Of a stretch of DNA of 64,000 nucleotides, positions 1 to 64,000 are shown piece after piece. The notes beneath the pieces are model-generated. The model saw only the letters and a list, made by a program, of their open reading frames with translations, was not told where the DNA came from and did not search any database. Every line of letters begins with the position of its first letter. Position 1 is the first letter of the stretch. The stretch covers positions 62,001 through 126,000 of the forward strand of contig JAAWWF010000006.1 in the NCBI GenBank assembly GCA_021404565.1. The letters run 5' to 3'. This DNA is from Roseivirga sp. Lineage in GTDB: Bacteria > Bacteroidota > Bacteroidia > Cytophagales > Cyclobacteriaceae. Made by a program: the position numbers and the translations under genes.

Positions 1-1261
1 CATCCAGGGCTTTGATAATAGGCATGCCATAAATAGGACTGGAAGGATCAGTCTCAGCGGCAGGGTTGACCACATCATTGGCCCCAATTACCAGTACCAC
101 ATCTGTACTGGCCATATCGCCATTGGCATCTTCCATTTCCTGAAGTTTGGGGTAGGGCACATCAGCTTCCGCCAGTAGTACGTTCATATGGCCAGGCATA
201 CGGCCTGCTACGGGGTGCACGGCATAATTAAATTCTACTCCCTTGTCTTCCAGAATCTTCTCCAGGTTGTGCACCGTATGCTGGGCCTGGGCAACTGCCA
301 GCCCATAACCGGGCACTACAGACACTTTGTTGGCATAAGCAAGTAAAATGGCCGCATCGGTGGCCGTAATTTCTTTGATAGTTCCCTGCTCACTGTCTTT
401 ACCCGCTGCTGCACCACCGCCACCAAAGGAGCCAATGATTACATTCATAAGCGATCGGTTCATGGCAGTGCACATCAACACTGTTAAAATAGTACCGGCT
501 GAGCCTACAAGGATACCTCCCGTAAGCATGGCCTGGTTGCCATAAAGGAAACCACCAAAGGCCGCAGCCACACCGGTAAAGCTGTTGAGAAGAGAGATAA
601 CGACCGGCATATCAGCACCGCCAATGGGCATTACAAAGAGAATACCGTAGAGCAGCGAAAGTGTTAGCAGGATGTACAGGTACATCGGTTCCGGAGATGC
701 CATGGTAGCCATGTAAATGCCCAGGCCTAAAATGGCCAATAACAGGCCAATGTTGATCACTTGTCCTCCGGGGAAAGCCTTGTCACCGATTTTGCCCTCG
801 AGCTTGCCGTAGGCGATGATACTACCTGCAAAAGAGACAGCACCAATGATTAAACCGAGTATGATCACGATGAGCATGCCCATCTCAAAAGTTCCACTAT
901 GGCTGATATGGTCAAATTCGACAATGGAAATCACGGCAGCACAAGCGCCACCCATACCATTGAAGAAGGACACCATTTGAGGCATCGCGGTCATTTTTAC
1001 CTTCAGAGCCATGCGCATGCCTATAACAGTTCCTACCACCAGACCACCGAGTATCAGCCCGTAATTGAGCATTTTGTCAGAGGAAAGCTCTTCTTTAAAC
1101 AGAATGGTGGCCAGAATGGCCAGGCCCATACCATAGGCCGCATATAAGTTTCCTTTTCTTGCTTTGTCTGGGCTGCTGAGCATTTTCAGTCCCAAAATGA
1201 AAGTAACAGAAGCAATGAGGTAGCAAATCTCCAGTATGCTGTTTTGTAGTAATTCAGTCAT
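1..1261 (-). CDS. pntB: NAD(P) transhydrogenase subunit beta (PntB), C-terminus cut by window edge
   Basis: Membrane subunit of the proton-translocating transhydrogenase, which uses the proton gradient to reduce NADP+ with NADH. About 420 residues are visible, starting at ATG 1259-1261 (MTELLQNSIL). There are many hydrophobic helices in the first 270 residues (domain II), then the NADP(H)-binding domain III with the family signatures GYGLAVAQAQ, VAGRMPGHMNVLLAEA and VIGANDVVNPAA. The family is about 460 residues, so roughly 40 C-terminal residues lie outside the window. It is the third gene of the operon, 6 bp after pntAB. Confidence 0.96.
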   Translation of the reverse strand, partial: MTELLQNSILEICYLIASVTFILGLKMLSSPDKARKGNLYAAYGMGLAILATILFKEELSSDKMLNYGLILGGLVVGTVIGMRMALKVKMTAMPQMVSFFNGMGGACAAVISIVEFDHISHSGTFEMGMLIVIILGLIIGAVSFAGSIIAYGKLEGKIGDKAFPGGQVINIGLLLAILGLGIYMATMASPEPMYLYILLTLSLLYGILFVMPIGGADMPVVISLLNSFTGVAAAFGGFLYGNQAMLTGGILVGSAGTILTVLMCTAMNRSLMNVIIGSFGGGGAAAGKDSEQGTIKEITATDAAILLAYANKVSVVPGYGLAVAQAQHTVHNLEKILEDKGVEFNYAVHPVAGRMPGHMNVLLAEADVPYPKLQEMEDANGDMASTDVVLVIGANDVVNPAAETDPSSPIYGMPIIKALD

Positions 1262-1267
1262 GGCTCC

Positions 1268-1582
1268 TTATTTCTTTTCCTTCTTCTTAAACATTTCCAG
1301 CATGCGGTTGGTCACCACAAAACCACCCACCACATTGAGCGTGCCCAGTACTACAGCGAGAAAGCCCAGAATCAGGGCGAAGTAGTTATCCGGTTCTGCT
1401 TCCAGCATAATGATGATGGAGCCGATAATCACCACCCCGTGAATGGCATTGGCACCCGACATAAGCGGAGTATGCAGCACGGCTGGTACATTGGAAATCA
1501 CCTCAATTCCTAAAAAAATGGAGACGATGATCAGGAAGATAAACTCCCTGTTTTCATAAAAAAGAGATAAGGCACTATCCAT
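1268..1582 (-). CDS. pntAB: NAD(P) transhydrogenase subunit alpha part 2 (PntAB, membrane part)
   Basis: Short 104-aa membrane protein with three or four hydrophobic helices, equivalent to the C-terminal membrane part of E. coli PntA. The segment SNVPAVLHTPLMSGANAIHG is the conserved part of domain II. It lies 3 bp after pntAA and 6 bp before pntB. The alpha subunit is therefore split into two polypeptides, the arrangement known from Rhodospirillum, and not the fused E. coli form. Confidence 0.95.
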   Translation of the reverse strand: MDSALSLFYENREFIFLIIVSIFLGIEVISNVPAVLHTPLMSGANAIHGVVIIGSIIIMLEAEPDNYFALILGFLAVVLGTLNVVGGFVVTNRMLEMFKKKEKK

Positions 1583-1585
1583 GGA

Positions 1586-2722
1586 TTAAGCGTTTTCAGT
1601 TGGGAAGAGGATATTTTTAACACGTTCGCTCATGACTGCCTTGTCGTGAGTAACGCAGGTATTGGCTACAATGTCGTCTTCAAAGTTGAGGTTGAGAGCA
1701 CCTTCATCACCAATGATAAGCTTGGTGAAGTTGACTACATTTTTACCGAACATTTTACTGGCATCCATAGGCAGGGTAGAGGCCAGGTTGGAGTTGCCGA
1801 TAATGGTCACTCCATGCTTCTGAACAATTTTGTCGTTTTCTGTGCCCTCGCAGTTGCCACCGGTAGAGGCTGCCAGGTCTACTATGACAGAGCCGGGCTG
1901 CATGCGCTTTACGGTGTCTTCTGTAATCAGCACGGGGGCCTTTCTGCCCGGGATTTGGGCCGTGGTAATGACGATGTTGGCTTTACTGGCATGCTCTTGT
2001 ACGAGGGCCTGTTGTTTGGCCTTATACTCATCAGATTGCTCTACGGCATAACCTCCGGCAGCCGCTTCATCCTTGGCGCCTTCTACTTTGATAAATTTAG
2101 CCCCAAGACTCTTTACTTCTTCTTCAGCGGCAGCTCTTACATCAAAGGCTTCTACCACGGCACCCAGCCTGCGGGCTGTAGCTATGGCCTGAAGACCGGC
2201 AACTCCTGCACCGAGCACAAGGGCTTTGGAGGGCACGATGCTTCCTGCGGCCGTCATAAACATGGGGAAGAAGCGGGGAGCATGGGTGGCAGCCTGCAAT
2301 ACAGCCTTATAGCCAGCAGCCGTGGCCATAGAGGAAAGTACGTCCATGGCCTGGGCGCGTGTTGTTCGTGGAATATTGTCCAGACTGAAGGAGCTGATGT
2401 TCAATGACATAAGTTTCTCAACCAGTGACTTGTTGGTCAAAGGCTGGAAAACAGCAATCAATACCTGTCCGGGTTTCATGGCATCCAGCTCTGCATCGGT
2501 AGGAGGGTTGATACCAATCACCACATCGCTGCTGAGTATCTGAGCGCGGTCGGCTGTCTTTGCCTCCACTGCCTCGTAATCGGCATCTGAGGCGAAGGCA
2601 CTGCTGCCGGCTTGGGTTTCTACATGTACTTGAACTTTGAGCGCAATCAGGGCTTTTACGCTTTCGGGAAGAAGAGCTACACGGTTTTCACCGTCCGGCT
2701 CCTTTAATAGGCCTAGGGTCAT
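1586..2722 (-). CDS. pntAA: NAD(P) transhydrogenase subunit alpha part 1 (PntAA, NAD(H)-binding)
   Basis: 378-aa soluble NAD(H)-binding domain I of transhydrogenase, in the alanine dehydrogenase/PNT fold. The N-terminus (LLKEPDGENRVALLPESV) matches the AlaDh_PNT N domain. The Rossmann signature GAGVAGLQAIATARRLGA is followed by FDVRAAAEEEVKSLGA. It is the first gene of the pntAA-pntAB-pntB operon, which probably supplies cytosolic NADPH. The 70 bp to the next gene upstream contain no clear TAnnTTTG box. Confidence 0.95.
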   Translation of the reverse strand: MTLGLLKEPDGENRVALLPESVKALIALKVQVHVETQAGSSAFASDADYEAVEAKTADRAQILSSDVVIGINPPTDAELDAMKPGQVLIAVFQPLTNKSLVEKLMSLNISSFSLDNIPRTTRAQAMDVLSSMATAAGYKAVLQAATHAPRFFPMFMTAAGSIVPSKALVLGAGVAGLQAIATARRLGAVVEAFDVRAAAEEEVKSLGAKFIKVEGAKDEAAAGGYAVEQSDEYKAKQQALVQEHASKANIVITTAQIPGRKAPVLITEDTVKRMQPGSVIVDLAASTGGNCEGTENDKIVQKHGVTIIGNSNLASTLPMDASKMFGKNVVNFTKLIIGDEGALNLNFEDDIVANTCVTHDKAVMSERVKNILFPTENA

Positions 2723-2791
2723 AAGGTCGAATCAAAAAAATAATCTGTACTAAGTTATTGATTCTGAAGACTTATAAAAATGAAAGGAGGC

Positions 2792-3304
2792 TCAGAGGTC
2801 CAATCTCATTAAATAATCTGTTTGCAGGTCATCTCCGAGCTTAAACGGGTGCTTGTCGAAGGTGTAGAAACCGCGAGTCTTGTAGAAGTCGATGGCTTTT
2901 GTGTTTTTCTCCCATACACCCAGCCATACGTATTTGAGAGATTGGTCCAGGGCTTTGTCCAGACTCAATTGAAAAAGAGCCTTGCCGAGACCCAGACCCT
3001 GGAATGAGTCCAGCACGTAGATTCGTTCGATCTCAAGGCTTTCAGGGTCATTCAGGTCAGATTGTGCCTCTGCAAAATTCAGCTTGAGGTAGCCTGCCAG
3101 CTTATCGTCATAGAAGAGAAAGTAGAATTCCGTTGCCGGGTTTTCCAACTCGGATTTGATCTGACCCAGGGAAAATGCCTTGGCGATATAAGGGGCAAAG
3201 TGTACCGGATCGTTCAGGTGTGCGAAGGTATCGGTAAAGGTTTGCGAAGCAATAGCCGTCAGAGCCTCAAGGTCTTCAGGTCCACATAGTCTTATTTCGA
3301 TCAT
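2792..3304 (-). CDS. GNAT family N-acetyltransferase
   Basis: 170-aa Gcn5-related acetyltransferase; substrate unknown. Motif A is clear (IERIYVLDSFQGLGLGKALFQ, read as Q-x-x-G-x-G/A for acetyl-CoA pyrophosphate binding), and motif B follows around VWLGVWEKNTKAIDFYKTRGF. I chose the ATG at 3304 (MIEIRLCG) because a TAATTTTG -7-like box lies at 3320-3327 on the minus strand, which would leave a very short leader. In-frame ATG 3313 and TTG 3322 are alternatives. It stands alone downstream of pnt, same strand, not clearly co-transcribed. Confidence 0.88.
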   Translation of the reverse strand: MIEIRLCGPEDLEALTAIASQTFTDTFAHLNDPVHFAPYIAKAFSLGQIKSELENPATEFYFLFYDDKLAGYLKLNFAEAQSDLNDPESLEIERIYVLDSFQGLGLGKALFQLSLDKALDQSLKYVWLGVWEKNTKAIDFYKTRGFYTFDKHPFKLGDDLQTDYLMRLDL

Positions 3305-3440
3305 CCCGGCCATGGCTGGCAAAATTAAGACTTGTTCTTAAATGATCGTCTAAAATCTACTGGACTTGAGGAGATTAATGTTCTCGGGTTATGGAATCAG
3401 TACCTCCGCGGCATTGATGTGCCATTTTTGAGGAGGCTTT

Positions 3441-3779
3441 TCACTCAAATAGAACAGAAGGTGCGTATGCGAGATTGGCTAGCTTAACATACTCATCAAA
3501 TTTTTTCATAAAATCTTCACGTTCGATGGACTCAATGACATATGCTTCGCTTTCTTCCAGACCAAAACTGGAATCGAGCCCTTTTGCCTTTTCTTCATCA
3601 AGGTAGACCTTTACATAACCTTCATCTTCTGATACCACAACCTGCGTTACCACATCGTTCATAATCAGTGCTGCGAATATTTCCATTGTGATGGGCTGAC
3701 CCGGGTCGCTTTTGCAGCCATAGCAAAGCAGGATGGCAGTGAGTAATAAGGTTTTGAATACGGGGGACGGGTTTTTCAT
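3441..3779 (-). CDS. Small SPII lipoprotein, unknown function
   Basis: 112-aa protein with a lipoprotein signal peptide: hydrophobic stretch at residues 8-20 and lipobox LCYGC with Cys22. The mature part is acidic (many E/D) with no recognised domain. Its start overlaps the end of an upstream 116-codon reading frame by ATGA, which could mean translational coupling if that frame is real. Predicted to be anchored in the periplasm or outer membrane. No function proposed. Confidence 0.75.
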   Translation of the reverse strand: MKNPSPVFKTLLLTAILLCYGCKSDPGQPITMEIFAALIMNDVVTQVVVSEDEGYVKVYLDEEKAKGLDSSFGLEESEAYVIESIEREDFMKKFDEYVKLANLAYAPSVLFE

Positions 3780-4126
3780 ACTATGGGTTTAATGGCAACT
3801 CTTTTTGTCTGACTTTTTAAAACTAACGCTTTTAGCTTAAACCAGGCTCTATGAGAGGTCGTTTTGTCAGCGCCATAAAAGTTCGGGGTAATGTTAAAGC
3901 CTGGTACAGAATATATAACCCGGGAAGTCACGATCCGAGAAGTGAAAATATCCTCTCTAATTACCACGAAATGTTTATAAGGTTTCGAATCTCCTGATTC
4001 ATTTAATCCAATTATTTTTTTCAGGGGCTTGGCTCTGCTTTGCAGGTTATAAAATTTTTTAAGTATAGCTTTTTTATTCCAAAAATTATCGTTAATTGGT
4101 AGAGTCAAATTTATTAAAGTGTTCAA
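3776..4126 (-). CDS. Doubtful hypothetical reading frame
   Basis: 116-codon frame, basic, without signal peptide, membrane helix or recognised domain. For it: a 4-bp ATGA overlap with the downstream lipoprotein gene. Against it: only 14 bp separate its start from the start codon of the divergent G8 gene, leaving no room for the promoter of the latter. The residue pattern also does not look like a folded family. It may simply be the leader region of both neighbours. Confidence 0.3.
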   Translation of the reverse strand: MNTLINLTLPINDNFWNKKAILKKFYNLQSRAKPLKKIIGLNESGDSKPYKHFVVIREDIFTSRIVTSRVIYSVPGFNITPNFYGADKTTSHRAWFKLKALVLKSQTKRVAIKPIV

Positions 4127-4140
4127 ATCATTAAACTATC

Positions 4141-7100
4141 ATGGAAAAACTATACCCAAGAGTGGACCTTGTTCACAAAAGAGTCCTTAGACTATTATTA
4201 ATTGTCCTTTTTATTCCAAATGTATCTTTGTCTCAGACGAATATTCCATTAACAAGAGATCTGAATAGTTTTGAGACTCCGATTGTAACCCACCCGCTTG
4301 GTTACGAGTACACGCCCTCTGGTTCTGCATGGACCTTCACTGGTCAAGCGGGTCTTACCAGAAACGGAACGGCCTTCACCTGGGCCAACCCGAATGCGCC
4401 TGCTCAAAATCAGGTGCTCTTTCTTCAGAATCAAGGATACGTGGAAACAACCTTCAACTTTCAGAGCAGTGGTTATTACCGTTTTCTTTTTAAAGCCGCC
4501 TGGAGGGAAGGCTGCTGCGAACAGCCGAAGTATATCAGGGTACTGGTAGATGGTGTTGTAGTAAATGGTGTAACAGTAAATGATTTTGAAGTAGGAGAGG
4601 TTGAGTTAAGATCTAAAAATTATGAACAATATTTCACCCTCCCGGTTGAACTGACATCTGGAAATCACACGATTAGGCTCGAAGGCGATAATCCAACGGT
4701 ATGGGGAGATTACACAGGATTCGTGGACGATTTTCGTATCCAGAAACTTCAAGAGATGCCTAATTATTTAGGTTGGACAGTACCAGCCGGAACCACATAT
4801 GCCATCGGCTCGAACACCTATAATTTCAGTACATTAAAGGTTGACGGAACGCTGGTTGCACCTCAGAATCATGACGTGACCATCAATGCCAACTACATTT
4901 TAGTGAGAAATTCCGGGCGTTTTCAAATTGGCCAGGAATTATCTCCTTACCCTGAAAAAGCAACCATTACCTTGAACGGTACAAACATGAGTCAACACGG
5001 TCACATGGGGACTAAGTTTCTGGGAGCTATGAATGACGGTGTCATTGAACTGCATGGAAAGGAAAAAGTGAGCTGGACCAAATTGAGAGAAACGGTGAAT
5101 CCAGGAGGAGGCACTATCAAATTAGCAGAAGCTGTTGACTGGGAGGTGGGAGATGAAATTGTCATTGCTCCCAGTCGGGCACCTGGCCGGACACCTAGTG
5201 GTGGTGAGGATGATTCATTCGCCAACGAGTATGAAAAGAGAACAATTGCGTCAATAACGAATGGTAACAAGGATCTTACGTTGAATTCCGGAGTTACTTA
5301 CCGTCATACTGGAGTAACAAAGCCTTATAGCGGCAACGGCCAGAATTGGACGGCAGATATAAGGGCAGAGGTAGGCCTTTTGACAAGAAATATCAAAATT
5401 CAGGGTCATAATTCGGGTAATAAAATCGGTGCTCATGTGATGATCATGAGAAGCAATGATGATATTATCAATATGAAAAAGCCCCAGGCATACTTCAATG
5501 GGGTTGAGCTGTATCGTATGGGGCAAAATAAGGAGCTTGGCAGATATCCCTTTCACTGGCATCGAATGGATGATGTCGATGGTCAGTATTTTAAAAATTC
5601 AAGCGTTCATCAATCGTATAACCGGGCGCTTACCATTCACGCGACCAATAACACACTGGTGGAGAACAGTGTTTTCTTCGACCACATCGGGCATGGAATT
5701 TTCTTTGAAGAAGGAAATGAGGAAGGAAACAAGATTCTTGGGAACCTTGTCATAGGTTCAAAGAGACCTTCATCTGGTGAGGCTATGTCCTCGCATGCGC
5801 TGGATGGTGAAACACTAAATGAGTGGCAAAACAGAGGACCGGCAAGTTATTGGATCACACACCCTAACAATACGATAGAAGGTAATGTGGCAGCAGGAAC
5901 GGTTGGGACAGGTTTTTGGTTCATCTTTCCAAGATGGGACACGGGGGGGCAAGGTAAGGAAACACAAAAAGCACCCTTTGGCAGTTTCAAGAACAATGTG
6001 GCCCATAGTGCCAGTAGCGGATTTGATATTTTTGATGAACTAGGGTGGACGGATTGGAGTACTGTTCCTGCTCAATTCTATCCTCACAGTGTTCACGCCA
6101 ATATTGGGTACCTGAGCACGCAAGTTTATGAAATCCTAAATTGTACGTGGTATGCAAACAGGGTGGGCGTCTATACAGGAACAGACCAGAACAGATATCA
6201 CCCCGATGAATACGGCAGAGAGATTTACGCACCGAATGATCACCTGATCTTCAAGAATAATATTTTTGCTGACAACGAGAAAGCCGTTATGCTGGCCAGT
6301 GACAATCAGATCAAAAATTCAATTTTTGTGGATGACACAGGTGAAGGAAATGCGCCATCAAGCGGTAGGAGTTTGGCTTTTGTTTACGATGGAGCCGCCA
6401 AAATAAGCGACTCTCATATTGTGGGCTATAATACGCCTAATTCCGGTTCCAGTGCGATATCTTTTGCAGGTGCAGCATTCACCTATGGTAATTTTAGATT
6501 TAAGAATGTTACGAACACGGGAAGTGACCTGGTTTTCAATGGAACTGCCGCGCTGAGTAGTTCAAATAAAAGAAATGTCACCATTTATGATGAAGATGGC
6601 TCGCTCACAGGGTCCACGGGTACTTTTGTTGTAGACGATAATTTAGGGTTCAATCTGTTCGGAGCTGGAGATTTAGAAGAAACCATACCATCAGGATGGA
6701 CGAAAATGGAAAAATCTACCAGGAATTATTGCATTACCAGGCTCCGGGTTCATATAGGTGATTCACCTTATGGTGTGGTGCCCAAAGTAGATGTAAAGAG
6801 GGAAAAAACTGGAACGCCCACAGTAACAGTACCTACTGCCAGTGATGGGAGTACACCTACGCTCCCTTTTATTATGAACGATGAAGACTTACTTTATACA
6901 TATGATTGGGTTTATGGATCGGGACAAGACATAGGCGATCACATGCCTGGTAAATTTAATACCTTACATCGCATCTTGCAATTTAAGCTGGCTAACGCAG
7001 CGGAGTCAGGTGATTTCGTGATCGTTCGCTTTAAAGACATGGGGCATCTAACGGGGCTTAGCGTGAATATGAATTATGAACAAAGAGTAAGTGATATACA

Positions 7101-7527
7101 TCCGAGCCAAACAGGTCTTGCAGTCTTTCAGGAAATAAGCCTTTTGGGTTTAAAAAACAGCAATATATCCGCTTACTATATTGATCCTACCACAAAATAC
7201 CTGTATATCAAGGCATATTCAAACGGTCAATTTGCTCAGTACTTCAATATCCGATGGTTTGGATTACCAAGTGTTGCTAACAATACTGAAACATTAGAAG
7301 GAGAGAGAGTATTGCCCGACAATAAGCAAGTAGTTTATCCAAACCCCGCTTCTGATAAATTGTATATCAAGGGACTCAAAGCAGGAGTCGAAGTGCAAGT
7401 TGTTGATCTTAGCGGCAGACTTATGCAAACATCAACATACAATAACTATCTGGACATCAGTCAAATAAAATCCGGTATGTATGTAGTCAGAACCCAAAAC
7501 GGAAATTTTAAATTTAAAAAGCAATAA
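4141..7527 (+). CDS. Secreted G8 domain/right-handed beta-helix protein with type IX secretion tail (CEMIP/TMEM2-like)
   Basis: 1128 aa. Signal peptide at residues 1-33 (hydrophobic 17-30). A beta-sandwich, carbohydrate-binding-like region runs to about residue 200 (GYYRFLFKAAWREG ... FVDDFRI). A G8 domain lies at about 205-350 (WTVPAGTTYAIG, LKVDGTLVAP). A parallel beta-helix follows at about 370-780 with the motif YPFHWHR at 469-475 and GHGIFFEEG near 517, both typical of the CEMIP/TMEM2/PKHD1L1 family. A Por-type T9SS sorting domain occupies about 1064-1128 (VVYPNPASDKLYIKG, DLSGR). In animals this family depolymerises hyaluronan; a polysaccharide-binding or cleaving role at the cell surface is inferred here. 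A terminator follows at once. Confidence 0.9.
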   Translation: MEKLYPRVDLVHKRVLRLLLIVLFIPNVSLSQTNIPLTRDLNSFETPIVTHPLGYEYTPSGSAWTFTGQAGLTRNGTAFTWANPNAPAQNQVLFLQNQGYVETTFNFQSSGYYRFLFKAAWREGCCEQPKYIRVLVDGVVVNGVTVNDFEVGEVELRSKNYEQYFTLPVELTSGNHTIRLEGDNPTVWGDYTGFVDDFRIQKLQEMPNYLGWTVPAGTTYAIGSNTYNFSTLKVDGTLVAPQNHDVTINANYILVRNSGRFQIGQELSPYPEKATITLNGTNMSQHGHMGTKFLGAMNDGVIELHGKEKVSWTKLRETVNPGGGTIKLAEAVDWEVGDEIVIAPSRAPGRTPSGGEDDSFANEYEKRTIASITNGNKDLTLNSGVTYRHTGVTKPYSGNGQNWTADIRAEVGLLTRNIKIQGHNSGNKIGAHVMIMRSNDDIINMKKPQAYFNGVELYRMGQNKELGRYPFHWHRMDDVDGQYFKNSSVHQSYNRALTIHATNNTLVENSVFFDHIGHGIFFEEGNEEGNKILGNLVIGSKRPSSGEAMSSHALDGETLNEWQNRGPASYWITHPNNTIEGNVAAGTVGTGFWFIFPRWDTGGQGKETQKAPFGSFKNNVAHSASSGFDIFDELGWTDWSTVPAQFYPHSVHANIGYLSTQVYEILNCTWYANRVGVYTGTDQNRYHPDEYGREIYAPNDHLIFKNNIFADNEKAVMLASDNQIKNSIFVDDTGEGNAPSSGRSLAFVYDGAAKISDSHIVGYNTPNSGSSAISFAGAAFTYGNFRFKNVTNTGSDLVFNGTAALSSSNKRNVTIYDEDGSLTGSTGTFVVDDNLGFNLFGAGDLEETIPSGWTKMEKSTRNYCITRLRVHIGDSPYGVVPKVDVKREKTGTPTVTVPTASDGSTPTLPFIMNDEDLLYTYDWVYGSGQDIGDHMPGKFNTLHRILQFKLANAAESGDFVIVRFKDMGHLTGLSVNMNYEQRVSDIHPSQTGLAVFQEISLLGLKNSNISAYYIDPTTKYLYIKAYSNGQFAQYFNIRWFGLPSVANNTETLEGERVLPDNKQVVYPNPASDKLYIKGLKAGVEVQVVDLSGRLMQTSTYNNYLDISQIKSGMYVVRTQNGNFKFKKQ

Positions 7528-7532
7528 AGTAT

Positions 7533-7578
7533 TTAAATACAAAAGGGGAGTGCGGGTGTCACTCCCTTTTGTATTTAA
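7533..7578 (+). terminator. Bidirectional intrinsic terminator between G8 gene and AraC gene
   Basis: Inverted repeat with arms 7533-7551 and 7561-7578, about 18 paired bases with one bulged G. The core is GGG(G)AGT/ACTCCC flanked by complementary A- and T-tracts. It sits 6 bp after the G8 stop and 53 bp beyond the stop of the convergent AraC gene, so it could serve both directions. Confidence 0.85.
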
Positions 7579-7630
7579 TATGTCCGGAGGTAGCTTAGTT
7601 ATACAGGGATTGACCAAATAGGAGAGTCTT

Positions 7631-8740
7631 TTAATCTGTCCCATTTAGAAAATACTCTTTCGGAGAGGTACCCATCAGTTTTTTAAAAGACTTGTTAAAG
7701 GTGGTTTTGGAATTAAATCCCGCCTCTTGTGCCAGGCCAAAGAAAGTAAGGTTTTTGGCCCTGTCGGTTTTTGCCAGCTCTACAAACTCCCTGATACGGT
7801 AGTAGTTAACGTATTCGAAGAAGTTCATGCCGATGCGTTCGTTGAGCAGGCGTGCGATTTCAGGGTTGCTTACACCCATCATTTCTGCCAGATCTGCCTT
7901 TAGCAGTTTCCCGTTGAGGTAGGGCTTTTTCTCCAGCATCAGCTCATCCAGCTTCTCTTTGAGCCCATCTAAATCAGTGGCGGATAGCTTCGATTGGGCG
8001 TACTTCCTGGTTTCTACAAGAGGTACTATTCTAAAAAGCTCAGGAGCTTTTATTCCATAATAGGCTATAAATAAGATGATAAAGGCGATGCTTAGCCAGA
8101 TGGCTTCTCTGGAGGACCTCTCCATCATGGGGTCTCCAAAGAGACTGATGAACCAGACGGTAACCCAGCATAGCAGGCAGACACCAATGGCCACAAGGAA
8201 GTTGAGAAAGAACTGAGTTTTTACCGTGTAGCTCAGCTCGTTTTGAAGCCCTTTTTTAAACTTGAGAAACAAGCTGCAGCTCATAATCCAGTAAGTGATA
8301 TTGAAGCTCAGAGCAATGCCCATAAACAGCGCTATGGCCCTGCGAAGCTCTCCGGTCCGCACACGAGCACCAATGGTGGCATCATCGGGAATCATAAAAT
8401 AGAGAATAACAGCAAGGCTGTAGACCAGTGCCGGTATATAGTGTCTGAGATCGGCATAGCTGAACTTTTTGTTCAGCAGGGAAGAGCGGGTGAAGAGATA
8501 AATGGTGGACCCGAACAAGAGGGTGGCAAATTCAGAGAAAGCAATGAGTCGGAAATCCTTACCAAAGATTTCCGACAAATAAAGGATTCTCCCTGAAAGG
8601 CCGATGAGCAACACAAAGACCAAAACTGCAATATAGCCGTTTATGCTCTTTCGCACCTTCGGTGATAACACAAAGGTGATTAGCAGAAACAGACTTTGCA
8701 GAAAGCCGAAGTAAACCAGTTGATTTAGAAATGCCTGCAT
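7631..8740 (-). CDS. Membrane-anchored AraC family transcriptional regulator
   Basis: 369 aa. The N-terminal 225 residues contain about seven hydrophobic helices. The C-terminal 100 residues are an AraC DNA-binding domain with two helix-turn-helices (KADLAEMMGVSNPEIARLLNE, then FFGLAQEAGFNSKTTFNKSFKK), ending in the usual MGTSPKEYF. This 7TM-AraC layout is frequent in Bacteroidota; the signal is unknown. A perfect 7-bp dyad (8760-8766/8768-8774) lies 20 bp upstream and could be an autoregulatory operator. Confidence 0.88.
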   Translation of the reverse strand: MQAFLNQLVYFGFLQSLFLLITFVLSPKVRKSINGYIAVLVFVLLIGLSGRILYLSEIFGKDFRLIAFSEFATLLFGSTIYLFTRSSLLNKKFSYADLRHYIPALVYSLAVILYFMIPDDATIGARVRTGELRRAIALFMGIALSFNITYWIMSCSLFLKFKKGLQNELSYTVKTQFFLNFLVAIGVCLLCWVTVWFISLFGDPMMERSSREAIWLSIAFIILFIAYYGIKAPELFRIVPLVETRKYAQSKLSATDLDGLKEKLDELMLEKKPYLNGKLLKADLAEMMGVSNPEIARLLNERIGMNFFEYVNYYRIREFVELAKTDRAKNLTFFGLAQEAGFNSKTTFNKSFKKLMGTSPKEYFLNGTD

Positions 8741-8759
8741 GAAGGTATCTGAAAGAAGA

Positions 8760-8774
8760 CGGTCTTAAAGACCG
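8760..8774. promoter_or_regulatory. Small dyad upstream of the AraC gene
   Basis: CGGTCTT-A-AAGACCG, a perfect 7-bp inverted repeat with a one-base centre, 20 bp upstream of the AraC start codon. It may be an operator; a chance palindrome is possible. Confidence 0.3.
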
Positions 8775-8864
8775 AACTAACGGCTAATGAAAACAGAAGT
8801 TCTAAATACGCCAGAGCTTTTGAATTTCGAGCATTAAGACAGTCTCTTTCTCTATTTCTCAGTG

Positions 8865-9560
8865 TTAAAAAATGAATTGATTCACATGTTTGATGGTACT
8901 GTGATCCATTTTCAGGTTCTGCTCGTAAAATGCTTCAAAACTTTTACGGCTGTCCCAGGAGGTAATGACCAAATAATCGGGAGCATAATAATAGCCAAAT
9001 GGAGAGGTGCCCTCTGAAAATGCAACCAAAGTTTCACCTCCGGCTTTTCGGGATTTGCTTTGCCACTTTTTCTTAAAGGATTCCATGGACTGCCCTTCTT
9101 TTTTCCAGTAAGCGGTGACTACATTGAATTTTGCAGGGTCTACTTCAAAAGAGATGTCCTCCTCTAATTCCCAATAAGTGAGTGCAAAGGTCGACCATAT
9201 TTCTCTTCGCATCTGATGAAAATCAGTCATTTTGGTATCCACGGTTTTCAGAAAACGCTCTCTTCCCTTTAAGTCGTCCCAATACCCGAAAATCATGCTC
9301 TGAGGATGATAGTTTCCCTGGTTATTCTCCTTAATTCCAAAACCTATAAGGCTGTGATAGCCTTCTGCATTGGCAAGCGGGAAGGCCCTTTTGAAGTAGT
9401 CTTGCAACTTGACATCCACATCAGGCTTGTTGCTTAGAAAGATGATGTCAAATACCTGTCCTTTTTTCAGGTTGTATGATTTCTTTTCTGTTTGTGCTTC
9501 CAGATTTGTAGCAACAAGGCCGGTTAAAAGGATGAAAAGTGAAATGTTCAATAATCTCAT
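8865..9560 (-). CDS. Secreted protein, probable duplicated dimeric alpha-beta barrel (NIPSNAP/ABM-like)
   Basis: 231 aa with an Sec signal peptide (MRLLNISLFILLTGLVATNLEAQ). The mature protein seems to hold two ferredoxin-like repeats. One is residues about 35-120 (FDIIFLSNKPDVDVKLQDYFKR ... SMIFGYWDDLKGRERFLKTV) and the other about 145-231 (FNVVTAYWKKEGQSMESFKKKW ... LVITSWDSRKSFEAFYEQ). Each has the pattern of antibiotic-monooxygenase or NIPSNAP-like dimeric barrels. No catalytic residues can be assigned. Periplasmic location is predicted. It stands alone between two unrelated genes. Confidence 0.7.
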   Translation of the reverse strand: MRLLNISLFILLTGLVATNLEAQTEKKSYNLKKGQVFDIIFLSNKPDVDVKLQDYFKRAFPLANAEGYHSLIGFGIKENNQGNYHPQSMIFGYWDDLKGRERFLKTVDTKMTDFHQMRREIWSTFALTYWELEEDISFEVDPAKFNVVTAYWKKEGQSMESFKKKWQSKSRKAGGETLVAFSEGTSPFGYYYAPDYLVITSWDSRKSFEAFYEQNLKMDHSTIKHVNQFIF

Positions 9561-9697
9561 GTTGTCTTTTATTTCGATGAATGATTTTTATTTCGGCCAA
9601 GCTATGGGCTGCCAGCGGAAATCAGAAAGTTTAAGGACTGAGAGAGGTACGCATACGGTATTTGTACCATAACAGCCGTTTGAGGCTGGTTTTTATG

Positions 9698-9730
9698 TTG
9701 GGAACTGGCCTGGACGCGATCATATATTTG
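9698..9730 (+). promoter_or_regulatory. Possible Bacteroidota-type promoter of the YfcC-like gene
   Basis: A TATATTTG -7 box at 9723-9730 matches TAnnTTTG. A TTG at 9698-9700 lies 22 bp upstream, a little longer than usual. It would give a leader of about 50 nt before ATG 9791. Confidence 0.4.
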
Positions 9731-9790
9731 ACTTTGACAAGAGCATGAACCTTTCTTCACAATTGTCTAAATTGGAATTTATTTCTCTCT

Positions 9791-11284
9791 ATGAAGTCCT
9801 TAAAGTTTCCCAGCCCCTTTACCGTTCTCTATATCATTATCATCATCAGTGCCATTGCAACCTGGCTCATGCCAGCAGGTTCCTATGATACACTTACCTA
9901 TGATGCTGACTCTTCCTCCTTTGTGATTCAGAGCACTGCGGGCAACAAAACCCTGCCCGGAACTCAGAGAACCCTTGACAGCCTGCAGCTTCAGATCGAA
10001 CTGGAGAAATTTCAGGCGGGCAAGTTGAGGAGACCGGTGTCCGTACCAGGTACTTATCAGGAGGTGGAGGCATCACCCCAGGGGATAAAGGCCATCATCA
10101 ACGCGCCAATAAAAGGTATTTACGACTCTATCGATATCATACTTTTTGTGCTGATTATAGGAGGTTTTATTGGCGTCTTTGCTCACTCAGGTGCCATGGA
10201 TAAAGGGGTGAATGCCCTGTCCAATACCATGAAAGGAAGAGAGAAATGGTTGATTGTTTCAGTGACCACCCTGATTGCCATTGGAGGTACCACCTTTGGT
10301 ATGCAGGAAGAAACCATCGCATTTTATCCCATTCTCGTGCCTATTTTCATCGCTGCAGGCTATGACCTGATGGTTCCGGTAGCTGCTGTTTACGGAGGCT
10401 CCTGCGTGGGCTTAATGGGTGCCCTGATCAATCCATTCAGCACCATTATTGCCTCAGATGCTGCAGGGGTCAGCTGGACGGTAGGTATGACCAGCAGAAT
10501 AGTGATGTTGGTCATCGGTCTTATTGTGATCATTTTGTTTGTAGTACGCTATGCAGAAAGGGTCAAAAAAGACCCAACAAAATCGGTATTGTATGGTAAG
10601 GATATCAAGAATCCTTTTGCAGCAAAGGAAATAGCGGTAAGTTCTGAAAAACTATCCTGGAGCACACGGCTGTTGCTTGTTCTTTTTGGCTTCACTTTCA
10701 TTATTATGATCTATGGGGTTTCTGCTATGGGCTGGTGGTTCGAAGAAATGACCGCTCTCTTTCTGGTGGCCGCTGTCGTGCTTGGGCTGATTCAGCGCTC
10801 GGGAGAAAATGCCTTTATCCAGGCTTTTATCGGTGGGGCAAAGGACCTTTTAGGTGTGGCGCTGATTATTGGAGTGGCCAGGGGTATTACGATTGTGATG
10901 AATGATGGTCAGATTTCGGGCACCGTATTGGAAGGAGCTTCTTCCATGGTAGGGGGGATCTCAGGAGCCTTATTTCTGCCGGTGCTGATGATTGTATTCT
11001 TTGTGCTTGCTTTCTTTATCAGCTCATCTTCCGGCCTGGCCCTGGTGAGTATGCCCATCATGGGGGCATTGGGTAATGTGGTAGGGGTGCCTGCCGAAGA
11101 GATAGTGAATGCTTACCTCTTCGGCTTTGGACTTATGATGTTTGTTACCCCCGGGGGCATCATCCTGCCTTCGCTGAGTATGACCAATGTACCCTATAAT
11201 GCCTGGCTGAAATTCATCTGGCCCCTGATGGCCATCCTCGCTGTAATCGGAATGGCCATTTTGATAGTGGGTAACTTGATGTAA
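9791..11284 (+). CDS. YfcC family (DcuC/ArcD-like) membrane carrier
   Basis: 497-aa integral membrane protein with about 12 helices. The N-terminus FPSPFTVLYIIIIISAIATWLMPAG and the motifs GGTTFGMQEETIAFYPILVPI and GGSCVGLMGALINPF are those of the YfcC subgroup of the C4-dicarboxylate/basic amino acid carrier superfamily. The C-terminal motif VTPGGIILPSLSMTNVPY also fits. A soluble loop of about 80 residues separates helices 1 and 2. The substrate is probably an amino acid or dicarboxylate and cannot be deduced. The gene is convergent with the ECF operon, only 6 bp apart. Confidence 0.88.
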   Translation: MKSLKFPSPFTVLYIIIIISAIATWLMPAGSYDTLTYDADSSSFVIQSTAGNKTLPGTQRTLDSLQLQIELEKFQAGKLRRPVSVPGTYQEVEASPQGIKAIINAPIKGIYDSIDIILFVLIIGGFIGVFAHSGAMDKGVNALSNTMKGREKWLIVSVTTLIAIGGTTFGMQEETIAFYPILVPIFIAAGYDLMVPVAAVYGGSCVGLMGALINPFSTIIASDAAGVSWTVGMTSRIVMLVIGLIVIILFVVRYAERVKKDPTKSVLYGKDIKNPFAAKEIAVSSEKLSWSTRLLLVLFGFTFIIMIYGVSAMGWWFEEMTALFLVAAVVLGLIQRSGENAFIQAFIGGAKDLLGVALIIGVARGITIVMNDGQISGTVLEGASSMVGGISGALFLPVLMIVFFVLAFFISSSSGLALVSMPIMGALGNVVGVPAEEIVNAYLFGFGLMMFVTPGGIILPSLSMTNVPYNAWLKFIWPLMAILAVIGMAILIVGNLM

Positions 11285-11290
11285 TACTCC

Positions 11291-11800
11291 TTACATGCCT
11301 CCGGCTTCACCCGCCACTTCAATGATCTGGGTCATTTCCCGGATGGAAGTGATGTCCATAGAGGTGGAGATGTATTGGATACGTGTTCTGGTCGCCAGCA
11401 AATACTCATTCACTTCGCCCTGTGTTCTCTTAAAAAAGAGGTTCTTATTATGCCCGGACTCCGATCTCATCAATAGTTTGAAGCCCTTGTCGGGAGCAAT
11501 TGATTCAAAGTTTCCGGCTACGTCCAGCGTCTCACTGCCGTCTTTACTACCATGACATTGCAAGTACAGAAGATGATTGAGTTGTGTGAAATACTCTTTC
11601 ACCCTGCCTTCAGCCCGATCGTCAGCGGCTAACAGTTCAAACATCTCTTTGCTTACTTCAAGGAAGCTACAGCGATCGTTCTTCAGGTCGCGTATCACTT
11701 TTGCGATATCTGCTGAAGGCGCGGGAGTTTGGGCAATCGTCTGCCCAAAGGCAGTAAAGAGCAGTATAAGGGCAATCAGGTAGGTTTTTGTTGTTTTCAT
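11291..11800 (-). CDS. DUF4252-like secreted protein of the ECF sigma operon
   Basis: 169 aa with a signal peptide ending in TIAQ. The mature part carries the DUF4252-like pattern, with an N-terminal helix, then a beta-rich segment ending in ISTSMDITSIREMTQI. It overlaps the membrane anti-sigma-like gene by ATGA and is third in the sigma/anti-sigma operon. In Bacteroidota, DUF4252 proteins usually accompany such sigma factors; their function is unknown. Predicted periplasmic. Confidence 0.75.
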   Translation of the reverse strand: MKTTKTYLIALILLFTAFGQTIAQTPAPSADIAKVIRDLKNDRCSFLEVSKEMFELLAADDRAEGRVKEYFTQLNHLLYLQCHGSKDGSETLDVAGNFESIAPDKGFKLLMRSESGHNKNLFFKRTQGEVNEYLLATRTRIQYISTSMDITSIREMTQIIEVAGEAGGM

Positions 11801-12273
11801 TGTTCTTGAGTTTCTCTGTTTTCTAATGTATTAAGCTCTTTAAAAGGAGCGGATATGTTCATGCATTCTTCTGCTTTGGGCAGGCTTTCATTCAGAAAAT
11901 CTGCCATGGCGGTAAGGGTTTCCAAAGTTGCCTGATAAGACTTGTCAATTTCTACCTGGCTGTAAGTATTGGAGGGACTTGTCTTGAAAAGCTCAGGGCG
12001 CAGCAACCATGTTGCTGCAACTAAAAGCAGAACGACTGCAGCAATTTTGATTAAGTTCTGAATGCGGAAAGCTGAAGGCCTGTTATCCAGGTTGATGCGC
12101 TGTCGCATATCCGGCACCTCAATGGATTCTGTATCTCCCGTCCATTGAAAGTAGGCGCTCAGATGATGATCCTTGTGATCAGCCACAAGCTGCTTCAACT
12201 CAGTTTCTTCTTCAGGGGTAAGGGTTCCCTCCAGAAACCCCTTTTCCAGTACTTTCAATCTATCTCCATTCAT
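11797..12273 (-). CDS. Membrane protein, probable anti-sigma factor
   Basis: 158 aa. The N-terminal cytoplasmic part of about 70 residues contains the LEGTLTPEEETELKQLV pattern seen at the start of many Bacteroidota anti-sigma factors. One transmembrane helix follows at about 72-90 (LIKIAAVVLLLVAATWLL), then a periplasmic tail. It overlaps the end of the sigma factor gene by 14 nt and the start of the DUF4252 gene by 4 nt. An anti-sigma role rests on position and topology. Confidence 0.75.
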   Translation of the reverse strand: MNGDRLKVLEKGFLEGTLTPEEETELKQLVADHKDHHLSAYFQWTGDTESIEVPDMRQRINLDNRPSAFRIQNLIKIAAVVLLLVAATWLLRPELFKTSPSNTYSQVEIDKSYQATLETLTAMADFLNESLPKAEECMNISAPFKELNTLENRETQEQ

Positions 12274-12745
12274 CTCTTAATGGTTCTGTTAGCTTCTTTC
12301 TGGCTCTTGAGAGGTTTACTCTCAACGTATTCACACTCATTTGTGTAATTTCTTCAATCTCCTCATAGCTGAAGCCCTGAAAGTCCTTGAGCTCGACAAT
12401 TAGCTTTTGATTGGTAGGCAGCAGGTTCATGCGTTTTTTCAGCTGCTCAATCATATCAATATGTTCGTAATTTGATTCGATCGTCATGTAAGCCTCCGGT
12501 TCATTGCTTTCTATATACCTTCCCTTTTTTCTTATCAGGTCGATGCATTTGTTCTTCATGACCGTCATGGCAAATGACTTGATGTTGTTATTGCTATCGA
12601 GCCGCTTGCGCATCTTCCAAAGCTTCTCCAGCACATCTTGCAATGCATCTTCAGCCAATGGGCGATCATTGAGCATTCTCAAGGCAAAACCAAAGAGGTT
12701 TGAGTTCAACGGACCTATCATGAGCCAAAATTGATCCTGATCCAT
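12260..12745 (-). CDS. ECF RNA polymerase sigma factor
   Basis: 161 aa from ATG 12745 (MDQDQFWLMI). Region 2 is at about 10-80 (RPLAEDALQDVLEKLWKMRK, with the -10-binding region SFAMTVMKNKCIDLIRKK). Region 4 is at about 105-155 (LLPTNQKLIVELKDFQGFSYEEIEEI, HTH helix MSVNTLRVNLSRARKKL). It lacks a sigma 1.1 or region 3. First gene of a three-gene operon with a membrane anti-sigma-like protein and a DUF4252 protein. Confidence 0.92.
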   Translation of the reverse strand: MDQDQFWLMIGPLNSNLFGFALRMLNDRPLAEDALQDVLEKLWKMRKRLDSNNNIKSFAMTVMKNKCIDLIRKKGRYIESNEPEAYMTIESNYEHIDMIEQLKKRMNLLPTNQKLIVELKDFQGFSYEEIEEITQMSVNTLRVNLSRARKKLTEPLRDEWR

Positions 12746-12830
12746 TAAGTGCAATTATTCAATTGGTTTTGTCGATGATTTGGGGTAATACTCAATCTAG
12801 CCAGATTCATTACAATGCGACAGAAAAAAA

Positions 12831-13607
12831 TCAGAGATCGAACTCGATTTTATGCAACATAAGCCCGGAGGCGGGGGCAATATAGGAGAGATGTTCTGTG
12901 AAATCTGGTTTTAACGAGCGTTCAAGGTCGGTTATGCTGATTTCTCCCTGACCCAGTCTGAATAGTTGACCTACCATGATCCTGATCTGATTTCTGAGAA
13001 AACCACTGGCGCTGACATGATAGGCGTAGGTATTCTCTGGGAAGAAATTCGCTGTCAGCAGATCGTTTTTTTTGATCTCACTGGTCTCGACAGAACGATT
13101 GACCCGGGTACGCTCATTGGGTTTTTTGCAATAGGCTCCAAAATGGTGTTCGCCCTCAAAAAGCCTGGCCCCTTGTTTCATCAGTTCAATGTCTAATGTT
13201 TGAGGAAGGGTGCAAACAAAGGGTGCACTGAATGGATGTGCCTTGCTACCAAAAGCGAAGAGGTAGACATACTCCTTTACCCTGGGGTTTTGGATGATGT
13301 TGAATGTTTCATCCACTTGCTCTACTTCTATGGCCCTGATATCGGCAGGCAGGTTGAAGTTGAAATCTTTCAGGAACTGAACTTCGTCCAGAGGCTCTTC
13401 TACAAAAAGTTCAAAGGCAAAGTGATTGGCAGAAACCATGGCATCGGTGCGGCTTCCTCCCAGGGTTTTAAATCGTTTTTCTTCAAAGACATAGCTGAGG
13501 GTGCGATCTATCATATGATGGACCGTTTTTACTTGCGGTTGCTTAGCCCAACCATGAAAACGAAAACCCAGGTACTGGATGTGAACGATGTAGAAATTCC
13601 ATTTCAT
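12831..13607 (-). CDS. truA: TruA-family tRNA pseudouridine synthase
   Basis: 258 aa from ATG 13607 (MKWNFYIVHI). TruA modifies U38-40 in the tRNA anticodon stem. Visible are the N-terminal YLGFRFHGWAKQP, the catalytic loop GGSRTDAMVSA with Asp55 (family GRTDAGVHA), and SGFLRNQIRIMVGQL near the C-terminus. The catalytic loop is divergent (DAMVSA for DAGVHA), so this may be a second, paralogous TruA common in this order. A canonical TruA could exist elsewhere in the genome. It follows the hydrolase gene on the same strand but is separated by a terminator. Confidence 0.82.
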   Translation of the reverse strand: MKWNFYIVHIQYLGFRFHGWAKQPQVKTVHHMIDRTLSYVFEEKRFKTLGGSRTDAMVSANHFAFELFVEEPLDEVQFLKDFNFNLPADIRAIEVEQVDETFNIIQNPRVKEYVYLFAFGSKAHPFSAPFVCTLPQTLDIELMKQGARLFEGEHHFGAYCKKPNERTRVNRSVETSEIKKNDLLTANFFPENTYAYHVSASGFLRNQIRIMVGQLFRLGQGEISITDLERSLKPDFTEHLSYIAPASGLMLHKIEFDL

Positions 13608-13631
13608 AGTGAGACCCCGCCTTTGGGTGCT

Positions 13632-13659
13632 CAAAAATAAGCATTGCGTTCAATGCTTA
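13632..13659 (-). terminator. Intrinsic terminator of the hydrolase gene
   Basis: Perfect 9-bp inverted repeat TAAGCATTG/CAATGCTTA (13638-13646 and 13651-13659), loop of 4, followed on the minus strand by a T5 run. It overlaps the stop codon of the upstream hydrolase gene and separates it from truA. Confidence 0.85.
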
Positions 13660-14780
13660 ACCAAAAACTTTAGAGGTAATGCCAGTGTTTTGAGGGGCTC
13701 TCTCAGAAGGCCCTGTTCATCCGGGAGGTCTTTTAAATGCTGATTGAAGAAAGCCAGGGTCAGCCGACAAAGGGTTTCATAACTGAGCCGGGCATTCCCG
13801 AAGGCCGGCCAACGGTTGTATCCTGGCACTAGATCCCCCAAAATAGCAGCGGAGGTAAGCTCGCCATGGTTGGCTTCCATCAGCCTTATTTTGTGGGTTT
13901 TGTTGTTAGGTAAGAAGGTAAAAGCCAGGCTGTCTCGGATCGCTGCTTCGTAGCTTAACTTTCCCTGATGGTTGCTAAAGAAAACTAAAAGGGGAGAGGT
14001 GACTAAGGCCAGGCTTTGGCCGGAGAGAAATTCAAGGGCTGCTCCTTCGGGATGAGCGTCCATCATGGTGATAGCTTTAAAGCGCTGGTTGTTCATTTGA
14101 TGATGAATGATGGCTTCTCCAGCCTTACTGAAGCCCATAATACCTGTCTGAGTAATCTGAAAATCTCCGGAGCTACGAACAAATCCAAGAACCCTGTCGA
14201 TATCTGCTGATAAGGAATTGATGTTGCTCTCGATGTTGGTTTTTCCTCGGTCCGGGTCTGCCCGTATATCGGCAATGGCCATTACAATGTAACCGTGAGA
14301 GGCCAAGTATTGGTTAAGAATGAATTGAGTGTAGGCTGGTCTGCCGCCTCCTTGTATGGAGAGCAAAAGAGGGTACTTACCGGTTGTCTGAGCTGCATTC
14401 CAGAAACTCCCGGTAGTACTGGAGAGCAACTGGTTCAGAGCTTCTGAACTGGCACCTCTGTCGGATATGCGTTTTGAGAAAGCATCGGTTGTAGCCTTCT
14501 CTTCACTGACTGTGAGCTCAGTCAGCTTAGACTTACGTTCTGCGATGAAAAGGTGATCCCGGAACTCAACCGGACTGTCATTCCCGGTTATGGCAGGATA
14601 CCAGATGGAGATCAATATCGGGCGATACTGTTGGCCATAAAGCCGACTACTATCACGGAAGTCAATGGTTTTAAAACCCACCGAATTTCCGCCCATTTTA
14701 AGGGTTTCGCCAAAACTCATCTGGCCGATAAGGTTTTGTGAAGTGAACAGCAGCAGGAGTAATAAGAAGGACAATCTCAT
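13650..14780 (-). CDS. Secreted alpha/beta hydrolase (PAF-acetylhydrolase/dienelactone hydrolase-like)
   Basis: 376 aa with a signal peptide (MRLSFLLLLLLFTSQNLIGQ). An early WYP motif (LISIWYPAITG) is typical of the PAF-acetylhydrolase-like group. The nucleophile elbow is GIMGFSKAG (G-x-S-x-[AG]), preceded by an oxyanion-type LLLSIQGGG. Candidate acid and His are in MMDAHPEG and EANHGELTS. Substrate unknown. Predicted periplasmic. The downstream terminator overlaps its stop codon. Confidence 0.82.
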   Translation of the reverse strand: MRLSFLLLLLLFTSQNLIGQMSFGETLKMGGNSVGFKTIDFRDSSRLYGQQYRPILISIWYPAITGNDSPVEFRDHLFIAERKSKLTELTVSEEKATTDAFSKRISDRGASSEALNQLLSSTTGSFWNAAQTTGKYPLLLSIQGGGRPAYTQFILNQYLASHGYIVMAIADIRADPDRGKTNIESNINSLSADIDRVLGFVRSSGDFQITQTGIMGFSKAGEAIIHHQMNNQRFKAITMMDAHPEGAALEFLSGQSLALVTSPLLVFFSNHQGKLSYEAAIRDSLAFTFLPNNKTHKIRLMEANHGELTSAAILGDLVPGYNRWPAFGNARLSYETLCRLTLAFFNQHLKDLPDEQGLLREPLKTLALPLKFLVKH

Positions 14781-14848
14781 GGCCCAATGTTATGATACTA
14801 TCGAGAAATTCTCAGCTTCAAAAAGTGGCGATGTCGTGAAATGGCCGA

Positions 14849-15661
14849 TTATGTCGTGGAATGACCGGACTCCAGGCGTTTACGTACCTCTTCTAGGTAA
14901 GAGGCGCTTACTCTCAGTTGGTTGCCATCCAACATCTGTACAAAGTACTTTCCTTGTTTCCTGATTAGGCGCTCGGCAAAGTGGGTGTTGATTACCTGGG
15001 AACGGTGAATTTGCATGAACTGTGGTGGGAGCTTGTCTTGCAGTCCTGAGAGGCTAAGTCTTATCAATTTAAAGTTGCCGTTCTGATATAGTTTCAGGTA
15101 GTGGTCGTAGGTGCTGATATATTCAATGCTGTCGACCTGAATCCCTTTCAGAAGATTATCGATCTCGCTGACCATAAAGGGCTTTTTGACTTTTTTCGTA
15201 GGCTTTGATTGTGGTTGCTCCTTCATTAACTGGTAGCTGCCATAGCTGGTGGCTCCGTAGAAGAGGACAAGAATATGTGAGAAGTTCAGTAGTAGTTTAC
15301 GGTTGCCCGTCCACAAATTGAGACTTTGTACATTTTCGCTGATGAGAAAGAGTACAGATTTATTGAGAAGGATATAGAGCAGAACAAACATCAGCAGGCC
15401 GGCCAGCCAGAGCACGACCCGGCTCCCGGGGAATTTCAGACTCAACCTGATGGTCTGGTAGATCAGTGGACTGAGCAGCGCCATTCCTCCAAAATTGACG
15501 AGCATGCGGCCTATTTCAAAAGAGTAAGCAAAACTTTCATCTTGATTGCTTAATCGGTAAAAACGCTCCAGCAGAAAGGCCGTGCCTGCCAGGAGCATGA
15601 TGCACATAGAAACGGCACTCAATCTAAAAACAGGAGTCTTTATATTGAGTGCCGTCATCAT
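14849..15661 (-). CDS. Membrane LytTR-family DNA-binding regulator
   Basis: 270 aa. Four hydrophobic helices in the first 150 residues, then a LytTR DNA-binding domain at about 165-265 (DSIEYISTYDHYLKLY ... RIHRSQVINTHF-type core IHRSQVINTHFAERL ... LRVSASYLEEVRKRL). No receiver domain, so signals presumably act through the membrane part. It lies 18 bp downstream of the DUF1080 gene on the same strand and could be co-transcribed with it. Confidence 0.88.
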   Translation of the reverse strand: MMTALNIKTPVFRLSAVSMCIMLLAGTAFLLERFYRLSNQDESFAYSFEIGRMLVNFGGMALLSPLIYQTIRLSLKFPGSRVVLWLAGLLMFVLLYILLNKSVLFLISENVQSLNLWTGNRKLLLNFSHILVLFYGATSYGSYQLMKEQPQSKPTKKVKKPFMVSEIDNLLKGIQVDSIEYISTYDHYLKLYQNGNFKLIRLSLSGLQDKLPPQFMQIHRSQVINTHFAERLIRKQGKYFVQMLDGNQLRVSASYLEEVRKRLESGHSTT

Positions 15662-15679
15662 ATTTGATTGTTAAGAGAA

Positions 15680-16414
15680 CTAAAGCTCTCTGATTCTGAT
15701 ATTTTTATACCACACCGCATCACCATGATTCTGCAGGCTGATGCGTCCCGTTTTAGAAGCTGCGTAGCTGGGTACATTGGCCCACTTGCTTTTGGCTTTA
15801 ATGGCCAGCCAGTCTTCGCTGCCTTCTTCAAACTCCACAACTTTTTCACCATTCAGCCAGTGCTCCACATGTCCGTTGTTATAGATCAGTTTTACCTTAT
15901 TCCACTGCATGTAAGCATTAGGCTTTTTCGTTTCGGCAGGCACGTGCATGGAGTAATTAGATGCAACCATTTTATAGGGTTCAGTTTCAGATCGTGAAAA
16001 CTCGTCATCAAGTACCTGATACTCTGGCCCGGTCATATAATCATGCCCAAACTCTTCTGATTCTACGACATGGTAAAAGATACCACTATTGCCACCTTTG
16101 GCGATTCGGTATTCCAATTCCAGCTCGAAATTACCAAAATCACGATTGGTCATGATAGATCTGAAAAAACCAACATTGGTCTCACCAGCATCTTTATTAC
16201 AGGAAATAGCACCTTCGTGAATCTCCCAGTGTTCCGTAATGGGTTCCGGACCGTACATTTCCCAGCCATTGAATGATTCGCCATCAAAGAGGCTAATCCA
16301 TTCATTTTCAGGAGCTGCCTGATCCTTTTCTTTTTCTTCCACCTTCTTGTCTCCGGAACAGGAGATAAGTACGGCTGCGCTTAGAAGAAAAAGAGATGAT
16401 TTGAGGTAGTTCAT
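15680..16414 (-). CDS. DUF1080 (3-keto-disaccharide hydrolase-like) lipoprotein
   Basis: 244 aa with a lipoprotein signal (LLSAAVLISCSG, Cys19). The DUF1080 domain runs from about residue 40 to the end, with the hallmark WISLFDGESFNGWEMYG, then GGNSGIFYH, GPEYQVLDD and the C-terminal RISLQNHGDAVWYKNIRIREL. The fold is a concanavalin-like beta-sandwich. Characterised members hydrolyse 3-keto-glycosides; the specific substrate is unknown. Upstream of the start lies a 9-bp hairpin (16479-16503) in the leader. Confidence 0.9.
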   Translation of the reverse strand: MNYLKSSLFLLSAAVLISCSGDKKVEEKEKDQAAPENEWISLFDGESFNGWEMYGPEPITEHWEIHEGAISCNKDAGETNVGFFRSIMTNRDFGNFELELEYRIAKGGNSGIFYHVVESEEFGHDYMTGPEYQVLDDEFSRSETEPYKMVASNYSMHVPAETKKPNAYMQWNKVKLIYNNGHVEHWLNGEKVVEFEEGSEDWLAIKAKSKWANVPSYAASKTGRISLQNHGDAVWYKNIRIREL

Positions 16415-16562
16415 AAGTTAAAAATTGAGATTTGAGCCAAGATAATTAATTCCTTTTTAATGCTCTTTTTTTTAACCTGTTTGGCCCTTTTTTTGGGCTA
16501 AACGGCAGAACATTAAAATCGGACAGGCTCATTGACTCAATGTGTTATTTGCAAACCGGGGA

Positions 16563-16617
16563 GTTAAAAAAGATCCGGCCATGACCATGATTCTGTGTGA
16601 TCATGGTCATGGCCGGA
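16563..16617 (-). terminator. Strong intrinsic terminator of the multicopper oxidase gene
   Basis: Perfect 17-bp inverted repeat, arms 16574-16590 and 16601-16617, loop of 10, followed on the minus strand by TCTTTTTTAA. It lies 20 bp after the oxidase stop. Confidence 0.92.
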
Positions 16618-16637
16618 CTTTTGGTCTGTCTTCTTCC

Positions 16638-19592
16638 TTAAATGATTTGCGTACTACCCTTAAAATCATTCTTCCACTTAGGCCAGGGGGATGTATCCGT
16701 GGGGACAGGCTGGATTAGATAACCCAATTGCTTTTCATTTTGAGCTTGCTTATCCTTAAAAGAGGAGAGTCTGAAGTAGCCGGGGTCATCTACCTGTTTT
16801 GCAGTAAGATGCTTAATGGGAGTCTGATCAAAGAAGGTAGAGATCTCCGGAGAGTAGCAAAGCATTTTCAAAGCCGGGTCGGAAAAAGTCTCCTTGACCT
16901 TGCCTACATCGAGCTTGAATATCTGTGCCAGGCTCAGGGCCGGATAGATGTTGTTCTTTTCGCTGGCATCTATCGGTAATGGTAGATAATTTGGTTTGTC
17001 TTTCCCCTGGTCTACTACTTCTATTGCCTGCATCATACCCCAGTCTTCATGCTGTAACAAGTGGCAGTGATTTACATATTTACCGGTATAATCATTAAAG
17101 CGACTTCTGAAAACTGCACGACCACCATTATGAGGAATATAGACAGTGTCCTGCCACCTTGGTATGGGGTTACCGTCATCATCCAGGGGCAACAACTCGT
17201 TTCCTTCGTAGTCCTGAACGCTGCGTACATAAAAGGCATTCTGGTGGATATGGAAGGGGTGATGTACCGCTTTTGCCAGTAGTTTGGCTGTGAAAGGATT
17301 GCTACTCAATCCACCTCTCAAGGCATATAATGGACTCTCAGGGTTGTTGAGTTTATAAGAGGGTATGCCCGATATATAGTTATCAGGATCAGTATTGTCC
17401 GTTTCAATGTCTTTGATATATGAGGTCATGGAGTAATTGTACACAGACCACTCTTCGGCCGTGTTCACGAGCATTTTATGCTGGGCCGTATCCCAGCCGT
17501 GCCCGTGTTTTGAATCTGCCCCGTATTTTTTACCATCGATCAGCATCGCATTGTACATGGTATGAAGGTCCTTATTCGAACCATCACCAAATGTAATGTT
17601 GACATCGGGATCATAGGCTACAGCATTGACAGCTGCATGTCCAAAACCTGAGTATACAATTCTGCGAGACCTGATAGCTTTCCCGCCATTCCCCGATGCT
17701 TTCATCCTGATGGCGTCTCCGGCCAGGTTGGTGGGGCTATCGGGTAGGAAGGCATCCGTAGTTTCCGAATCGTCCTTAATGGTGATTTCGTCCACGCCAA
17801 CGGGGCGAAGCAGTTCTTCAATCTGGCCATATGACTTCCAGTCAACATTCAGCGAACCGTCATTATTCAGAGCAGGGGCAGTGACCGAGCCGGTGCCAAC
17901 AATGAATTTTGCCAGGGCCAGGTTATCGGGAGCGGTTTTCGATCCATCTACATCTACAGCTTCATTCATCTCCTGAGCCCAAATGGTGTATTCGGCTCCA
18001 TTGGTAGCGCTTTCCGGTATGTGTACGAGAATGTCTGTACGGTTGGCTACCCCAAGGGTGACCCATTCGCAGGCCATATCGGTATAGTAGCCATCCTTGT
18101 CAATCAGGTTAATACCATCATAGGCGATGTTGTTAAGGCACAGCCTGTCAGCAGTACTGTTTTCATCCGTAAACCAGCGTTTGGCCAGGGCACTCGCATT
18201 TTTAGGATTGCCACAGCGGCCGCTGCTATACATTGGTTGATTTGGGTCTATAAGAACAGGTTGTACCTTTTCTGTAGCGCTGCTGTTATCTTTCGATTTT
18301 TGAATAAAGATGCGGACATAGCCTTTGCCATCTACGCTACCATTCAACAGACGCAATCGGATCACCTGATTTTTGCTTACCGTAGTGGTAGGGATTCCGG
18401 CTGAAAGCAGTTGGCCATTTACCTTGGCGACAATCGTCTTGTTTTTCTTTTCATTTCCCTTGGCCGGAGTCGTACGAGCTTCTCCTTCAGTAGGGGGCGG
18501 AGCCAAAACCCGCTGAAGCATCAGTGGCAACTCTGTATAATTTTGCTTGCTGAATTTATTGGCTATTTCATCATCTATCTTTCCTTCTACAATGAGAAAA
18601 CCGGCCATACCACCCGCAACCTGGTCGAATGTAGCGCCATGGGGATGGGGATGATACCAGTGAGTGCCCGGATAATGTGGGCTGCCATCCGGCTGTTTCA
18701 ATTTGAATTTATAACGGGCCATTCCCACTACCTCATTGTCCATTAGTGCTGGTCCATTACCATCAACCACCCGGTAAATGAAGTCTTCCACAGGAATTAC
18801 CCTCAGAAGTACGTTGTCAGAATGTACTTCTTCACTTGTCTCTTTCTGGCTGTTCTTAAACTGCCCTGGTGAGATATGAAGGCCATGGGTATGCAGGTTG
18901 GTGACATGTTGTTGATGGGGGCCATAGAGGTGGCTGTCAATTTCATAATCAAGCGTGTCCGGAGAAATCCGCTCATCTCCCTTTACCTTCCTGGCATCCT
19001 GTTTAGCGGCCCAGTAGCCGTCATTACCACTGAGGTTGTTGATCAGAAAGACTTCCAGATCCTGGTCACCCCGCAGGCGAAAAGTCGGGCCCGGTACTAC
19101 TCCATTGTAGGCAAAAAGAGGATTGACGCTTCCGGGGGTAGTATTACCACCATTATCGTCAACGGTTAAAAAATGTGGGAAACCGCTGAACTCCACTTCC
19201 GGATCCAGCCTGAGCGCCTTCAGGTATGGAAGTTTGTTGATTTCTCGGTTGATCTTGTCTTTTCGGCTTTCCAGGTCAGCGGTGGCTACTTTTTCATTGT
19301 CTGAAGTAAACTGAAAAGGCTCAAGATCGTCTACCAGGTTGATTTCAGGAGGGGAATGCCATTCCTTGTTTTGTGCTCCGAGAAGAATCTTGCGATCTTC
19401 CGAGAGATTTGCCATACCTAATCTATCGGAAGAACCTCCTGTAGGTTTGCAACCAGAGATTGTGCCGGTTGAGACCAGGGCCAATCCTCCGGCACCCAGC
19501 ATACTCTTCTTGAAAAAATCTCTACGACTGTCGCGTATTTTCTGCTCGGCCTCATTTTCTTTTGAGACCTCTTTTTTAGGTTCTTGAGACAT
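16638..19592 (-). CDS. Tat-exported multicopper oxidase
   Basis: 984 aa, long for the family. The N-terminus carries a twin-arginine signal (SRRDFFKKSMLGAGG) ending in a lipobox-like TISGC, so it is probably a Tat lipoprotein. All four copper motifs are present: LHTHG near residue 234 (H-x-H), HWYHPHPHG near 315, HPFHIH near 777, and NHCHLLQHEDWGMM near 840, the last with the T1 Cys and axial Met. Oxidises a reduced substrate (metal, phenol or pigment, unknown) with O2 in the periplasm. It is monocistronic with a terminator after it. Confidence 0.93.
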   Translation of the reverse strand: MSQEPKKEVSKENEAEQKIRDSRRDFFKKSMLGAGGLALVSTGTISGCKPTGGSSDRLGMANLSEDRKILLGAQNKEWHSPPEINLVDDLEPFQFTSDNEKVATADLESRKDKINREINKLPYLKALRLDPEVEFSGFPHFLTVDDNGGNTTPGSVNPLFAYNGVVPGPTFRLRGDQDLEVFLINNLSGNDGYWAAKQDARKVKGDERISPDTLDYEIDSHLYGPHQQHVTNLHTHGLHISPGQFKNSQKETSEEVHSDNVLLRVIPVEDFIYRVVDGNGPALMDNEVVGMARYKFKLKQPDGSPHYPGTHWYHPHPHGATFDQVAGGMAGFLIVEGKIDDEIANKFSKQNYTELPLMLQRVLAPPPTEGEARTTPAKGNEKKNKTIVAKVNGQLLSAGIPTTTVSKNQVIRLRLLNGSVDGKGYVRIFIQKSKDNSSATEKVQPVLIDPNQPMYSSGRCGNPKNASALAKRWFTDENSTADRLCLNNIAYDGINLIDKDGYYTDMACEWVTLGVANRTDILVHIPESATNGAEYTIWAQEMNEAVDVDGSKTAPDNLALAKFIVGTGSVTAPALNNDGSLNVDWKSYGQIEELLRPVGVDEITIKDDSETTDAFLPDSPTNLAGDAIRMKASGNGGKAIRSRRIVYSGFGHAAVNAVAYDPDVNITFGDGSNKDLHTMYNAMLIDGKKYGADSKHGHGWDTAQHKMLVNTAEEWSVYNYSMTSYIKDIETDNTDPDNYISGIPSYKLNNPESPLYALRGGLSSNPFTAKLLAKAVHHPFHIHQNAFYVRSVQDYEGNELLPLDDDGNPIPRWQDTVYIPHNGGRAVFRSRFNDYTGKYVNHCHLLQHEDWGMMQAIEVVDQGKDKPNYLPLPIDASEKNNIYPALSLAQIFKLDVGKVKETFSDPALKMLCYSPEISTFFDQTPIKHLTAKQVDDPGYFRLSSFKDKQAQNEKQLGYLIQPVPTDTSPWPKWKNDFKGSTQII

Positions 19593-19775
19593 GTGTATTA
19601 GTGTTAAGGTTGGGATAAAAAAGTGGTATTCTTATTCAAATAAAGATAGCAATCTTAACATTAAATTTATCACATTTTTTAATCGGTTCGTTCAAAATTG
19701 ACAGTAAAAGGACCTGTGTGAAGGATCGGTTTCGGGTATTTCTCAACAGTTTGAATATAGAAGTGATGGTTAGGT

Positions 19776-21191
19776 CTATATCACCTTCTTCTTTTTCCAG
19801 GTGCCTTTTCTGAGCCAGATAAATGTTAGAATAGCCGGAATAACATAAGAGGCGGGGAATGACCACCAAACTCCCAGTTCGGCAAAGCTCTCATATCCCG
19901 TAGCTATCCAGGCAAAGGGAAATTGGATGATCCAGACCCCGATGATGGTAAAGATCATGGATTCCATGGTATTGCCTGAGCCACGCATGGTACCCACCAT
20001 GGCCAGTTGAGCCCCCATAAAGCCGAAGGCCGGTGCTGTTATGCGTAAGAAAGTCACTGCCATATCTACCACATGCTCTTCCGCATCGAGAAATGCCCTG
20101 ACGATAGGTTCTGCAAACACAAAGAAGCAAAAGCCGATAACTGTCATGGAACCAAAGGCAATGGTGGCAGCATATTTTGAGGTTTTTTCTGCCCGGTCTA
20201 TTCTGTTGGCCCCGATGTTTTGCCCTACCAATGTGGCAGTGGCTTTCATAAGGCCCAGGGCTACGATCACCACAAAACTGATAAGTCTGGCACCTACACC
20301 ATAAGCTGCCAGCACATCGGTGCCGAATTTAGCCGCTATACCGGTCATAAGTGTCAAACCCAGCGCTCTTGCAGAAATCTCCATGGAAGAAGGCATACCT
20401 AACTTGAAAGCACTTTTGAGCAGCGGGAAATCAAACCTGAAGGCTTTCAAGGTGAGCTTGAAATCGGTGTTCCCTTTGAAGAGAATATAAAAGCCTATGA
20501 TAGCGGATAGTCCAAGAGTAGCCAGGGTGGAAAATGCCGCACCAGCTACGCCATAACCTGGAATGGGCCCCCAACCATAAATAAAAAGCGGGTCAAGAAT
20601 AAAGTTAAGCCCAAGACTCAGTGCATTGATATACAGTGGGATTTTTACCTCACCAATACCACGAAGCAAAGACTGAAAGAGGATAAACCCAAAATTGAAG
20701 ACCAGCCCAAGGAAAATTACCCTTTGAAAGAAATTGGCCTCTGCGAATATTTTGTCTTCCACACCTAGCCAGTGCAGAATGTTGGGTGAAAGCTGCCAGG
20801 CGATTGAAGACATCACGATGGACATCAGTACCACCATCACCAGCGTCTGAATGGCCACATGGTTGACCATTTTGAGGTTTTTGGCTCCCGCGTACTGGGC
20901 TACCAGAATTGCTCCGGCAAAACCAAAACCTGAGCAAAGAGAGATCATCAGAAAGTTGACGGGGTAGCTAACCGAAACGGCAGCCACTGCATCAGACCCA
21001 AGTCGACCTACCCAGAAGGCATCTACCAGCTGATAGCCGGTTTGCAGGAGATTGGCACCTATGATGGGGAAGGCAAGTGCTATCAGGGTCTTGAGGATAT
21101 TACCTTCGGTAAGAGATGCTTTGGCTTGCTTCACAGGTAGCAGCGAATTTAGCAGGTATCTGGCGAATGACAGCTTAAAAATATGATTCAT
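19776..21191 (-). CDS. MATE family multidrug efflux transporter
   Basis: 471-aa membrane protein with about 12 helices in two homologous halves. N-terminal half: ALAFPIIGANLLQTGYQLVDAFWVGRLG. Central signatures: PIPGYGVAGAAFSTL, and GMPSSMEISARALGLTLMTGIAAKFG in the second half. Predicted to expel cationic drugs or metabolites using Na+ or H+. A short tail (WLRKGTWKKKKVI) ends the protein. No regulator lies on the same strand; a divergent AraC regulator begins 125 bp away. Confidence 0.92.
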   Translation of the reverse strand: MNHIFKLSFARYLLNSLLPVKQAKASLTEGNILKTLIALAFPIIGANLLQTGYQLVDAFWVGRLGSDAVAAVSVSYPVNFLMISLCSGFGFAGAILVAQYAGAKNLKMVNHVAIQTLVMVVLMSIVMSSIAWQLSPNILHWLGVEDKIFAEANFFQRVIFLGLVFNFGFILFQSLLRGIGEVKIPLYINALSLGLNFILDPLFIYGWGPIPGYGVAGAAFSTLATLGLSAIIGFYILFKGNTDFKLTLKAFRFDFPLLKSAFKLGMPSSMEISARALGLTLMTGIAAKFGTDVLAAYGVGARLISFVVIVALGLMKATATLVGQNIGANRIDRAEKTSKYAATIAFGSMTVIGFCFFVFAEPIVRAFLDAEEHVVDMAVTFLRITAPAFGFMGAQLAMVGTMRGSGNTMESMIFTIIGVWIIQFPFAWIATGYESFAELGVWWSFPASYVIPAILTFIWLRKGTWKKKKVI

Positions 21192-21315
21192 ATTGAGGCG
21201 AAGTGTGGATGTTCTGTTTTGAATACAATTGCGCAGATTTTACCCTACTTTTATGGCCTGGCTTAAACAGCACTGTCAATTCAGATCATTGGTCTGAGCT
21301 TTGATAAGAGAGAGA

Positions 21316-22353
21316 ATGGGACTCATTGAACTTATGGGATTGGTCAATCTGATCATCGCCTTTCAGGCGGTGTTTCTGGTTGTGCATTTTCTGCTCAAAA
21401 AGAAGGGCATTGTCCTTTTGAACAGGCTCCTTGCCTTATGTATCGGAGCCTTTGGCCTGGTAGCACTCAATACATTCTTCAGTCTGGCAGGTTACGACTT
21501 TTCTTCTGACCTCTTTCAAAAAGTATCCAACAATGTGATGTGGTTCATTGCTCCGTCCTTGTATTCATATGTGGCTTATCGCGAGTCGAATATCAGCCCG
21601 AGAGTAGTTCTTTGGCACCTGATCCCATATTTACCATTGGCAGCAATCAACATTCTGTTTGAATTCCCGGTTTTCAACAGTGTCATTGTGGTGGTTGCCT
21701 TTCTTCAAATGATTACTTATCTGTCATTGGCGGTTTATCTTGCCATAAAACGCTACCGAACTGATAAGAGGTTTTACTCCTGGGTTTTACCCATGCTTAT
21801 CATCTTTGGATTATTGGTGTTGATCAATGTGCTTTTTAAAATACTTATGGCGCAGGGTATGCTCGATATTTCTCAAAACCTGCTTCAGGGCTTTACGGTT
21901 TTGTTGTCCATTCCCGTTTTCTATACCTCTTACAAAGAAATGAATTCAGGAAAAACAGAAGTGGCTGGAAAACGGTATCAGTCGACCCCGATTGATGATA
22001 GAAAGGCTGGTGATATTTTGAATTCAGTGGAGTACTATTTGAAAACAGAAAGAGGCTTCACTGATAAGGGGCTGACACTGAATAGGCTGTCTGAGAAGAC
22101 CGGCATTTCGGCAAAATATATATCACAGGTGGTCAACTCCAGGCTGGGTATGAGCTTCTCTGATTATGTCAGCCAATTGCGCATTGAAGAGGCTGCGCGT
22201 AGCTTGTTGGATCCATCCAAGACCCATTTGACCATTGCTGCCATTGCCGATGAAGCAGGATTTTCATCCATCAGCAGGTTTAATCTCCTTTTTAAAAAAC
22301 AGATGCAAGTCACCCCCAAAGCTTACCAAAAGGCCGGCTCAGTGGCTGAATAG
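21316..22353 (+). CDS. Membrane-anchored AraC family transcriptional regulator
   Basis: 345 aa from ATG 21316 (MGLIELMGL); an in-frame TTG at 21301 is less likely. About seven hydrophobic helices fill residues 1-205. The AraC domain covers about 240-340 (LNRLSEKTGISAKYISQVVNSR, IAAIADEAGFSSISRFNLLFKK, MQVTPKAYQK). Divergent from the MATE gene, so control of that pump is possible, but the CPBP protease downstream is an equally good partner. A small hairpin follows the stop. Confidence 0.88.
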   Translation: MGLIELMGLVNLIIAFQAVFLVVHFLLKKKGIVLLNRLLALCIGAFGLVALNTFFSLAGYDFSSDLFQKVSNNVMWFIAPSLYSYVAYRESNISPRVVLWHLIPYLPLAAINILFEFPVFNSVIVVVAFLQMITYLSLAVYLAIKRYRTDKRFYSWVLPMLIIFGLLVLINVLFKILMAQGMLDISQNLLQGFTVLLSIPVFYTSYKEMNSGKTEVAGKRYQSTPIDDRKAGDILNSVEYYLKTERGFTDKGLTLNRLSEKTGISAKYISQVVNSRLGMSFSDYVSQLRIEEAARSLLDPSKTHLTIAAIADEAGFSSISRFNLLFKKQMQVTPKAYQKAGSVAE

Positions 22354-22378
22354 TGGCTATATCACGATATAGCTATTC
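22354..22378 (+). terminator. Weak terminator-like hairpin after the AraC gene
   Basis: GCTATATC-AC-GATATAGC, a perfect 8-bp repeat at 22356-22363/22366-22373 directly after the stop codon, followed by a short T-rich stretch. The loop of only two bases makes it imperfect as a terminator. Confidence 0.45.
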
Positions 22379-22441
22379 TTGAATCAGCATGGTTTCAGGT
22401 TGAACCATACCTTCGGCTTCAACTCAAAATGTATGAATTCA

Positions 22442-23278
22442 ATGAAAAAAACTATTGGTAGCACCAAGCGGCAGGTCTTTCTGTTTTTCCTGGCCACTTA
22501 TGTCTTTTCCTGGTCTATGTTTGCCCTGGGCAGCGCCCTGGATGTAACCCCCATACTCTTAATTGGTATCTGGGGGCCTTCATTAATGTCCCTCTTTTTC
22601 ACCTATCGTTTTTATGGCAAGCAAGGGCTCCGGTCTTTCTTTGGCAGATTTAAAAGAGCCAATGTGCGCTGGTATTGGTGGCTTGCTTTGATTCTTTTAC
22701 CCGCAGCTATTCACCTGGGCGGCCGATCTCTCTGGCAACTTTACTATGAGGGTGAAGTCAATCCCTTTTATCTGCCTTTGCAATATTGGGCAGGTAGCAT
22801 TATTCCCTCTTTTCTCATAGCTGGTTTTGGAGAGGAGATGGGCTGGAGGGGCTTTGCCTTGCCGCGTTTGCAACAACATTATTCAGCGACCAAATCGGCT
22901 TTGATTCTGGGGCTGTTTCATACCATGTGGCATCTGCCTACCTATTGGCTGGGGCAGGGTATTCACAATGTGCCGGGAATCTATGTTTTGCTCTTTGTAT
23001 TACCCTGGACCTTTATTTTCTGCTGGCTCTACAACCGATCAGGAGGGAGCTTAATTTTTGCGGTCAGCTTTCATGCCATATCAAACGCTTCTTTATCAAT
23101 CATCAGGTTTATGCCTACAGATAACGAGGTTCCTATTTCACCAGAACTTATCACCCAAACCAGTCTGCCATCGGCATTGGCCGGACCTTACTTATCAGTA
23201 ATTGCTGTATATGCAGTGGTGGCCCTGCTGGTATGGAAGTTTGGCAAATTCAACAAGGTCAATACGGATGTCCCTTAG
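22442..23278 (+). CDS. CPBP family intramembrane glutamic endopeptidase (Rce1-like)
   Basis: 278 aa from ATG 22442 (MKKTIGSTKR); ATG 22433 is a close alternative. About eight membrane helices. The three CAAX/CPBP motifs are intact: GEEMGWRGFALPRLQ (EExxxR), FHTMWHLP (FxxxH), and SFHAISNAS (HxxxN/B). Such enzymes cleave within membranes or act in bacteriocin immunity; here the substrate is unknown. It follows the AraC gene by 88 bp. Confidence 0.9.
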   Translation: MKKTIGSTKRQVFLFFLATYVFSWSMFALGSALDVTPILLIGIWGPSLMSLFFTYRFYGKQGLRSFFGRFKRANVRWYWWLALILLPAAIHLGGRSLWQLYYEGEVNPFYLPLQYWAGSIIPSFLIAGFGEEMGWRGFALPRLQQHYSATKSALILGLFHTMWHLPTYWLGQGIHNVPGIYVLLFVLPWTFIFCWLYNRSGGSLIFAVSFHAISNASLSIIRFMPTDNEVPISPELITQTSLPSALAGPYLSVIAVYAVVALLVWKFGKFNKVNTDVP

Positions 23279-23420
23279 GTTTTTTTTAAGAGAGACAGGC
23301 TTGTGGTGAAATGGGACCGCTTAGCACAATGTGATCTTGTGCTTCAAGGTCGTCCGGCAGAGCAGCCAGGCTTTTCATCTCAGTTTATATACCCTCTGTC
23401 TCGCTGGTTTCGGTGCAAGT

Positions 23421-23462
23421 AGGTAATTGGTTACATTGTTGATGTGATCAATTACCTTTTTT
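23421..23462 (+). terminator. Intrinsic terminator or attenuator abutting the permease start codon
   Basis: Perfect 9-bp arms AGGTAATTG (23421-23429) and CAATTACCT (23449-23457), extendable inwards with a few pairs, followed directly by T6 at 23457-23462. The ATG of the ABC permease is the next base. It either ends the CPBP transcript or sits in the permease leader as an attenuator. Confidence 0.75.
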
Positions 23463-25877
23463 ATGCTCAAAAGCTTCATTCTCGTTTCCTTCCGCAACCT
23501 CAGCAAATACAAAGTGTCCTCCCTGATTTCTTCCGGCAGTCTGGGCTTGGGCATTCTCTTTGCCTTTGTCATTTTTAAATTCACTGCTTTTGAGCGCAGC
23601 TTCGATCGGGCTGTTCCTGATTATGAAAAGAAGGTAAGGCTCAACTTCATGATCAATAATGGTGGAAACACTACCGTGCATGCTGCCACAGCCCCTTATC
23701 CCTTTACAGATCTGTTTGCATCTCAATCCGCTGAGATTGAGAGCTATGCCCGTTTTTTTGATGCAGGAGAGGGGATTTTGGCCTTTGAAGACCAGGTTTC
23801 GATAAAGACCCGGGGGATCACCTTTGCGGATGAAAGCCTGTTGGATTTCTTTGGAGTGCAAATAATCAGAGGAGCAGGTATTGACGACTATGACCTCAAG
23901 AGTGTAGTCATTTCGGCTTCGTTGGCCAATCAAATGTTTGGCGCACAGGACCCCTTGGGGAAAACGGTTACCTACCTGGGCGTACATGACTTTGTGGTCA
24001 AAGGAGTTTTTGGGGATTTACCGGAGAATTCCAGTGTTGATTTTCGGCTGGTGGGTGCCATGGGTTTTGTTCAAACACTCAGGCCTGCATACTACCAGGA
24101 GGGGAAAAACTGGGGCGGTTATTCTTTTCATACTTTTTATGAGCTGGCACCGGGTACGGATCATCAAGTGCTTGAGGATAAATTCAGGGACCTTTATTAT
24201 CAACGTTTCGAAATTGATGCAGAAAAGCTGGAAGGAGAGGTTTTTGATTTTGAGCTGATCAGCCTGGCGGATATGCACCTGAATTCCGGGGTGGTCAGAG
24301 AGCAAACCGAATCAGGCAGCGAATCGAAAATACGTATGCTGGAATACCTGGCTTTCGTGATTCTGGCCATTGCCTGGATCAACTTTATCAACCTGCAGGC
24401 TACCAAAGCTCCCCAGCGCATGAAGGAAATTGGGGTGCGGAAGGTGTTCGGTGCAGGTGGAAAAAATCTGTATACCATGTTTTGCCTGGAGTTTGCGCTG
24501 CTCAACCTCATTTCCCTGGCAGGAGCAATAGGACTTCTCTGGCTTATCAATCCCTACCTTCCGGGTTTGACTACTGTCAATCTTGATCCGGGTATTCTTC
24601 CCCTTACCTCACATGCATGGTTACCTGCTTTTCTGCTGGCGGGAGTGCTGGTTTCTTCAATTTATCCTGCCATCGTCACCGTCAGAAATGGTGTTAATCT
24701 CAAAAGTACTTTTGCCGACAATCGTGCAGGCTGGTTTAAGAAAGGGTTGGTCACAGTTCAGTTTGCGGTATCTCTCTTCATGATCGCCTATACACTCACG
24801 GTTTATTGGCAGGTAGACCATATGACCAATCAGGACCCGGGCTTTGACACTGCCAAAGTATTGATGATTAATGGGCCGGTAACCCAAATGGAAAGCAATC
24901 GTCAGAATGCGGAGTTTGTTAAGCAGCAGGCCCTGAACCTGACAGGAGTGGAGCTGGCTACCTGGGGTGGGGCATCTCCTGGAGTGAACCAGGGATGGCA
25001 AGGGAATATCCGTGAAATGGACTCTCCGGAAGAGTTCTATCAAACAGCTTATTTCTCAAACATCACCAACGACTATTTTGAAGTTTTTAACCTTCAGGTA
25101 CTGGCCGGTAGAATTCCACTGCTTAATACACCTCATACTGAGCCTCGCCTGGTGGTGAATGAAAGGGCCTTGAAGGGCTGGGGCTGGGATAGCCCCGAAG
25201 AGGCCATTGGTAAAAGAATTGGCTACGGATCGGGCTCAACTGTGGTGGCTGTGGTAGAAAACTTCAACAGCCTGGGCTTTCAGAGTGAAATTGATCCCAG
25301 GGTGTTTATTGTTGACCATTTGTATAAGGCACAGACGGCCAACGATTTCTTTCTGCTGAGGGTTGATCCGCGCCATACCCGGGAGATTGTGAGATCCCTG
25401 GAAGAGGCTTATAAAAGCTCATTTCCCGGAAATCCTTTTCATTATAGCTTTCTGAACGAAGAGTTCGATAGTCTTTATGCTACTGAAATGGCTTACAATA
25501 AGGTATTCTCCATTTTCAGCGGATTGGCCATTGCCCTGGCCTGCGTGGGTATGCTGGGGCTTGCGCGCTTCAGCGCCATTAACAGACGAAGAGAGATTGG
25601 TATCCGAAAAGTGCTCGGCTCCGGTGAGTTGCGTATCGTAAGGCTTTTCCTGAAAGAATACTTCTGGCTGGTAGCCCTGGCCTTTATCATCTCCACGCCC
25701 GTGTCTTACTATCTGATTGATGCCTGGCTGGATTCTTTTGCCTATAGGATTCCTATTGGTATAGGACTCTTTCTTTTGCCGTTGGCTGCGTTGTTTGTTC
25801 TGACTATGATCACCGTAGGCAGTATCAGCTATAAGGCTTCTCTGGCCAATCCGGTGAATGTGTTGAAGGAGTTGTAA
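23463..25877 (+). CDS. MacB/FtsX-type ABC transporter permease
   Basis: 804 aa, the usual size for the Bacteroidota two-unit permeases. TM1 is at about 18-38, a MacB periplasmic domain at about 40-280, three helices at about 290-410 (FtsX, with the EIGVRKVFGAGG coupling motif), a second TM/periplasmic unit at about 425-660, and a second FtsX with RREIGIRKVLGSGELRIV near 715-735. No ATPase gene is adjacent, as is common for these stand-alone permeases. Probable role in lipoprotein, peptide or antibiotic export. The N-terminus (MLKSFILVSFRNLSKYK) supports the start despite the hairpin next to it. Confidence 0.9.
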   Translation: MLKSFILVSFRNLSKYKVSSLISSGSLGLGILFAFVIFKFTAFERSFDRAVPDYEKKVRLNFMINNGGNTTVHAATAPYPFTDLFASQSAEIESYARFFDAGEGILAFEDQVSIKTRGITFADESLLDFFGVQIIRGAGIDDYDLKSVVISASLANQMFGAQDPLGKTVTYLGVHDFVVKGVFGDLPENSSVDFRLVGAMGFVQTLRPAYYQEGKNWGGYSFHTFYELAPGTDHQVLEDKFRDLYYQRFEIDAEKLEGEVFDFELISLADMHLNSGVVREQTESGSESKIRMLEYLAFVILAIAWINFINLQATKAPQRMKEIGVRKVFGAGGKNLYTMFCLEFALLNLISLAGAIGLLWLINPYLPGLTTVNLDPGILPLTSHAWLPAFLLAGVLVSSIYPAIVTVRNGVNLKSTFADNRAGWFKKGLVTVQFAVSLFMIAYTLTVYWQVDHMTNQDPGFDTAKVLMINGPVTQMESNRQNAEFVKQQALNLTGVELATWGGASPGVNQGWQGNIREMDSPEEFYQTAYFSNITNDYFEVFNLQVLAGRIPLLNTPHTEPRLVVNERALKGWGWDSPEEAIGKRIGYGSGSTVVAVVENFNSLGFQSEIDPRVFIVDHLYKAQTANDFFLLRVDPRHTREIVRSLEEAYKSSFPGNPFHYSFLNEEFDSLYATEMAYNKVFSIFSGLAIALACVGMLGLARFSAINRRREIGIRKVLGSGELRIVRLFLKEYFWLVALAFIISTPVSYYLIDAWLDSFAYRIPIGIGLFLLPLAALFVLTMITVGSISYKASLANPVNVLKEL

Positions 25878-26228
25878 GCGTTAATAAGGCCCTTAGACCT
25901 GATGAAACAACGGTAAAGAGATTCATACACCTTGTACCGGCTATATTCAAGTATTCGAACCAGGAGCTTCAGGCCGGTTTGATTGGACGGTCCTACCCAA
26001 ACTCTTGCTAATATACCGCGTCAACAGAGCAAAGCCTGATCGGCAATTATGAGCAAATACATATACAAGAAGGTTGTTATTTCACTTGATTTGTCGTCAA
26101 TTCGCGCAATTGACAGAGCGTTTTTTGTTTCTGAGCTTATAGCCAAAAACAGAAGTGATCCCAATCGAAATATGAACAGGGACTTGGGGTTTTGTGTCGA
26201 TTCAAACCTAACCTAATAAAGAGACCAG
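25878..26228. other. Intergenic region without recognised gene
   Basis: 351 bp between the permease and the RapA-like gene. No reading frame with family character. A palindrome GTCAATT-N5-AATTGAC lies at 26096-26114, followed by a T-rich run (GCGTTTTTTG), which could be a weak terminator or an operator. No clear promoter box for the downstream gene was found. Confidence 0.5.
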
Positions 26229-29054
26229 ATGGATAATTTTTTACCCAATCAAAGATGGACCAGTGAGGGTGAACCTGAACTAGGTGTGGGAATCGTAACT
26301 GAAACAGGGAAGGGCCGGGTAAAAATACATTTTCCCGTACCAAATGAAATACGCTTGTACGCCATGTCAAATGCTCCCTTGAGGAGGGTGGTTTTTAAGC
26401 CGGGAGATACCGTTGTTGACGTGGATCAACGTCCATTGCTGATAGAACGCGTAGAGCAACAAGGGGATTTGTACATCTATCTTGGTGAGGGTAGGTCTTT
26501 GTCTGAGACCCAGTTGGGGGAAGTATCTGTTCAGCATGGGGTGGAAGATCGTCTTTTTATGGGGGAGGTGGATGCACCGCGGGCTTTTGCCTTGCGCAGG
26601 GCGACCCTCGAACATGATTACAGCAGGAGAATCTCGCCAGTCAGCGGATTTGTTGGCGGCAGGATCGACCTGATACCGCATCAGCTTTATATAGCCCATG
26701 AGGTAAGCTCTCGATATGCCCCCCGGGTATTGCTTTCAGATCAGGTGGGGCTGGGGAAAACCATTGAGGCTTGCCTTATTCTCCATCGCTTGCTTTTAAG
26801 CGGACGAATTTCCAGAGTGCTGATCCTGGTGCCGGATTCCCTGATTCACCAGTGGTTTGTAGAGATACTCAGACGATTTAATGGTTGGTTCCACATCTTC
26901 GATGAGGAGCGTTGTGCTGCAGTGGAAGAGGGAGCACCGGAGGGAAATCCCTTTCTGGAAGATCAACTGGTTATTTGTAGTGTTGATTTTTTGGCAGGTT
27001 CAGCCAAAAGGGCCAGTCAGGCCATGTCTGCAGGCTGGGATATGCTGATCGTGGATGAGGCCCACCACCTGGAATGGTCTGTAGACAAGGTAAGTACGGA
27101 GTATGCTGTGGTGGAACTGCTGAGCAAAGTGGCTAAAGGGCTGCTGCTGCTCACCGCTACTCCGGAACAGCTGGGTGTGGAAAGCCATTTTGCCCGACTT
27201 CGCCTGCTCGACCCCGAGCGATATGCCGATTACGAAGCTTTCAAAAACGAACCACAAGATCACCAGGAGATCGCAAATGTGGTGGAGACTCTGTCTTCCG
27301 GGAAAAGCTTAAAACCTGCTGATCTCGAATTGCTGGAATCATTGTTTGGTGAGGAGAGGGTGGCTGCGCTGACAAAGGGAGGGGCATCTGTACGCAACAA
27401 TCTGATTGAAGATTTGCTTGATCAGTATGGGCCCGGACGAGTCGTTTTCCGTAATACCCGGTCTGCGATGAGTGGATTTCCGAAAAGAAAAGCGCACTTG
27501 GTTCCTATTGAAGTAACAAAAGACCATGATCTCTGGCTTAAACGCCTCTCGAAGGAGTTTTCTGAGGATCTGAAGGCAACTCCAGCCACAAGACAAAGGT
27601 TTTGGTTTGCCGAGGACCCACGGGTAGACTGGTTGGTAGAGCTGATGGATAAGCTCCAACCTTCCAAAGTACTCTTGATCTGTAGAACCAGGGAAAAGGT
27701 ATTGTCGCTGGAAAAGGCTCTGGCCAAACGAACGGGTATTAAAGTGGCTGTATTTCACGAGGAGCTTACCATTGTGCAACGTGATAGAAATGCTGCCTGG
27801 TTTTCAGAACCCGATGGAGCACGCCTGCTGCTCTGCTCTGAAATAGGCAGTGAAGGCCGGAATTTTCAATTTGCACATCACCTGGTGCTGTTTGATCTAC
27901 CCGCTCATCCCGAGTTGCTGGAGCAACGCATTGGTCGCCTGGACAGGATAGGGCAGGCGGAGGATATCCACATTCATATTCCCTATGTTTTGGGAACTCC
28001 CCATGAGGTATTGGTGAGATGGTTTCACGAAGGACTGAATGCTTTTGAAGAAAATCTGGAGGGCGGCAATCAGCTGGCTCAGTTATTCAGGGAAAGACTT
28101 TTAAATACGACAGCAGTTTTTGGGTCGTCAGAGGCTGATGGTCAACTGGACTCTTTGATTGCAGACTCCTCTGCCTTTCAAAAGGAGCTGAAGGAAACCC
28201 TGGCCAAAGGCCGGGACCGACTACTGGAGATGAATTCTTTTCGTCCGAAAGTGGCGGAAATACTGGTGGAACAGATCAGAGCAGAAGACAAAGACCCGGG
28301 TCTGGAAAATTATATGATCAGGGTTTTTGATCAATTTGGAATTGATGTAGAAGATCTGGCTTCCCGAACCTATTTACTGCATCCCTCAGGAGCCAATACC
28401 GCAGCCTTTCCCGGTATTCCTGATCAGGGTATTTCTATCACCTTCGACCGGAAACGTGCTTTGAGCAGAGAGGATGTGAGCTTTGTGAGCTGGGACCACC
28501 CAATGGCTACGGGTGCCATCGATATGGTTTTGGGTGATGGTCTGGGTGGAGCCGGTTTCGCTATCCTGCGGGGTGGAGAAGATAATGCAGTTCTGATTGA
28601 AGCCCTCTTTGTCTTGGAAACTTCCGGTGGACAAGACCTGCATGTTGATCGTTTTCTGCCGACTACTCCCTTGCGCGTGGTGGTGGACCATACAGGTGAG
28701 GAGGTGACTGAGGATTACCCTGTGGAAATGCTCAACCAACGGCTGATTCCCGGGCTTATTGATGATTTGCTTCAAAACGACACTCTGGTAGACATAGTCC
28801 TGCCGAAAATGCTGTCGACTGCCCGGGAGGTTGCTGACTCTCTTGCTGCCAAAGAAATATCAGAGGCTATGGAGCGTATGGATGTTACGATGAAGCATGA
28901 GATTGGCAGACTGGCCTTTTTATATAAGAAGAACAAAGACATCAGGCCGGATGAAATCAAGATAGCGCTAAAGGAGCAGGCAACGCTTGGCCATCTGATC
29001 AATGATGCCCGCATCAGGCTGGATTCAATTCAATTGATTCGGGTGGATGAATAG
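26229..29054 (+). CDS. rapA: RapA-like SNF2 ATPase (RNA polymerase recycling)
   Basis: 941 aa, close to E. coli RapA (968 aa). The N-terminus has the two Tudor-like beta barrels (NQRWTSEGEPELGVGIV, GRVKIHFP). SNF2 motifs: Walker A DQVGLGKTIEA at 171-180, DEAH box DEAHHLEW at 276-279, LLLTATPEQLGVESHFARLRLLDP (motif III). The helicase C lobe has SEIGSEGRNFQFAHHLVLFDLP and the arginine-finger QRIGRLDRIGQ. The C-terminal 350 residues match the RapA_C layout. In E. coli it binds RNA polymerase and rescues stalled post-termination complexes. The family is best known from gammaproteobacteria. Monocistronic. Confidence 0.92.
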   Translation: MDNFLPNQRWTSEGEPELGVGIVTETGKGRVKIHFPVPNEIRLYAMSNAPLRRVVFKPGDTVVDVDQRPLLIERVEQQGDLYIYLGEGRSLSETQLGEVSVQHGVEDRLFMGEVDAPRAFALRRATLEHDYSRRISPVSGFVGGRIDLIPHQLYIAHEVSSRYAPRVLLSDQVGLGKTIEACLILHRLLLSGRISRVLILVPDSLIHQWFVEILRRFNGWFHIFDEERCAAVEEGAPEGNPFLEDQLVICSVDFLAGSAKRASQAMSAGWDMLIVDEAHHLEWSVDKVSTEYAVVELLSKVAKGLLLLTATPEQLGVESHFARLRLLDPERYADYEAFKNEPQDHQEIANVVETLSSGKSLKPADLELLESLFGEERVAALTKGGASVRNNLIEDLLDQYGPGRVVFRNTRSAMSGFPKRKAHLVPIEVTKDHDLWLKRLSKEFSEDLKATPATRQRFWFAEDPRVDWLVELMDKLQPSKVLLICRTREKVLSLEKALAKRTGIKVAVFHEELTIVQRDRNAAWFSEPDGARLLLCSEIGSEGRNFQFAHHLVLFDLPAHPELLEQRIGRLDRIGQAEDIHIHIPYVLGTPHEVLVRWFHEGLNAFEENLEGGNQLAQLFRERLLNTTAVFGSSEADGQLDSLIADSSAFQKELKETLAKGRDRLLEMNSFRPKVAEILVEQIRAEDKDPGLENYMIRVFDQFGIDVEDLASRTYLLHPSGANTAAFPGIPDQGISITFDRKRALSREDVSFVSWDHPMATGAIDMVLGDGLGGAGFAILRGGEDNAVLIEALFVLETSGGQDLHVDRFLPTTPLRVVVDHTGEEVTEDYPVEMLNQRLIPGLIDDLLQNDTLVDIVLPKMLSTAREVADSLAAKEISEAMERMDVTMKHEIGRLAFLYKKNKDIRPDEIKIALKEQATLGHLINDARIRLDSIQLIRVDE

Positions 29055-29096
29055 TAACTCATGAACGAAGATCAGGGATAGCAGACAGGAGATAAA

Positions 29097-29291
29097 CTAC
29101 CGTTTGTCCTTTTGGAACCTCCTGGTCAGAGTAACCAGAACCTCAGGCCTTTTTTTACCATTCAATTCGTCAACAAGCTCATCGGGTTGCCTTTCGTAGA
29201 GTTCACCCCACCACTTTTTAATCTTTACATTCCAAATGCGCCATCCACCGGGTACTCCCTTGGCTACATACCTTCTTTTTGGTTTTCCCAC
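29097..29291 (-). CDS. Small basic hypothetical protein
   Basis: 64 aa, very basic and Trp-rich (GGWRIWNVKIKKWWGELYE), then PDELVDELNG. It starts 7 bp after the stop of the amidohydrolase gene on the same strand, so it is probably the distal gene of that operon. The compact GW-x-IW pattern suggests a small folded domain found as hypothetical proteins in Bacteroidota; function unknown. Confidence 0.6.
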   Translation of the reverse strand: MGKPKRRYVAKGVPGGWRIWNVKIKKWWGELYERQPDELVDELNGKKRPEVLVTLTRRFQKDKR

Positions 29292-29298
29292 GATTGGT

Positions 29299-30714
29299 TT
29301 AGTGAAAGGCTTTATTTACAAGTTTTAACAAACCACCCCGCATTACATGCGTGATGGATTTCATATTGGCAATGTCCTTGGAAGGATCCTGATCAAGCAC
29401 AATCAAATCGGCCATTTTCCCTTTAGTCAGGGTGCCGAAATCTGCAGAACGTTTCATGGCTATTGCCCCGTTTTTGGTGGCCATGGTAATCAGGTCAGTG
29501 GCAGGAATACCAGCGGCCTGCATGGCAATCATTTCATCGTAGATAGAAAAACCATGGTAAGTACCCGGGTTACCTGCATCTGTGGCAACCGCAATGGTGA
29601 TACCTGCCTCATGAACCTTTTTCAGATTCCCGGCCATTATAGCTTCATATCCACCCAGAAAGTTTCCAAAACCCGTGATCCTGCCATCCAGATTGAAATT
29701 ATCGGGCAGCTGACTTTCGTAAACCGTACTGGATTGTAAATGGGCCGTGATTCGGTCATCCAATACGTCATTTGGTGCATTGACCTTTCTAAGCTCTTTT
29801 AAGGATTTGTAGGCCTCGTAATAACCTCTCACAACTGTGAGGGTAGGGAGGTAGATCACATCATTGGCCTTGGCCAGTTGAATAAACTCATCATCAATTT
29901 CCTGATCGTCTACACTGTGTACCAGCACCTTTGCACCCAGACGCAAGGCTTCTTTTGCCTGGTCCAGACTGGTGGAATGTACAATAAGCTGATTACCCTG
30001 CTTTTTGGTTTCATCGGCTACGGCTCTTACGCTTTGCATAAAGGTGGAGTCATTCAGGATCAAACCCCAAACCTTGATACCCGTTGATCCCAATTCGCTG
30101 TGCCTGCGTACTGCTGACCGGCCTGTTTCCGGAGAGTCCAGATACAGCATCTGCTTTTCGCTGGCCGTGTTAAAAAAATCGAGCGTGGTTTCTGGGTAGC
30201 CTGAAATCAAGGGGCCTGCTGTTGCCACGTGAGGTGCACTGAGATTATTCTCTGCCATGGTCTGCCTTTCTATGCTCCACTCAAAACCACCGACATCGTA
30301 TACCGCGGTAATACCCGACCTTAAATAGGTTTCATAATAGGAGGAGGGATTGGCTCGCAGGTCTTGCTGCAAATCCTCAAAATTCAGCGAATCCCGCAAG
30401 TCTACCACATCCGGGCGCCCATCAAAGAAACCTGTTTGGGCAAAGTGGATATGGCTATCCACCAGGCCTGGCGTGATAAATTTGCCGGTAACATCGATGA
30501 CTTCTGAACGTTTAGGTATTTCGGTTTTGGGTCCTCCGATATTCTGAATCTTTCCGTCTTTAATGATCATCACAGCCTTCTCAATCTGGCTTCCCGTACC
30601 ATCAAAAACTGTTGCTCCCTTAAGTACGGTGTATTCAGGGATTGCAGATTCATTCGAAGAGCAACCGAGGCAAATCAATACGGCCAGGATCAAAAGGTAG
30701 GCAGGCTTTAACAT
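29299..30714 (-). CDS. Amidohydrolase family lipoprotein (imidazolonepropionase-like)
   Basis: 471 aa from ATG 30714. Lipoprotein signal LLILAVLICLGCSS with Cys20. The TIM-barrel metal ligands are visible: DSHIHFAQ (HxH), the His in QLIVHSTS, the His in AKVLVHSVDD, and the Asp in AVATDAGNPG. It begins with the urease-alpha-like beta strand (VLKGATVFDGTG). Likely a periplasmic metal-dependent hydrolase of cyclic amides or dipeptides; exact substrate unknown. Followed by a 64-aa gene 7 bp later. Confidence 0.9.
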   Translation of the reverse strand: MLKPAYLLILAVLICLGCSSNESAIPEYTVLKGATVFDGTGSQIEKAVMIIKDGKIQNIGGPKTEIPKRSEVIDVTGKFITPGLVDSHIHFAQTGFFDGRPDVVDLRDSLNFEDLQQDLRANPSSYYETYLRSGITAVYDVGGFEWSIERQTMAENNLSAPHVATAGPLISGYPETTLDFFNTASEKQMLYLDSPETGRSAVRRHSELGSTGIKVWGLILNDSTFMQSVRAVADETKKQGNQLIVHSTSLDQAKEALRLGAKVLVHSVDDQEIDDEFIQLAKANDVIYLPTLTVVRGYYEAYKSLKELRKVNAPNDVLDDRITAHLQSSTVYESQLPDNFNLDGRITGFGNFLGGYEAIMAGNLKKVHEAGITIAVATDAGNPGTYHGFSIYDEMIAMQAAGIPATDLITMATKNGAIAMKRSADFGTLTKGKMADLIVLDQDPSKDIANMKSITHVMRGGLLKLVNKAFH

Positions 30715-30967
30715 GTTGGTATATGCTTGTTTTGTGGAATTTAGGGAATAAGCGCTTTGGGTGGTTAATAAACAGATGAAATCTGCTGAAGGGGTGAGCA
30801 CATCAGTATCAATTACAGCAGGTGGGACTTCCACATTACTGCCCTTGCCCGATCTTGTTAATTTTTAGTTTGAGACTGTAAAAGCAATAACATTCTGTTA
30901 ATTTCACTCGCAACAGCAAAGCGTCAGCATGCTGACAACCGATTTTTTTTAACAGAAGTCCATTTAC

Positions 30968-32998
30968 ATGAATCTCAACAAGACCATCTCAGTACTTTTT
31001 ATTGCGCTATTGTCAGGTATTATATTCACCTGTTGTGAGCCTGAGGAGACCAAAAGCACCTTCTTATTGGGACAAGGTACTGGTATTGGTGGCGTCACTC
31101 TAATGGTCAAGGACTTAGAATCAGCTATTGCTTATTATAAAGACAGCCTGGGCTTTAATATTCGCGGCACTGCAGAGGAAGGTGAATTTCCAGGGGCATT
31201 GGCCAATGGCTTCAGACTTAGCGATATGTCTTCATTTGATTTGTTGTCATTGAATGATTCCGCAGAAGAAAGCACCATTCCGGCATTTATACCATCATTT
31301 CTGGCAACTGGTGAGGGAGTTCGCCTCTTTTCATTCTCCAGTTCCTCTGTAGATTCTACTTTTGTTGGCCTTAGCGCCAGTGGCTATCAAATGGACTCAG
31401 TACGGTCATTCCGAAGCAGCGCCAAAAAACCAGACGGTTGGTCATTTGACGATGGCGCACCGTCAGCCAAAAGCCTCGATTTCGATGCAGCAGTACCACC
31501 TGCCCATCTTCCCCGGTTTATTCAGGATGTCGGGACCAACTACGCTGAAAGAGACAGTGACTGGAGAACCTATTATGTCTATAACAGAATGTTCAATAAA
31601 CATCCTAATGGTGTGGTGGGGATATCAGCCATCCGCCTGGTGGTGGAAGACCTGGAAGCAACGCAGCAGGAGTACGAAAAAATGGGTTTGGAGCTGATTG
31701 AGCAAAATGAGGCTGGGGCCAGGTATCGTATTTCCCGAAATCAGGAGCTTCATCTGGTAGCTGCCGAGAGTAATCAATCGCTGAGTGATTTTTTGACTCA
31801 GAAAGGAGAGGGAGTATTTGCTTTAAGGTTTGAAGTAGAAAACCTTGATTCGACTTATAGCTATTTCGAAAAAGAGCTCCCTGCGGCCGCTTTGACCAAA
31901 ACGGCAGACCAATTAAGTGTTCTGCCTGAATATGCCCATGGTGTACAACTTGAGTTTATCGAGGAGTCATACGACCAGGGACTTATGGTGAGGCAGCTTA
32001 GTTTTCGTGATGGGTTAGACAGCATCGCTGAAATCCATGCCGGGGAGCTATATACTAAATATTGTGCCCTGTGCCATGGGGATGACAGACAGGGCTACGC
32101 TGCGGACAATGCCCCTTCGCTACGATCCAGGTCACTCCTGGCTACCAGCAAGAATAACAATTTTATGAGGTACACCATCCAGTATGGCAGGGCCAATACT
32201 GCCATGGGTGGGTATTTAAACAGACAGGGCGGCCCTATGGAGTACATAGAGGTAGAATTACTGCTGGAGTACTTATACCAAATGGCCGAGGTAGAAGAAC
32301 CCATTGAAGTTTCGAGAGAGCCTGTTTTAGGAGATATTGAGCTGGGTGCTACATTATATGAAACAAACTGTTCGGTTTGCCATGGGGCAAACGGAGAGGG
32401 AGTTACGGCACCGGCCTTGGGTAATCCGATGTTGCTGGCCACGGCTACCGACCATTTTCTACGATATGCTATTGCCGAAGGACGGGACGGCACACCTATG
32501 ATTGCCTTTAAAGACAGCCTGAGCAGCGATAAAATTGATGCTCTGACCGCATTTTTGAGGAGTAGGGCCTCAGGCTGGGATATTCCACAGGGAGATACGG
32601 TGGCCGTACCTAAACCGGAGGAATACGTTTTGAACCCCGATGGGGAAACACCTGTTTTTGAGTTGAAAGAAGGTAAATATGTGTCTTCCGAGCAGGTAAA
32701 TCAGGCCCTGGAGGATGGCAAGAAAATGATCATCCTGGATGCCAGGTCAGAGGTGGCTTGGCGTCAGATGCATATTCCCGGAGCGATACCGGTCCCTTAT
32801 TACGAAGATCCCGAAAACTTTGTAGATGACATACCCAACGATGGCACCCAAATCGTCATTTACTGTGCCTGTCCGCATGCTGCCTCAGGGCGTGTACAAA
32901 ATACCCTGAGACGGCAAGGTTTTAAAAACACGGCCATTATCGATGAAGGGATTTTGGTTTGGGCGCAAATGGGTTTCCCGGTACGGAATGGGAGTTGA
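30968..32998 (+). CDS. Secreted fusion: two VOC domains, two cytochrome c domains, rhodanese
   Basis: 676 aa with a lipoprotein-like signal (SGIIFTCCE, Cys22/23). A first VOC/glyoxalase-like unit spans about 38-200 (GGVTLMVKDLESAIAYYKDSLGF) and a second about 215-335 (ISAIRLVVEDLEATQQEYEKMG). Two class I cytochrome c domains follow, with heme motifs CALCH at 366-370 and CSVCH at 468-472, each with a distal Met candidate (MGGYLN, MIAF). A rhodanese domain at about 565-676 has IILDARSEVAWRQMHIPGAIP and the active loop Cys633/Cys635 (YCACPHAASGR). The arrangement suggests a periplasmic redox enzyme acting on a small thiol or sulfur compound, but no substrate can be named. Monocistronic. Confidence 0.88.
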   Translation: MNLNKTISVLFIALLSGIIFTCCEPEETKSTFLLGQGTGIGGVTLMVKDLESAIAYYKDSLGFNIRGTAEEGEFPGALANGFRLSDMSSFDLLSLNDSAEESTIPAFIPSFLATGEGVRLFSFSSSSVDSTFVGLSASGYQMDSVRSFRSSAKKPDGWSFDDGAPSAKSLDFDAAVPPAHLPRFIQDVGTNYAERDSDWRTYYVYNRMFNKHPNGVVGISAIRLVVEDLEATQQEYEKMGLELIEQNEAGARYRISRNQELHLVAAESNQSLSDFLTQKGEGVFALRFEVENLDSTYSYFEKELPAAALTKTADQLSVLPEYAHGVQLEFIEESYDQGLMVRQLSFRDGLDSIAEIHAGELYTKYCALCHGDDRQGYAADNAPSLRSRSLLATSKNNNFMRYTIQYGRANTAMGGYLNRQGGPMEYIEVELLLEYLYQMAEVEEPIEVSREPVLGDIELGATLYETNCSVCHGANGEGVTAPALGNPMLLATATDHFLRYAIAEGRDGTPMIAFKDSLSSDKIDALTAFLRSRASGWDIPQGDTVAVPKPEEYVLNPDGETPVFELKEGKYVSSEQVNQALEDGKKMIILDARSEVAWRQMHIPGAIPVPYYEDPENFVDDIPNDGTQIVIYCACPHAASGRVQNTLRRQGFKNTAIIDEGILVWAQMGFPVRNGS

Positions 32999-33096
32999 TG
33001 GGTGTTGATCTTGGTGTCAAGGTCAATGCTTAATCCGTCTTAGAAACGTAGATTAGGATAGAGATTATTGACTGACATTCAAGATTATTCAATTGG

Positions 33097-33214
33097 GCAT
33101 AACGCCTGGCTAAAATGAGTATGCACCCCAGCCGCTAGAAGCGCTGAAACTTCCTGTTTGCATTATCCTTTCATATTGTGTGGCTCGCATATTCATTTTT
33201 AGCATTTGTTAGAC
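33097..33214 (-). repeat. attC-like integron recombination site
   Basis: 118-bp imperfect palindrome. Read on the minus strand it opens with GTCTAAC (fits RYYYAAC) and closes with GTTATGC (GTTRRRY with one mismatch). In between, GCTAAAAATGAATATGC pairs with GCATACTCATTTTAGC, leaving one unpaired A and one mismatch, as in folded attC sites. The stop codon TAA of the RelA/SpoT gene lies inside the first core site, the normal place of attC in a gene cassette. Confidence 0.6.
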
Positions 33215-34288
33215 TGTGTTCAACTTACTTCTCCATTCCTTATCTCTTACAACTACAAAGTCCGGAATTCTTTCTTCTTTTATCCGCGCTTCGAAGTATT
33301 TATCATTGGTCAAATCAAGAATGGCCCTGACAATCCCAACTTGAGCCCACCCATCTTGTGGTTTGGTAATTTTTCTTTTTGGAAAAGTTTCAATTTCAAT
33401 TTCTTTGAGGTGAGGCTTGACTTTTTCAAGTCCTTCAATAATATCCTTAATGGAGATTTGATCCTTGAGTAATTCGTTAAGCAAGTCTCTAGTAGTGTCA
33501 ATATTGCCAGATCGATCTGAGAAATAGAAATCTAAAAACGCTTGTAAGCTATCTAGATCTAATTTTGTATCTATTGGGAAGTGTCCTCCTTCAACCTCTG
33601 CATTTTTAATTAACGAGTTCCGATATGCAATACTCTCAGCTTTAATTTCCTCAAATTGTTCATCAGATTCTTCTAGTTTGGCGCTTATCCTAAAAAGTTT
33701 CCGTTCTAGGTGCGGAGGAATGTGAATTTTTTGCTTGTATGCAAGTTTATGTTCTATTTCAGCCCATGCATGCATTAAAATTGTTCTGACTTGAAACTCT
33801 ATCTTTAAATTCTTCAGATTCTTATAATTCGGAGTTTTTAACCAACTGTTCTTTATTTGACCTATTAAATGATGAGATCTGTAACCAAACTGGTCAGATT
33901 TTAGCAAGTCTTCTTTGTCTTGACTTTCTTTAATGTCAAACTCTCTATTTACAATTTCACAAATTCGTTCAACATCACTTTGATAAAAACAAATAATTCT
34001 GGTACCACATATATCTTCTATATCAATGAATGGATCCGTGTAATTCTTTCTATCTATTTTTTCCAAGAAAGACTCAACCTCTTTCACCCTAAAACTGATA
34101 GTTAAGTAACTTATTCCAGCCTCCTTCAAGAAGATTCCTAGAGCCTCAGAAACGTTCTTACCAAGAGAGGTATACTTTGGTATAAGGTCTGTGTATTTAT
34201 TTTCTATTTCTTGCTTTGAGTTGCTCATAATTGAGTCTAACACGTTTATATCAGGAAGTTGCTTAAAAGCTCCGGAATAACCAATCAT
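33209..34288 (-). CDS. RelA/SpoT-domain protein (putative (p)ppGpp synthetase)
   Basis: 359 aa. The synthetase-type domain lies at about 40-215: DIEDICGTRIICFYQSDV, QFGYRSHHLIGQI, and EFQVRTILMHAWAEIEHKLAYK, all hallmark motifs of small alarmone synthetases. A 140-residue C-terminal extension of unknown fold follows, making it longer than RelP/RelQ enzymes (about 210-260). No HD hydrolase or TGS/ACT domains. The gene is clearly more AT-rich than its neighbours and carries an attC-like site at its 3' end, so horizontal acquisition is likely. It may act in stress or phage response; alternatively it modifies tRNA or nucleotides like toxic SAS proteins. Confidence 0.85.
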   Translation of the reverse strand: MIGYSGAFKQLPDINVLDSIMSNSKQEIENKYTDLIPKYTSLGKNVSEALGIFLKEAGISYLTISFRVKEVESFLEKIDRKNYTDPFIDIEDICGTRIICFYQSDVERICEIVNREFDIKESQDKEDLLKSDQFGYRSHHLIGQIKNSWLKTPNYKNLKNLKIEFQVRTILMHAWAEIEHKLAYKQKIHIPPHLERKLFRISAKLEESDEQFEEIKAESIAYRNSLIKNAEVEGGHFPIDTKLDLDSLQAFLDFYFSDRSGNIDTTRDLLNELLKDQISIKDIIEGLEKVKPHLKEIEIETFPKRKITKPQDGWAQVGIVRAILDLTNDKYFEARIKEERIPDFVVVRDKEWRSKLNTV

Positions 34289-34554
34289 ATTATACTGTAA
34301 AGGAGAATAAATGGTAAAGTTCCGGATATTTTCCTTTTGGTGAGCAAGGGCACTAAAAAGGAGTTATTCCGGAACTCCAAAATCCTTTCACCAGGTTTAG
34401 ATCGCGAAGTGACCATGCTTTAATCTGGGTGTTTGTCTATTACACGGATCGGGTTGTTATTGGCTTTACCAAAACCAGGCGGGTTCAATACCGTTTAGTT
34501 AAGAGTTTTTCCGCCCCTTAATTCCCTCCTTGCTTCGCCATAGCGGCTACCCGG

Positions 34555-34602
34555 AGGCAAGAAAGGGAGAAGTGAATCCTTTTCTATCACCCTTTCTTGC
34601 CT
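34555..34602. repeat. Inverted repeat, possible dispersed palindromic element
   Basis: AGGCAAGAAAGGG at 34555-34567 and its exact complement at 34590-34602, loop of 22. Partial complementarity extends outward to about 34511 and 34621. No second copy was noticed in this window. Confidence 0.55.
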
Positions 34603-34658
34603 GGGGAGGGCGCGAGGCGGAATTGAGTTTTTAATATCAAATCCCTTAACCTAATGGT

Positions 34659-34709
34659 ATTTAACCCGAATCATGTAACAGGTTTTGACTTACATGATTC
34701 GGGTTAAAT
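34659..34709 (-). terminator. Terminator of the acyl-CoA dehydrogenase operon
   Basis: Perfect 20-bp inverted repeat, arms 34659-34678 and 34690-34709, loop of 11, starting 31 bp beyond the stop of the 80-aa gene. Arms end in ATTTAA/TTAAAT; there is no long T run. Confidence 0.75.
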
Positions 34710-34740
34710 CTTGATTCTCAAGATTCTTTAAATCAAACGG

Positions 34741-34983
34741 TTAGCTGTCTAAGCTGACCAGCAGCCCTTCCAAGCCTTGTTTAAAGGCATCACCGGCAGT
34801 ATCAGAAACCGACCTGGAATGCATGTAGTCTGTACAAATCTTGTCCAGGTCTATTCTTACTACTTTGTAACGAGCATGCTTTCCGATTTTGCGGATCAAT
34901 GCATCATAGGGTTCTCCAAAACCCGGTAGATTATGGATGATGATATCTGTTATGGGGTTATCTCCCTGGCTTCCGTAGGGCAT
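34741..34983 (-). CDS. Small hypothetical protein in the acyl-CoA dehydrogenase operon
   Basis: 80 aa, no signal peptide, mixed alpha/beta composition (ITDIIIHNLPGFGEPYDALIRKIG, YKVVRIDLDKI). It starts 5 bp after the acyl-CoA dehydrogenase stop, so they are co-transcribed, and a strong hairpin ends the unit. I do not recognise the family. Function unknown. Confidence 0.65.
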   Translation of the reverse strand: MPYGSQGDNPITDIIIHNLPGFGEPYDALIRKIGKHARYKVVRIDLDKICTDYMHSRSVSDTAGDAFKQGLEGLLVSLDS

Positions 34984-34988
34984 TGAAT

Positions 34989-36203
34989 TTACTTAAAAGC
35001 TGGAATACCGGTAATCTCAGCACCTAATATCAGCAGGTGGATATCATGTGTTCCTTCATAGGTAACTACCGACTCCAGGTTAGCCATATGACGCATCATG
35101 GGGTACTCACCGGTAATACCCATACCCCCATGCATTTGTCTCGCTTCACGGGCGATGTTCAGTGCCACTTCCACAGCATTTCTTTTGGCCATAGAGATTT
35201 GTGAGGTAGAGGCTTTGCCTTCGTTAAAGAGCTGGCCTAAACGCAGATTGAGCAGCTGAGCCTTGGTGATCTCAGTCAGCATTTCAGATAGCTTCTTTTG
35301 CTGGAGCTGGAAGGAACCGATGGGTTTGTCAAACTGGATGCGCTCAGCGCAGTAGCGTCTGGCAGATTCGTAGCAATCCATAGCAGCACCTATGGCGCCC
35401 CAGGCAATGCCATAGCGGGCAGAATCCAGACACATCATAGGAGCACCCAAACCGCTCTTATTCGGAAGCAGGTTCTCTTTCGGTACTTTCACATTGTCAA
35501 ATACCAACTCGCCTGTAGCACTGGCTCTCAGCGACCATTTGCCATGAGTTTCAGGGGTAGAAAAGCCTTCCATACCACGCTCTACAATCAGTCCGTGAAT
35601 ACGTCCTGTTTCATCCTTGGCCCATACTACGGCTATATCCGCGAAAGGGGAGTTGGAAATCCACATTTTGGCACCATTGAGCAGGTAGTGATCGCCCATG
35701 TCCTTGAAGTTGGTCACCATGCCAGATGGGTTGGAACCATGATCGGGCTCCGTCAGACCAAAGCAGCCCAGCATTTCACCGGAAGCCAGTTTGGGCAGGT
35801 ATTTCATGCGCTGCTCCTCCGAACCAAATTTGTAAATAGGGTACATCACGAGTGAGCCCTGTACAGAAGCAGTAGAACGCATACCTGAATCGCCACGCTC
35901 AATCTCCTGCATAATCAGGCCATAAGAGATATAGTCCATACCGCCACAGCCATATTTTTCAGGAAGCTGTGGACCAAAAGCTCCGATTTCACCGAATTTC
36001 TTGACGATATCCTGGGGAAAGTAAGCGTTCTCAGCCCAGCTTTCGATGTAGGGTGAGATTTCTCTTTTCACGAAATCGCGCACAGCCTGTCTTACCATTA
36101 GGTGCTCTTCTGTGAGCATGGCATCCATGCCGTAGAAGTCAGGATGCTCAAACAGGTCTTGTTTGGCTGATTTTTGGATATTCGGGGTATTTGGTACGCT
36201 CAT
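34989..36203 (-). CDS. Acyl-CoA dehydrogenase, glutaryl-CoA dehydrogenase-like
   Basis: 404 aa from ATG 36203 (MSVPNTPNIQ). FAD-dependent dehydrogenase with GCFGLTEPDHGSNPSGM (FAD-binding segment), KMWISNSPFADI, and the C-terminal catalytic segment VVTYEGTHDIHLLILGAEITG, where the Glu of YEGTHDIH is the base. This signature and the N-terminus are most like glutaryl-CoA dehydrogenase (GcdH), which converts glutaryl-CoA to crotonyl-CoA. Divergent from tryptophan dioxygenase with start codons 65 bp apart, consistent with a shared amino acid catabolic role. Confidence 0.88.
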   Translation of the reverse strand: MSVPNTPNIQKSAKQDLFEHPDFYGMDAMLTEEHLMVRQAVRDFVKREISPYIESWAENAYFPQDIVKKFGEIGAFGPQLPEKYGCGGMDYISYGLIMQEIERGDSGMRSTASVQGSLVMYPIYKFGSEEQRMKYLPKLASGEMLGCFGLTEPDHGSNPSGMVTNFKDMGDHYLLNGAKMWISNSPFADIAVVWAKDETGRIHGLIVERGMEGFSTPETHGKWSLRASATGELVFDNVKVPKENLLPNKSGLGAPMMCLDSARYGIAWGAIGAAMDCYESARRYCAERIQFDKPIGSFQLQQKKLSEMLTEITKAQLLNLRLGQLFNEGKASTSQISMAKRNAVEVALNIAREARQMHGGMGITGEYPMMRHMANLESVVTYEGTHDIHLLILGAEITGIPAFK

Positions 36204-36261
36204 GTTTACTTTGGTTTCTCCATTTAATGTCTCAACTTTGCGAGGCATTTTTTCATCTATG

Positions 36262-36293
36262 CAAACGTATGAACAAGTCCGAAATCGACCAAA
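36262..36293 (-). promoter_or_regulatory. Candidate promoter of the acyl-CoA dehydrogenase gene
   Basis: Minus strand: TTTG at 36293-36290, 20 bp spacer, TACGTTTG at 36269-36262, an exact fit to the Bacteroidota TTTG/TAnnTTTG pattern. Predicted leader about 50 nt to ATG 36203. It overlaps the first codons of the divergent dioxygenase gene. Confidence 0.55.
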
Positions 36294-37246
36294 ATATAAT
36301 CGACCGAATTCAGCAGCTCGAAGAGAAGTACAAAGTAATGGGGCAGGATATGTCTTCTTACCTGGACGGACTCCTCTATGCAGACTACCTGAAATACTGG
36401 GATTATATTAATCTTGATTCATTGCTGGGTTTGCAACAGCCCAAAACGAATTTTCCTGACGAGATGATTTTTATCGTCTACCATCAGATCACTGAGCTTT
36501 ATTTTAAACTGACCCGTTGGGAAATGGATCAGATTCACAAACTCGCTCACCCCGATATATCTTTCTTTACAGAGCGCCTGAAGCGAATCAACAACTACTT
36601 CGAGCATCTCTGCCATTCCTTTACCATTATGACTGATGGGATGGAGCGTGCCCAGTTTCTGAAATTCAGAATGTCACTCTTGCCCTCTTCAGGTTTTCAA
36701 TCGGCCCAATACCGCCTGATAGAGATAGGCGCTACGGATATGATCAACCTGGTGCACTTGACGAGGCGTGAGGAGTTCGACCCCTATTCAACGGTAGAAG
36801 AGTTATATGAAGGCATTTACTGGCAGGAGGGAGCAACTGAGCTCGCTTCAGGAGAGAAAACACTCACCCTGAAACAGTTTGAAGAGAAGTACTCTGAAGA
36901 GTTTATCCGATTGGCTTCGGCCACCAAGTCTACCAACTTCAACCGCGCTTTTCTGACCCACTATGCTGACCTGGAGGGAACCGATGAGCTGAGAGAAACG
37001 CTGAGAAGGTTTGACGTACTGGCCAATGTGGAATGGCCACTGGCACACTATCGCTCTGCGGTACGTTATCTGCAAAAAGACCCCGAAGACATTAAAGCCA
37101 CCGGAGGTACCAACTGGCAAAAATACCTACCACCGCGATTCCAGAAGGTGATTTTCTTTCCGGAACTCTGGACAGAAGAAGAACAAACAGAATGGGGTAA
37201 AGGCTGGGTGCTGAAACAGTTATCTGGTAATAAAAAAGGTCAATAA
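36269..37246 (+). CDS. kynA: Tryptophan 2,3-dioxygenase
   Basis: 325 aa from ATG 36269 (MNKSEIDQN). Heme enzyme that opens the indole ring of L-Trp to N-formylkynurenine. Family motifs: DEMIFIVYHQITELYFKLTRWEMDQI, the substrate loop LLPSSGFQSAQYRLIE, the His in LAHYRSAVRYL (heme-ligand region), and ATGGTNWQKYLPPRFQ near the end. Longer than the 280-residue E. coli-type bacterial forms and closer to the 320-plus class. Divergent from a glutaryl-CoA dehydrogenase-like gene that could act at the end of the same pathway. Confidence 0.92.
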   Translation: MNKSEIDQNIIDRIQQLEEKYKVMGQDMSSYLDGLLYADYLKYWDYINLDSLLGLQQPKTNFPDEMIFIVYHQITELYFKLTRWEMDQIHKLAHPDISFFTERLKRINNYFEHLCHSFTIMTDGMERAQFLKFRMSLLPSSGFQSAQYRLIEIGATDMINLVHLTRREEFDPYSTVEELYEGIYWQEGATELASGEKTLTLKQFEEKYSEEFIRLASATKSTNFNRAFLTHYADLEGTDELRETLRRFDVLANVEWPLAHYRSAVRYLQKDPEDIKATGGTNWQKYLPPRFQKVIFFPELWTEEEQTEWGKGWVLKQLSGNKKGQ

Positions 37247-37247
37247 G

Positions 37248-37363
37248 CGTCATTGCCAGCATCGCGAAGCAATCTTCTTGCTTTACCGGTGAACTGATTA
37301 AAGAGTACAGAGACTCCGAAAGAAAGATTGCCAGGGTCGCTCTTAAGCTCCCTTGCAATGACG
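37248..37363. repeat. Intergenic palindromic repeat (CGTCATTGC...GCAATGACG type)
   Basis: Left end CGTCATTGCC at 37248, followed by GCGAAGCAATCTT; right end AAAGATTGCC ... CTTGCAATGACG ending at 37363. The outer 8-9 bases are complementary, as are AAGCAATCTT and AAAGATTGCC in part. This is the well-known dispersed intergenic element type with terminal CGTCATTGC found in many bacterial genomes. It fills the gap between kynA and the FAD dehydrogenase. Confidence 0.75.
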
Positions 37364-37403
37364 ATATAAGCGAATTAAACTTTAGCCATAAATAGGCTAC
37401 ACT

Positions 37404-38975
37404 ATGAAAAGAATAGTAGAAACTACCCTAAAGCCGGAAGAGGCTTTTACACCCGAACTCTTCAAAGAAATTATACTCAAGCGGGCCAGGATGGATGATC
37501 CCACTGCTACCGTCAGACCGCTCCGAAGGTCGATTGATGCTCGTTCTAAAGCTGTAAAGGTCAATATCAAGGCACAGGTTTTCGCGAATGAAGAAGTACC
37601 GCCCTTACTATCTTACAAGAAGGACTACCCGAATGTGACTAATGCCGATCCGGTGATTATTGTAGGGCTGGGTCCTGCAGGCATGTTTGCCGCACTGCGT
37701 CTGATTGAACTGGGCCTGAAACCCATTGTGATTGAGCGAGGTAGTGCTGTGAGGGAAAGAAGAAGAGATATCGCTGCCATCAATAAAGATCATGTGGTCA
37801 ACCCCGAGTCCAACTATTGCTTTGGAGAAGGAGGGGCGGGAACCTTTTCGGATGGTAAACTCTATACGCGCTCGAAGAAGCGCGGTGATATCATTAGGGC
37901 ACTGGAGATTCTGGTGGCCCATGGAGCGACAGAAGATATCCTGATCGATGCACATCCGCACATAGGCACCAATAAACTACCGAAGGTGGTGGAGCAGATC
38001 CGAGAGAGCATTTTGGGTGCCGGGGGTGAAATCCACTTCGATACCAAGGTGACTGACTTCATTGTGGAAAGCGAAGAAATGAAAGGTGTGGTGCTGGGAG
38101 ATGGCACCAAAGTAACCGGGCTGGGAGTAATCCTGGCTACCGGCCATTCGGCCAGAGATATCTTTCACCTGCTGGATAAGCAAAAAGTACTGATTGAGGC
38201 CAAACCTTTTGCCATGGGGGTGCGCATTGAGCACCAACAACGGTTGATTGATAAGATTCAATACCACTGTGATGATCGCGGAGAATTTCTTCCGGCATCT
38301 CCTTATACCCTGGTAAGCCAGACACAGTACGATGGCAAGCAGCGAGGCGTATTCAGCTTTTGCATGTGCCCGGGAGGCTTTATTGTGCCCTCGGCTACGG
38401 CTGAAGGTGAAGTGGTAGTGAATGGTATGAGCCCAGCACGAAGGGATTCGAAATATGCGAATTCAGGGATTGTCACAGCCATAGAGCTGGAAGATTTAAA
38501 AGATTATGCTCAATACGGTTCGTTGGCCGGGCTCTATTTCCAAAAAGAAATAGAGCAGCGTGCCTGCCAGATAGCGGGCGGTACCCAGGCAGCACCAGCC
38601 CAGCGGATGGTTGATTTTGTGAAGGACCGGGTCTCAGGCACGCTTCCTGATACTTCGTATCAGCCCGGCCTCAGTTCGGTCGATATGAACGAGGTTTTGC
38701 CAGAATCAATCACTTCTCGTCTGCGCGATGGTTTCAAAAGCTTTGGGCGTAAAATGAAAGGCTACTACACCAACGAGGCTCAGATTGTAGGGGTGGAGAG
38801 TCGCACCTCATCACCGGTGAGGATTCCCAGAGACAAGGAAAGCTGCGAGCATGTACAGATTAAAAGACTGTACCCCTGTGGAGAAGGAGCAGGTTATGCC
38901 GGTGGTATCATTTCAGCGGCTATGGATGGAGAAAAATGTGCTGAGCGGCTGATGGCGCGGTATGTGAAAACTTAG
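37404..38975 (+). CDS. FAD-dependent dehydrogenase (COG2509 family)
   Basis: 523 aa. An N-terminal alpha/beta segment of about 80 residues leads to the FAD-binding Rossmann motif VGLGPAGMFAALRLIELG near 87-105 and VIERG. Conserved GEGGAGTFSDGKLYTRSKKRG follows, then VILATGHSARDIFHLL and FCMCPGGFIVPS, and finally the FAD-closing motif PCGEGAGYAGGIISAAMDG. Substrate unknown; family members are uncharacterised dehydrogenases. The last 30 codons have a divergent duplicate at 42928-43017, beyond the caspase operon. Confidence 0.88.
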   Translation: MKRIVETTLKPEEAFTPELFKEIILKRARMDDPTATVRPLRRSIDARSKAVKVNIKAQVFANEEVPPLLSYKKDYPNVTNADPVIIVGLGPAGMFAALRLIELGLKPIVIERGSAVRERRRDIAAINKDHVVNPESNYCFGEGGAGTFSDGKLYTRSKKRGDIIRALEILVAHGATEDILIDAHPHIGTNKLPKVVEQIRESILGAGGEIHFDTKVTDFIVESEEMKGVVLGDGTKVTGLGVILATGHSARDIFHLLDKQKVLIEAKPFAMGVRIEHQQRLIDKIQYHCDDRGEFLPASPYTLVSQTQYDGKQRGVFSFCMCPGGFIVPSATAEGEVVVNGMSPARRDSKYANSGIVTAIELEDLKDYAQYGSLAGLYFQKEIEQRACQIAGGTQAAPAQRMVDFVKDRVSGTLPDTSYQPGLSSVDMNEVLPESITSRLRDGFKSFGRKMKGYYTNEAQIVGVESRTSSPVRIPRDKESCEHVQIKRLYPCGEGAGYAGGIISAAMDGEKCAERLMARYVKT

Positions 38976-39211
38976 GGATCTGAGGACAACTTCGGTCGGC
39001 AAGAGGCTATTTCAAGAAATAAGGAAGAAAATAAACTCAACGACTTATCTTCAAAGACGAACTGGAACAATTGGCTTAGCACAGGCTCTTTTAATTGAAA
39101 GGTGAATTTTTATTAGCATATTAATATCGATAAGCTTTTAGTATGATGTATATAAAACCCAATATTAAACTTAATCGGAATATTATAAATTTTTGTGTTT
39201 GAAATTAGTCT

Positions 39212-40183
39212 ATGGAAAGCAATGTAGAAGTTCTTAAAAGGCTTTTAGGTCAAGGAAAAATGGAAAAGGCTTTATGTATACTTTTAGACACCAAAATATC
39301 GAAAGGTGACTTTGAAGAGGTCACTGTCTTGTCAGCAGAATATAATGAGGTACTCAAACAGGTTCGACTCGGGATAATTGATACACGCGAAGAGATACTA
39401 CTAAAGAGTCGGTTAGTTAATAGGTTAATGGCTTTCTTAAATGGCTTAGAATATCCTAGGCCTGATGTCGAGTTAAGAGTTAATTATAACAGTAATAAAA
39501 GAAAGGCTTTAGTCATTGGGTGTAGTGAATATGAGCATGTCGGTAAACTTCGAAATCCAATTAATGATGCTGTCCGAATGGCTCAAAAATTAGAATGCCT
39601 AGGGTTTGAAGTCATATTAAAAAAAAATCCACAATTGAAGGACCTTAAATCATCCTTCCTTTCTTTTGAGTCTGTTTTAGGGGTTGACGATATAGGGTTA
39701 CTTTTTTTTGCCGGTCACGGTATTCAGGTTCAGGGAGAGAATTATTTAGTTCCTGTGGATGCCTTGGTTGATTCCACAAACCAAATAAGTGCTACTTGCG
39801 TAAAACTGGATGATTTGCTATTAAAAATGGGTGCAAGTGAGGCGCTAATAAAAATCATTCTCCTAGATGCATGTAGAAACAACCCCTTTGACCGAAATAT
39901 GACCCAAAGAGTCCTAAGAAGTGGCTTTGCCCCAACTAATGCGGCAGCAGGTTTTTTTATTGGGTATGCAACGGCTCCTGGCCAGGTTGCTTCTGACGGG
40001 ACCGGAAACCATGGGTTATACACAGGGAGTATTCTCGAAGAGATCGAAGGCCGTAACAATTCGATTAATCAATTATTCCAAAAAGTAAGGCAAAAAGTTA
40101 TTGATGAATCAAATGGTAGGCAAGTGCCCTGGGACTCTAGTTCATTGTTGAAAGATTTTCTTTTTATTGAAAATAATGATTAA
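39212..40183 (+). CDS. Caspase-like (C14) protease with N-terminal effector-associated domain
   Basis: 323 aa. Residues 1-85 form a helical EAD11-like adaptor (MEKALCILL ... LSAEYNEVLKQVRLGIID). The caspase domain spans about 92-320 with strand RKALVIGCSEYEHV, NDAVRMAQKLECLGFEV, catalytic His169 in FFAGHGIQVQG and catalytic Cys221 in LLDACRNNPF. Both dyad residues are intact, so a protease that cleaves after basic residues (metacaspase-type) is expected. It precedes the kinase-GTPase gene by 29 bp. The matching EAD at the C-terminus of that protein suggests direct recruitment. Probable effector of a conflict or suicide response. Very AT-rich. Confidence 0.9.
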   Translation: MESNVEVLKRLLGQGKMEKALCILLDTKISKGDFEEVTVLSAEYNEVLKQVRLGIIDTREEILLKSRLVNRLMAFLNGLEYPRPDVELRVNYNSNKRKALVIGCSEYEHVGKLRNPINDAVRMAQKLECLGFEVILKKNPQLKDLKSSFLSFESVLGVDDIGLLFFAGHGIQVQGENYLVPVDALVDSTNQISATCVKLDDLLLKMGASEALIKIILLDACRNNPFDRNMTQRVLRSGFAPTNAAAGFFIGYATAPGQVASDGTGNHGLYTGSILEEIEGRNNSINQLFQKVRQKVIDESNGRQVPWDSSSLLKDFLFIENND

Positions 40184-40212
40184 GTGATTTTTTTTAATAA
40201 CAATATTATATA

Positions 40213-42873
40213 GTGTATTATTCATATTTTATTATAATAATATTAATAATAATTATATTTTTTTTGATTTACTCTATTTATAGATTAAGAATAAAATTTC
40301 TTTTTTTAAAAAAAGATAATGAAGTCCTTCTCAAGAGATTTAATGAAAGTATCAGGGAGGCTGAAGTGAATGCAATGACGGCCATGACCGAAGGGCAAGA
40401 AAGGGAAAGGACAAGAATAGCTAGAGATTTACATGATAGGCTTGGTTCTACACTAAGTCTGGTAAAAATTCATTTTAAGAGTTTAGAGGAGAGGTTGGAT
40501 GAATTAGATAAGAAAGAATTAGATAAGAAAGAATTTGCTGAGGATTCTCAGAGACTTAGGAATGCAATGGAGCTTCTTGATACTGCTTCAGATGATGTGA
40601 GAAGAATGGCTCATGACATGGCGTCAGGAGTTTTGATGAAGTTTGGGCTAATTCCTGCAATTGATGATCTAGCAGAGACAATAAATGGCGCAAAAAATGG
40701 GCTTGAAGTGAATGTATACACTTTGGCTTTTAATGAAAGGTTGAGCTACGATATTGAGCTAAGTGTATACCGAATTGTACAAGAATTAGTCACAAATGTT
40801 TTGAGACATGCTGATGCAAAGAGTGTTTCTGTGAGTCTGGCCATGAAGAAGTCAACCTTGATTTTGTCTATTTCGGATGACGGTACCGGATTCGACCTTA
40901 AAACAAGCAAAGAGCAAGGAACTGGACTAAAAAATGTTGAAGCTAGAGCGCAAAAGCTGAAAGGTCGATTGACCATAGACAGTCAACTGGGGGTTGGAAC
41001 ATTTGTCGAGGTATCAATTCCTGTTGAAGCTCCAGAGGAGGTAATCAATCAAGGACAAAAGGCCATAGATACATGGATGAATGCCGAAAAAAAGGCTTTT
41101 ATGTATGAAGCGAAAATCATTCTGATCGGCTCTGGCGGGGTTGGTAAAACAACTCTCTGTGAAAATCTATTGGATGGTAATTATGGCATCTCCACTCATG
41201 AAAGCACCCCTGGTCTTGAAATACGACATTGGATAACAGAGGTTGAGCATCAAGGTAGGGTGGTGAATTTCAGGTTCAATATTTGGGACTTTGGAGGTCA
41301 GGGCAAATACCGGGCAGTCCAGCAGTTCTTTTGCTCAAGAAACACTATTTATTTATATGTGACTGATGTTAACGATGATGACGAGAATTCAAGTGATAAG
41401 TATGTAGGGTTACGCTATTGGAATGATCTCATAAACAGTTTTTCCGTGAGAGGAGGGAGAGTGTCTAATCCTTTAATTTATGTTTACAACAAGATAGATA
41501 AGGATCCACAATACATAAGGAGTATTAGCAAGCGTAAGCAAGATATGGATGAACTTCCTGATACCCCCAAGGTAAATAATATTCGTCCTGTTAGCTGTCT
41601 TAACGGTAAGGGGCTAGATGAATTGAGATCAGATATACTTTCCATGCTGAAGCATTCAAATGAAGAACTCTTAAGCAAGAAATACCCAACTCGTTGGCTT
41701 AGCTTAAAAAAGGAGTTGGAAGGATTAAGTGCCAACTATATATCTTTTGAACAATATGAGTTTATATGTGATAAGCATGGACTTGATATATCAAGGGGAG
41801 AAGAAGAGCTTAGCGAAGCTGAGTTATGGCTACAGACTCTGCATGACATAGGAATTGTTGTTTATTTTGGGAAAGTTCCATATTTGAAAAATATAATCAT
41901 ACTTAAGCCAGATTGGCTTAGAGCTGCAGCTTATGATGTCCTTAGTTGTCAACGTGTGATTTTGAATTTGGGAAAATTCTTTCCAGAAGATTTCGAACAT
42001 ATCTGGCCCAAGAATACGCGAGATGAAAGAGATCGCCTAATTGAACTAATGAAGGCTTTTGAGCTTTGTTACGAGGACGATGGTTCTAGACGCTTTTTAG
42101 TACCAGCTTTGTTCTCTGAAAATCCCCCAAAAGAATACCAAGGACTTAAGGCATTGATAACCCATGAGAAGTTTGACCAGGTTTCCGTTAAATGCATATT
42201 TTCGCCTATTTTGCCTGCAGGTGCCTTTCACAAGCTTTTAATAAAAGAAAAACGGAGGATACTTAGAAACATATGTTGGCAGACAGGGGCTGTTTTTCAG
42301 TTTGGGAAGTCTTTTATAGAAGTGCAAGATTCCTGGACTGACAATACAGTTTACTTAGTAGGTTTTGGTGTGGATATTGCTAAGCATTTGGAATATATGG
42401 TGAGATGTATAGAAAATCTTTTGCACACTGATTATAAACCTGATTTAACATTATCGACAGTGCTTAATTACAAAGACGAGGAGTTTGATTTTATCAAGCT
42501 TCTTGATCAGTTGAGAAGTGGCGGGGATTATATATATAGTAAGCATCATAAATCACTCATTTTTATTAAGGATTTGATCCAAGGATTACCTATCGAATCT
42601 AAACAAAATGAGCTTTATAGTATTAGAAGAATCAGGGATTTAATTTCAAAAAATGAGATTAAGAAAGCAATTACGGGTCTGGAAAGACAGGTCAATTGGG
42701 TAGATCCCAGTTTAGGTGATGAGCTAGTTATGCTAAAATTCAGAGCTAATGAACTTGATCAGCAAATTAGATTTGGATCAATTAGTTCAACCGAAGCTGA
42801 CAGGACTAAAAAGACCATAGTTAAAAGCGCCTTAGATCTCACAAATCTCCTAGAGAAAGAGATCTCCGAATGA
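40213..42873 (+). CDS. Membrane histidine kinase fused to Roc-COR GTPase and C-terminal EAD
   Basis: 886 aa from GTG 40213; no in-frame ATG precedes the kinase. TM helix at 2-26, no extracytoplasmic sensor. HisKA_3 dimerisation helix with phospho-acceptor His74 (RIARDLHDRLG). HATPase_c at about 185-275 (N-box ELVTNVLRHAD at 191, G1 DDGTGFDL, G2 GTGLKNV). Roc GTPase at about 298-470: Walker A GSGGVGKT 306-313, switch WDFGGQGKYR, NKIDKD. A COR-like region follows at about 490-700 (KPDWLRAAAYDVL). EAD at about 803-886 (ELVMLKFRANELDQQIRFGSIS). No response regulator is adjacent. Likely sensor/switch partner of the caspase. Confidence 0.88.
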   Translation: MYYSYFIIIILIIIIFFLIYSIYRLRIKFLFLKKDNEVLLKRFNESIREAEVNAMTAMTEGQERERTRIARDLHDRLGSTLSLVKIHFKSLEERLDELDKKELDKKEFAEDSQRLRNAMELLDTASDDVRRMAHDMASGVLMKFGLIPAIDDLAETINGAKNGLEVNVYTLAFNERLSYDIELSVYRIVQELVTNVLRHADAKSVSVSLAMKKSTLILSISDDGTGFDLKTSKEQGTGLKNVEARAQKLKGRLTIDSQLGVGTFVEVSIPVEAPEEVINQGQKAIDTWMNAEKKAFMYEAKIILIGSGGVGKTTLCENLLDGNYGISTHESTPGLEIRHWITEVEHQGRVVNFRFNIWDFGGQGKYRAVQQFFCSRNTIYLYVTDVNDDDENSSDKYVGLRYWNDLINSFSVRGGRVSNPLIYVYNKIDKDPQYIRSISKRKQDMDELPDTPKVNNIRPVSCLNGKGLDELRSDILSMLKHSNEELLSKKYPTRWLSLKKELEGLSANYISFEQYEFICDKHGLDISRGEEELSEAELWLQTLHDIGIVVYFGKVPYLKNIIILKPDWLRAAAYDVLSCQRVILNLGKFFPEDFEHIWPKNTRDERDRLIELMKAFELCYEDDGSRRFLVPALFSENPPKEYQGLKALITHEKFDQVSVKCIFSPILPAGAFHKLLIKEKRRILRNICWQTGAVFQFGKSFIEVQDSWTDNTVYLVGFGVDIAKHLEYMVRCIENLLHTDYKPDLTLSTVLNYKDEEFDFIKLLDQLRSGGDYIYSKHHKSLIFIKDLIQGLPIESKQNELYSIRRIRDLISKNEIKKAITGLERQVNWVDPSLGDELVMLKFRANELDQQIRFGSISSTEADRTKKTIVKSALDLTNLLEKEISE

Positions 42874-42927
42874 AGAATGCGTTTCGGAGCTGCATATAGC
42901 CAGGCTTAGAAAGCCTAGAACTTTACT

Positions 42928-43017
42928 GGAGGCTATGCCGAAGGTATTATCTCAGCCGCGATGGACGGTGAGAAATGTGCCGAGAGGTTGGTGGCCAGGT
43001 ATGTGAAGAAGTCTTAG
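42928..43017 (+). pseudogene. 3'-terminal remnant of a FAD-dependent dehydrogenase paralogue
   Basis: Thirty codons ending in TAG encode GGYAEGIISAAMDG then EKCAERLVARYVKKS. They match the C-terminus of the COG2509 dehydrogenase ending at 38975 (about 25 of 27 residues alike) but with roughly 20 percent nucleotide difference, so it is not a recent copy. Upstream of 42925 the similarity stops abruptly and a stop codon occurs in frame. It lies 55 bp after the kinase-GTPase gene, so that gene and the caspase are bracketed by two versions of one gene end. Confidence 0.85.
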
Positions 43018-43543
43018 AAGTAGGTTGAGCTATATGGCATTTTAGGTCGGACAAAACCCGAGTTTAATAGTGATTCAGAGGTTCTGAGAATCTGCGAGAG
43101 AGCAAATCAAACTGTTCTGATGTAGCAAAGTGCTCTGGGCGGAGGCTAAGAGAACGCTGTGTCTTTGATTGCTCAGGGTCCACAGTGTGAGACCACTGAG
43201 CGGGGATAGGGGGTGAGTTTTATCGATCCTTTAACCCATCCCGGACTCTCTCTAAGCGGAACCTGTATGCATGTGAAAGTTTTAGTGCTTACCGTTATTT
43301 TATGCCTCTGGTGAAAGCATAGAAGGCTTTCCAGGTGGGAAGGTGTTCTTAACATCAGATCTTACAGCCCCGCCCGGCCACGACTTGCTAAGTCTGAAAA
43401 GTAATTTGTGACTCATAGAACCTGCTTATTTTGAGAGTTATATTGAAGGCGATTACCGTTGTTGGAATAATTTCGAGCTTACAATTTTGATTCATGAGTT
43501 CTGGGTGGCTAATACTACATGGACAAGCAGTGAAATACGGTAC
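43018..43543. other. Intergenic region with nested inverted repeats, no gene
   Basis: 526 bp without a credible gene; base composition is less AT-rich than the island on both sides. Nested complementarity: GAGCAAATCAAA (43100-43111) with TTTGATTGCTC (43164-43174), and GCTCAGGGTC (43171-43180) with GACCACTGAGC (43191-43201). This could be a structured RNA or regulatory element; no known RNA family was recognised. Confidence 0.4.
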
Positions 43544-45319
43544 TTACTCTTTGAACAACCCTTCAACTAGTTTGAGACCCGCTTTAGAAATCAGTCCACT
43601 CCAGTCGTCCATGAACTTGCTCAACTTATTCTTCTTTTTCTTTTTGTCCGTTTCATCTTTAATCCGCATCAGCTCATTTATGACCTTTTGTTTTTCCTGA
43701 GGTGTTTTATTCGGGGTTTCAAAGAAGTGCTCTGCATTTATCACTTGCCCCACTTTTTTATTAAAATTGTTTACCACTTTCATATTTATTGTGTTTTCAA
43801 TGAATATGAACTCATTATCAGTTTTAAGGAAGTCTTTCGATTTTTCCTTTACTGCGGATAATAGTTCTTTAATGTTTAGAATCGTTTTTCCTTTATTGAA
43901 TTTATTGTCGGAGTCTAATTCTGTCGCGATAGAATCTAAAACACTGGCTACATCATCCAGCTTTGAAGATTTATGATTAGCCAGAGTTCCGAGTTTCAGG
44001 AAAAAAGCTGATATATCATTGAGTAGAAGTTGAATTCTTAAATCCTTGACGAGAGAATTATTGTAAGTGGTGAGTTTTGCGAAAGTATTCCACATTTCAT
44101 ATTCGTTGGATTTTAATCGATCCAAGAATTCTTCGAGTGAAATATCATCTTCCGTGAAGAAAAAGTATTTGATCAAATTTCGACTTCTCTCAACTATTTC
44201 TATTCCGAGACTTTTGTTCTCTGAAAGTTGAAAATAGTCGCAAAAGATTTTAGTAAGGGAGAGTATTAGTTCTTGAGATGCATTGTTTGTTTCTATTGTG
44301 AAAATATCAGTCTGACAACTGTATTTTCTACAGCCAGAGCCAATTTCAACAACACCTTGCTTCTCCAGAGCAAAAAGCCTTTTTCTGGATTTGTGATATA
44401 CTTTATTGAGGTTGAAATTCTCAAAGAATATTTGACCCAATGGGGGGCTTTTGAATGAAATGGAGAGTTCATTCACGACAACATTCTCTTGTTTAACCTT
44501 ACCTCGAAAGGAGAGCCTTCCGGTTTCTTCTAACGTAATGTTCTCAAATTGGGTACTACTATACATCGGATTTACATTTTCAGTAATAGTAAAGTGTGAT
44601 TTAGAGAAGTTGATACTATCCTTAACTATATTATCATCGAAAATGAACTCATTATTGATTTCGCAATGAATGAATTTCAACTCTTTGCTTAGGGTAGATT
44701 TAACGATAGATGTGGAAGGGGTAAAGCTGCTGTTTTCGAAACTAATATACTCGATTCTGTTACACCCCTTTATTAGAAACCTATGTTCAAAAGCTGAGGA
44801 ATTGAAGTCACAATCAATGAAGTAAGAATTTCCCTCAAGAACTGAATCAATGAATTCAAAACTACCTCCATAAATAACTGATTTCGAATAAATCCCGTTT
44901 CGAATGGTGGTATTCTTAAACCTTAGATTATCTTCAAAACTACAGCCTATAATTTCTATTGATCTAATATTGCAATCCGTGAACCGCAGTTCTGATTTAA
45001 TTTTACAATTTGTTAAGTCAAGGTTTGATTTAAAGTTCCATGAGTCTATTTCTAGGCTGATGCCTTCAGGAAACCTAAATCCTTGAAAATTGAACCTCCA
45101 TTTTGTAGAACTCAGACCTTGATTCTTGTTAGAGAACATCCTAATCCTTTCAAAAAATGCTTCCTTGAAGTTGTTATTCCTTTGCCATTCATTATCACTG
45201 CTGTGAAACAAGCAATATCCCGAACTGTCTATTGGTAATTTTTGACTTCGAGAACTAGAATTTACTTGAATAAACTCGTTGTTTTCACAATCAATATGTT
45301 TGCAAGTGGAATATATCAT
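43544..45319 (-). CDS. Pentapeptide/beta-helix-like protein with N-terminal Cys/His cluster
   Basis: 591 aa, AT-rich. N-terminal possible zinc knuckle C6-x-H8-x2-C11-x24-C36-x2-H39. Residues about 70-300 are an irregular pentapeptide/right-handed beta-helix-like stretch with recurring short strands (SNLDLTNCKIKSELRFTDC, FEFIDSVLEGNSYFIDC, KFIHCEINNEF). The rest is helical, including a C-terminal Lys-rich segment (KKKKNKLSKF) and the ending LISKAGLKLVEGLF. No catalytic motif was recognised. It is convergent with the caspase-kinase operon and shares its base composition, so it may belong to the same acquired region. Function unknown. Confidence 0.75.
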   Translation of the reverse strand: MIYSTCKHIDCENNEFIQVNSSSRSQKLPIDSSGYCLFHSSDNEWQRNNNFKEAFFERIRMFSNKNQGLSSTKWRFNFQGFRFPEGISLEIDSWNFKSNLDLTNCKIKSELRFTDCNIRSIEIIGCSFEDNLRFKNTTIRNGIYSKSVIYGGSFEFIDSVLEGNSYFIDCDFNSSAFEHRFLIKGCNRIEYISFENSSFTPSTSIVKSTLSKELKFIHCEINNEFIFDDNIVKDSINFSKSHFTITENVNPMYSSTQFENITLEETGRLSFRGKVKQENVVVNELSISFKSPPLGQIFFENFNLNKVYHKSRKRLFALEKQGVVEIGSGCRKYSCQTDIFTIETNNASQELILSLTKIFCDYFQLSENKSLGIEIVERSRNLIKYFFFTEDDISLEEFLDRLKSNEYEMWNTFAKLTTYNNSLVKDLRIQLLLNDISAFFLKLGTLANHKSSKLDDVASVLDSIATELDSDNKFNKGKTILNIKELLSAVKEKSKDFLKTDNEFIFIENTINMKVVNNFNKKVGQVINAEHFFETPNKTPQEKQKVINELMRIKDETDKKKKKNKLSKFMDDWSGLISKAGLKLVEGLFKE

Positions 45320-45600
45320 ATCACTTGAAGCTTGTTTTTTATTTTGCTTATTGTAGAAAATGATTTGATGATCAATAAATACAATTAGGAATTTAATTGA
45401 TTTTATTTTTTTATACTAAAAAAAGAATTTTGAGGATTTGAGTAAAGTGTCGTTTTCAAGTGATGTTTCTTGAAAATATCTATAGCGGCTGATTTGTGAC
45501 GAGAAGTTTGACAGTGTATGCGGGTACCAGCACTTGATGACACATACTTAAGACTAATCCTTTACAAAATCGTAATTGCGTAGCTAATGTGGTAAAGTGT

Positions 45601-46617
45601 TTATTCTTCAATCCACTTAGTTACAAAATCCAGCATCTCATCCAGTTTATACTCGCCTGTAATCTCATCATCAAACCAGTGATTGCAGTTGGGGTAAACT
45701 TTGTAGGTCAGATTGGTTTTGCCCTGTCTCAGAAACTCCAGTGCTACGTAATCCAGTCCGGCAATAGGTGCATTTTCGTCCTTACCCCCTGAAATCATGA
45801 GTAGAGGAATATCCAGACCCAGCATGTTATCCATGGGCACATCCTGACAGAAGCTGGCCCAGCGCTTGTAGGTGTGACCCCACCACATTTTGTCCGTGGA
45901 GGTGGGGTGGGCATAGATGTCTTTAAAAACGGCCATCAGACTATCAATATTGGTCTGAGCTTCTTCCGAGCTGATTTCTCCCAGCTGAGCCTTTCCCCGT
46001 TGCTCAGTGATCATATCATAGAACTGATTGAGTCCACCGCCTACAATATTGACCAGCTTTGTTACCATGGAATTAATCGAGGCTAGTTTGGGCGCTACCT
46101 GTCCACCCTCTGAATAGCCCATAACGACTACTTCACTGTTTTTAATGTTCAGGTTAAGCAAGAGGTAGTCGATCACCATGGAGGCAGATTCTACCCGCCA
46201 GTCCAGGCTGAGGCGCTGGGTGTATTCGGCAGAAGGAGGATACTTTTTCCTGAACTCGCGGGAGCTGTTTGCTTCAAGACTGTCCAGAAAAGGAGTACCC
46301 GGTTTGCTGATCATCACTACGTGAAATTGCCGGGCCAGCTTATCATAATCGATGGTGATTTTAGAAGAGAGTTGTGTGCTGCCATCAGTTTTTTTGAGAA
46401 GAGAAAAGAGCGGCAGATGCCCTGAGCCATCTAAGAATATCAGCAATGGTTTTGCCTCGTCTATTTTATGTTGGGTAACAAAAAAATCGATGGTACCCAA
46501 TGGGGTGTCCTTCAATTGATAGGGACGTAATCCGAAATCCTGCGGAGTTCGCGGCTGTGCCTGCAAAGCGGCAGCGCATATGACACCAGTGAATAGTAAA
46601 AGGAGTATTCTCTTCAT
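45601..46617 (-). CDS. Secreted alpha/beta hydrolase (prolyl oligopeptidase-like)
   Basis: 338 aa with signal peptide (LLLLFTGVICAAALQAQ). Nucleophile elbow VVMGYSEGGQVAPKL (G-x-S-x-G), acid in SGGKDENAP, and catalytic His in NCNHWFDDE near the C-terminus. The LLIFLDGSGHLPLF segment supplies the oxyanion hole. Predicted periplasmic esterase or peptidase of unknown substrate. Marks the return to core composition after the island. Confidence 0.85.
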   Translation of the reverse strand: MKRILLLLFTGVICAAALQAQPRTPQDFGLRPYQLKDTPLGTIDFFVTQHKIDEAKPLLIFLDGSGHLPLFSLLKKTDGSTQLSSKITIDYDKLARQFHVVMISKPGTPFLDSLEANSSREFRKKYPPSAEYTQRLSLDWRVESASMVIDYLLLNLNIKNSEVVVMGYSEGGQVAPKLASINSMVTKLVNIVGGGLNQFYDMITEQRGKAQLGEISSEEAQTNIDSLMAVFKDIYAHPTSTDKMWWGHTYKRWASFCQDVPMDNMLGLDIPLLMISGGKDENAPIAGLDYVALEFLRQGKTNLTYKVYPNCNHWFDDEITGEYKLDEMLDFVTKWIEE

Positions 46618-46776
46618 TCTATGATTTTTTGGAAAAACAGGATGTCAGCTGCCTGAGTACAGCTGTTGATAAAACCCTGGCTGAGAAGAGGAATGGTTGG
46701 TTAAAAATGCAAAGAAAGAGGAAATGAAACCCTTTTTCTCTGTTAAATAGTGCTAAAGGATAAGATTTAAGGTCAT

Positions 46777-46969
46777 CTACAGTGGACAGTAAAAATGAAG
46801 CACAGCTTCTTCCTCAGAGGCCTGGTAGATTTGTATAAGTTCACAGCATGATCTTCATCCCGGTCCGCCTGAACGAAAAACTCTTCAAAGCCTTTTGTCT
46901 GGAGAAGTCCCTAACAGTATCGATTAGCTTTCTGCCAACCCTTTTCCGCTGCAGGTCATTGATAAGGAT
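46777..46969 (-). pseudogene. Frameshifted remnant of an AAC(3)-like GNAT acetyltransferase
   Basis: Three pieces in different frames assemble into the C-terminal half of a GNAT: ILINDL then QRKRVGRKLIDTVRDFSRQK (acetyl-CoA motif), frame change, GFEEFFVQADRDEDHAVNLY, frame change, QASEEEAVLHFYCPL and stop. The FVQAD and EAVLHF motifs are typical of aminoglycoside 3-N-acetyltransferase-type GNATs. The N-terminal half is missing. It lies directly beyond the stop of the GH105 fusion gene on the same strand. Confidence 0.75.
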
Positions 46970-46977
46970 TCAACAAG

Positions 46978-49389
46978 CTATTTTACCATATTATAAAGCT
47001 CTGTGCCTGCCAGTAAAAAGGCACCCACACCATATACCTCGGTCATATCCTGAGTTACGGTTTTAGGATCCTGACCAACCGGTTGTACCCAGCCTAGTCT
47101 GCCATCAGGGTAAACAGCTTTTACCAGTGCCTGCCAGCCTTTTTCTACCACCGGTTGGTAGTCTTTCTTCTTCAGGTAACCATGGTTAATGCCCCAGGCC
47201 AGGGCATAGGTAAAGAAAGCACTTGAACTGGTTTCAGGCATTGGATAGCTGTCAGGGTCGAGGAGACTGGCATGCCAGTAGCCATTTTCGTCCTGAAGAG
47301 AGGCAACCTTCTCGGCCATTTCTTTAAAGAGCGTTTCGTAGAATTTTCTGTGTTCCCATTTAGCCGGTAACTCTTGTAAAATAAGGGGCAGACCCGCTAT
47401 TACCCAGCCATTGCCACGTCCCCAAAAGACTTCTTTGCCATTGGCTTCACGCTTATCAAAATAGCGGTCATCTCTGAAGAACAGGTGCTCTTCTTTATCA
47501 TACAGGTAGTCGTAGGTAAAGCTGTATTCTTTGTGCATAAATTCCAGATAGTCTGGCCTGTTGAGTTCACCAGCCATTTTTGCCCATACGGTAGGGCCCA
47601 TAAACAAGGCATCGCACCAGCTCCATCGTTCTACCGGAAAGGAGAGACGGTCGTCCCAGTTAAAGGCCAGCGACCTGTCAGAAGGGTGCTTTAACATAAA
47701 GTCAAAGTACCACTCCATGGGCTTGATCATTTTGTCTTCCTTAAAGGTGCGGTACATCTCTACATACATTTGCCCTACTACATAGTCGTCAGCGAAGTAG
47801 CGATAACCCGGTTCGGGCCTGAGCAATCGGGCCCATTTTAATCGATCTCCTTTGTTCCTCAGATAGTCAAAGTAGAGACTGTCCTTGCTCATTTTGGCCC
47901 ATTCCACCATGCCCGCATAAAGTGCCCCATTGGTCCAGTCGCCTATGTTATGCTGCAGCGGCTCATTTACCTGCCACATCGCGACAGTTTCCATTACCTG
48001 TTTGATGTCCTTTTTATTCAATTCAGGAGAGGGCTTTTCTCTTTTTGTATCCAGCTTGATTTGGGCATGATAATCCCAGTAGCCGGCATAGCGATCATTC
48101 ATCATCCAGAGTATCTGACTTGTGGCATTTTTGTCCGCTCCAAGTATGGCTGCCGGCCGAACATTATCTTTCTTAGAGTTGGAAGTAATAGCCGTTTCCG
48201 TCCACGTTTTGCCTCTATCTGGAGTTTGAGCTTTAAAAACCTCGAAAACATCACCCACAGGTTTTGAGTAGTAAACAATATCAGGGTTTTCATGGTCAAG
48301 GTAAACCCCTCCCGAGTAATGCGGTTCAGGCTCTCTTCTGCTCTTATCTTTCGGGAAGCGGGGAAACCAGGCACCTGCATCTGAGATTTTTGAGTTGCCC
48401 CAGCTTGTACCGTTCCACTGGGCATACCAGTAACGGTGTTCCGATTCTGTTGGAAGCTTGGTATAGACAACGGTAGGTTTACCGTCTGGCGATACGGCTA
48501 GATCCCAGATCCATGACCTCACAGCAAAGGCAGTTTCTTTAAAATCTGCTGCGGCATCATAAACCATCTCTGCACTTTGATGGGAGAGGGGCAGGCTCTC
48601 CATATTACCCAATTCCGTTCCGTCAGCCTTAGTGAACTTACCGCCCTTATACTTGATATAGCAGATGCTGTTAAAGGGTTCATTTCTGGGATGCCCATCG
48701 GTAAAGGCAAAATGAATCTCGTCCTTACCATTGCTGGTGATCTTGATATAAGGCCTCTTCTGTGTCAGTTCTGTTGACTTAATTAAGGAAAACACCTTTG
48801 ACCAGGTTTTGCCCAGATCATCAGAGTAAGAGAATGTCGGCTTCCAATCAGCTCCTCGCCAAAAGAGGTAGATTCGGTTGTTTTCTTCTGAAAGCATAAT
48901 GGGGTTGGTATAACAGAAACCCTGATCACCCTCTGAGTTTTGGGTAATGCGTACTTGGGACTCCCACTCCGTTATATCTTCAGGGTTTTTGGTAACAGCA
49001 TAGGTAATGGCCGGTTCCTTTTCTCCCCGACCTTTTACAGAATGAGCAGAAAAAAATACCATCAACCGCTTGTCAGGGAGCACCAGAAAAGAAGGATTAG
49101 CATGATCGTCTTTATTGAACTGAGGGGAAATATTTACCTCCCTGATCTCCCCGGTTTGCTCATGGTAGCTACCCACCATAATGCTACCGTCAGCCGATAC
49201 CCAGCCGGAATATACTTTATTGTTAAGGTAAACGGCCCTGGGATCTGAAAACCAGCACCAGGCACCATCGCTACTCAATGTTTTGTAATGCTGTGCCGTA
49301 TTGTCGGCAAGGAGAGCTGTTTTTTCTTGTGAGTAGGCCTTAAAAGTGCATAACGTGAGAGCCAGGCAGGCTATAAAAAATTTCTTCAT
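46978..49389 (-). CDS. Secreted fusion of BNR_4-type beta-propeller and GH105/GH88 hydrolase
   Basis: 803 aa from ATG 49389 with signal peptide (MKKFFIACLALTLCTFKAYSQ). Residues about 30-440 are a BNR_4 propeller (GAWCWFSDPRAVYL, KDDHANPSFLVLPDKRLMVFFSAH), the fold of PL24-type ulvan lyases. Residues about 450-803 are a (alpha/alpha)6 barrel of GH105/GH88 type (VAMWQVNEPLQHNIGDWTNGALYAGM, RWSWCDALFMGPTVWAKM, VFWGRGNGWVIAGL). GH105 enzymes remove the unsaturated uronyl unit made by a lyase, so the two halves could act in sequence on a uronic-acid polysaccharide. No SusC/D pair is nearby. Confidence 0.85.
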   Translation of the reverse strand: MKKFFIACLALTLCTFKAYSQEKTALLADNTAQHYKTLSSDGAWCWFSDPRAVYLNNKVYSGWVSADGSIMVGSYHEQTGEIREVNISPQFNKDDHANPSFLVLPDKRLMVFFSAHSVKGRGEKEPAITYAVTKNPEDITEWESQVRITQNSEGDQGFCYTNPIMLSEENNRIYLFWRGADWKPTFSYSDDLGKTWSKVFSLIKSTELTQKRPYIKITSNGKDEIHFAFTDGHPRNEPFNSICYIKYKGGKFTKADGTELGNMESLPLSHQSAEMVYDAAADFKETAFAVRSWIWDLAVSPDGKPTVVYTKLPTESEHRYWYAQWNGTSWGNSKISDAGAWFPRFPKDKSRREPEPHYSGGVYLDHENPDIVYYSKPVGDVFEVFKAQTPDRGKTWTETAITSNSKKDNVRPAAILGADKNATSQILWMMNDRYAGYWDYHAQIKLDTKREKPSPELNKKDIKQVMETVAMWQVNEPLQHNIGDWTNGALYAGMVEWAKMSKDSLYFDYLRNKGDRLKWARLLRPEPGYRYFADDYVVGQMYVEMYRTFKEDKMIKPMEWYFDFMLKHPSDRSLAFNWDDRLSFPVERWSWCDALFMGPTVWAKMAGELNRPDYLEFMHKEYSFTYDYLYDKEEHLFFRDDRYFDKREANGKEVFWGRGNGWVIAGLPLILQELPAKWEHRKFYETLFKEMAEKVASLQDENGYWHASLLDPDSYPMPETSSSAFFTYALAWGINHGYLKKKDYQPVVEKGWQALVKAVYPDGRLGWVQPVGQDPKTVTQDMTEVYGVGAFLLAGTELYNMVK

Positions 49390-49565
49390 AGAAATACTAC
49401 TTGAATAGTTCAATGATAACCATTTATCCCCACTAAATCGAAATAGAAAATAACAGGTTGATAGTCAGTTATATAAGTGGTTTTGGCTTTGCGATGATCT
49501 ACACTTTTAAATTTCTATAGTAACATATCTCCTTTGAGAAATCTGAAATATTGATTAAAATTGTA

Positions 49566-49575
49566 ACCTATAGGT
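49566..49575. promoter_or_regulatory. Palindrome upstream of the membrane protein/XRE pair
   Basis: ACCTATAGGT is a perfect 10-bp palindrome 34 bp before ATG 49610. GTAACCT at 49563-49569 also recurs as its complement AGGTTAC at 49614-49620, straddling the start codon. A possible operator for the XRE protein encoded downstream. Confidence 0.3.
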
Positions 49576-49609
49576 AACAAAAAGGGTTATATACTTATCT
49601 AAATAATAC

Positions 49610-50773
49610 ATGAAGGTTACTAATATGAGAGTACTACAGGAAATTGCAGAATCTCTGGAAAACAAGAGATTGATTGCCTTAAGGCTTAATCTTTTTGGGT
49701 TTGCCATGGGGGGACTTTTTAGAATTATTGATACATGGTTTTTACCCGTGAGTGGAAATTCTGTATTGCTTGTTTTGCAACTTGTGGGAGCTGGGTTATG
49801 GTTGATAAGCTTGATTCAATTGCTGTTGATCAGGTCAAAGATTAACAAAGATGAAAAACTGAAACGGCTTTTTAATGATGAACTCAGTGCTCAGAACAGA
49901 TTGAAAACCTGGAAAGTGGGTTTTGTGGCTGTTATGGTGGTTCAGGTTGTTTTAATTCTGGTTTCCCTGTTCAATAATTACAATGCCCTGATGGCAGTAG
50001 AAATTACGGTATATGTAGCACTCTGTGCTGTGCTGGGCGCCTCTATTGTGCAGGAAGAACTTTTGTCTATTACCCTTTTTCGTATGGAGATTGATAAAGA
50101 AAAGTATGAGGTATGGAATTGGAGAACCTTCTCGTTTTTTCATTGGATCATTAACCCGGGTGTTGGTATTGTTGAGCTTATATTCGGGCAGCGAGTGCCA
50201 AAGGTAATGCTGATAGACCGGATGTCGGAGAAACCTCTGATGGAAAGAACCTACATTCCCTGTCCGCACTGTGAAACAATGCATAATAATGCAATGTGGT
50301 CTCATAAAAACAAGAATGTGTATAGAAATTGGTATGGCCTTTATTGTCCATCTTGTGGCGAAATTATTCCCTGCCTGTCTAATGTACTTACCAGAATAGT
50401 CAGGGCCGTAACATACCCGCTTTGGTTTTGGAGAAAAGACTTTTTAAAGGAAAAATGGATTGAAAAGCAGAGACTCAGGTCACAGGACATTGATACAGCA
50501 GGGACACTCTATAAAGAGGTTAACTGGACCAGAATGGGGTTGATATTTGGTACATCTATGTTTGCTATGATGATACTTTTTGGTCTGGGTTTTCTCCATT
50601 TTTTTGATAATGGTAAACTGAAAGAATTATTGCCAACTTATACAACCTGGTACATCACAGTGAATCTCATTGTCTCGTCATTGAGCGGTTGGGCATTCGC
50701 ATTCCTGCTGAAACTTATTTTAGGAATGAGAGGGCGTAGGGCAAAGTCCGACTCTCAAAATCAAACCGCATAA
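49610..50773 (+). CDS. Polytopic membrane protein with zinc-ribbon-like loop
   Basis: 387 aa with about six hydrophobic helices (around 20-45, 52-75, 100-122, 125-148, 300-325, 340-365). Between helices 4 and 5 lies a soluble loop with two Cys pairs, CPHC and, about 28 residues later, CPSC, followed by IPC, a probable zinc ribbon. Family not recognised. It ends TAA directly followed by the ATG of an XRE regulator, so both are translated from one message; such pairs may form an autoregulated unit. Confidence 0.75.
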   Translation: MKVTNMRVLQEIAESLENKRLIALRLNLFGFAMGGLFRIIDTWFLPVSGNSVLLVLQLVGAGLWLISLIQLLLIRSKINKDEKLKRLFNDELSAQNRLKTWKVGFVAVMVVQVVLILVSLFNNYNALMAVEITVYVALCAVLGASIVQEELLSITLFRMEIDKEKYEVWNWRTFSFFHWIINPGVGIVELIFGQRVPKVMLIDRMSEKPLMERTYIPCPHCETMHNNAMWSHKNKNVYRNWYGLYCPSCGEIIPCLSNVLTRIVRAVTYPLWFWRKDFLKEKWIEKQRLRSQDIDTAGTLYKEVNWTRMGLIFGTSMFAMMILFGLGFLHFFDNGKLKELLPTYTTWYITVNLIVSSLSGWAFAFLLKLILGMRGRRAKSDSQNQTA

Positions 50774-50983
50774 ATGGGAGATCATCTGTTGAAAAACACC
50801 ATTAAGGTGGAGCGAGCCAAGCAAAATATGACTCAGGCTGACCTGGCGCTGAAGGTAGGAGTATCGCGAAAGACGATCAATACCATAGAAACCGGACGTT
50901 TTATCCCTACTACCGTAACGGCCATCAGAATAGCCAGGGCCTTTGGACTTGGAGTAGAGGAAATCTTTACGTTAGAGGACTAG
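50774..50983 (+). CDS. XRE/Cro-CI family transcriptional regulator
   Basis: 69-aa single HTH_3 domain. IKVERAKQNMTQADLALKVGVS and KTINTIETGRFIPTTVTAIRIARAFG are the helix-turn-helix, and VEEIF the usual end of the YozG-like short regulators. Start codon follows the stop of the membrane protein gene without spacer. Probably binds its own promoter region. Confidence 0.9.
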   Translation: MGDHLLKNTIKVERAKQNMTQADLALKVGVSRKTINTIETGRFIPTTVTAIRIARAFGLGVEEIFTLED

Positions 50984-50987
50984 ACTG

Positions 50988-51296
50988 TCATTCCGGACTC
51001 CACATTCTGAAAAACCTGAATTGCTTGCTGTATTCGGCTCTGGGAGCAAAGGCAATGGCCACCTCCTGATTGTCAAGGGCCGATTCGGTTAAAACGAGGT
51101 GCTTGTCTTCCTTTTTGGCATTTTCAAATTCTTGGTCATTTACCTTGCACACTACCTTTTTGAACACTGAATTGATCCAGTGCTGCATGTCTTCATCCTG
51201 TTCAAACTTTTTATAACAGGCCAGGGAAGCGTGTGCGGCTATAACCGGGGCAAACTTGGGAAGTACGCTGTCCCTGATCAGTATATACATCTTCAT
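50988..51296 (-). CDS. PTH2-family (peptidyl-tRNA hydrolase 2-like) protein
   Basis: 102 aa. Pattern of the PTH2 fold: first strand MYILIRDSVLP, AAHASLACYKKF (Pth2 AHA motif), KKVVCKVND, KHLVLTESAL, and C-terminal VAIAFAPRAEYSKQFRFFRMW. Shorter and divergent compared with archaeal Pth2, so hydrolase activity on peptidyl-tRNA is only suggested. It starts 16 bp after the polyprenyl synthase stop on the same strand and is likely co-transcribed. Confidence 0.72.
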   Translation of the reverse strand: MKMYILIRDSVLPKFAPVIAAHASLACYKKFEQDEDMQHWINSVFKKVVCKVNDQEFENAKKEDKHLVLTESALDNQEVAIAFAPRAEYSKQFRFFRMWSPE

Positions 51297-51312
51297 AAGC
51301 TGATAATTAGGT

Positions 51313-52275
51313 TTAAAGAGACCTGTCCGTGGTAAACATTACAAGTTCCTCCAGCGCATCCCGGGTTTCAGATGGAGGGAATTCATGCAGAATCGTGATT
51401 GCTTTTTCCCGATACTCCAGCATTTTCTCCTCTGCGTAGGCGAGCCCTCCGTGCTTCTCTACCTCGGCAACCAGAAAGTCCAGGCTGGCCTCATCTGTAT
51501 TGTTATACTTAACGATGCGGATTAGCTTTTTTCGTAAACCAGACTGACAGTTGTTAAGCGTATAGATCAGGGGCAATGTGAGTTTTTTCTCCTTAATATC
51601 GTTGCGGGTAGGTTTGCCTATTTCGGCCTTACCATAGTCAAAGAGGTCGTCTTTGATCTGGAAAGCAATGCCAAGGTTTTCTCCGAACTGATAAAGCTTC
51701 TGAACCTGTTCATTATCACTCATCGTGGAGGCAGCACCTGCCTCACAGGCTGAGGCCAGTAATGTGGCTGTCTTGCCATTGATGATTTCATAGTACACGG
51801 CCTCATCGAAATTGAGCTTCTTCGACTTACCAATCTGCAAAAGCTCACCCTCAATTACTTTTTTAATAGAGCTGCCGAATATTTCCAGCGTATGATGGTC
51901 TCCATTGTCAAGCAGCAGGGAGATACTCTTTGAAAAAAGAACATTACCGGTTAAAACGGCAGCATTATTTTTCCAGAGCGCATTTACTGAGAAAGCCCCT
52001 CTCCGCAGCATAGAATCGTCTACGATATCATCATGTACCAGTGAAGAAGTATGCAGCATTTCGACCACCAGGGCTGCCCTGAAGCTTTGCTCGTTGATTT
52101 CTCCACCAAGCTTGGCACAGAGTAATACAAACATTGGCCGCATTTGTTTGCCCTTTTGCCGGGTCAGATAACGCAGAATTTTGTCTAGCAGAAATACATC
52201 ACTTTCGAAGGCTTCTTTGAAGTATTTTTCAAACGAGGCCAGCTCCGTGCCGATAACTGCTTTGATCAATTTCAT
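51313..52275 (-). CDS. Polyprenyl diphosphate synthase
   Basis: 320 aa trans-prenyltransferase. First Asp-rich motif LVHDDIVDDS (Asp82-Asp86) and second QIKDDLFDYG are both intact, as are GGEINEQSFRAALVVEMLH and GKTATLL. Adds isopentenyl units to make the C35-C45 side chain of menaquinone or similar. Chain length cannot be set with certainty. Same strand as the PTH2-like gene downstream. Confidence 0.9.
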   Translation of the reverse strand: MKLIKAVIGTELASFEKYFKEAFESDVFLLDKILRYLTRQKGKQMRPMFVLLCAKLGGEINEQSFRAALVVEMLHTSSLVHDDIVDDSMLRRGAFSVNALWKNNAAVLTGNVLFSKSISLLLDNGDHHTLEIFGSSIKKVIEGELLQIGKSKKLNFDEAVYYEIINGKTATLLASACEAGAASTMSDNEQVQKLYQFGENLGIAFQIKDDLFDYGKAEIGKPTRNDIKEKKLTLPLIYTLNNCQSGLRKKLIRIVKYNNTDEASLDFLVAEVEKHGGLAYAEEKMLEYREKAITILHEFPPSETRDALEELVMFTTDRSL

Positions 52276-52528
52276 TGAGATTTACCAATGCATTTTTGAG
52301 CAAAACTCTCACTCCGGCAGCATAAGGTGGCGTAAAGCTAATTAATAGAATTGTGATTTTTCAGGCTAAATCCCGAAGTGTTGTCTTTGAGGGACTAGAT
52401 TTATCTGAGTGGGCGCTGGATTCAAATAAAGAGATTATTTTCTTTCCACTCAGGAGGGGGGGCAAAACCGAAAACAGTGCGAAATACAAGAGGGTTGTTC
52501 CGGAACCTCGAGATGGAACTCGCCTGAT

Positions 52529-54373
52529 TTAAAGCCCATCAATATTTGATAAAACCCTGATGCCGCTACGCTTCATCAACTCACTGGCGTTGAAATCGGT
52601 GCAGAGCTTAGGAGTGAGGGTATAGTTAAAGAGCATTTCTCCTTCGCGAATTTCACTGTTAAAGCTATAATTCGTCACCAGTTCATGCTTACCTGCCAGG
52701 GTGGCCAGGTCCAGATCATGTGTGGAAATCAGCCCAAATGCATTAAGGTCTGCCAGCTGTTTGATCAAAGAGAAGCCCCCCTTATGCCGATCTTTCGAGT
52801 TGGTACCCTTGAACATTTCATCAAGCATAAAGAAGATAGGTTCTCCTTGCTCCAGCAGTTTTAAGAGTGTTTCAACACGTCTCAATTCGGCATAAAAAGA
52901 TGAAATGCCCTCTTCCAGATTGTCTTGCGTACGCATGCTGGAGAATATGCGCATGGAAGAAACGCTTGCTGTATTGGCGCAGCAGGGTGCTCCGATAAAG
53001 GCCAGCACAAGGTTGATTCCTACAGTTCTTAAGAAGGTACTTTTACCAGCCATATTGGAGCCGGTAATCATATCAATCTCACCACGTCCTTCCAGGTCAA
53101 AGTCATTGCAAACTCTTTTTGCCTCTGGTAACAAGGGGTGGCCCAGCTGCTGAAAATGAATACTGTAAGGAGCTTCTTTGATCTCAGGAAAAGTAAAGGA
53201 CGGATTGGAATAGGCAAAGCCAGCCAGGCTGTTGAGCACTTCAAATTCACTCACTGCGGCTGCCCAGGCGGCAAGGTGGGCACTGTTTCTCACTTTCCAT
53301 TGTTCCGAAAAGACAATCCAATAGATGTCGGTGAGAAAGAAAAAATTGATCAAAGGATAAAACTTGTTGCCTCCGAAAAGATCTTGTTTCGTACCCCGTT
53401 GTTGAAAAAAATGCAATATTTTTTTCAACCCGTTAATTTCATTCGCTGCAGAATATCCTGCTTTGCTTAACTCGGTTTTGAGGTTTTGTAAAATGGCAGC
53501 ATCAAAATTTCTGGTCTCGATTTTCCGGATCAGGGCATGATAGCCAGCCAGGGTTTTTACGTTTTGATGCGTATTGTTGATGATCTTTTCTGCAATTGGC
53601 TTGATTTTTTTCAGAATCAGCCAGTTGATAAAAAGAACCACAGCCAGCGGCCATATAAACCTGGGCCAGTCAGGTGCCGCAGCGTTGATGATATAGTAAA
53701 CCCCTGATGCCAGTGCTGCTATAGAGAGAAATGCTGCAGCCACGAAATACTTAATCTTTTGTGGAAGTAATTGAACCGGAGTCTTAATCCAGTTGAGCAA
53801 TTTTTGATACTGGCTTTTTTTGTTGGCGAAAGCCATTCCCGCAGCCTGGAAAGACTGACGCCATTCCAGATCATTACTCAGTTCCTTAATGGCAGTTTGC
53901 CTGGCTTCAATGATTGTCTTTGAAGCCGGTGCAGAAAGCCATTTGGCCAACAGCTGATTGCCAGATTCGGTAGTAGTTCGGTTGACCAGTTGAAAGAGGG
54001 AATGGTTCCCGAAAATATCGAAGTCCGAGACATAGGCATGATCTGTTGTCAGAAACTCTGTACCTGGATCAAAGTCAGAAAGCTTGCCATCGAGCCTTTG
54101 CAGCTCTGTCTCATTAAGCTCCTTTAAAAAAACGGAGGTACGGTTTTCCTGTGATACCTGATGGTAGCGTTTCATCAAAGCCATAAAGGCAATGACTGAC
54201 ACGGGCGCCATAATCAGCAGCAGAACCATTTGACCTGCATTGGCCAAAAAGGCGATAATGATGATCATGGCCAGAAACACAATCAGTCGAAGTGTAGAAA
54301 GACGATTCAGACTTTGGCCGAGCTTTTCGGCTTCCTCTGTATATTTTTTAATATTGTCCTGGTAGATTTTCAC
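52529..54373 (-). CDS. Membrane-bound MutS-like ATPase
   Basis: 614 aa. Two hydrophobic helices at about 32-66 and two more at about 210-255, then a MutS lever/clamp-like part and the MutS ATPase domain at about 410-614. Walker A is ITGSNMAGKSTFLRT, Walker B FFMLDEMFKGTNS, followed by ISTHDLDLATLA. The N-terminal mismatch-binding domain of true MutS is absent, and the membrane helices are characteristic of the Bacteroidota MutS-related membrane group. Role unknown; mismatch repair is unlikely. Confidence 0.88.
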   Translation of the reverse strand: MKIYQDNIKKYTEEAEKLGQSLNRLSTLRLIVFLAMIIIIAFLANAGQMVLLLIMAPVSVIAFMALMKRYHQVSQENRTSVFLKELNETELQRLDGKLSDFDPGTEFLTTDHAYVSDFDIFGNHSLFQLVNRTTTESGNQLLAKWLSAPASKTIIEARQTAIKELSNDLEWRQSFQAAGMAFANKKSQYQKLLNWIKTPVQLLPQKIKYFVAAAFLSIAALASGVYYIINAAAPDWPRFIWPLAVVLFINWLILKKIKPIAEKIINNTHQNVKTLAGYHALIRKIETRNFDAAILQNLKTELSKAGYSAANEINGLKKILHFFQQRGTKQDLFGGNKFYPLINFFFLTDIYWIVFSEQWKVRNSAHLAAWAAAVSEFEVLNSLAGFAYSNPSFTFPEIKEAPYSIHFQQLGHPLLPEAKRVCNDFDLEGRGEIDMITGSNMAGKSTFLRTVGINLVLAFIGAPCCANTASVSSMRIFSSMRTQDNLEEGISSFYAELRRVETLLKLLEQGEPIFFMLDEMFKGTNSKDRHKGGFSLIKQLADLNAFGLISTHDLDLATLAGKHELVTNYSFNSEIREGEMLFNYTLTPKLCTDFNASELMKRSGIRVLSNIDGL

Positions 54374-54534
54374 GCTCTTTGCCTTTGGTTAAACTACCAG
54401 CAAACCGTACAGGACCACAAATCGAAGCTTTTGTGTTTGGTAACTTTTAAGCTGCGAATATACAGCTAACAAAGTTCTTTAGTGATTACTAAAAACAGAA
54501 ATGAGAGAATGATTCTGAACTATTGATTAGGTAT

Positions 54535-55749
54535 CTAATTAGCCTTCATCTGATTAACAGCTTCCAGCAAACCACTGGCCATATCACGCTCTTCATCATC
54601 AGAGGCCAGAGTCTTGGCCTTTTCAAGCTGGGCAATGGCGGGTTTGTAGTTGCCTAACAGACCGTTTGTATAGCCCAGTAGAGAAGTAGCAGCAAAGCTT
54701 TTGTCATTGATGGCTACAGCTTGCACGAGTAGCTCGGTAGCAAATTCATGCATGGTATCTCCATCAAGACCATCGACAATTTCAAGAGCTGTTTCAAAAA
54801 GAAATTGCTCTTTGGAGTCATCAGTCACATGGTTGTTGAGATAGGAGTTGACCTCAAATGAATATTTGTCATATTCCATTCTCTGGCCATAGTATAGCTT
54901 CTTTGTGATATAAGCCGCTTCAGCAATATCATAAGGCGCTAAAAACTCAGGTAGCACTTTCACCACCAGATCTTGTAACAGGTTTTCATCCCCATACTTA
55001 ATGCTTAACTGCAGATTGTCGTTATAAACGGCCTTCAGGTAGTCCTTGTACTCCTCCTCACCGTGCCAGTTGACAATGCTGTCTTTGTGGCTTGTTATGT
55101 ATAGGTAAGGTGCTCCGGTGAGCTGGTTTTCAAATCGGGAGACAAGCCACAGGATTTCTATGTTCTGATAGTCATCAGACCACAACTCATCAATATGTTT
55201 TTTGGCAACCACCTGGGCTTTTTCCGGGTTTACTTTTTCCAGGAGTGAAATCAGTTCCAGACGTTCATCCTTGGTAATCAACAGGTTTTCGTATTTCTCT
55301 TCCAATACCGGTAGCACCGAGTAGTTATTAAGGGTTTGTTCTCCATAGGCCAGCAAGGCTTCTGCGGGAACAAAACCGCCAATTCTTTCAAAGATTTCCC
55401 GGCCCTTGGTCAGGAAAAGCAGTGTAGGGTAGCCATCCACATTGAAGCGCCTGGCAAGTTCAAAACCAAATTTGGTTTCGGCATCGAATTTTAAGTTGAT
55501 AAAATTTTCGTTGAAGTAATCAATGACGGCATCGTTCGTATATACCTCTTTATCCAGCTTATGGCAGTAGGTACACCAGTCGGTATATACGTCAATAAAA
55601 ACGATCTTATCCTCATCCGCGGCTCTTTGAAAAGCCGCATCCCAGTCTTTCTCAGACTCAATTTCTATGAAATCAATGCTATTGGCCAACCCACTGAATG
55701 TGAGCAGGAACAGTACTGCGGATGAATAAATTAATTTAGGAACTCTCAT
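54535..55749 (-). CDS. Secreted thioredoxin-fold protein with helical repeat tail
   Basis: 404 aa from ATG 55749 with signal peptide (LIYSSAVLFLLTFSGLANS). The thioredoxin domain at about 28-145 has the redox motif CTYC at 59-62 (DVYTDWCTYCHKL) and the cis-Pro region VDGYPTLLFL. The remaining 250 residues are TPR-like helices (AATSLLGYTNGLLGNYKPAIAQLEKAK). Likely a periplasmic disulfide reductase or isomerase. Monocistronic, divergent from the CoA-binding gene. Confidence 0.85.
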   Translation of the reverse strand: MRVPKLIYSSAVLFLLTFSGLANSIDFIEIESEKDWDAAFQRAADEDKIVFIDVYTDWCTYCHKLDKEVYTNDAVIDYFNENFINLKFDAETKFGFELARRFNVDGYPTLLFLTKGREIFERIGGFVPAEALLAYGEQTLNNYSVLPVLEEKYENLLITKDERLELISLLEKVNPEKAQVVAKKHIDELWSDDYQNIEILWLVSRFENQLTGAPYLYITSHKDSIVNWHGEEEYKDYLKAVYNDNLQLSIKYGDENLLQDLVVKVLPEFLAPYDIAEAAYITKKLYYGQRMEYDKYSFEVNSYLNNHVTDDSKEQFLFETALEIVDGLDGDTMHEFATELLVQAVAINDKSFAATSLLGYTNGLLGNYKPAIAQLEKAKTLASDDEERDMASGLLEAVNQMKAN

Positions 55750-55853
55750 GACCCAAGCCTTGTTTGCCTTTCTTAACGGACTCAATGCCCGATCATTATA
55801 TGCAAATGCAAAGTTAGGTGGTATAGTTCCGAAATCCTTGTTAATACTTGTTA

Positions 55854-56225
55854 ATGAAAAAGACTGTCATTGTTAGCTCCCGACCTGAAAGTAATCCCTA
55901 TGCTGTGAGGGCAGCTATGATGTTACAACAGCAGGAGATAGATTTTGTGCCTGTGGGGATTCAGATTGAAAGTGGAAAGGTGGCAGGACAGCCGGTGTTG
56001 GACCTGCAGGGGAAACCCGCCCTTGAGGGTGTCGATACCCTGACACTTTATATGCATCCCCGGTTCCAAAAACCATGGTATGATTACCTTTTAAGCCTGC
56101 ACCCAAAGCGTATAATTTTCAATCCCGGTACTGAGAATCAGGAGTTTAAAACCATGGCTGAAAAACAGGGAATAGAATGTCTCGAAGCCTGTACTTTAGT
56201 GATGCTTTCTATAAGGGATTTCTAA
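55854..56225 (+). CDS. CoA-binding domain protein
   Basis: 123 aa from ATG 55854 (MKKTVIVSSR). A single CoA_binding_2 Rossmann-like domain: VSSRPESNPYAVRAAMMLQQQ, FVPVGIQ, and PKRIIFNPGTENQEFKTMAE near the end. Proteins of this kind bind CoA in vitro; their role is unclear. It lies 108 bp upstream of gyrB on the same strand. Confidence 0.85.
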   Translation: MKKTVIVSSRPESNPYAVRAAMMLQQQEIDFVPVGIQIESGKVAGQPVLDLQGKPALEGVDTLTLYMHPRFQKPWYDYLLSLHPKRIIFNPGTENQEFKTMAEKQGIECLEACTLVMLSIRDF

Positions 56226-56282
56226 GTAAAAAATCACTATATTCGTGCTTTAATACAGGGCGGTCCACATCCTCTTTTTTAA

Positions 56283-58292
<2,010 letters not shown>

Positions 58293-58314
58293 ACTTAAGT
58301 TAACCTAAGATATA

Positions 58315-58350
58315 GAAAGGGTTCCTATTTTTAGAGAACCCTTTTTCTTT
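58315..58350 (+). terminator. Intrinsic terminator of gyrB
   Basis: GAAAGGGTTC (58315-58324) and GAACCCTTTTT (58336-58346), 9-10 paired bases, loop 11, followed by T-rich sequence, 22 bp after the gyrB stop. Confidence 0.88.
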
Positions 58351-58365
58351 GCCAATTTTTTCGTA

Positions 58366-60492
58366 ATGACCAATATAACACCCAGATTAGCCACCAGAAT
58401 TGAACAAAGCAACCTGATCAGCAGGGACTTGAGTTGGCTTAAGTTCAACCATCGGGTGTTGGATCAGGCGCGTCATCTGGATCGTACCTTACTGGAGAAA
58501 CTTAAGTTTCTGGCCATTACTGCATCCAATCTGGACGAGTTTTTTATGATCCGGATAGGTAGTTTATTCAACTACCTAGATTACGGCAAAGAACGCTATG
58601 ACTATTCGGGACTGAGGGAAATTCCATTCAAAGACCTGCTAATGGCCGAATGTCACGATTTTATCCAGGCACAGCACCAGCTGTTTCTCAGCAAACTGAG
58701 ACCTGAATTTGAAGAAGCAGGCTTTCAGATTGAAAGAGATATTGACCAACTGAACCCGGAAGAAGAGAAAGAAATAAAAAACTACTTCAAGCGCATTATC
58801 TACCCCATGTTGACGCCCATGGTGTTTGACAGTCATCATTCGTTCCCGATTCTTATGAATCAGATTTTGATTTTTGCCGTGGTGACCAAAATGCCAGGAG
58901 ACCGAAAGCGTTCCAACCGTAAATTTTCTTTCGTCCAGATTCCTCAAAATCTCGATCGCTTTTATGAATTGGAAAGAGGCGAGCAAATGGTGCTTGTACC
59001 GATAGAAGAGATTATCAGAGAATACATCCATAAGCTTTTCAGAAATGTAGAGATCGTGGCCTGCGATCTCTTTCGCATTACCCGAAATGGTGATTTCACC
59101 CTGGAAGAAAGTGAGGACATTGAATCTGGCTTTCTGGAAGAGATCAAGCAGAAACTGAAGAAGCGCAAGACGGGTAGGGTAGTACGCATGGAAGCCGAAA
59201 AAGGCTTTGATAAATCAACATTAAAGCTTTTGAAGGCCCGGTGGGAGCTTGGAAATGAGAATGTCTTCCAGGTTGAAAACATGGGAATGATTGACTATAC
59301 AGGTCTGTGGCAAATTATCAATCATACAAATCTCAGCGATTTGCTGCCTCCCATGCAGGCCCCGGTAATGCCGCTCTCGTATCCTGAAAGAACAGAGGAT
59401 ATGAATATCTTCGATATTCTTAAAGAGCGGGATGTATTGCTCCACCATCCTTACAATGATATAGAACCACTGCTGGAACTGATAGAGAAGTCATCGGAAG
59501 ACCCTAAGGTGCTGTCGATTAAGCTCACTATCTACCGTTTGGCCAAAAATTCACGGATTACCAGTGCCCTGTTAAAGGCAGCTGAAAACGGCAAACACGT
59601 GTCAGTACTGTTTGAGGTAAAGGCGCGCTTTGATGAGGAAAACAACCTGAGAGAGGCAGCCAAACTCCAGAGGGCTGGCTGTTTTGTGATTTACGGCATA
59701 AGTAGTGTAAAAACACATACCAAACTGCTATTGGTGGTCAGGCGAGAGGGTAAAAAGGTTACCCGCTATGTACACATGTCCAGTGGCAACTACAATGAGA
59801 AAACCGCACGACTCTATACCGATTTGGGTTTGCTCAGCACAGATGAAACCTATGCCCAGGACATCTCCGAATTCTTTAATGTAATCACCGGCCATTCCCT
59901 GCCAAGAGACTATAAATACCTGATCACCGCTCCCGGTGATATGAGGCAGCAACTAATAGACCTGATAAGAAAGGAGGCAGAGAATGCCGCTCAGGGTCTC
60001 GAGAGTGGTATCGTTATCAAAATCAATTCCCTGCAGGACAAAGAAATCATAGAAGAACTATACGCAGCTTCAGAGGCAGGTGTACCTGTGAAGCTGATTG
60101 TGCGTGGTATCTGTTGTCTGCGGCCCGGAAGGGCTGGGCTTAGCGAAAACATCGAGGTCATCTCTATAGTGGGTGACTACCTTGAGCATTCCAGAATTTA
60201 CTATTACCATAATAACGGTGAGCCACTGGTGTACGGTGGTAGTGCCGATGTGATGGTGAGGAGTTTCGATCGTAGAATTGAATCGCTGTTCCTGGTCAAT
60301 GATGTCTTTTGTAAACAGCAGTGCATCAACCTGCTTAAATATAATTTGAGAGACAATGTGAATGCTTATCACATGCTGGAGGATGGGTCTTATCAGATAA
60401 AAGAAGGCAATGGGGAAGAGCCTTTTAACGTGCATAAGGAGTTCTTCACTCTAACTCAGGAAGAAATGGAAACCGCACAGCTGTTTGGCTAG
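58366..60492 (+). CDS. ppk1: Polyphosphate kinase 1
   Basis: 708 aa. Makes polyphosphate from ATP. N-domain NLISRDLSWLKFNHRVLDQA; LAITASNLDEFFMIRIG; phospho-acceptor His in KTHTKLLLVVRREG; YVHMSSGNYNEKTARLYTDLGL; second catalytic segment DVMVRSFDRRIESLFLV. All family landmarks are present. It is tail-to-tail with ppx, 11 bp apart, so synthesis and breakdown of polyphosphate are linked by position. The gap after gyrB contains the gyrB terminator, so it should have its own promoter. Confidence 0.96.
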   Translation: MTNITPRLATRIEQSNLISRDLSWLKFNHRVLDQARHLDRTLLEKLKFLAITASNLDEFFMIRIGSLFNYLDYGKERYDYSGLREIPFKDLLMAECHDFIQAQHQLFLSKLRPEFEEAGFQIERDIDQLNPEEEKEIKNYFKRIIYPMLTPMVFDSHHSFPILMNQILIFAVVTKMPGDRKRSNRKFSFVQIPQNLDRFYELERGEQMVLVPIEEIIREYIHKLFRNVEIVACDLFRITRNGDFTLEESEDIESGFLEEIKQKLKKRKTGRVVRMEAEKGFDKSTLKLLKARWELGNENVFQVENMGMIDYTGLWQIINHTNLSDLLPPMQAPVMPLSYPERTEDMNIFDILKERDVLLHHPYNDIEPLLELIEKSSEDPKVLSIKLTIYRLAKNSRITSALLKAAENGKHVSVLFEVKARFDEENNLREAAKLQRAGCFVIYGISSVKTHTKLLLVVRREGKKVTRYVHMSSGNYNEKTARLYTDLGLLSTDETYAQDISEFFNVITGHSLPRDYKYLITAPGDMRQQLIDLIRKEAENAAQGLESGIVIKINSLQDKEIIEELYAASEAGVPVKLIVRGICCLRPGRAGLSENIEVISIVGDYLEHSRIYYYHNNGEPLVYGGSADVMVRSFDRRIESLFLVNDVFCKQQCINLLKYNLRDNVNAYHMLEDGSYQIKEGNGEEPFNVHKEFFTLTQEEMETAQLFG

Positions 60493-60503
60493 GTTACCGC
60501 TTT

Positions 60504-61406
60504 TCAAATCGTGTCGAAATTCAGTTCCAGTCTGCTGAGGTTACGTTCATAAAGTAGCTGCATCAGACCATCTTTAAGCCCCACATCGGGTACCATTATC
60601 TTTTTACAGCCTGCTGCCTTCATGGCCTGCAGGTAGATGCCTGTGGCGGGTATAATCACATCAGCCCTGTCGGGGTTGAGCTGGAGTTTGTGCATACGCT
60701 CGTCTATGCTGAGTGATGCAATATGGTCGCGCACCTGTTCCACCTTCTTCAGGCTTAAGTACAAAAGTCCTTTTTTGTCAGCCAGGTCATAGATCTTATT
60801 AATGTTACCACCAGTACCAATCGCGGTAATGGGCCCTTCCACATCAGCTGTTCTTTTGCTTACCCATGCCTTTATCTGTTCCAGGGGGTCTTGCCCGCTT
60901 TTATCCTGCAATGTCCTGACTGAGCCTACTTTAAATGATTTTGAGCTTTTCTTCTTCTGATTGACGATAAGGTTGAGTTCAGTGCTGCCACCACCTACAT
61001 CGATATGCAGATAGTTGTCCGTGGAAAGGTTTTTAACCAATACATTGTTGATCAATTCCGCTTCCCGATCACCATCAATGATATGAATCTTAAGGCCAAG
61101 CAGTTGCTTGGTCTTCTTGGCAATCGTATGACCGTTTTCAGACTCACGCATAGCCGAGGTAGCACAGGCGTAGTAATCATCTACTTCATATAGGTCAATC
61201 AGCAGCTTAAAGGCATGCATCAGCCTGAAAAATTTGTCCTCCTTATCAGGACCAATCTTTCCATATTTAAACACATCATGGCCTAGTCTTAGTGGAAACC
61301 TGACATATTCGAGCCTTTTGAAGCTGTGCTTGCCCTGGTACTCAATCACATTGGTTACCTGAAACCGAATCGCATTGGAGCCTATATCAATCGCAGCCAG
61401 TTTCAA
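60504..61406 (-). CDS. ppx: Exopolyphosphatase/pppGpp phosphatase (Ppx/GppA)
   Basis: 300 aa from TTG 61406 (KLAAIDIGSNAIRFQV); an in-frame TTG at 61442 would add 12 residues lacking family similarity. ASKHA fold: phosphate-1 loop IDIGSNAIRF, ATSAMRES, LHIDVGGGSTELNL (phosphate-2), and AIGTGGNINKI. Removes terminal phosphate from polyphosphate or pppGpp. Short N-terminal two-domain form without the HD tail. The genome also has a RelA/SpoT-domain gene in this window. Confidence 0.9.
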   Translation of the reverse strand: MKLAAIDIGSNAIRFQVTNVIEYQGKHSFKRLEYVRFPLRLGHDVFKYGKIGPDKEDKFFRLMHAFKLLIDLYEVDDYYACATSAMRESENGHTIAKKTKQLLGLKIHIIDGDREAELINNVLVKNLSTDNYLHIDVGGGSTELNLIVNQKKKSSKSFKVGSVRTLQDKSGQDPLEQIKAWVSKRTADVEGPITAIGTGGNINKIYDLADKKGLLYLSLKKVEQVRDHIASLSIDERMHKLQLNPDRADVIIPATGIYLQAMKAAGCKKIMVPDVGLKDGLMQLLYERNLSRLELNFDTI

Positions 61407-61494
61407 TGTGATAAGTCTTTGATCATAAAATAAAATTGACAAAAAAAATCTGAAATGGGTAGGGGGTAGGGGTAATTAGCGGGTATAATTGTTT

Positions 61495-61544
61495 TTGCAA
61501 CAGGGTTGCAAAATGGTGTTGTAATTATGTGCAACAGTGTTGCA
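61495..61544. promoter_or_regulatory. Two tandem dyads TGCAACAG(G/T)GTTGCA
   Basis: TGCAACAGGGTTGCA at 61496-61510 and TGCAACAGTGTTGCA at 61530-61544, centres 34 bp apart (about three helical turns). They lie between the divergent ppx and the lipoprotein operon, 31-80 bp upstream of ATG 61575. Arms of 6-7 bp are perfect. A likely operator pair; the regulator is unknown. Confidence 0.6.
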
Positions 61545-61574
61545 TTAGTTGTTTCAAACTTTATATATTCGAAT

Positions 61575-62108
61575 ATGAAAAAGTATTTGTGCCCTATTTT
61601 TTTGCTGGTACTTCTCTGGAGCTGTACCGACAATGGCCCCGGTTTTCCTGAAGGGGATGTAGTTGGTTACAGACCAGTTTATGCAGTAGATATCGATTTG
61701 ACCATCTCCATAGGGGGGAGCCGGGAGATTGTTAATACTGGTAAGATTTTCAGGCAGGGTGATATTCTGCTGCTCAATGAAGTAAACGAGGGTATCCACT
61801 TCATCAACAATACCGATCCTACCAACCCGGTCAACCTGGGTTTTCTCACCATCAAGGGTAGTACCGACATGTCGGTTCGAGATGACGTCCTCTATGTTAA
61901 TCAGTACAGCGACATCGTGGCTCTCGATTTTTCTGATTTACAGAATATCCGCGAAATCAACCGACAGCGCAATGCTTTTGAAGTCGCTTCCTCTGCACAG
62001 TTGACACCTCCGGAAAGAGGTTATTACTTTGAGTGTGTAGACGCATCAAAAGGTGAAGTCGTAGACTGGCAGTTGACCACCATTACCAACCCTAAATGCT
62101 ACAGATAA
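61575..62108 (+). CDS. Lipoprotein with LVIVD/beta-propeller-type repeats
   Basis: 177 aa from ATG 61575 (MKKYLCPIFLL), lipobox LLWSC with Cys17. The mature part has beta-propeller strands of LVIVD type (GIHFINNTDPTNPVNLGFL, DIVALDFSDLQNIREI). First gene of a three-gene envelope operon; its stop overlaps the ATG of the next gene by 1 nt. Surface or periplasmic role unknown. Confidence 0.78.
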   Translation: MKKYLCPIFLLVLLWSCTDNGPGFPEGDVVGYRPVYAVDIDLTISIGGSREIVNTGKIFRQGDILLLNEVNEGIHFINNTDPTNPVNLGFLTIKGSTDMSVRDDVLYVNQYSDIVALDFSDLQNIREINRQRNAFEVASSAQLTPPERGYYFECVDASKGEVVDWQLTTITNPKCYR

Positions 62109-62869
62109 TGGAGAAGCTGAGAAAAGAATACTTGTGCTTTATATTCCTCGCACTCTTTGCCTGTACTGAAGATGGTAGTGATTTTAGTCCTGATGTTTCC
62201 AATCCCGGAGGGACAGGTACAGCCGGTTCATTTGCTTCCTTTGTTGTGGTAGGTGATCACCTGTATGCTCTAAATGGCAGGCAGGTAAAAACATTCATGT
62301 TGAGTGACAACGGAGAAATGACCCTTACCGATGAATTGAACCTGTATGCTACTCTTGAAACGGTTTTTCCTTATGGAGATATGTTGTTGGTCGGTAGTCA
62401 GGAGGGAGTGTTTTTCCTCGACCGAACAAACCCTTCAGAGCTTACAAGGCTTTCCGTATATCGCCATATTACTTCCTGCGATCCCGTAGTGGCGAGTGGC
62501 ACCATTGCCTACTCTACGCTCAGGTCTACACGCTGTCGTTTTGGCAATGTAGATCAGTTGGATGTTATAGATTTCAGTGATATTGAAAACCCCACGGTCC
62601 TCAAATCTTACAATGCTGTAGAGCCGTTGGGCCTGGGCCTCAGAGGACAATTCCTCTTTCTATGTGAGAATGGTGGCCTGAGCATGTATGATACTGCTGA
62701 ACCCACGAATCTGATAAAGCTCGATGAACTGATGTTTGAAGGAGCCATTGCCATCGATGTAATCCCCACCTCTCAGTTTCTGATAGTTACTACCAACAGG
62801 GGGATTTACAATGTACAGTTCAGCGACACGGGAGATATGCGCGTCATTGGTCAGGTTACTGCAAATTAA
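62108..62869 (+). CDS. LVIVD-like beta-propeller lipoprotein
   Basis: 253 aa from ATG 62108 (MEKLRKEYLCF), lipobox ALFAC. Four or five propeller blades with the pattern GVFFLDRTNPSELTRLSVY, LDVIDFSDIENPTVLKSY, GLSMYDTAEPTNLIKLDEL and GIYNVQFSD. Related in style to the preceding gene; the two may derive from duplication. Translationally coupled by a 1-nt overlap. Function unknown; such proteins are typically exposed on the outer membrane. Confidence 0.78.
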   Translation: MEKLRKEYLCFIFLALFACTEDGSDFSPDVSNPGGTGTAGSFASFVVVGDHLYALNGRQVKTFMLSDNGEMTLTDELNLYATLETVFPYGDMLLVGSQEGVFFLDRTNPSELTRLSVYRHITSCDPVVASGTIAYSTLRSTRCRFGNVDQLDVIDFSDIENPTVLKSYNAVEPLGLGLRGQFLFLCENGGLSMYDTAEPTNLIKLDELMFEGAIAIDVIPTSQFLIVTTNRGIYNVQFSDTGDMRVIGQVTAN

Positions 62870-62870
62870 G

Positions 62871-63548
62871 ATGTTGAGATTATTTGTATTGGGCGTGTTG
62901 GGCTTAGGTTTAACCTTCAGTAGCCTGGCTCAGAATGTATATCGTCTCGACTCGTCATACCATGCCGATCAGCCGGTTCCTGAACTGGCTGTGCATTGGG
63001 TAGCCACACAAAATCTTGGACACTTTTCTACTCATATGCTTTCTTTTGAGCATAGACTGGTGGACAGAATTAATCTAGAGCACTCTTTGGGAATTATCTA
63101 TGACCGAAATGTCATTGAGGATGATGACATTTATTTCGAACGAAAACGTGGGTTTAAGTCAGCTGTAAAGGTCAAATTCTATGACAAAAGCGACCGGTCC
63201 TTTCAGCCCTTTTACGGGGTCGAGGCGTTTTTTAATCATAGAATGTTCGAGCGGACCAGAACTTTCGAACTTGCCTGTGGTACGGATTGCAGCTATTTTG
63301 AGCGCAGAACTTACGATATAGAGAACAATACCCTGGGACTTAGGGTCAATGCCGGCCTGACAAGTCCGCTCAGCGATCGTCTATATATTGAGTTGGAGGG
63401 AGCTATGGGGATTCAGTATAGCAATCTCACCTCTACCGGTAAGCCGGATGATTTTCTGACTCAATACGGCCGTCTCTATGCTGAAGATGAAACGATCACC
63501 AATTATGCCATTAACATGAATATTAAATTAGCCTATCGGATAAAATAA
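62871..63548 (+). CDS. Predicted outer-membrane beta-barrel protein
   Basis: 225 aa from ATG 62871, directly after the preceding stop. Signal peptide MLRLFVLGVLGLGLTFSSLAQ. Alternating amphipathic strands (HMLSFEHRLVDRINLEHSLGIIYDR, TLGLRVNAGLTSPL, NYAINMNIKLAYRI) ending in the aromatic/basic residues usual for small barrels. Two Cys in a loop (CGTDC) may form a disulfide. Third gene of the lipoprotein operon, so the three may form one envelope complex. Confidence 0.72.
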   Translation: MLRLFVLGVLGLGLTFSSLAQNVYRLDSSYHADQPVPELAVHWVATQNLGHFSTHMLSFEHRLVDRINLEHSLGIIYDRNVIEDDDIYFERKRGFKSAVKVKFYDKSDRSFQPFYGVEAFFNHRMFERTRTFELACGTDCSYFERRTYDIENNTLGLRVNAGLTSPLSDRLYIELEGAMGIQYSNLTSTGKPDDFLTQYGRLYAEDETITNYAINMNIKLAYRIK

Positions 63549-63596
63549 TTTGTAAAAAGGCATCCGCATCTCAACTTTTCGCGTTTCTTTGCATTA

Positions 63597-63730
63597 CTTA
63601 TCAAGAAAGACTGAGGGACTAGGCCCGATGATGTCTTAGCAACCTGGGTAATACCTGGTGCTAATTCCTTGCTCCGAGCTATCGGAGAGAAGATGAGCTG
63701 AAAAGACTCCCTTAGTATTTCTTAGATAAG
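63597..63730 (+). promoter_or_regulatory. SAM-I (S-box) riboswitch upstream of metH
   Basis: CTTATCAAGAAAG starts the P1 stem and is closed by TTTCTTAGATAAG at 63718-63730. Inside are the S-box signatures GAGGGACTAGGCCC (63613-63626), TGATGTCTTAGCAACC with the kink-turn, GGTGCTAATTCC, and the P4 hairpin GCTCCGA/TCGGAG. S-adenosylmethionine binding is expected to repress metH. The metH start codon follows 20 nt later. Confidence 0.93.
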
Positions 63731-63749
63731 CCACAGTTAAGACAGAAAT

Positions 63750-64000
63750 ATGGCTTACGATATACAAGAAATACTCAAAGAGCGCATTTTGGTGCTGGAT
63801 GGTGCCATGGGTACTATGATCCAGCGCCATAGCCTGGAAGAGGAAGACTTTCGCGGAGAAAGATTCAAAGATCATAATTCACCCCTTAAAGGAAATAATG
63901 ATCTGCTTTCCATTACCCGTCCCGATATCATCAAAGAAATTCACGGACTCTATTACGAAGCCGGGGCAGATATTGCTGAGACTAACACCTTCAGCGGCAC
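63750..64000 (+). CDS. metH: Methionine synthase MetH, N-terminal homocysteine-binding domain (cut by window edge)
   Basis: The 83 visible residues from ATG 63750 ([12 protein letters not shown]) match the start of cobalamin-dependent methionine synthase: [33 protein letters not shown], and [16 protein letters not shown]. Whether the protein is full-length or only a split homocysteine methyltransferase subunit cannot be seen. Control by the upstream SAM riboswitch fits the function. Confidence 0.93.

Follow-up and report, generated by a model that had tools for sequence, protein, structure and literature searches.

The window, that is, the whole 64,000-nucleotide stretch of Roseivirga sp. DNA that we analysed, carries at positions 30968-32998 of the forward strand a single open reading frame of 676 amino acids with an ATG start and no internal stops. 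Its product (hereafter the window protein) contained, in this order, a lipoprotein-type signal, two VOC units, two CxxCH heme motifs, and a C-terminal rhodanese; all features described below lie on the same strand. The protein gave Pfam matches, each above its gathering score, to Glyoxalase_3 (PF13468; residues 43-238, E = 3.4e-9), Glyoxalase (PF00903; residues 40-143, 6.1e-9, split in two stretches), Cytochrom_C (6.9e-15, two stretches), and Rhodanese (PF00581; residues 575-667, 1.7e-14, 54.5 bits versus a gathering score of 22.2). In NCBIfam, 35 models were matched, and among the 25 listed, none spanned the whole protein or attained its own cut-off. The AlphaFold model of the full protein had a mean pLDDT of 81.8, with the ten-residue blocks of residues 41-360 at 76-97. 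The gene was present in a single copy in the 8.57-Mb genome, and the three further matches there were single domains. As a side observation, most of the same-genus genomes searched were 4-5 Mb in size, and that of another carrier (G009) was 8.2 Mb.

Conservation was assessed in a full-length alignment of 30 rows, comprising the window protein and 29 of the 33 VOC-bearing loci described below and leaving out two loci cut by contig ends and two frameshifted loci, and in a core alignment of eight rows, four of them VOC-less. Both heme motifs, both cysteines of the rhodanese loop, and Cys23 were retained in all 30 full-length rows, and apart from C633, C635, Cys23, and the four cysteines of the heme motifs, no cysteine was invariant. 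PF00581 was matched at E ≤ 1e-5 in 30/30 rows. The signal segment (residues 1-23; 30968-31036) is a hydrophobic stretch ending at the lipobox-type Cys23. The invariance of this residue (30/30) is in line with the lipoprotein signal noticed when the sequence alone was read, but the window protein's own lipobox, FTC-C, is degenerate. The protein is probably secreted and lipid-anchored at Cys23, judging from these residues.

The first c-type cytochrome domain (residues 358-445; 32039-32302) was matched by Pfam Cytochrom_C and holds the heme motif CALCH at residues 366-370 (32063-32077), with Met413 as the likely axial ligand. The second (residues 450-540; 32315-32587), matched by Cytochrom_C and Cytochrome_CBB3, holds CSVCH at residues 468-472 (32369-32383), with Met511 in the corresponding role. 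The positions of both motifs had been given correctly by the sequence-only reading. C366, C369, H370, and M413, as well as C468, C471, H472, and M511, were invariant in all 30 full-length rows and in all eight core-alignment rows. By sequence, the protein shows the class I-like c-type pattern, CxxCH with a downstream Met, twice. We infer two His/Met c-type hemes from this pattern, and electron transfer via them is plausible. The cytochrome parts resembled CcoP, QcrC, and c550-type carriers, and the protein scored 49.2 bits against the CcoP model TIGR00782, far from its cut-off of 179.95.

The N-terminal VOC pair

VOC unit 1 (residues 34-205; 31067-31582) was identified by PF13468 and PF00903, the structure model, and a fold match. 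VOC unit 2 (residues 213-340; 31604-31987) was weak in Pfam and NCBIfam, its Glyoxalase_4 match at residues 224-296 reaching 20.4 bits versus a cut-off of 27, and was recognised through the fold match to the two-domain unit of HPPD. Residues 26-342 of the AlphaFold model aligned to HPPD with a Z score of 22.9 and an rmsd of 3.3 over 269 residues, and the first Foldseek match of the pair was hydroxymandelate synthase (E = 2.9e-11); identity to the aligned two-domain VOC structures was 12-15%. The two glyoxalase-like units claimed earlier thus do model as VOC folds. Pfam Glyoxalase_3 was found at E ≤ 1e-5 in 26 of the 30 full-length rows, and the window protein scored 26 bits against the HPPD model TIGR01263, whose cut-off is 277.

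Metal-dependent VOC enzymes, HPPD included, bind their metal through two His and one Glu. In the 30 aligned rows, no position of the VOC pair held a His in 27 or more. His occurred at position 41 in 3/30 rows and at position 262 in 13/30, and it was found in 0/30 rows at residues 42 and 221, which, judging by spacing, we take to be the beta1 position bearing the metal His in VOC enzymes. This lack of a conserved VOC histidine makes metal catalysis in the pair unlikely and speaks against the substrate conversion that had been suggested for it. We read the VOC pair, from its conservation pattern, as a metal-free module binding a ligand or partner.

Distribution, core family, and genomic surroundings

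A scan of 84,980 species returned 37 loci, a lower bound because it began from two short peptide patterns. The domain-architecture search that had been proposed as a check thus recovered VOC-cytochrome c-rhodanese proteins in 33 of the 37 loci (L041-L073), which belonged to Bacteroidota, Balneolota, and Rhodothermota. Contig ends truncated two of the 33 (L057 and L060), and two others carried apparent frameshifts, the frame being broken near 10705 inside VOC 2 in L072 and near 11235 inside cytochrome 1 in L073. In L060, from a Balneolales MAG, heme motif 1 (about 515-600) read CALRH instead of CALCH, reflecting either a lost heme 1 or a sequencing error. The remaining four loci (L074-L077; Wenzhouxiangellaceae and Deltaproteobacteria/Myxococcota) encoded the cytochrome-cytochrome-rhodanese core alone. 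Among 99 relatives, full-length orthologues were found in the window genome and four others (G001, G002, G009, and G029), and the other listed matches were partial. At E ≤ 1e-20, the class sample of 395 genomes contained one carrier (G420) apart from the window's own, and in the phylum sample, 6/395 genomes, window included, carried the gene, all six with the VOC part. Three of these six matched L045, L046, and L050 in identity and are therefore probably the same genes as in the species scan. The VOC-cytochrome-rhodanese architecture is genuine, yet rare and patchy. A literature search found no description of it, most subscription journals lying outside its coverage, which is consistent with the earlier remark that a protein with this domain order is not known to have been characterised. 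Each domain family is already known, and the combination is conserved but uncharacterised.

The cytochrome-rhodanese core also stands alone, without VOC units, in other phyla (Myxococcota and some Gammaproteobacteria). Identity over the core was 44-55% for the four VOC-less rows of the core alignment. In the Myxococcota phylum sample, 43 of 235 genomes matched the core alignment at E ≤ 1e-30, a count that includes three genomes already known from the species scan (G488-G490) and at least one false member, since the match in G724 lacks a rhodanese. The TGA of that match had been considered as a selenocysteine candidate and turned out to be the ordinary stop after the cytochrome gene. One Myxococcota genome, G490, showed three core-model matches (on C171, C328, and C82), one of them partial. 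The gammaproteobacterial class sample gave 3/274 matches, namely the genome of L074, the full-length L112, and one partial cytochrome match; L113, a cytochrome-only match, was excluded from the tree and the counts. All 31 profile-found loci (L082-L112, of which L082-L084 are L075-L077 again) encoded two CxxCH motifs and CxCP in one frame. Searching their six frames for the VOC pair gave no match at E ≤ 1e-3, and the same model recovered 30/30 VOC-bearing rows. Upstream of heme 1, a lipobox-like pattern was present in 18 of these VOC-less loci and absent from 13.

We constructed a maximum-likelihood tree from 65 core sequences, midpoint-rooted for drawing purposes alone. A branch with a support of 100/98, recovered in 100% of 200 bootstrap trees, separated the 33 VOC-bearing rows from the other rows. 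The gammaproteobacterial L074 grouped with the VOC-bearing rows at 97/90. The named row nearest to the window protein was Roseivirga sp. UBA6061. The simplest reading of these sequences is that the VOC pair was gained once, on the Bacteroidota/Balneolota/Rhodothermota branch, which falls short of proof because the root is a midpoint. As for a possible donor, a search for stand-alone VOC pairs in 247 class genomes at E ≤ 1e-8 gave the protein's own pair and four weak VOC 2-only matches (35-40 bits), and no VOC-pair-like ORF was found in 21 VOC-less loci with long flanks. Mean pairwise identity was 0.70, 0.72, and 0.71 for the cytochrome and rhodanese parts and 0.41 and 0.45 for the VOC units. 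The slow change of the former and fast change of the latter, together with the existence of VOC-less cores, point to the core as the working unit. A structure model of the core alone was of modest confidence (mean pLDDT 77.8, pTM 0.55).

The Balneolota rows were nested in a Bacteroidota cluster beside Gilvibacter and Algoriphagus (99/94), which, together with the unshared gene neighbours, suggests horizontal spread of the VOC-bearing gene between lineages. No match to the gene was obtained in 72,556 plasmid and 50,697 phage records. ORF clustering revealed no conserved neighbour genes in 43 family loci (including the duplicates L070 = L034 and L043 = L037, and with L076 and L077 lacking a focus ORF by simple gene calling) nor in 21 VOC-less loci. 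The ORF clusters common to 3-7 loci lay at varying distance and strand and, judged by eye, resembled common families (permeases, beta-lactamase-like hydrolases, and kinases). Two ORF sets, present in 12 and 5 of the 21 VOC-less loci, were rejected as partners because they were shadow frames on the strand opposite the focus gene. When the seven window genes flanking the focus were sought near the gene in five other carriers, FtsX-like permease paralogues alone matched, and the gene's neighbours differed even among carriers belonging to the window's genus. No oxidase gene was found among six scanned proteins neighbouring the focus gene. Two nearby genes may be recorded: a stand-alone RelA/SpoT-domain protein adjoins the focus gene on the opposite strand (33209-34288), and the ORF at 39212-40183 resembles a caspase-like peptidase.

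The rhodanese loop and a probable selenocysteine link

The rhodanese-fold domain (residues 566-676; 32663-32995) was matched by PF00581 and, in Foldseek, by 6mxv and 3nhv with an rmsd of 1.5-1.9 over 106-108 columns. Its active loop, Cys633-Ala-Cys635-Pro-His-Ala-Ala-Ser640 (32864-32887), was invariant in all 30 full-length rows. The C-terminal rhodanese with Cys633 and Cys635 in the active loop had been correctly recognised by the sequence-only reading. The two cysteines were also invariant in the eight core-alignment rows, and CxCP was retained in the four VOC-less rows of that alignment and in 31/31 profile-found loci. A set of 63 distinct CxCP loops from a pattern search were excluded as circular, the pattern itself requiring CxCP.

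The classical rhodanese active loop is C-x-x-G-x-R. CACPHAAS departs from this sulfurtransferase loop. It exceeds the loops of the solved rhodaneses by one residue, and their active-site Arg is replaced by an Ala (Ala639) that was invariant in 30/30 rows. The relatives' other matches comprised 26 loci, some of them cytochromes, in which 14 loops were parsable, and all 14 read CxxGxR. The Arg-less loop of the window protein, unlike those of its relatives' rhodaneses, supports a putative dithiol redox site.

Among the matches listed, the closest NCBIfam rhodanese model was NF041203. It was matched by all eight core members at 47.8-49.4 bits, far below its curated cut-off of 115, and C633-A-C635 conforms to its C-x-U (or C-x-C) motif. 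A table in a 2026 review gives NF041203 as a selenoprotein family with the motif CxU (PMC13188914), and a rhodanese form with CxU is listed in a 2022 review (PMC9312934). The CxU motif in the nearest model gives CACPHAAS the look of a redox site of the dithiol type.

We searched 188 Myxococcota genomes with NF041203 and obtained three matches at 1e-15 or better, none of them over the cut-off. Two were cytochrome-rhodanese core proteins with CxC; the loop of L160 reads CSCPT. The third, L156 (1501-1821; G681:C241:5938-6258), reads YCA-TGA-PNEAS, where an in-frame TGA takes the place of the Cys635 codon, and its N terminus is one that we take to be DedA-like. SelB was over its cut-off in 5/14 genomes, including that of L156 and excluding that of the window. 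The hairpin 3' of the TGA in L156 was mildly stable (z -1.99, with 8/200 shuffles as good). Taken together, these features make L156 a likely selenoprotein of the CxU kind, related to NF041203 though below that family's cut-off. Exchange of Cys and Sec is typical of redox-active cysteines, and the second loop cysteine is probably replaced by Sec in L156, as expected of a redox-active residue. What counts against the argument from the CxU family is that the NF041203 scores lie below the cut-off, that of the TGA-bearing match included, together with the hairpin z of -1.99.

Proposed mechanism, alternatives, and known systems

We propose that the window protein may be an extracytoplasmic redox enzyme in which the CxC rhodanese site reduces the two hemes while the VOC pair binds a ligand or partner. 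We offer this tentatively, as a reading whose chance of being right is a little short of even. The protein would be anchored outside the cytoplasm, probably via lipid. The dithiol site Cys633-x-Cys635 would take electrons from a thiol, a persulfide, or another sulfane-sulfur compound, the electrons would pass, without leaving the polypeptide, through the two His/Met c-type hemes, and the hemes would deliver them to the respiratory chain, either to a soluble cytochrome or to a terminal oxidase. The N-terminal VOC pair, HPPD-like and without the iron ligands, would serve in ligand or partner binding and not as a metalloenzyme. The domain layout, its conservation, the grouping of the VOC-bearing rows, the lack of a conserved VOC histidine, and the two-Cys loop without Arg were observed directly; what we infer is the substrate and the acceptor, the direction of the redox reaction, how the hemes are ligated, the lipidation, and the role of the VOC pair. 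The absence of conserved neighbours in the 43 and 21 loci, the lack of a SoxY match in 44 genomes (with the control genomes silent too), and the modest core model (pTM 0.55) count against this redox enzyme. A bolder form of the idea, which we consider doubtful, is that the family may be a new respiratory sulfur enzyme class, a rhodanese-derived CxC dithiol dehydrogenase that passes electrons from extracellular thiols or persulfides directly to its own hemes, is widespread as a bare core in Myxococcota, was capped once, on the Bacteroidota/Balneolota/Rhodothermota branch, by an iron-free HPPD-like substrate receptor, and then spread horizontally between lineages.

The domain could instead act as a classical sulfurtransferase, with Cys633 forming a persulfide from thiosulfate or polysulfide and the hemes taking electrons as the sulfur is oxidised, which would make the protein a one-chain thiosulfate or persulfide oxidase, loosely TsdA- or Sox-like. 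The rhodanese fold and the position of Cys633 fit this, and TsdA (4wq7, E = 1.7e-4) was among the weak diheme Foldseek matches of the core. However, the loop lacks the Arg of the CX4R form and has one residue more. In TsdA, a Cys is the axial ligand of the active-site heme, whereas in the 30 rows, no invariant Cys other than those of CxxCH was present in the cytochrome domains to act as such a ligand. SoxY gave no match in 22 carriers and 22 non-carriers (0/44 genomes), with the control genomes equally silent. We regard a sulfurtransferase of this kind as rather unlikely, if still a serious contender.

With its active-site Arg missing, the rhodanese might also be catalytically degenerate and serve in docking or sensing. 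The protein would then chiefly carry electrons at the cell surface, for instance in extracellular electron transfer or as an oxidase-feeding subunit, with the VOC and rhodanese parts as binding modules. The likeness of the cytochrome parts to CcoP, QcrC, and c550-type carriers would suit such a role. However, the VOC-bearing rows conserve the whole loop, including both Cys, Pro636, and His637, no less strictly than they do the heme ligands, and CxCP is conserved in VOC-less members of other phyla, which leaves a carrier with a degenerate rhodanese unlikely.

It is improbable that the VOC pair is a metal-dependent dioxygenase or isomerase whose reaction the hemes and rhodanese serve. The HPPD-like two-domain fold would agree with such an enzyme, as would Glu329 of VOC unit 2, which is placed like the metal Glu and is Glu in 28/30 rows. 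But the inspection of VOC metal ligands that had been suggested earlier ended with Glu329 alone kept and no conserved His, the ligand positions being assigned by sequence spacing. In addition, hhalign against the HPPD profile was weak (probability 3.7-7.2, E 0.004-0.005) and placed VOC 2 on the non-catalytic N-terminal HPPD domain, and no other part of the protein changes as fast as the VOC pair.

The sequence-only reading had also considered arsenic or selenium chemistry. The Cdc25/Acr2-type rhodanese loop is H-C-X5-R, one residue longer than the classical one, and the extra loop residue relative to the aligned solved rhodaneses would be in keeping with arsenate/selenate or phosphatase-type chemistry of that kind. 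But Tyr precedes Cys633, and the essential Arg expected at the loop end is the invariant Ala639 (30/30), so we consider this very improbable. The selenium idea is not supported as Cdc25/Acr2-type chemistry; selenium comes in only by an indirect route, through the TGA at the Cys635 position of a relative and the reviewed CxU rhodaneses. Finally, although the odd mix of domains might suggest a frame or assembly artefact uniting unrelated genes, the identical single frame across orthologues in many independent assemblies, named isolates among them, has already refuted this and leaves it virtually no chance.

Electrons from reduced sulfur enter respiration via enzymes such as SQR, Sox, TsdA, and Sor. 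If the proposed redox enzyme is real, a rhodanese covalently joined to c hemes would be a new respiratory entry point for sulfur electrons in Bacteroidota and Myxococcota, whose 22 searched carriers gave no SoxY match (with silent controls), and through it the window protein may feed electrons of sulfur compounds into respiration. The protein also offers an apparent example of a catalytic fold, the HPPD-like VOC, being put to another use without the metal. As one gene without an operon, the system is easy to test.

Several known systems share parts of this architecture. TsdA thiosulfate dehydrogenase is a diheme sulfur enzyme that gave a weak Foldseek match to part of the core, but the window protein lacks an additional Cys that could ligate a heme as in TsdA. 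The persulfide dioxygenase-rhodanese fusion (5ve3), likewise a weak Foldseek match to part of the core, ties a rhodanese to sulfur oxidation, whereas the window protein has no metallo-beta-lactamase domain in Pfam. The portion of PMC13047784 that we consulted shows rhodanese-PDO fusions, with no cytochrome-rhodanese fusion among those shown. CcoP, subunit III of cbb3, has tandem class I-like c domains, as does the window protein. HPPD and hydroxymandelate synthase have the two-VOC fold in common with it, but its VOC pair lacks the conserved iron His pair. The NF041203 family shares the rhodanese fold and the C-x-C/U loop, and the window protein differs in having hemes and VOC units outside that model and Cys instead of Sec. 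The diheme cytochrome c-rhodanese proteins that Myxococcota and some Gammaproteobacteria have without VOC units show, like the window protein, two CxxCH domains followed by a CxCP rhodanese, and differ from it by the VOC pair, which the window protein carries in addition.
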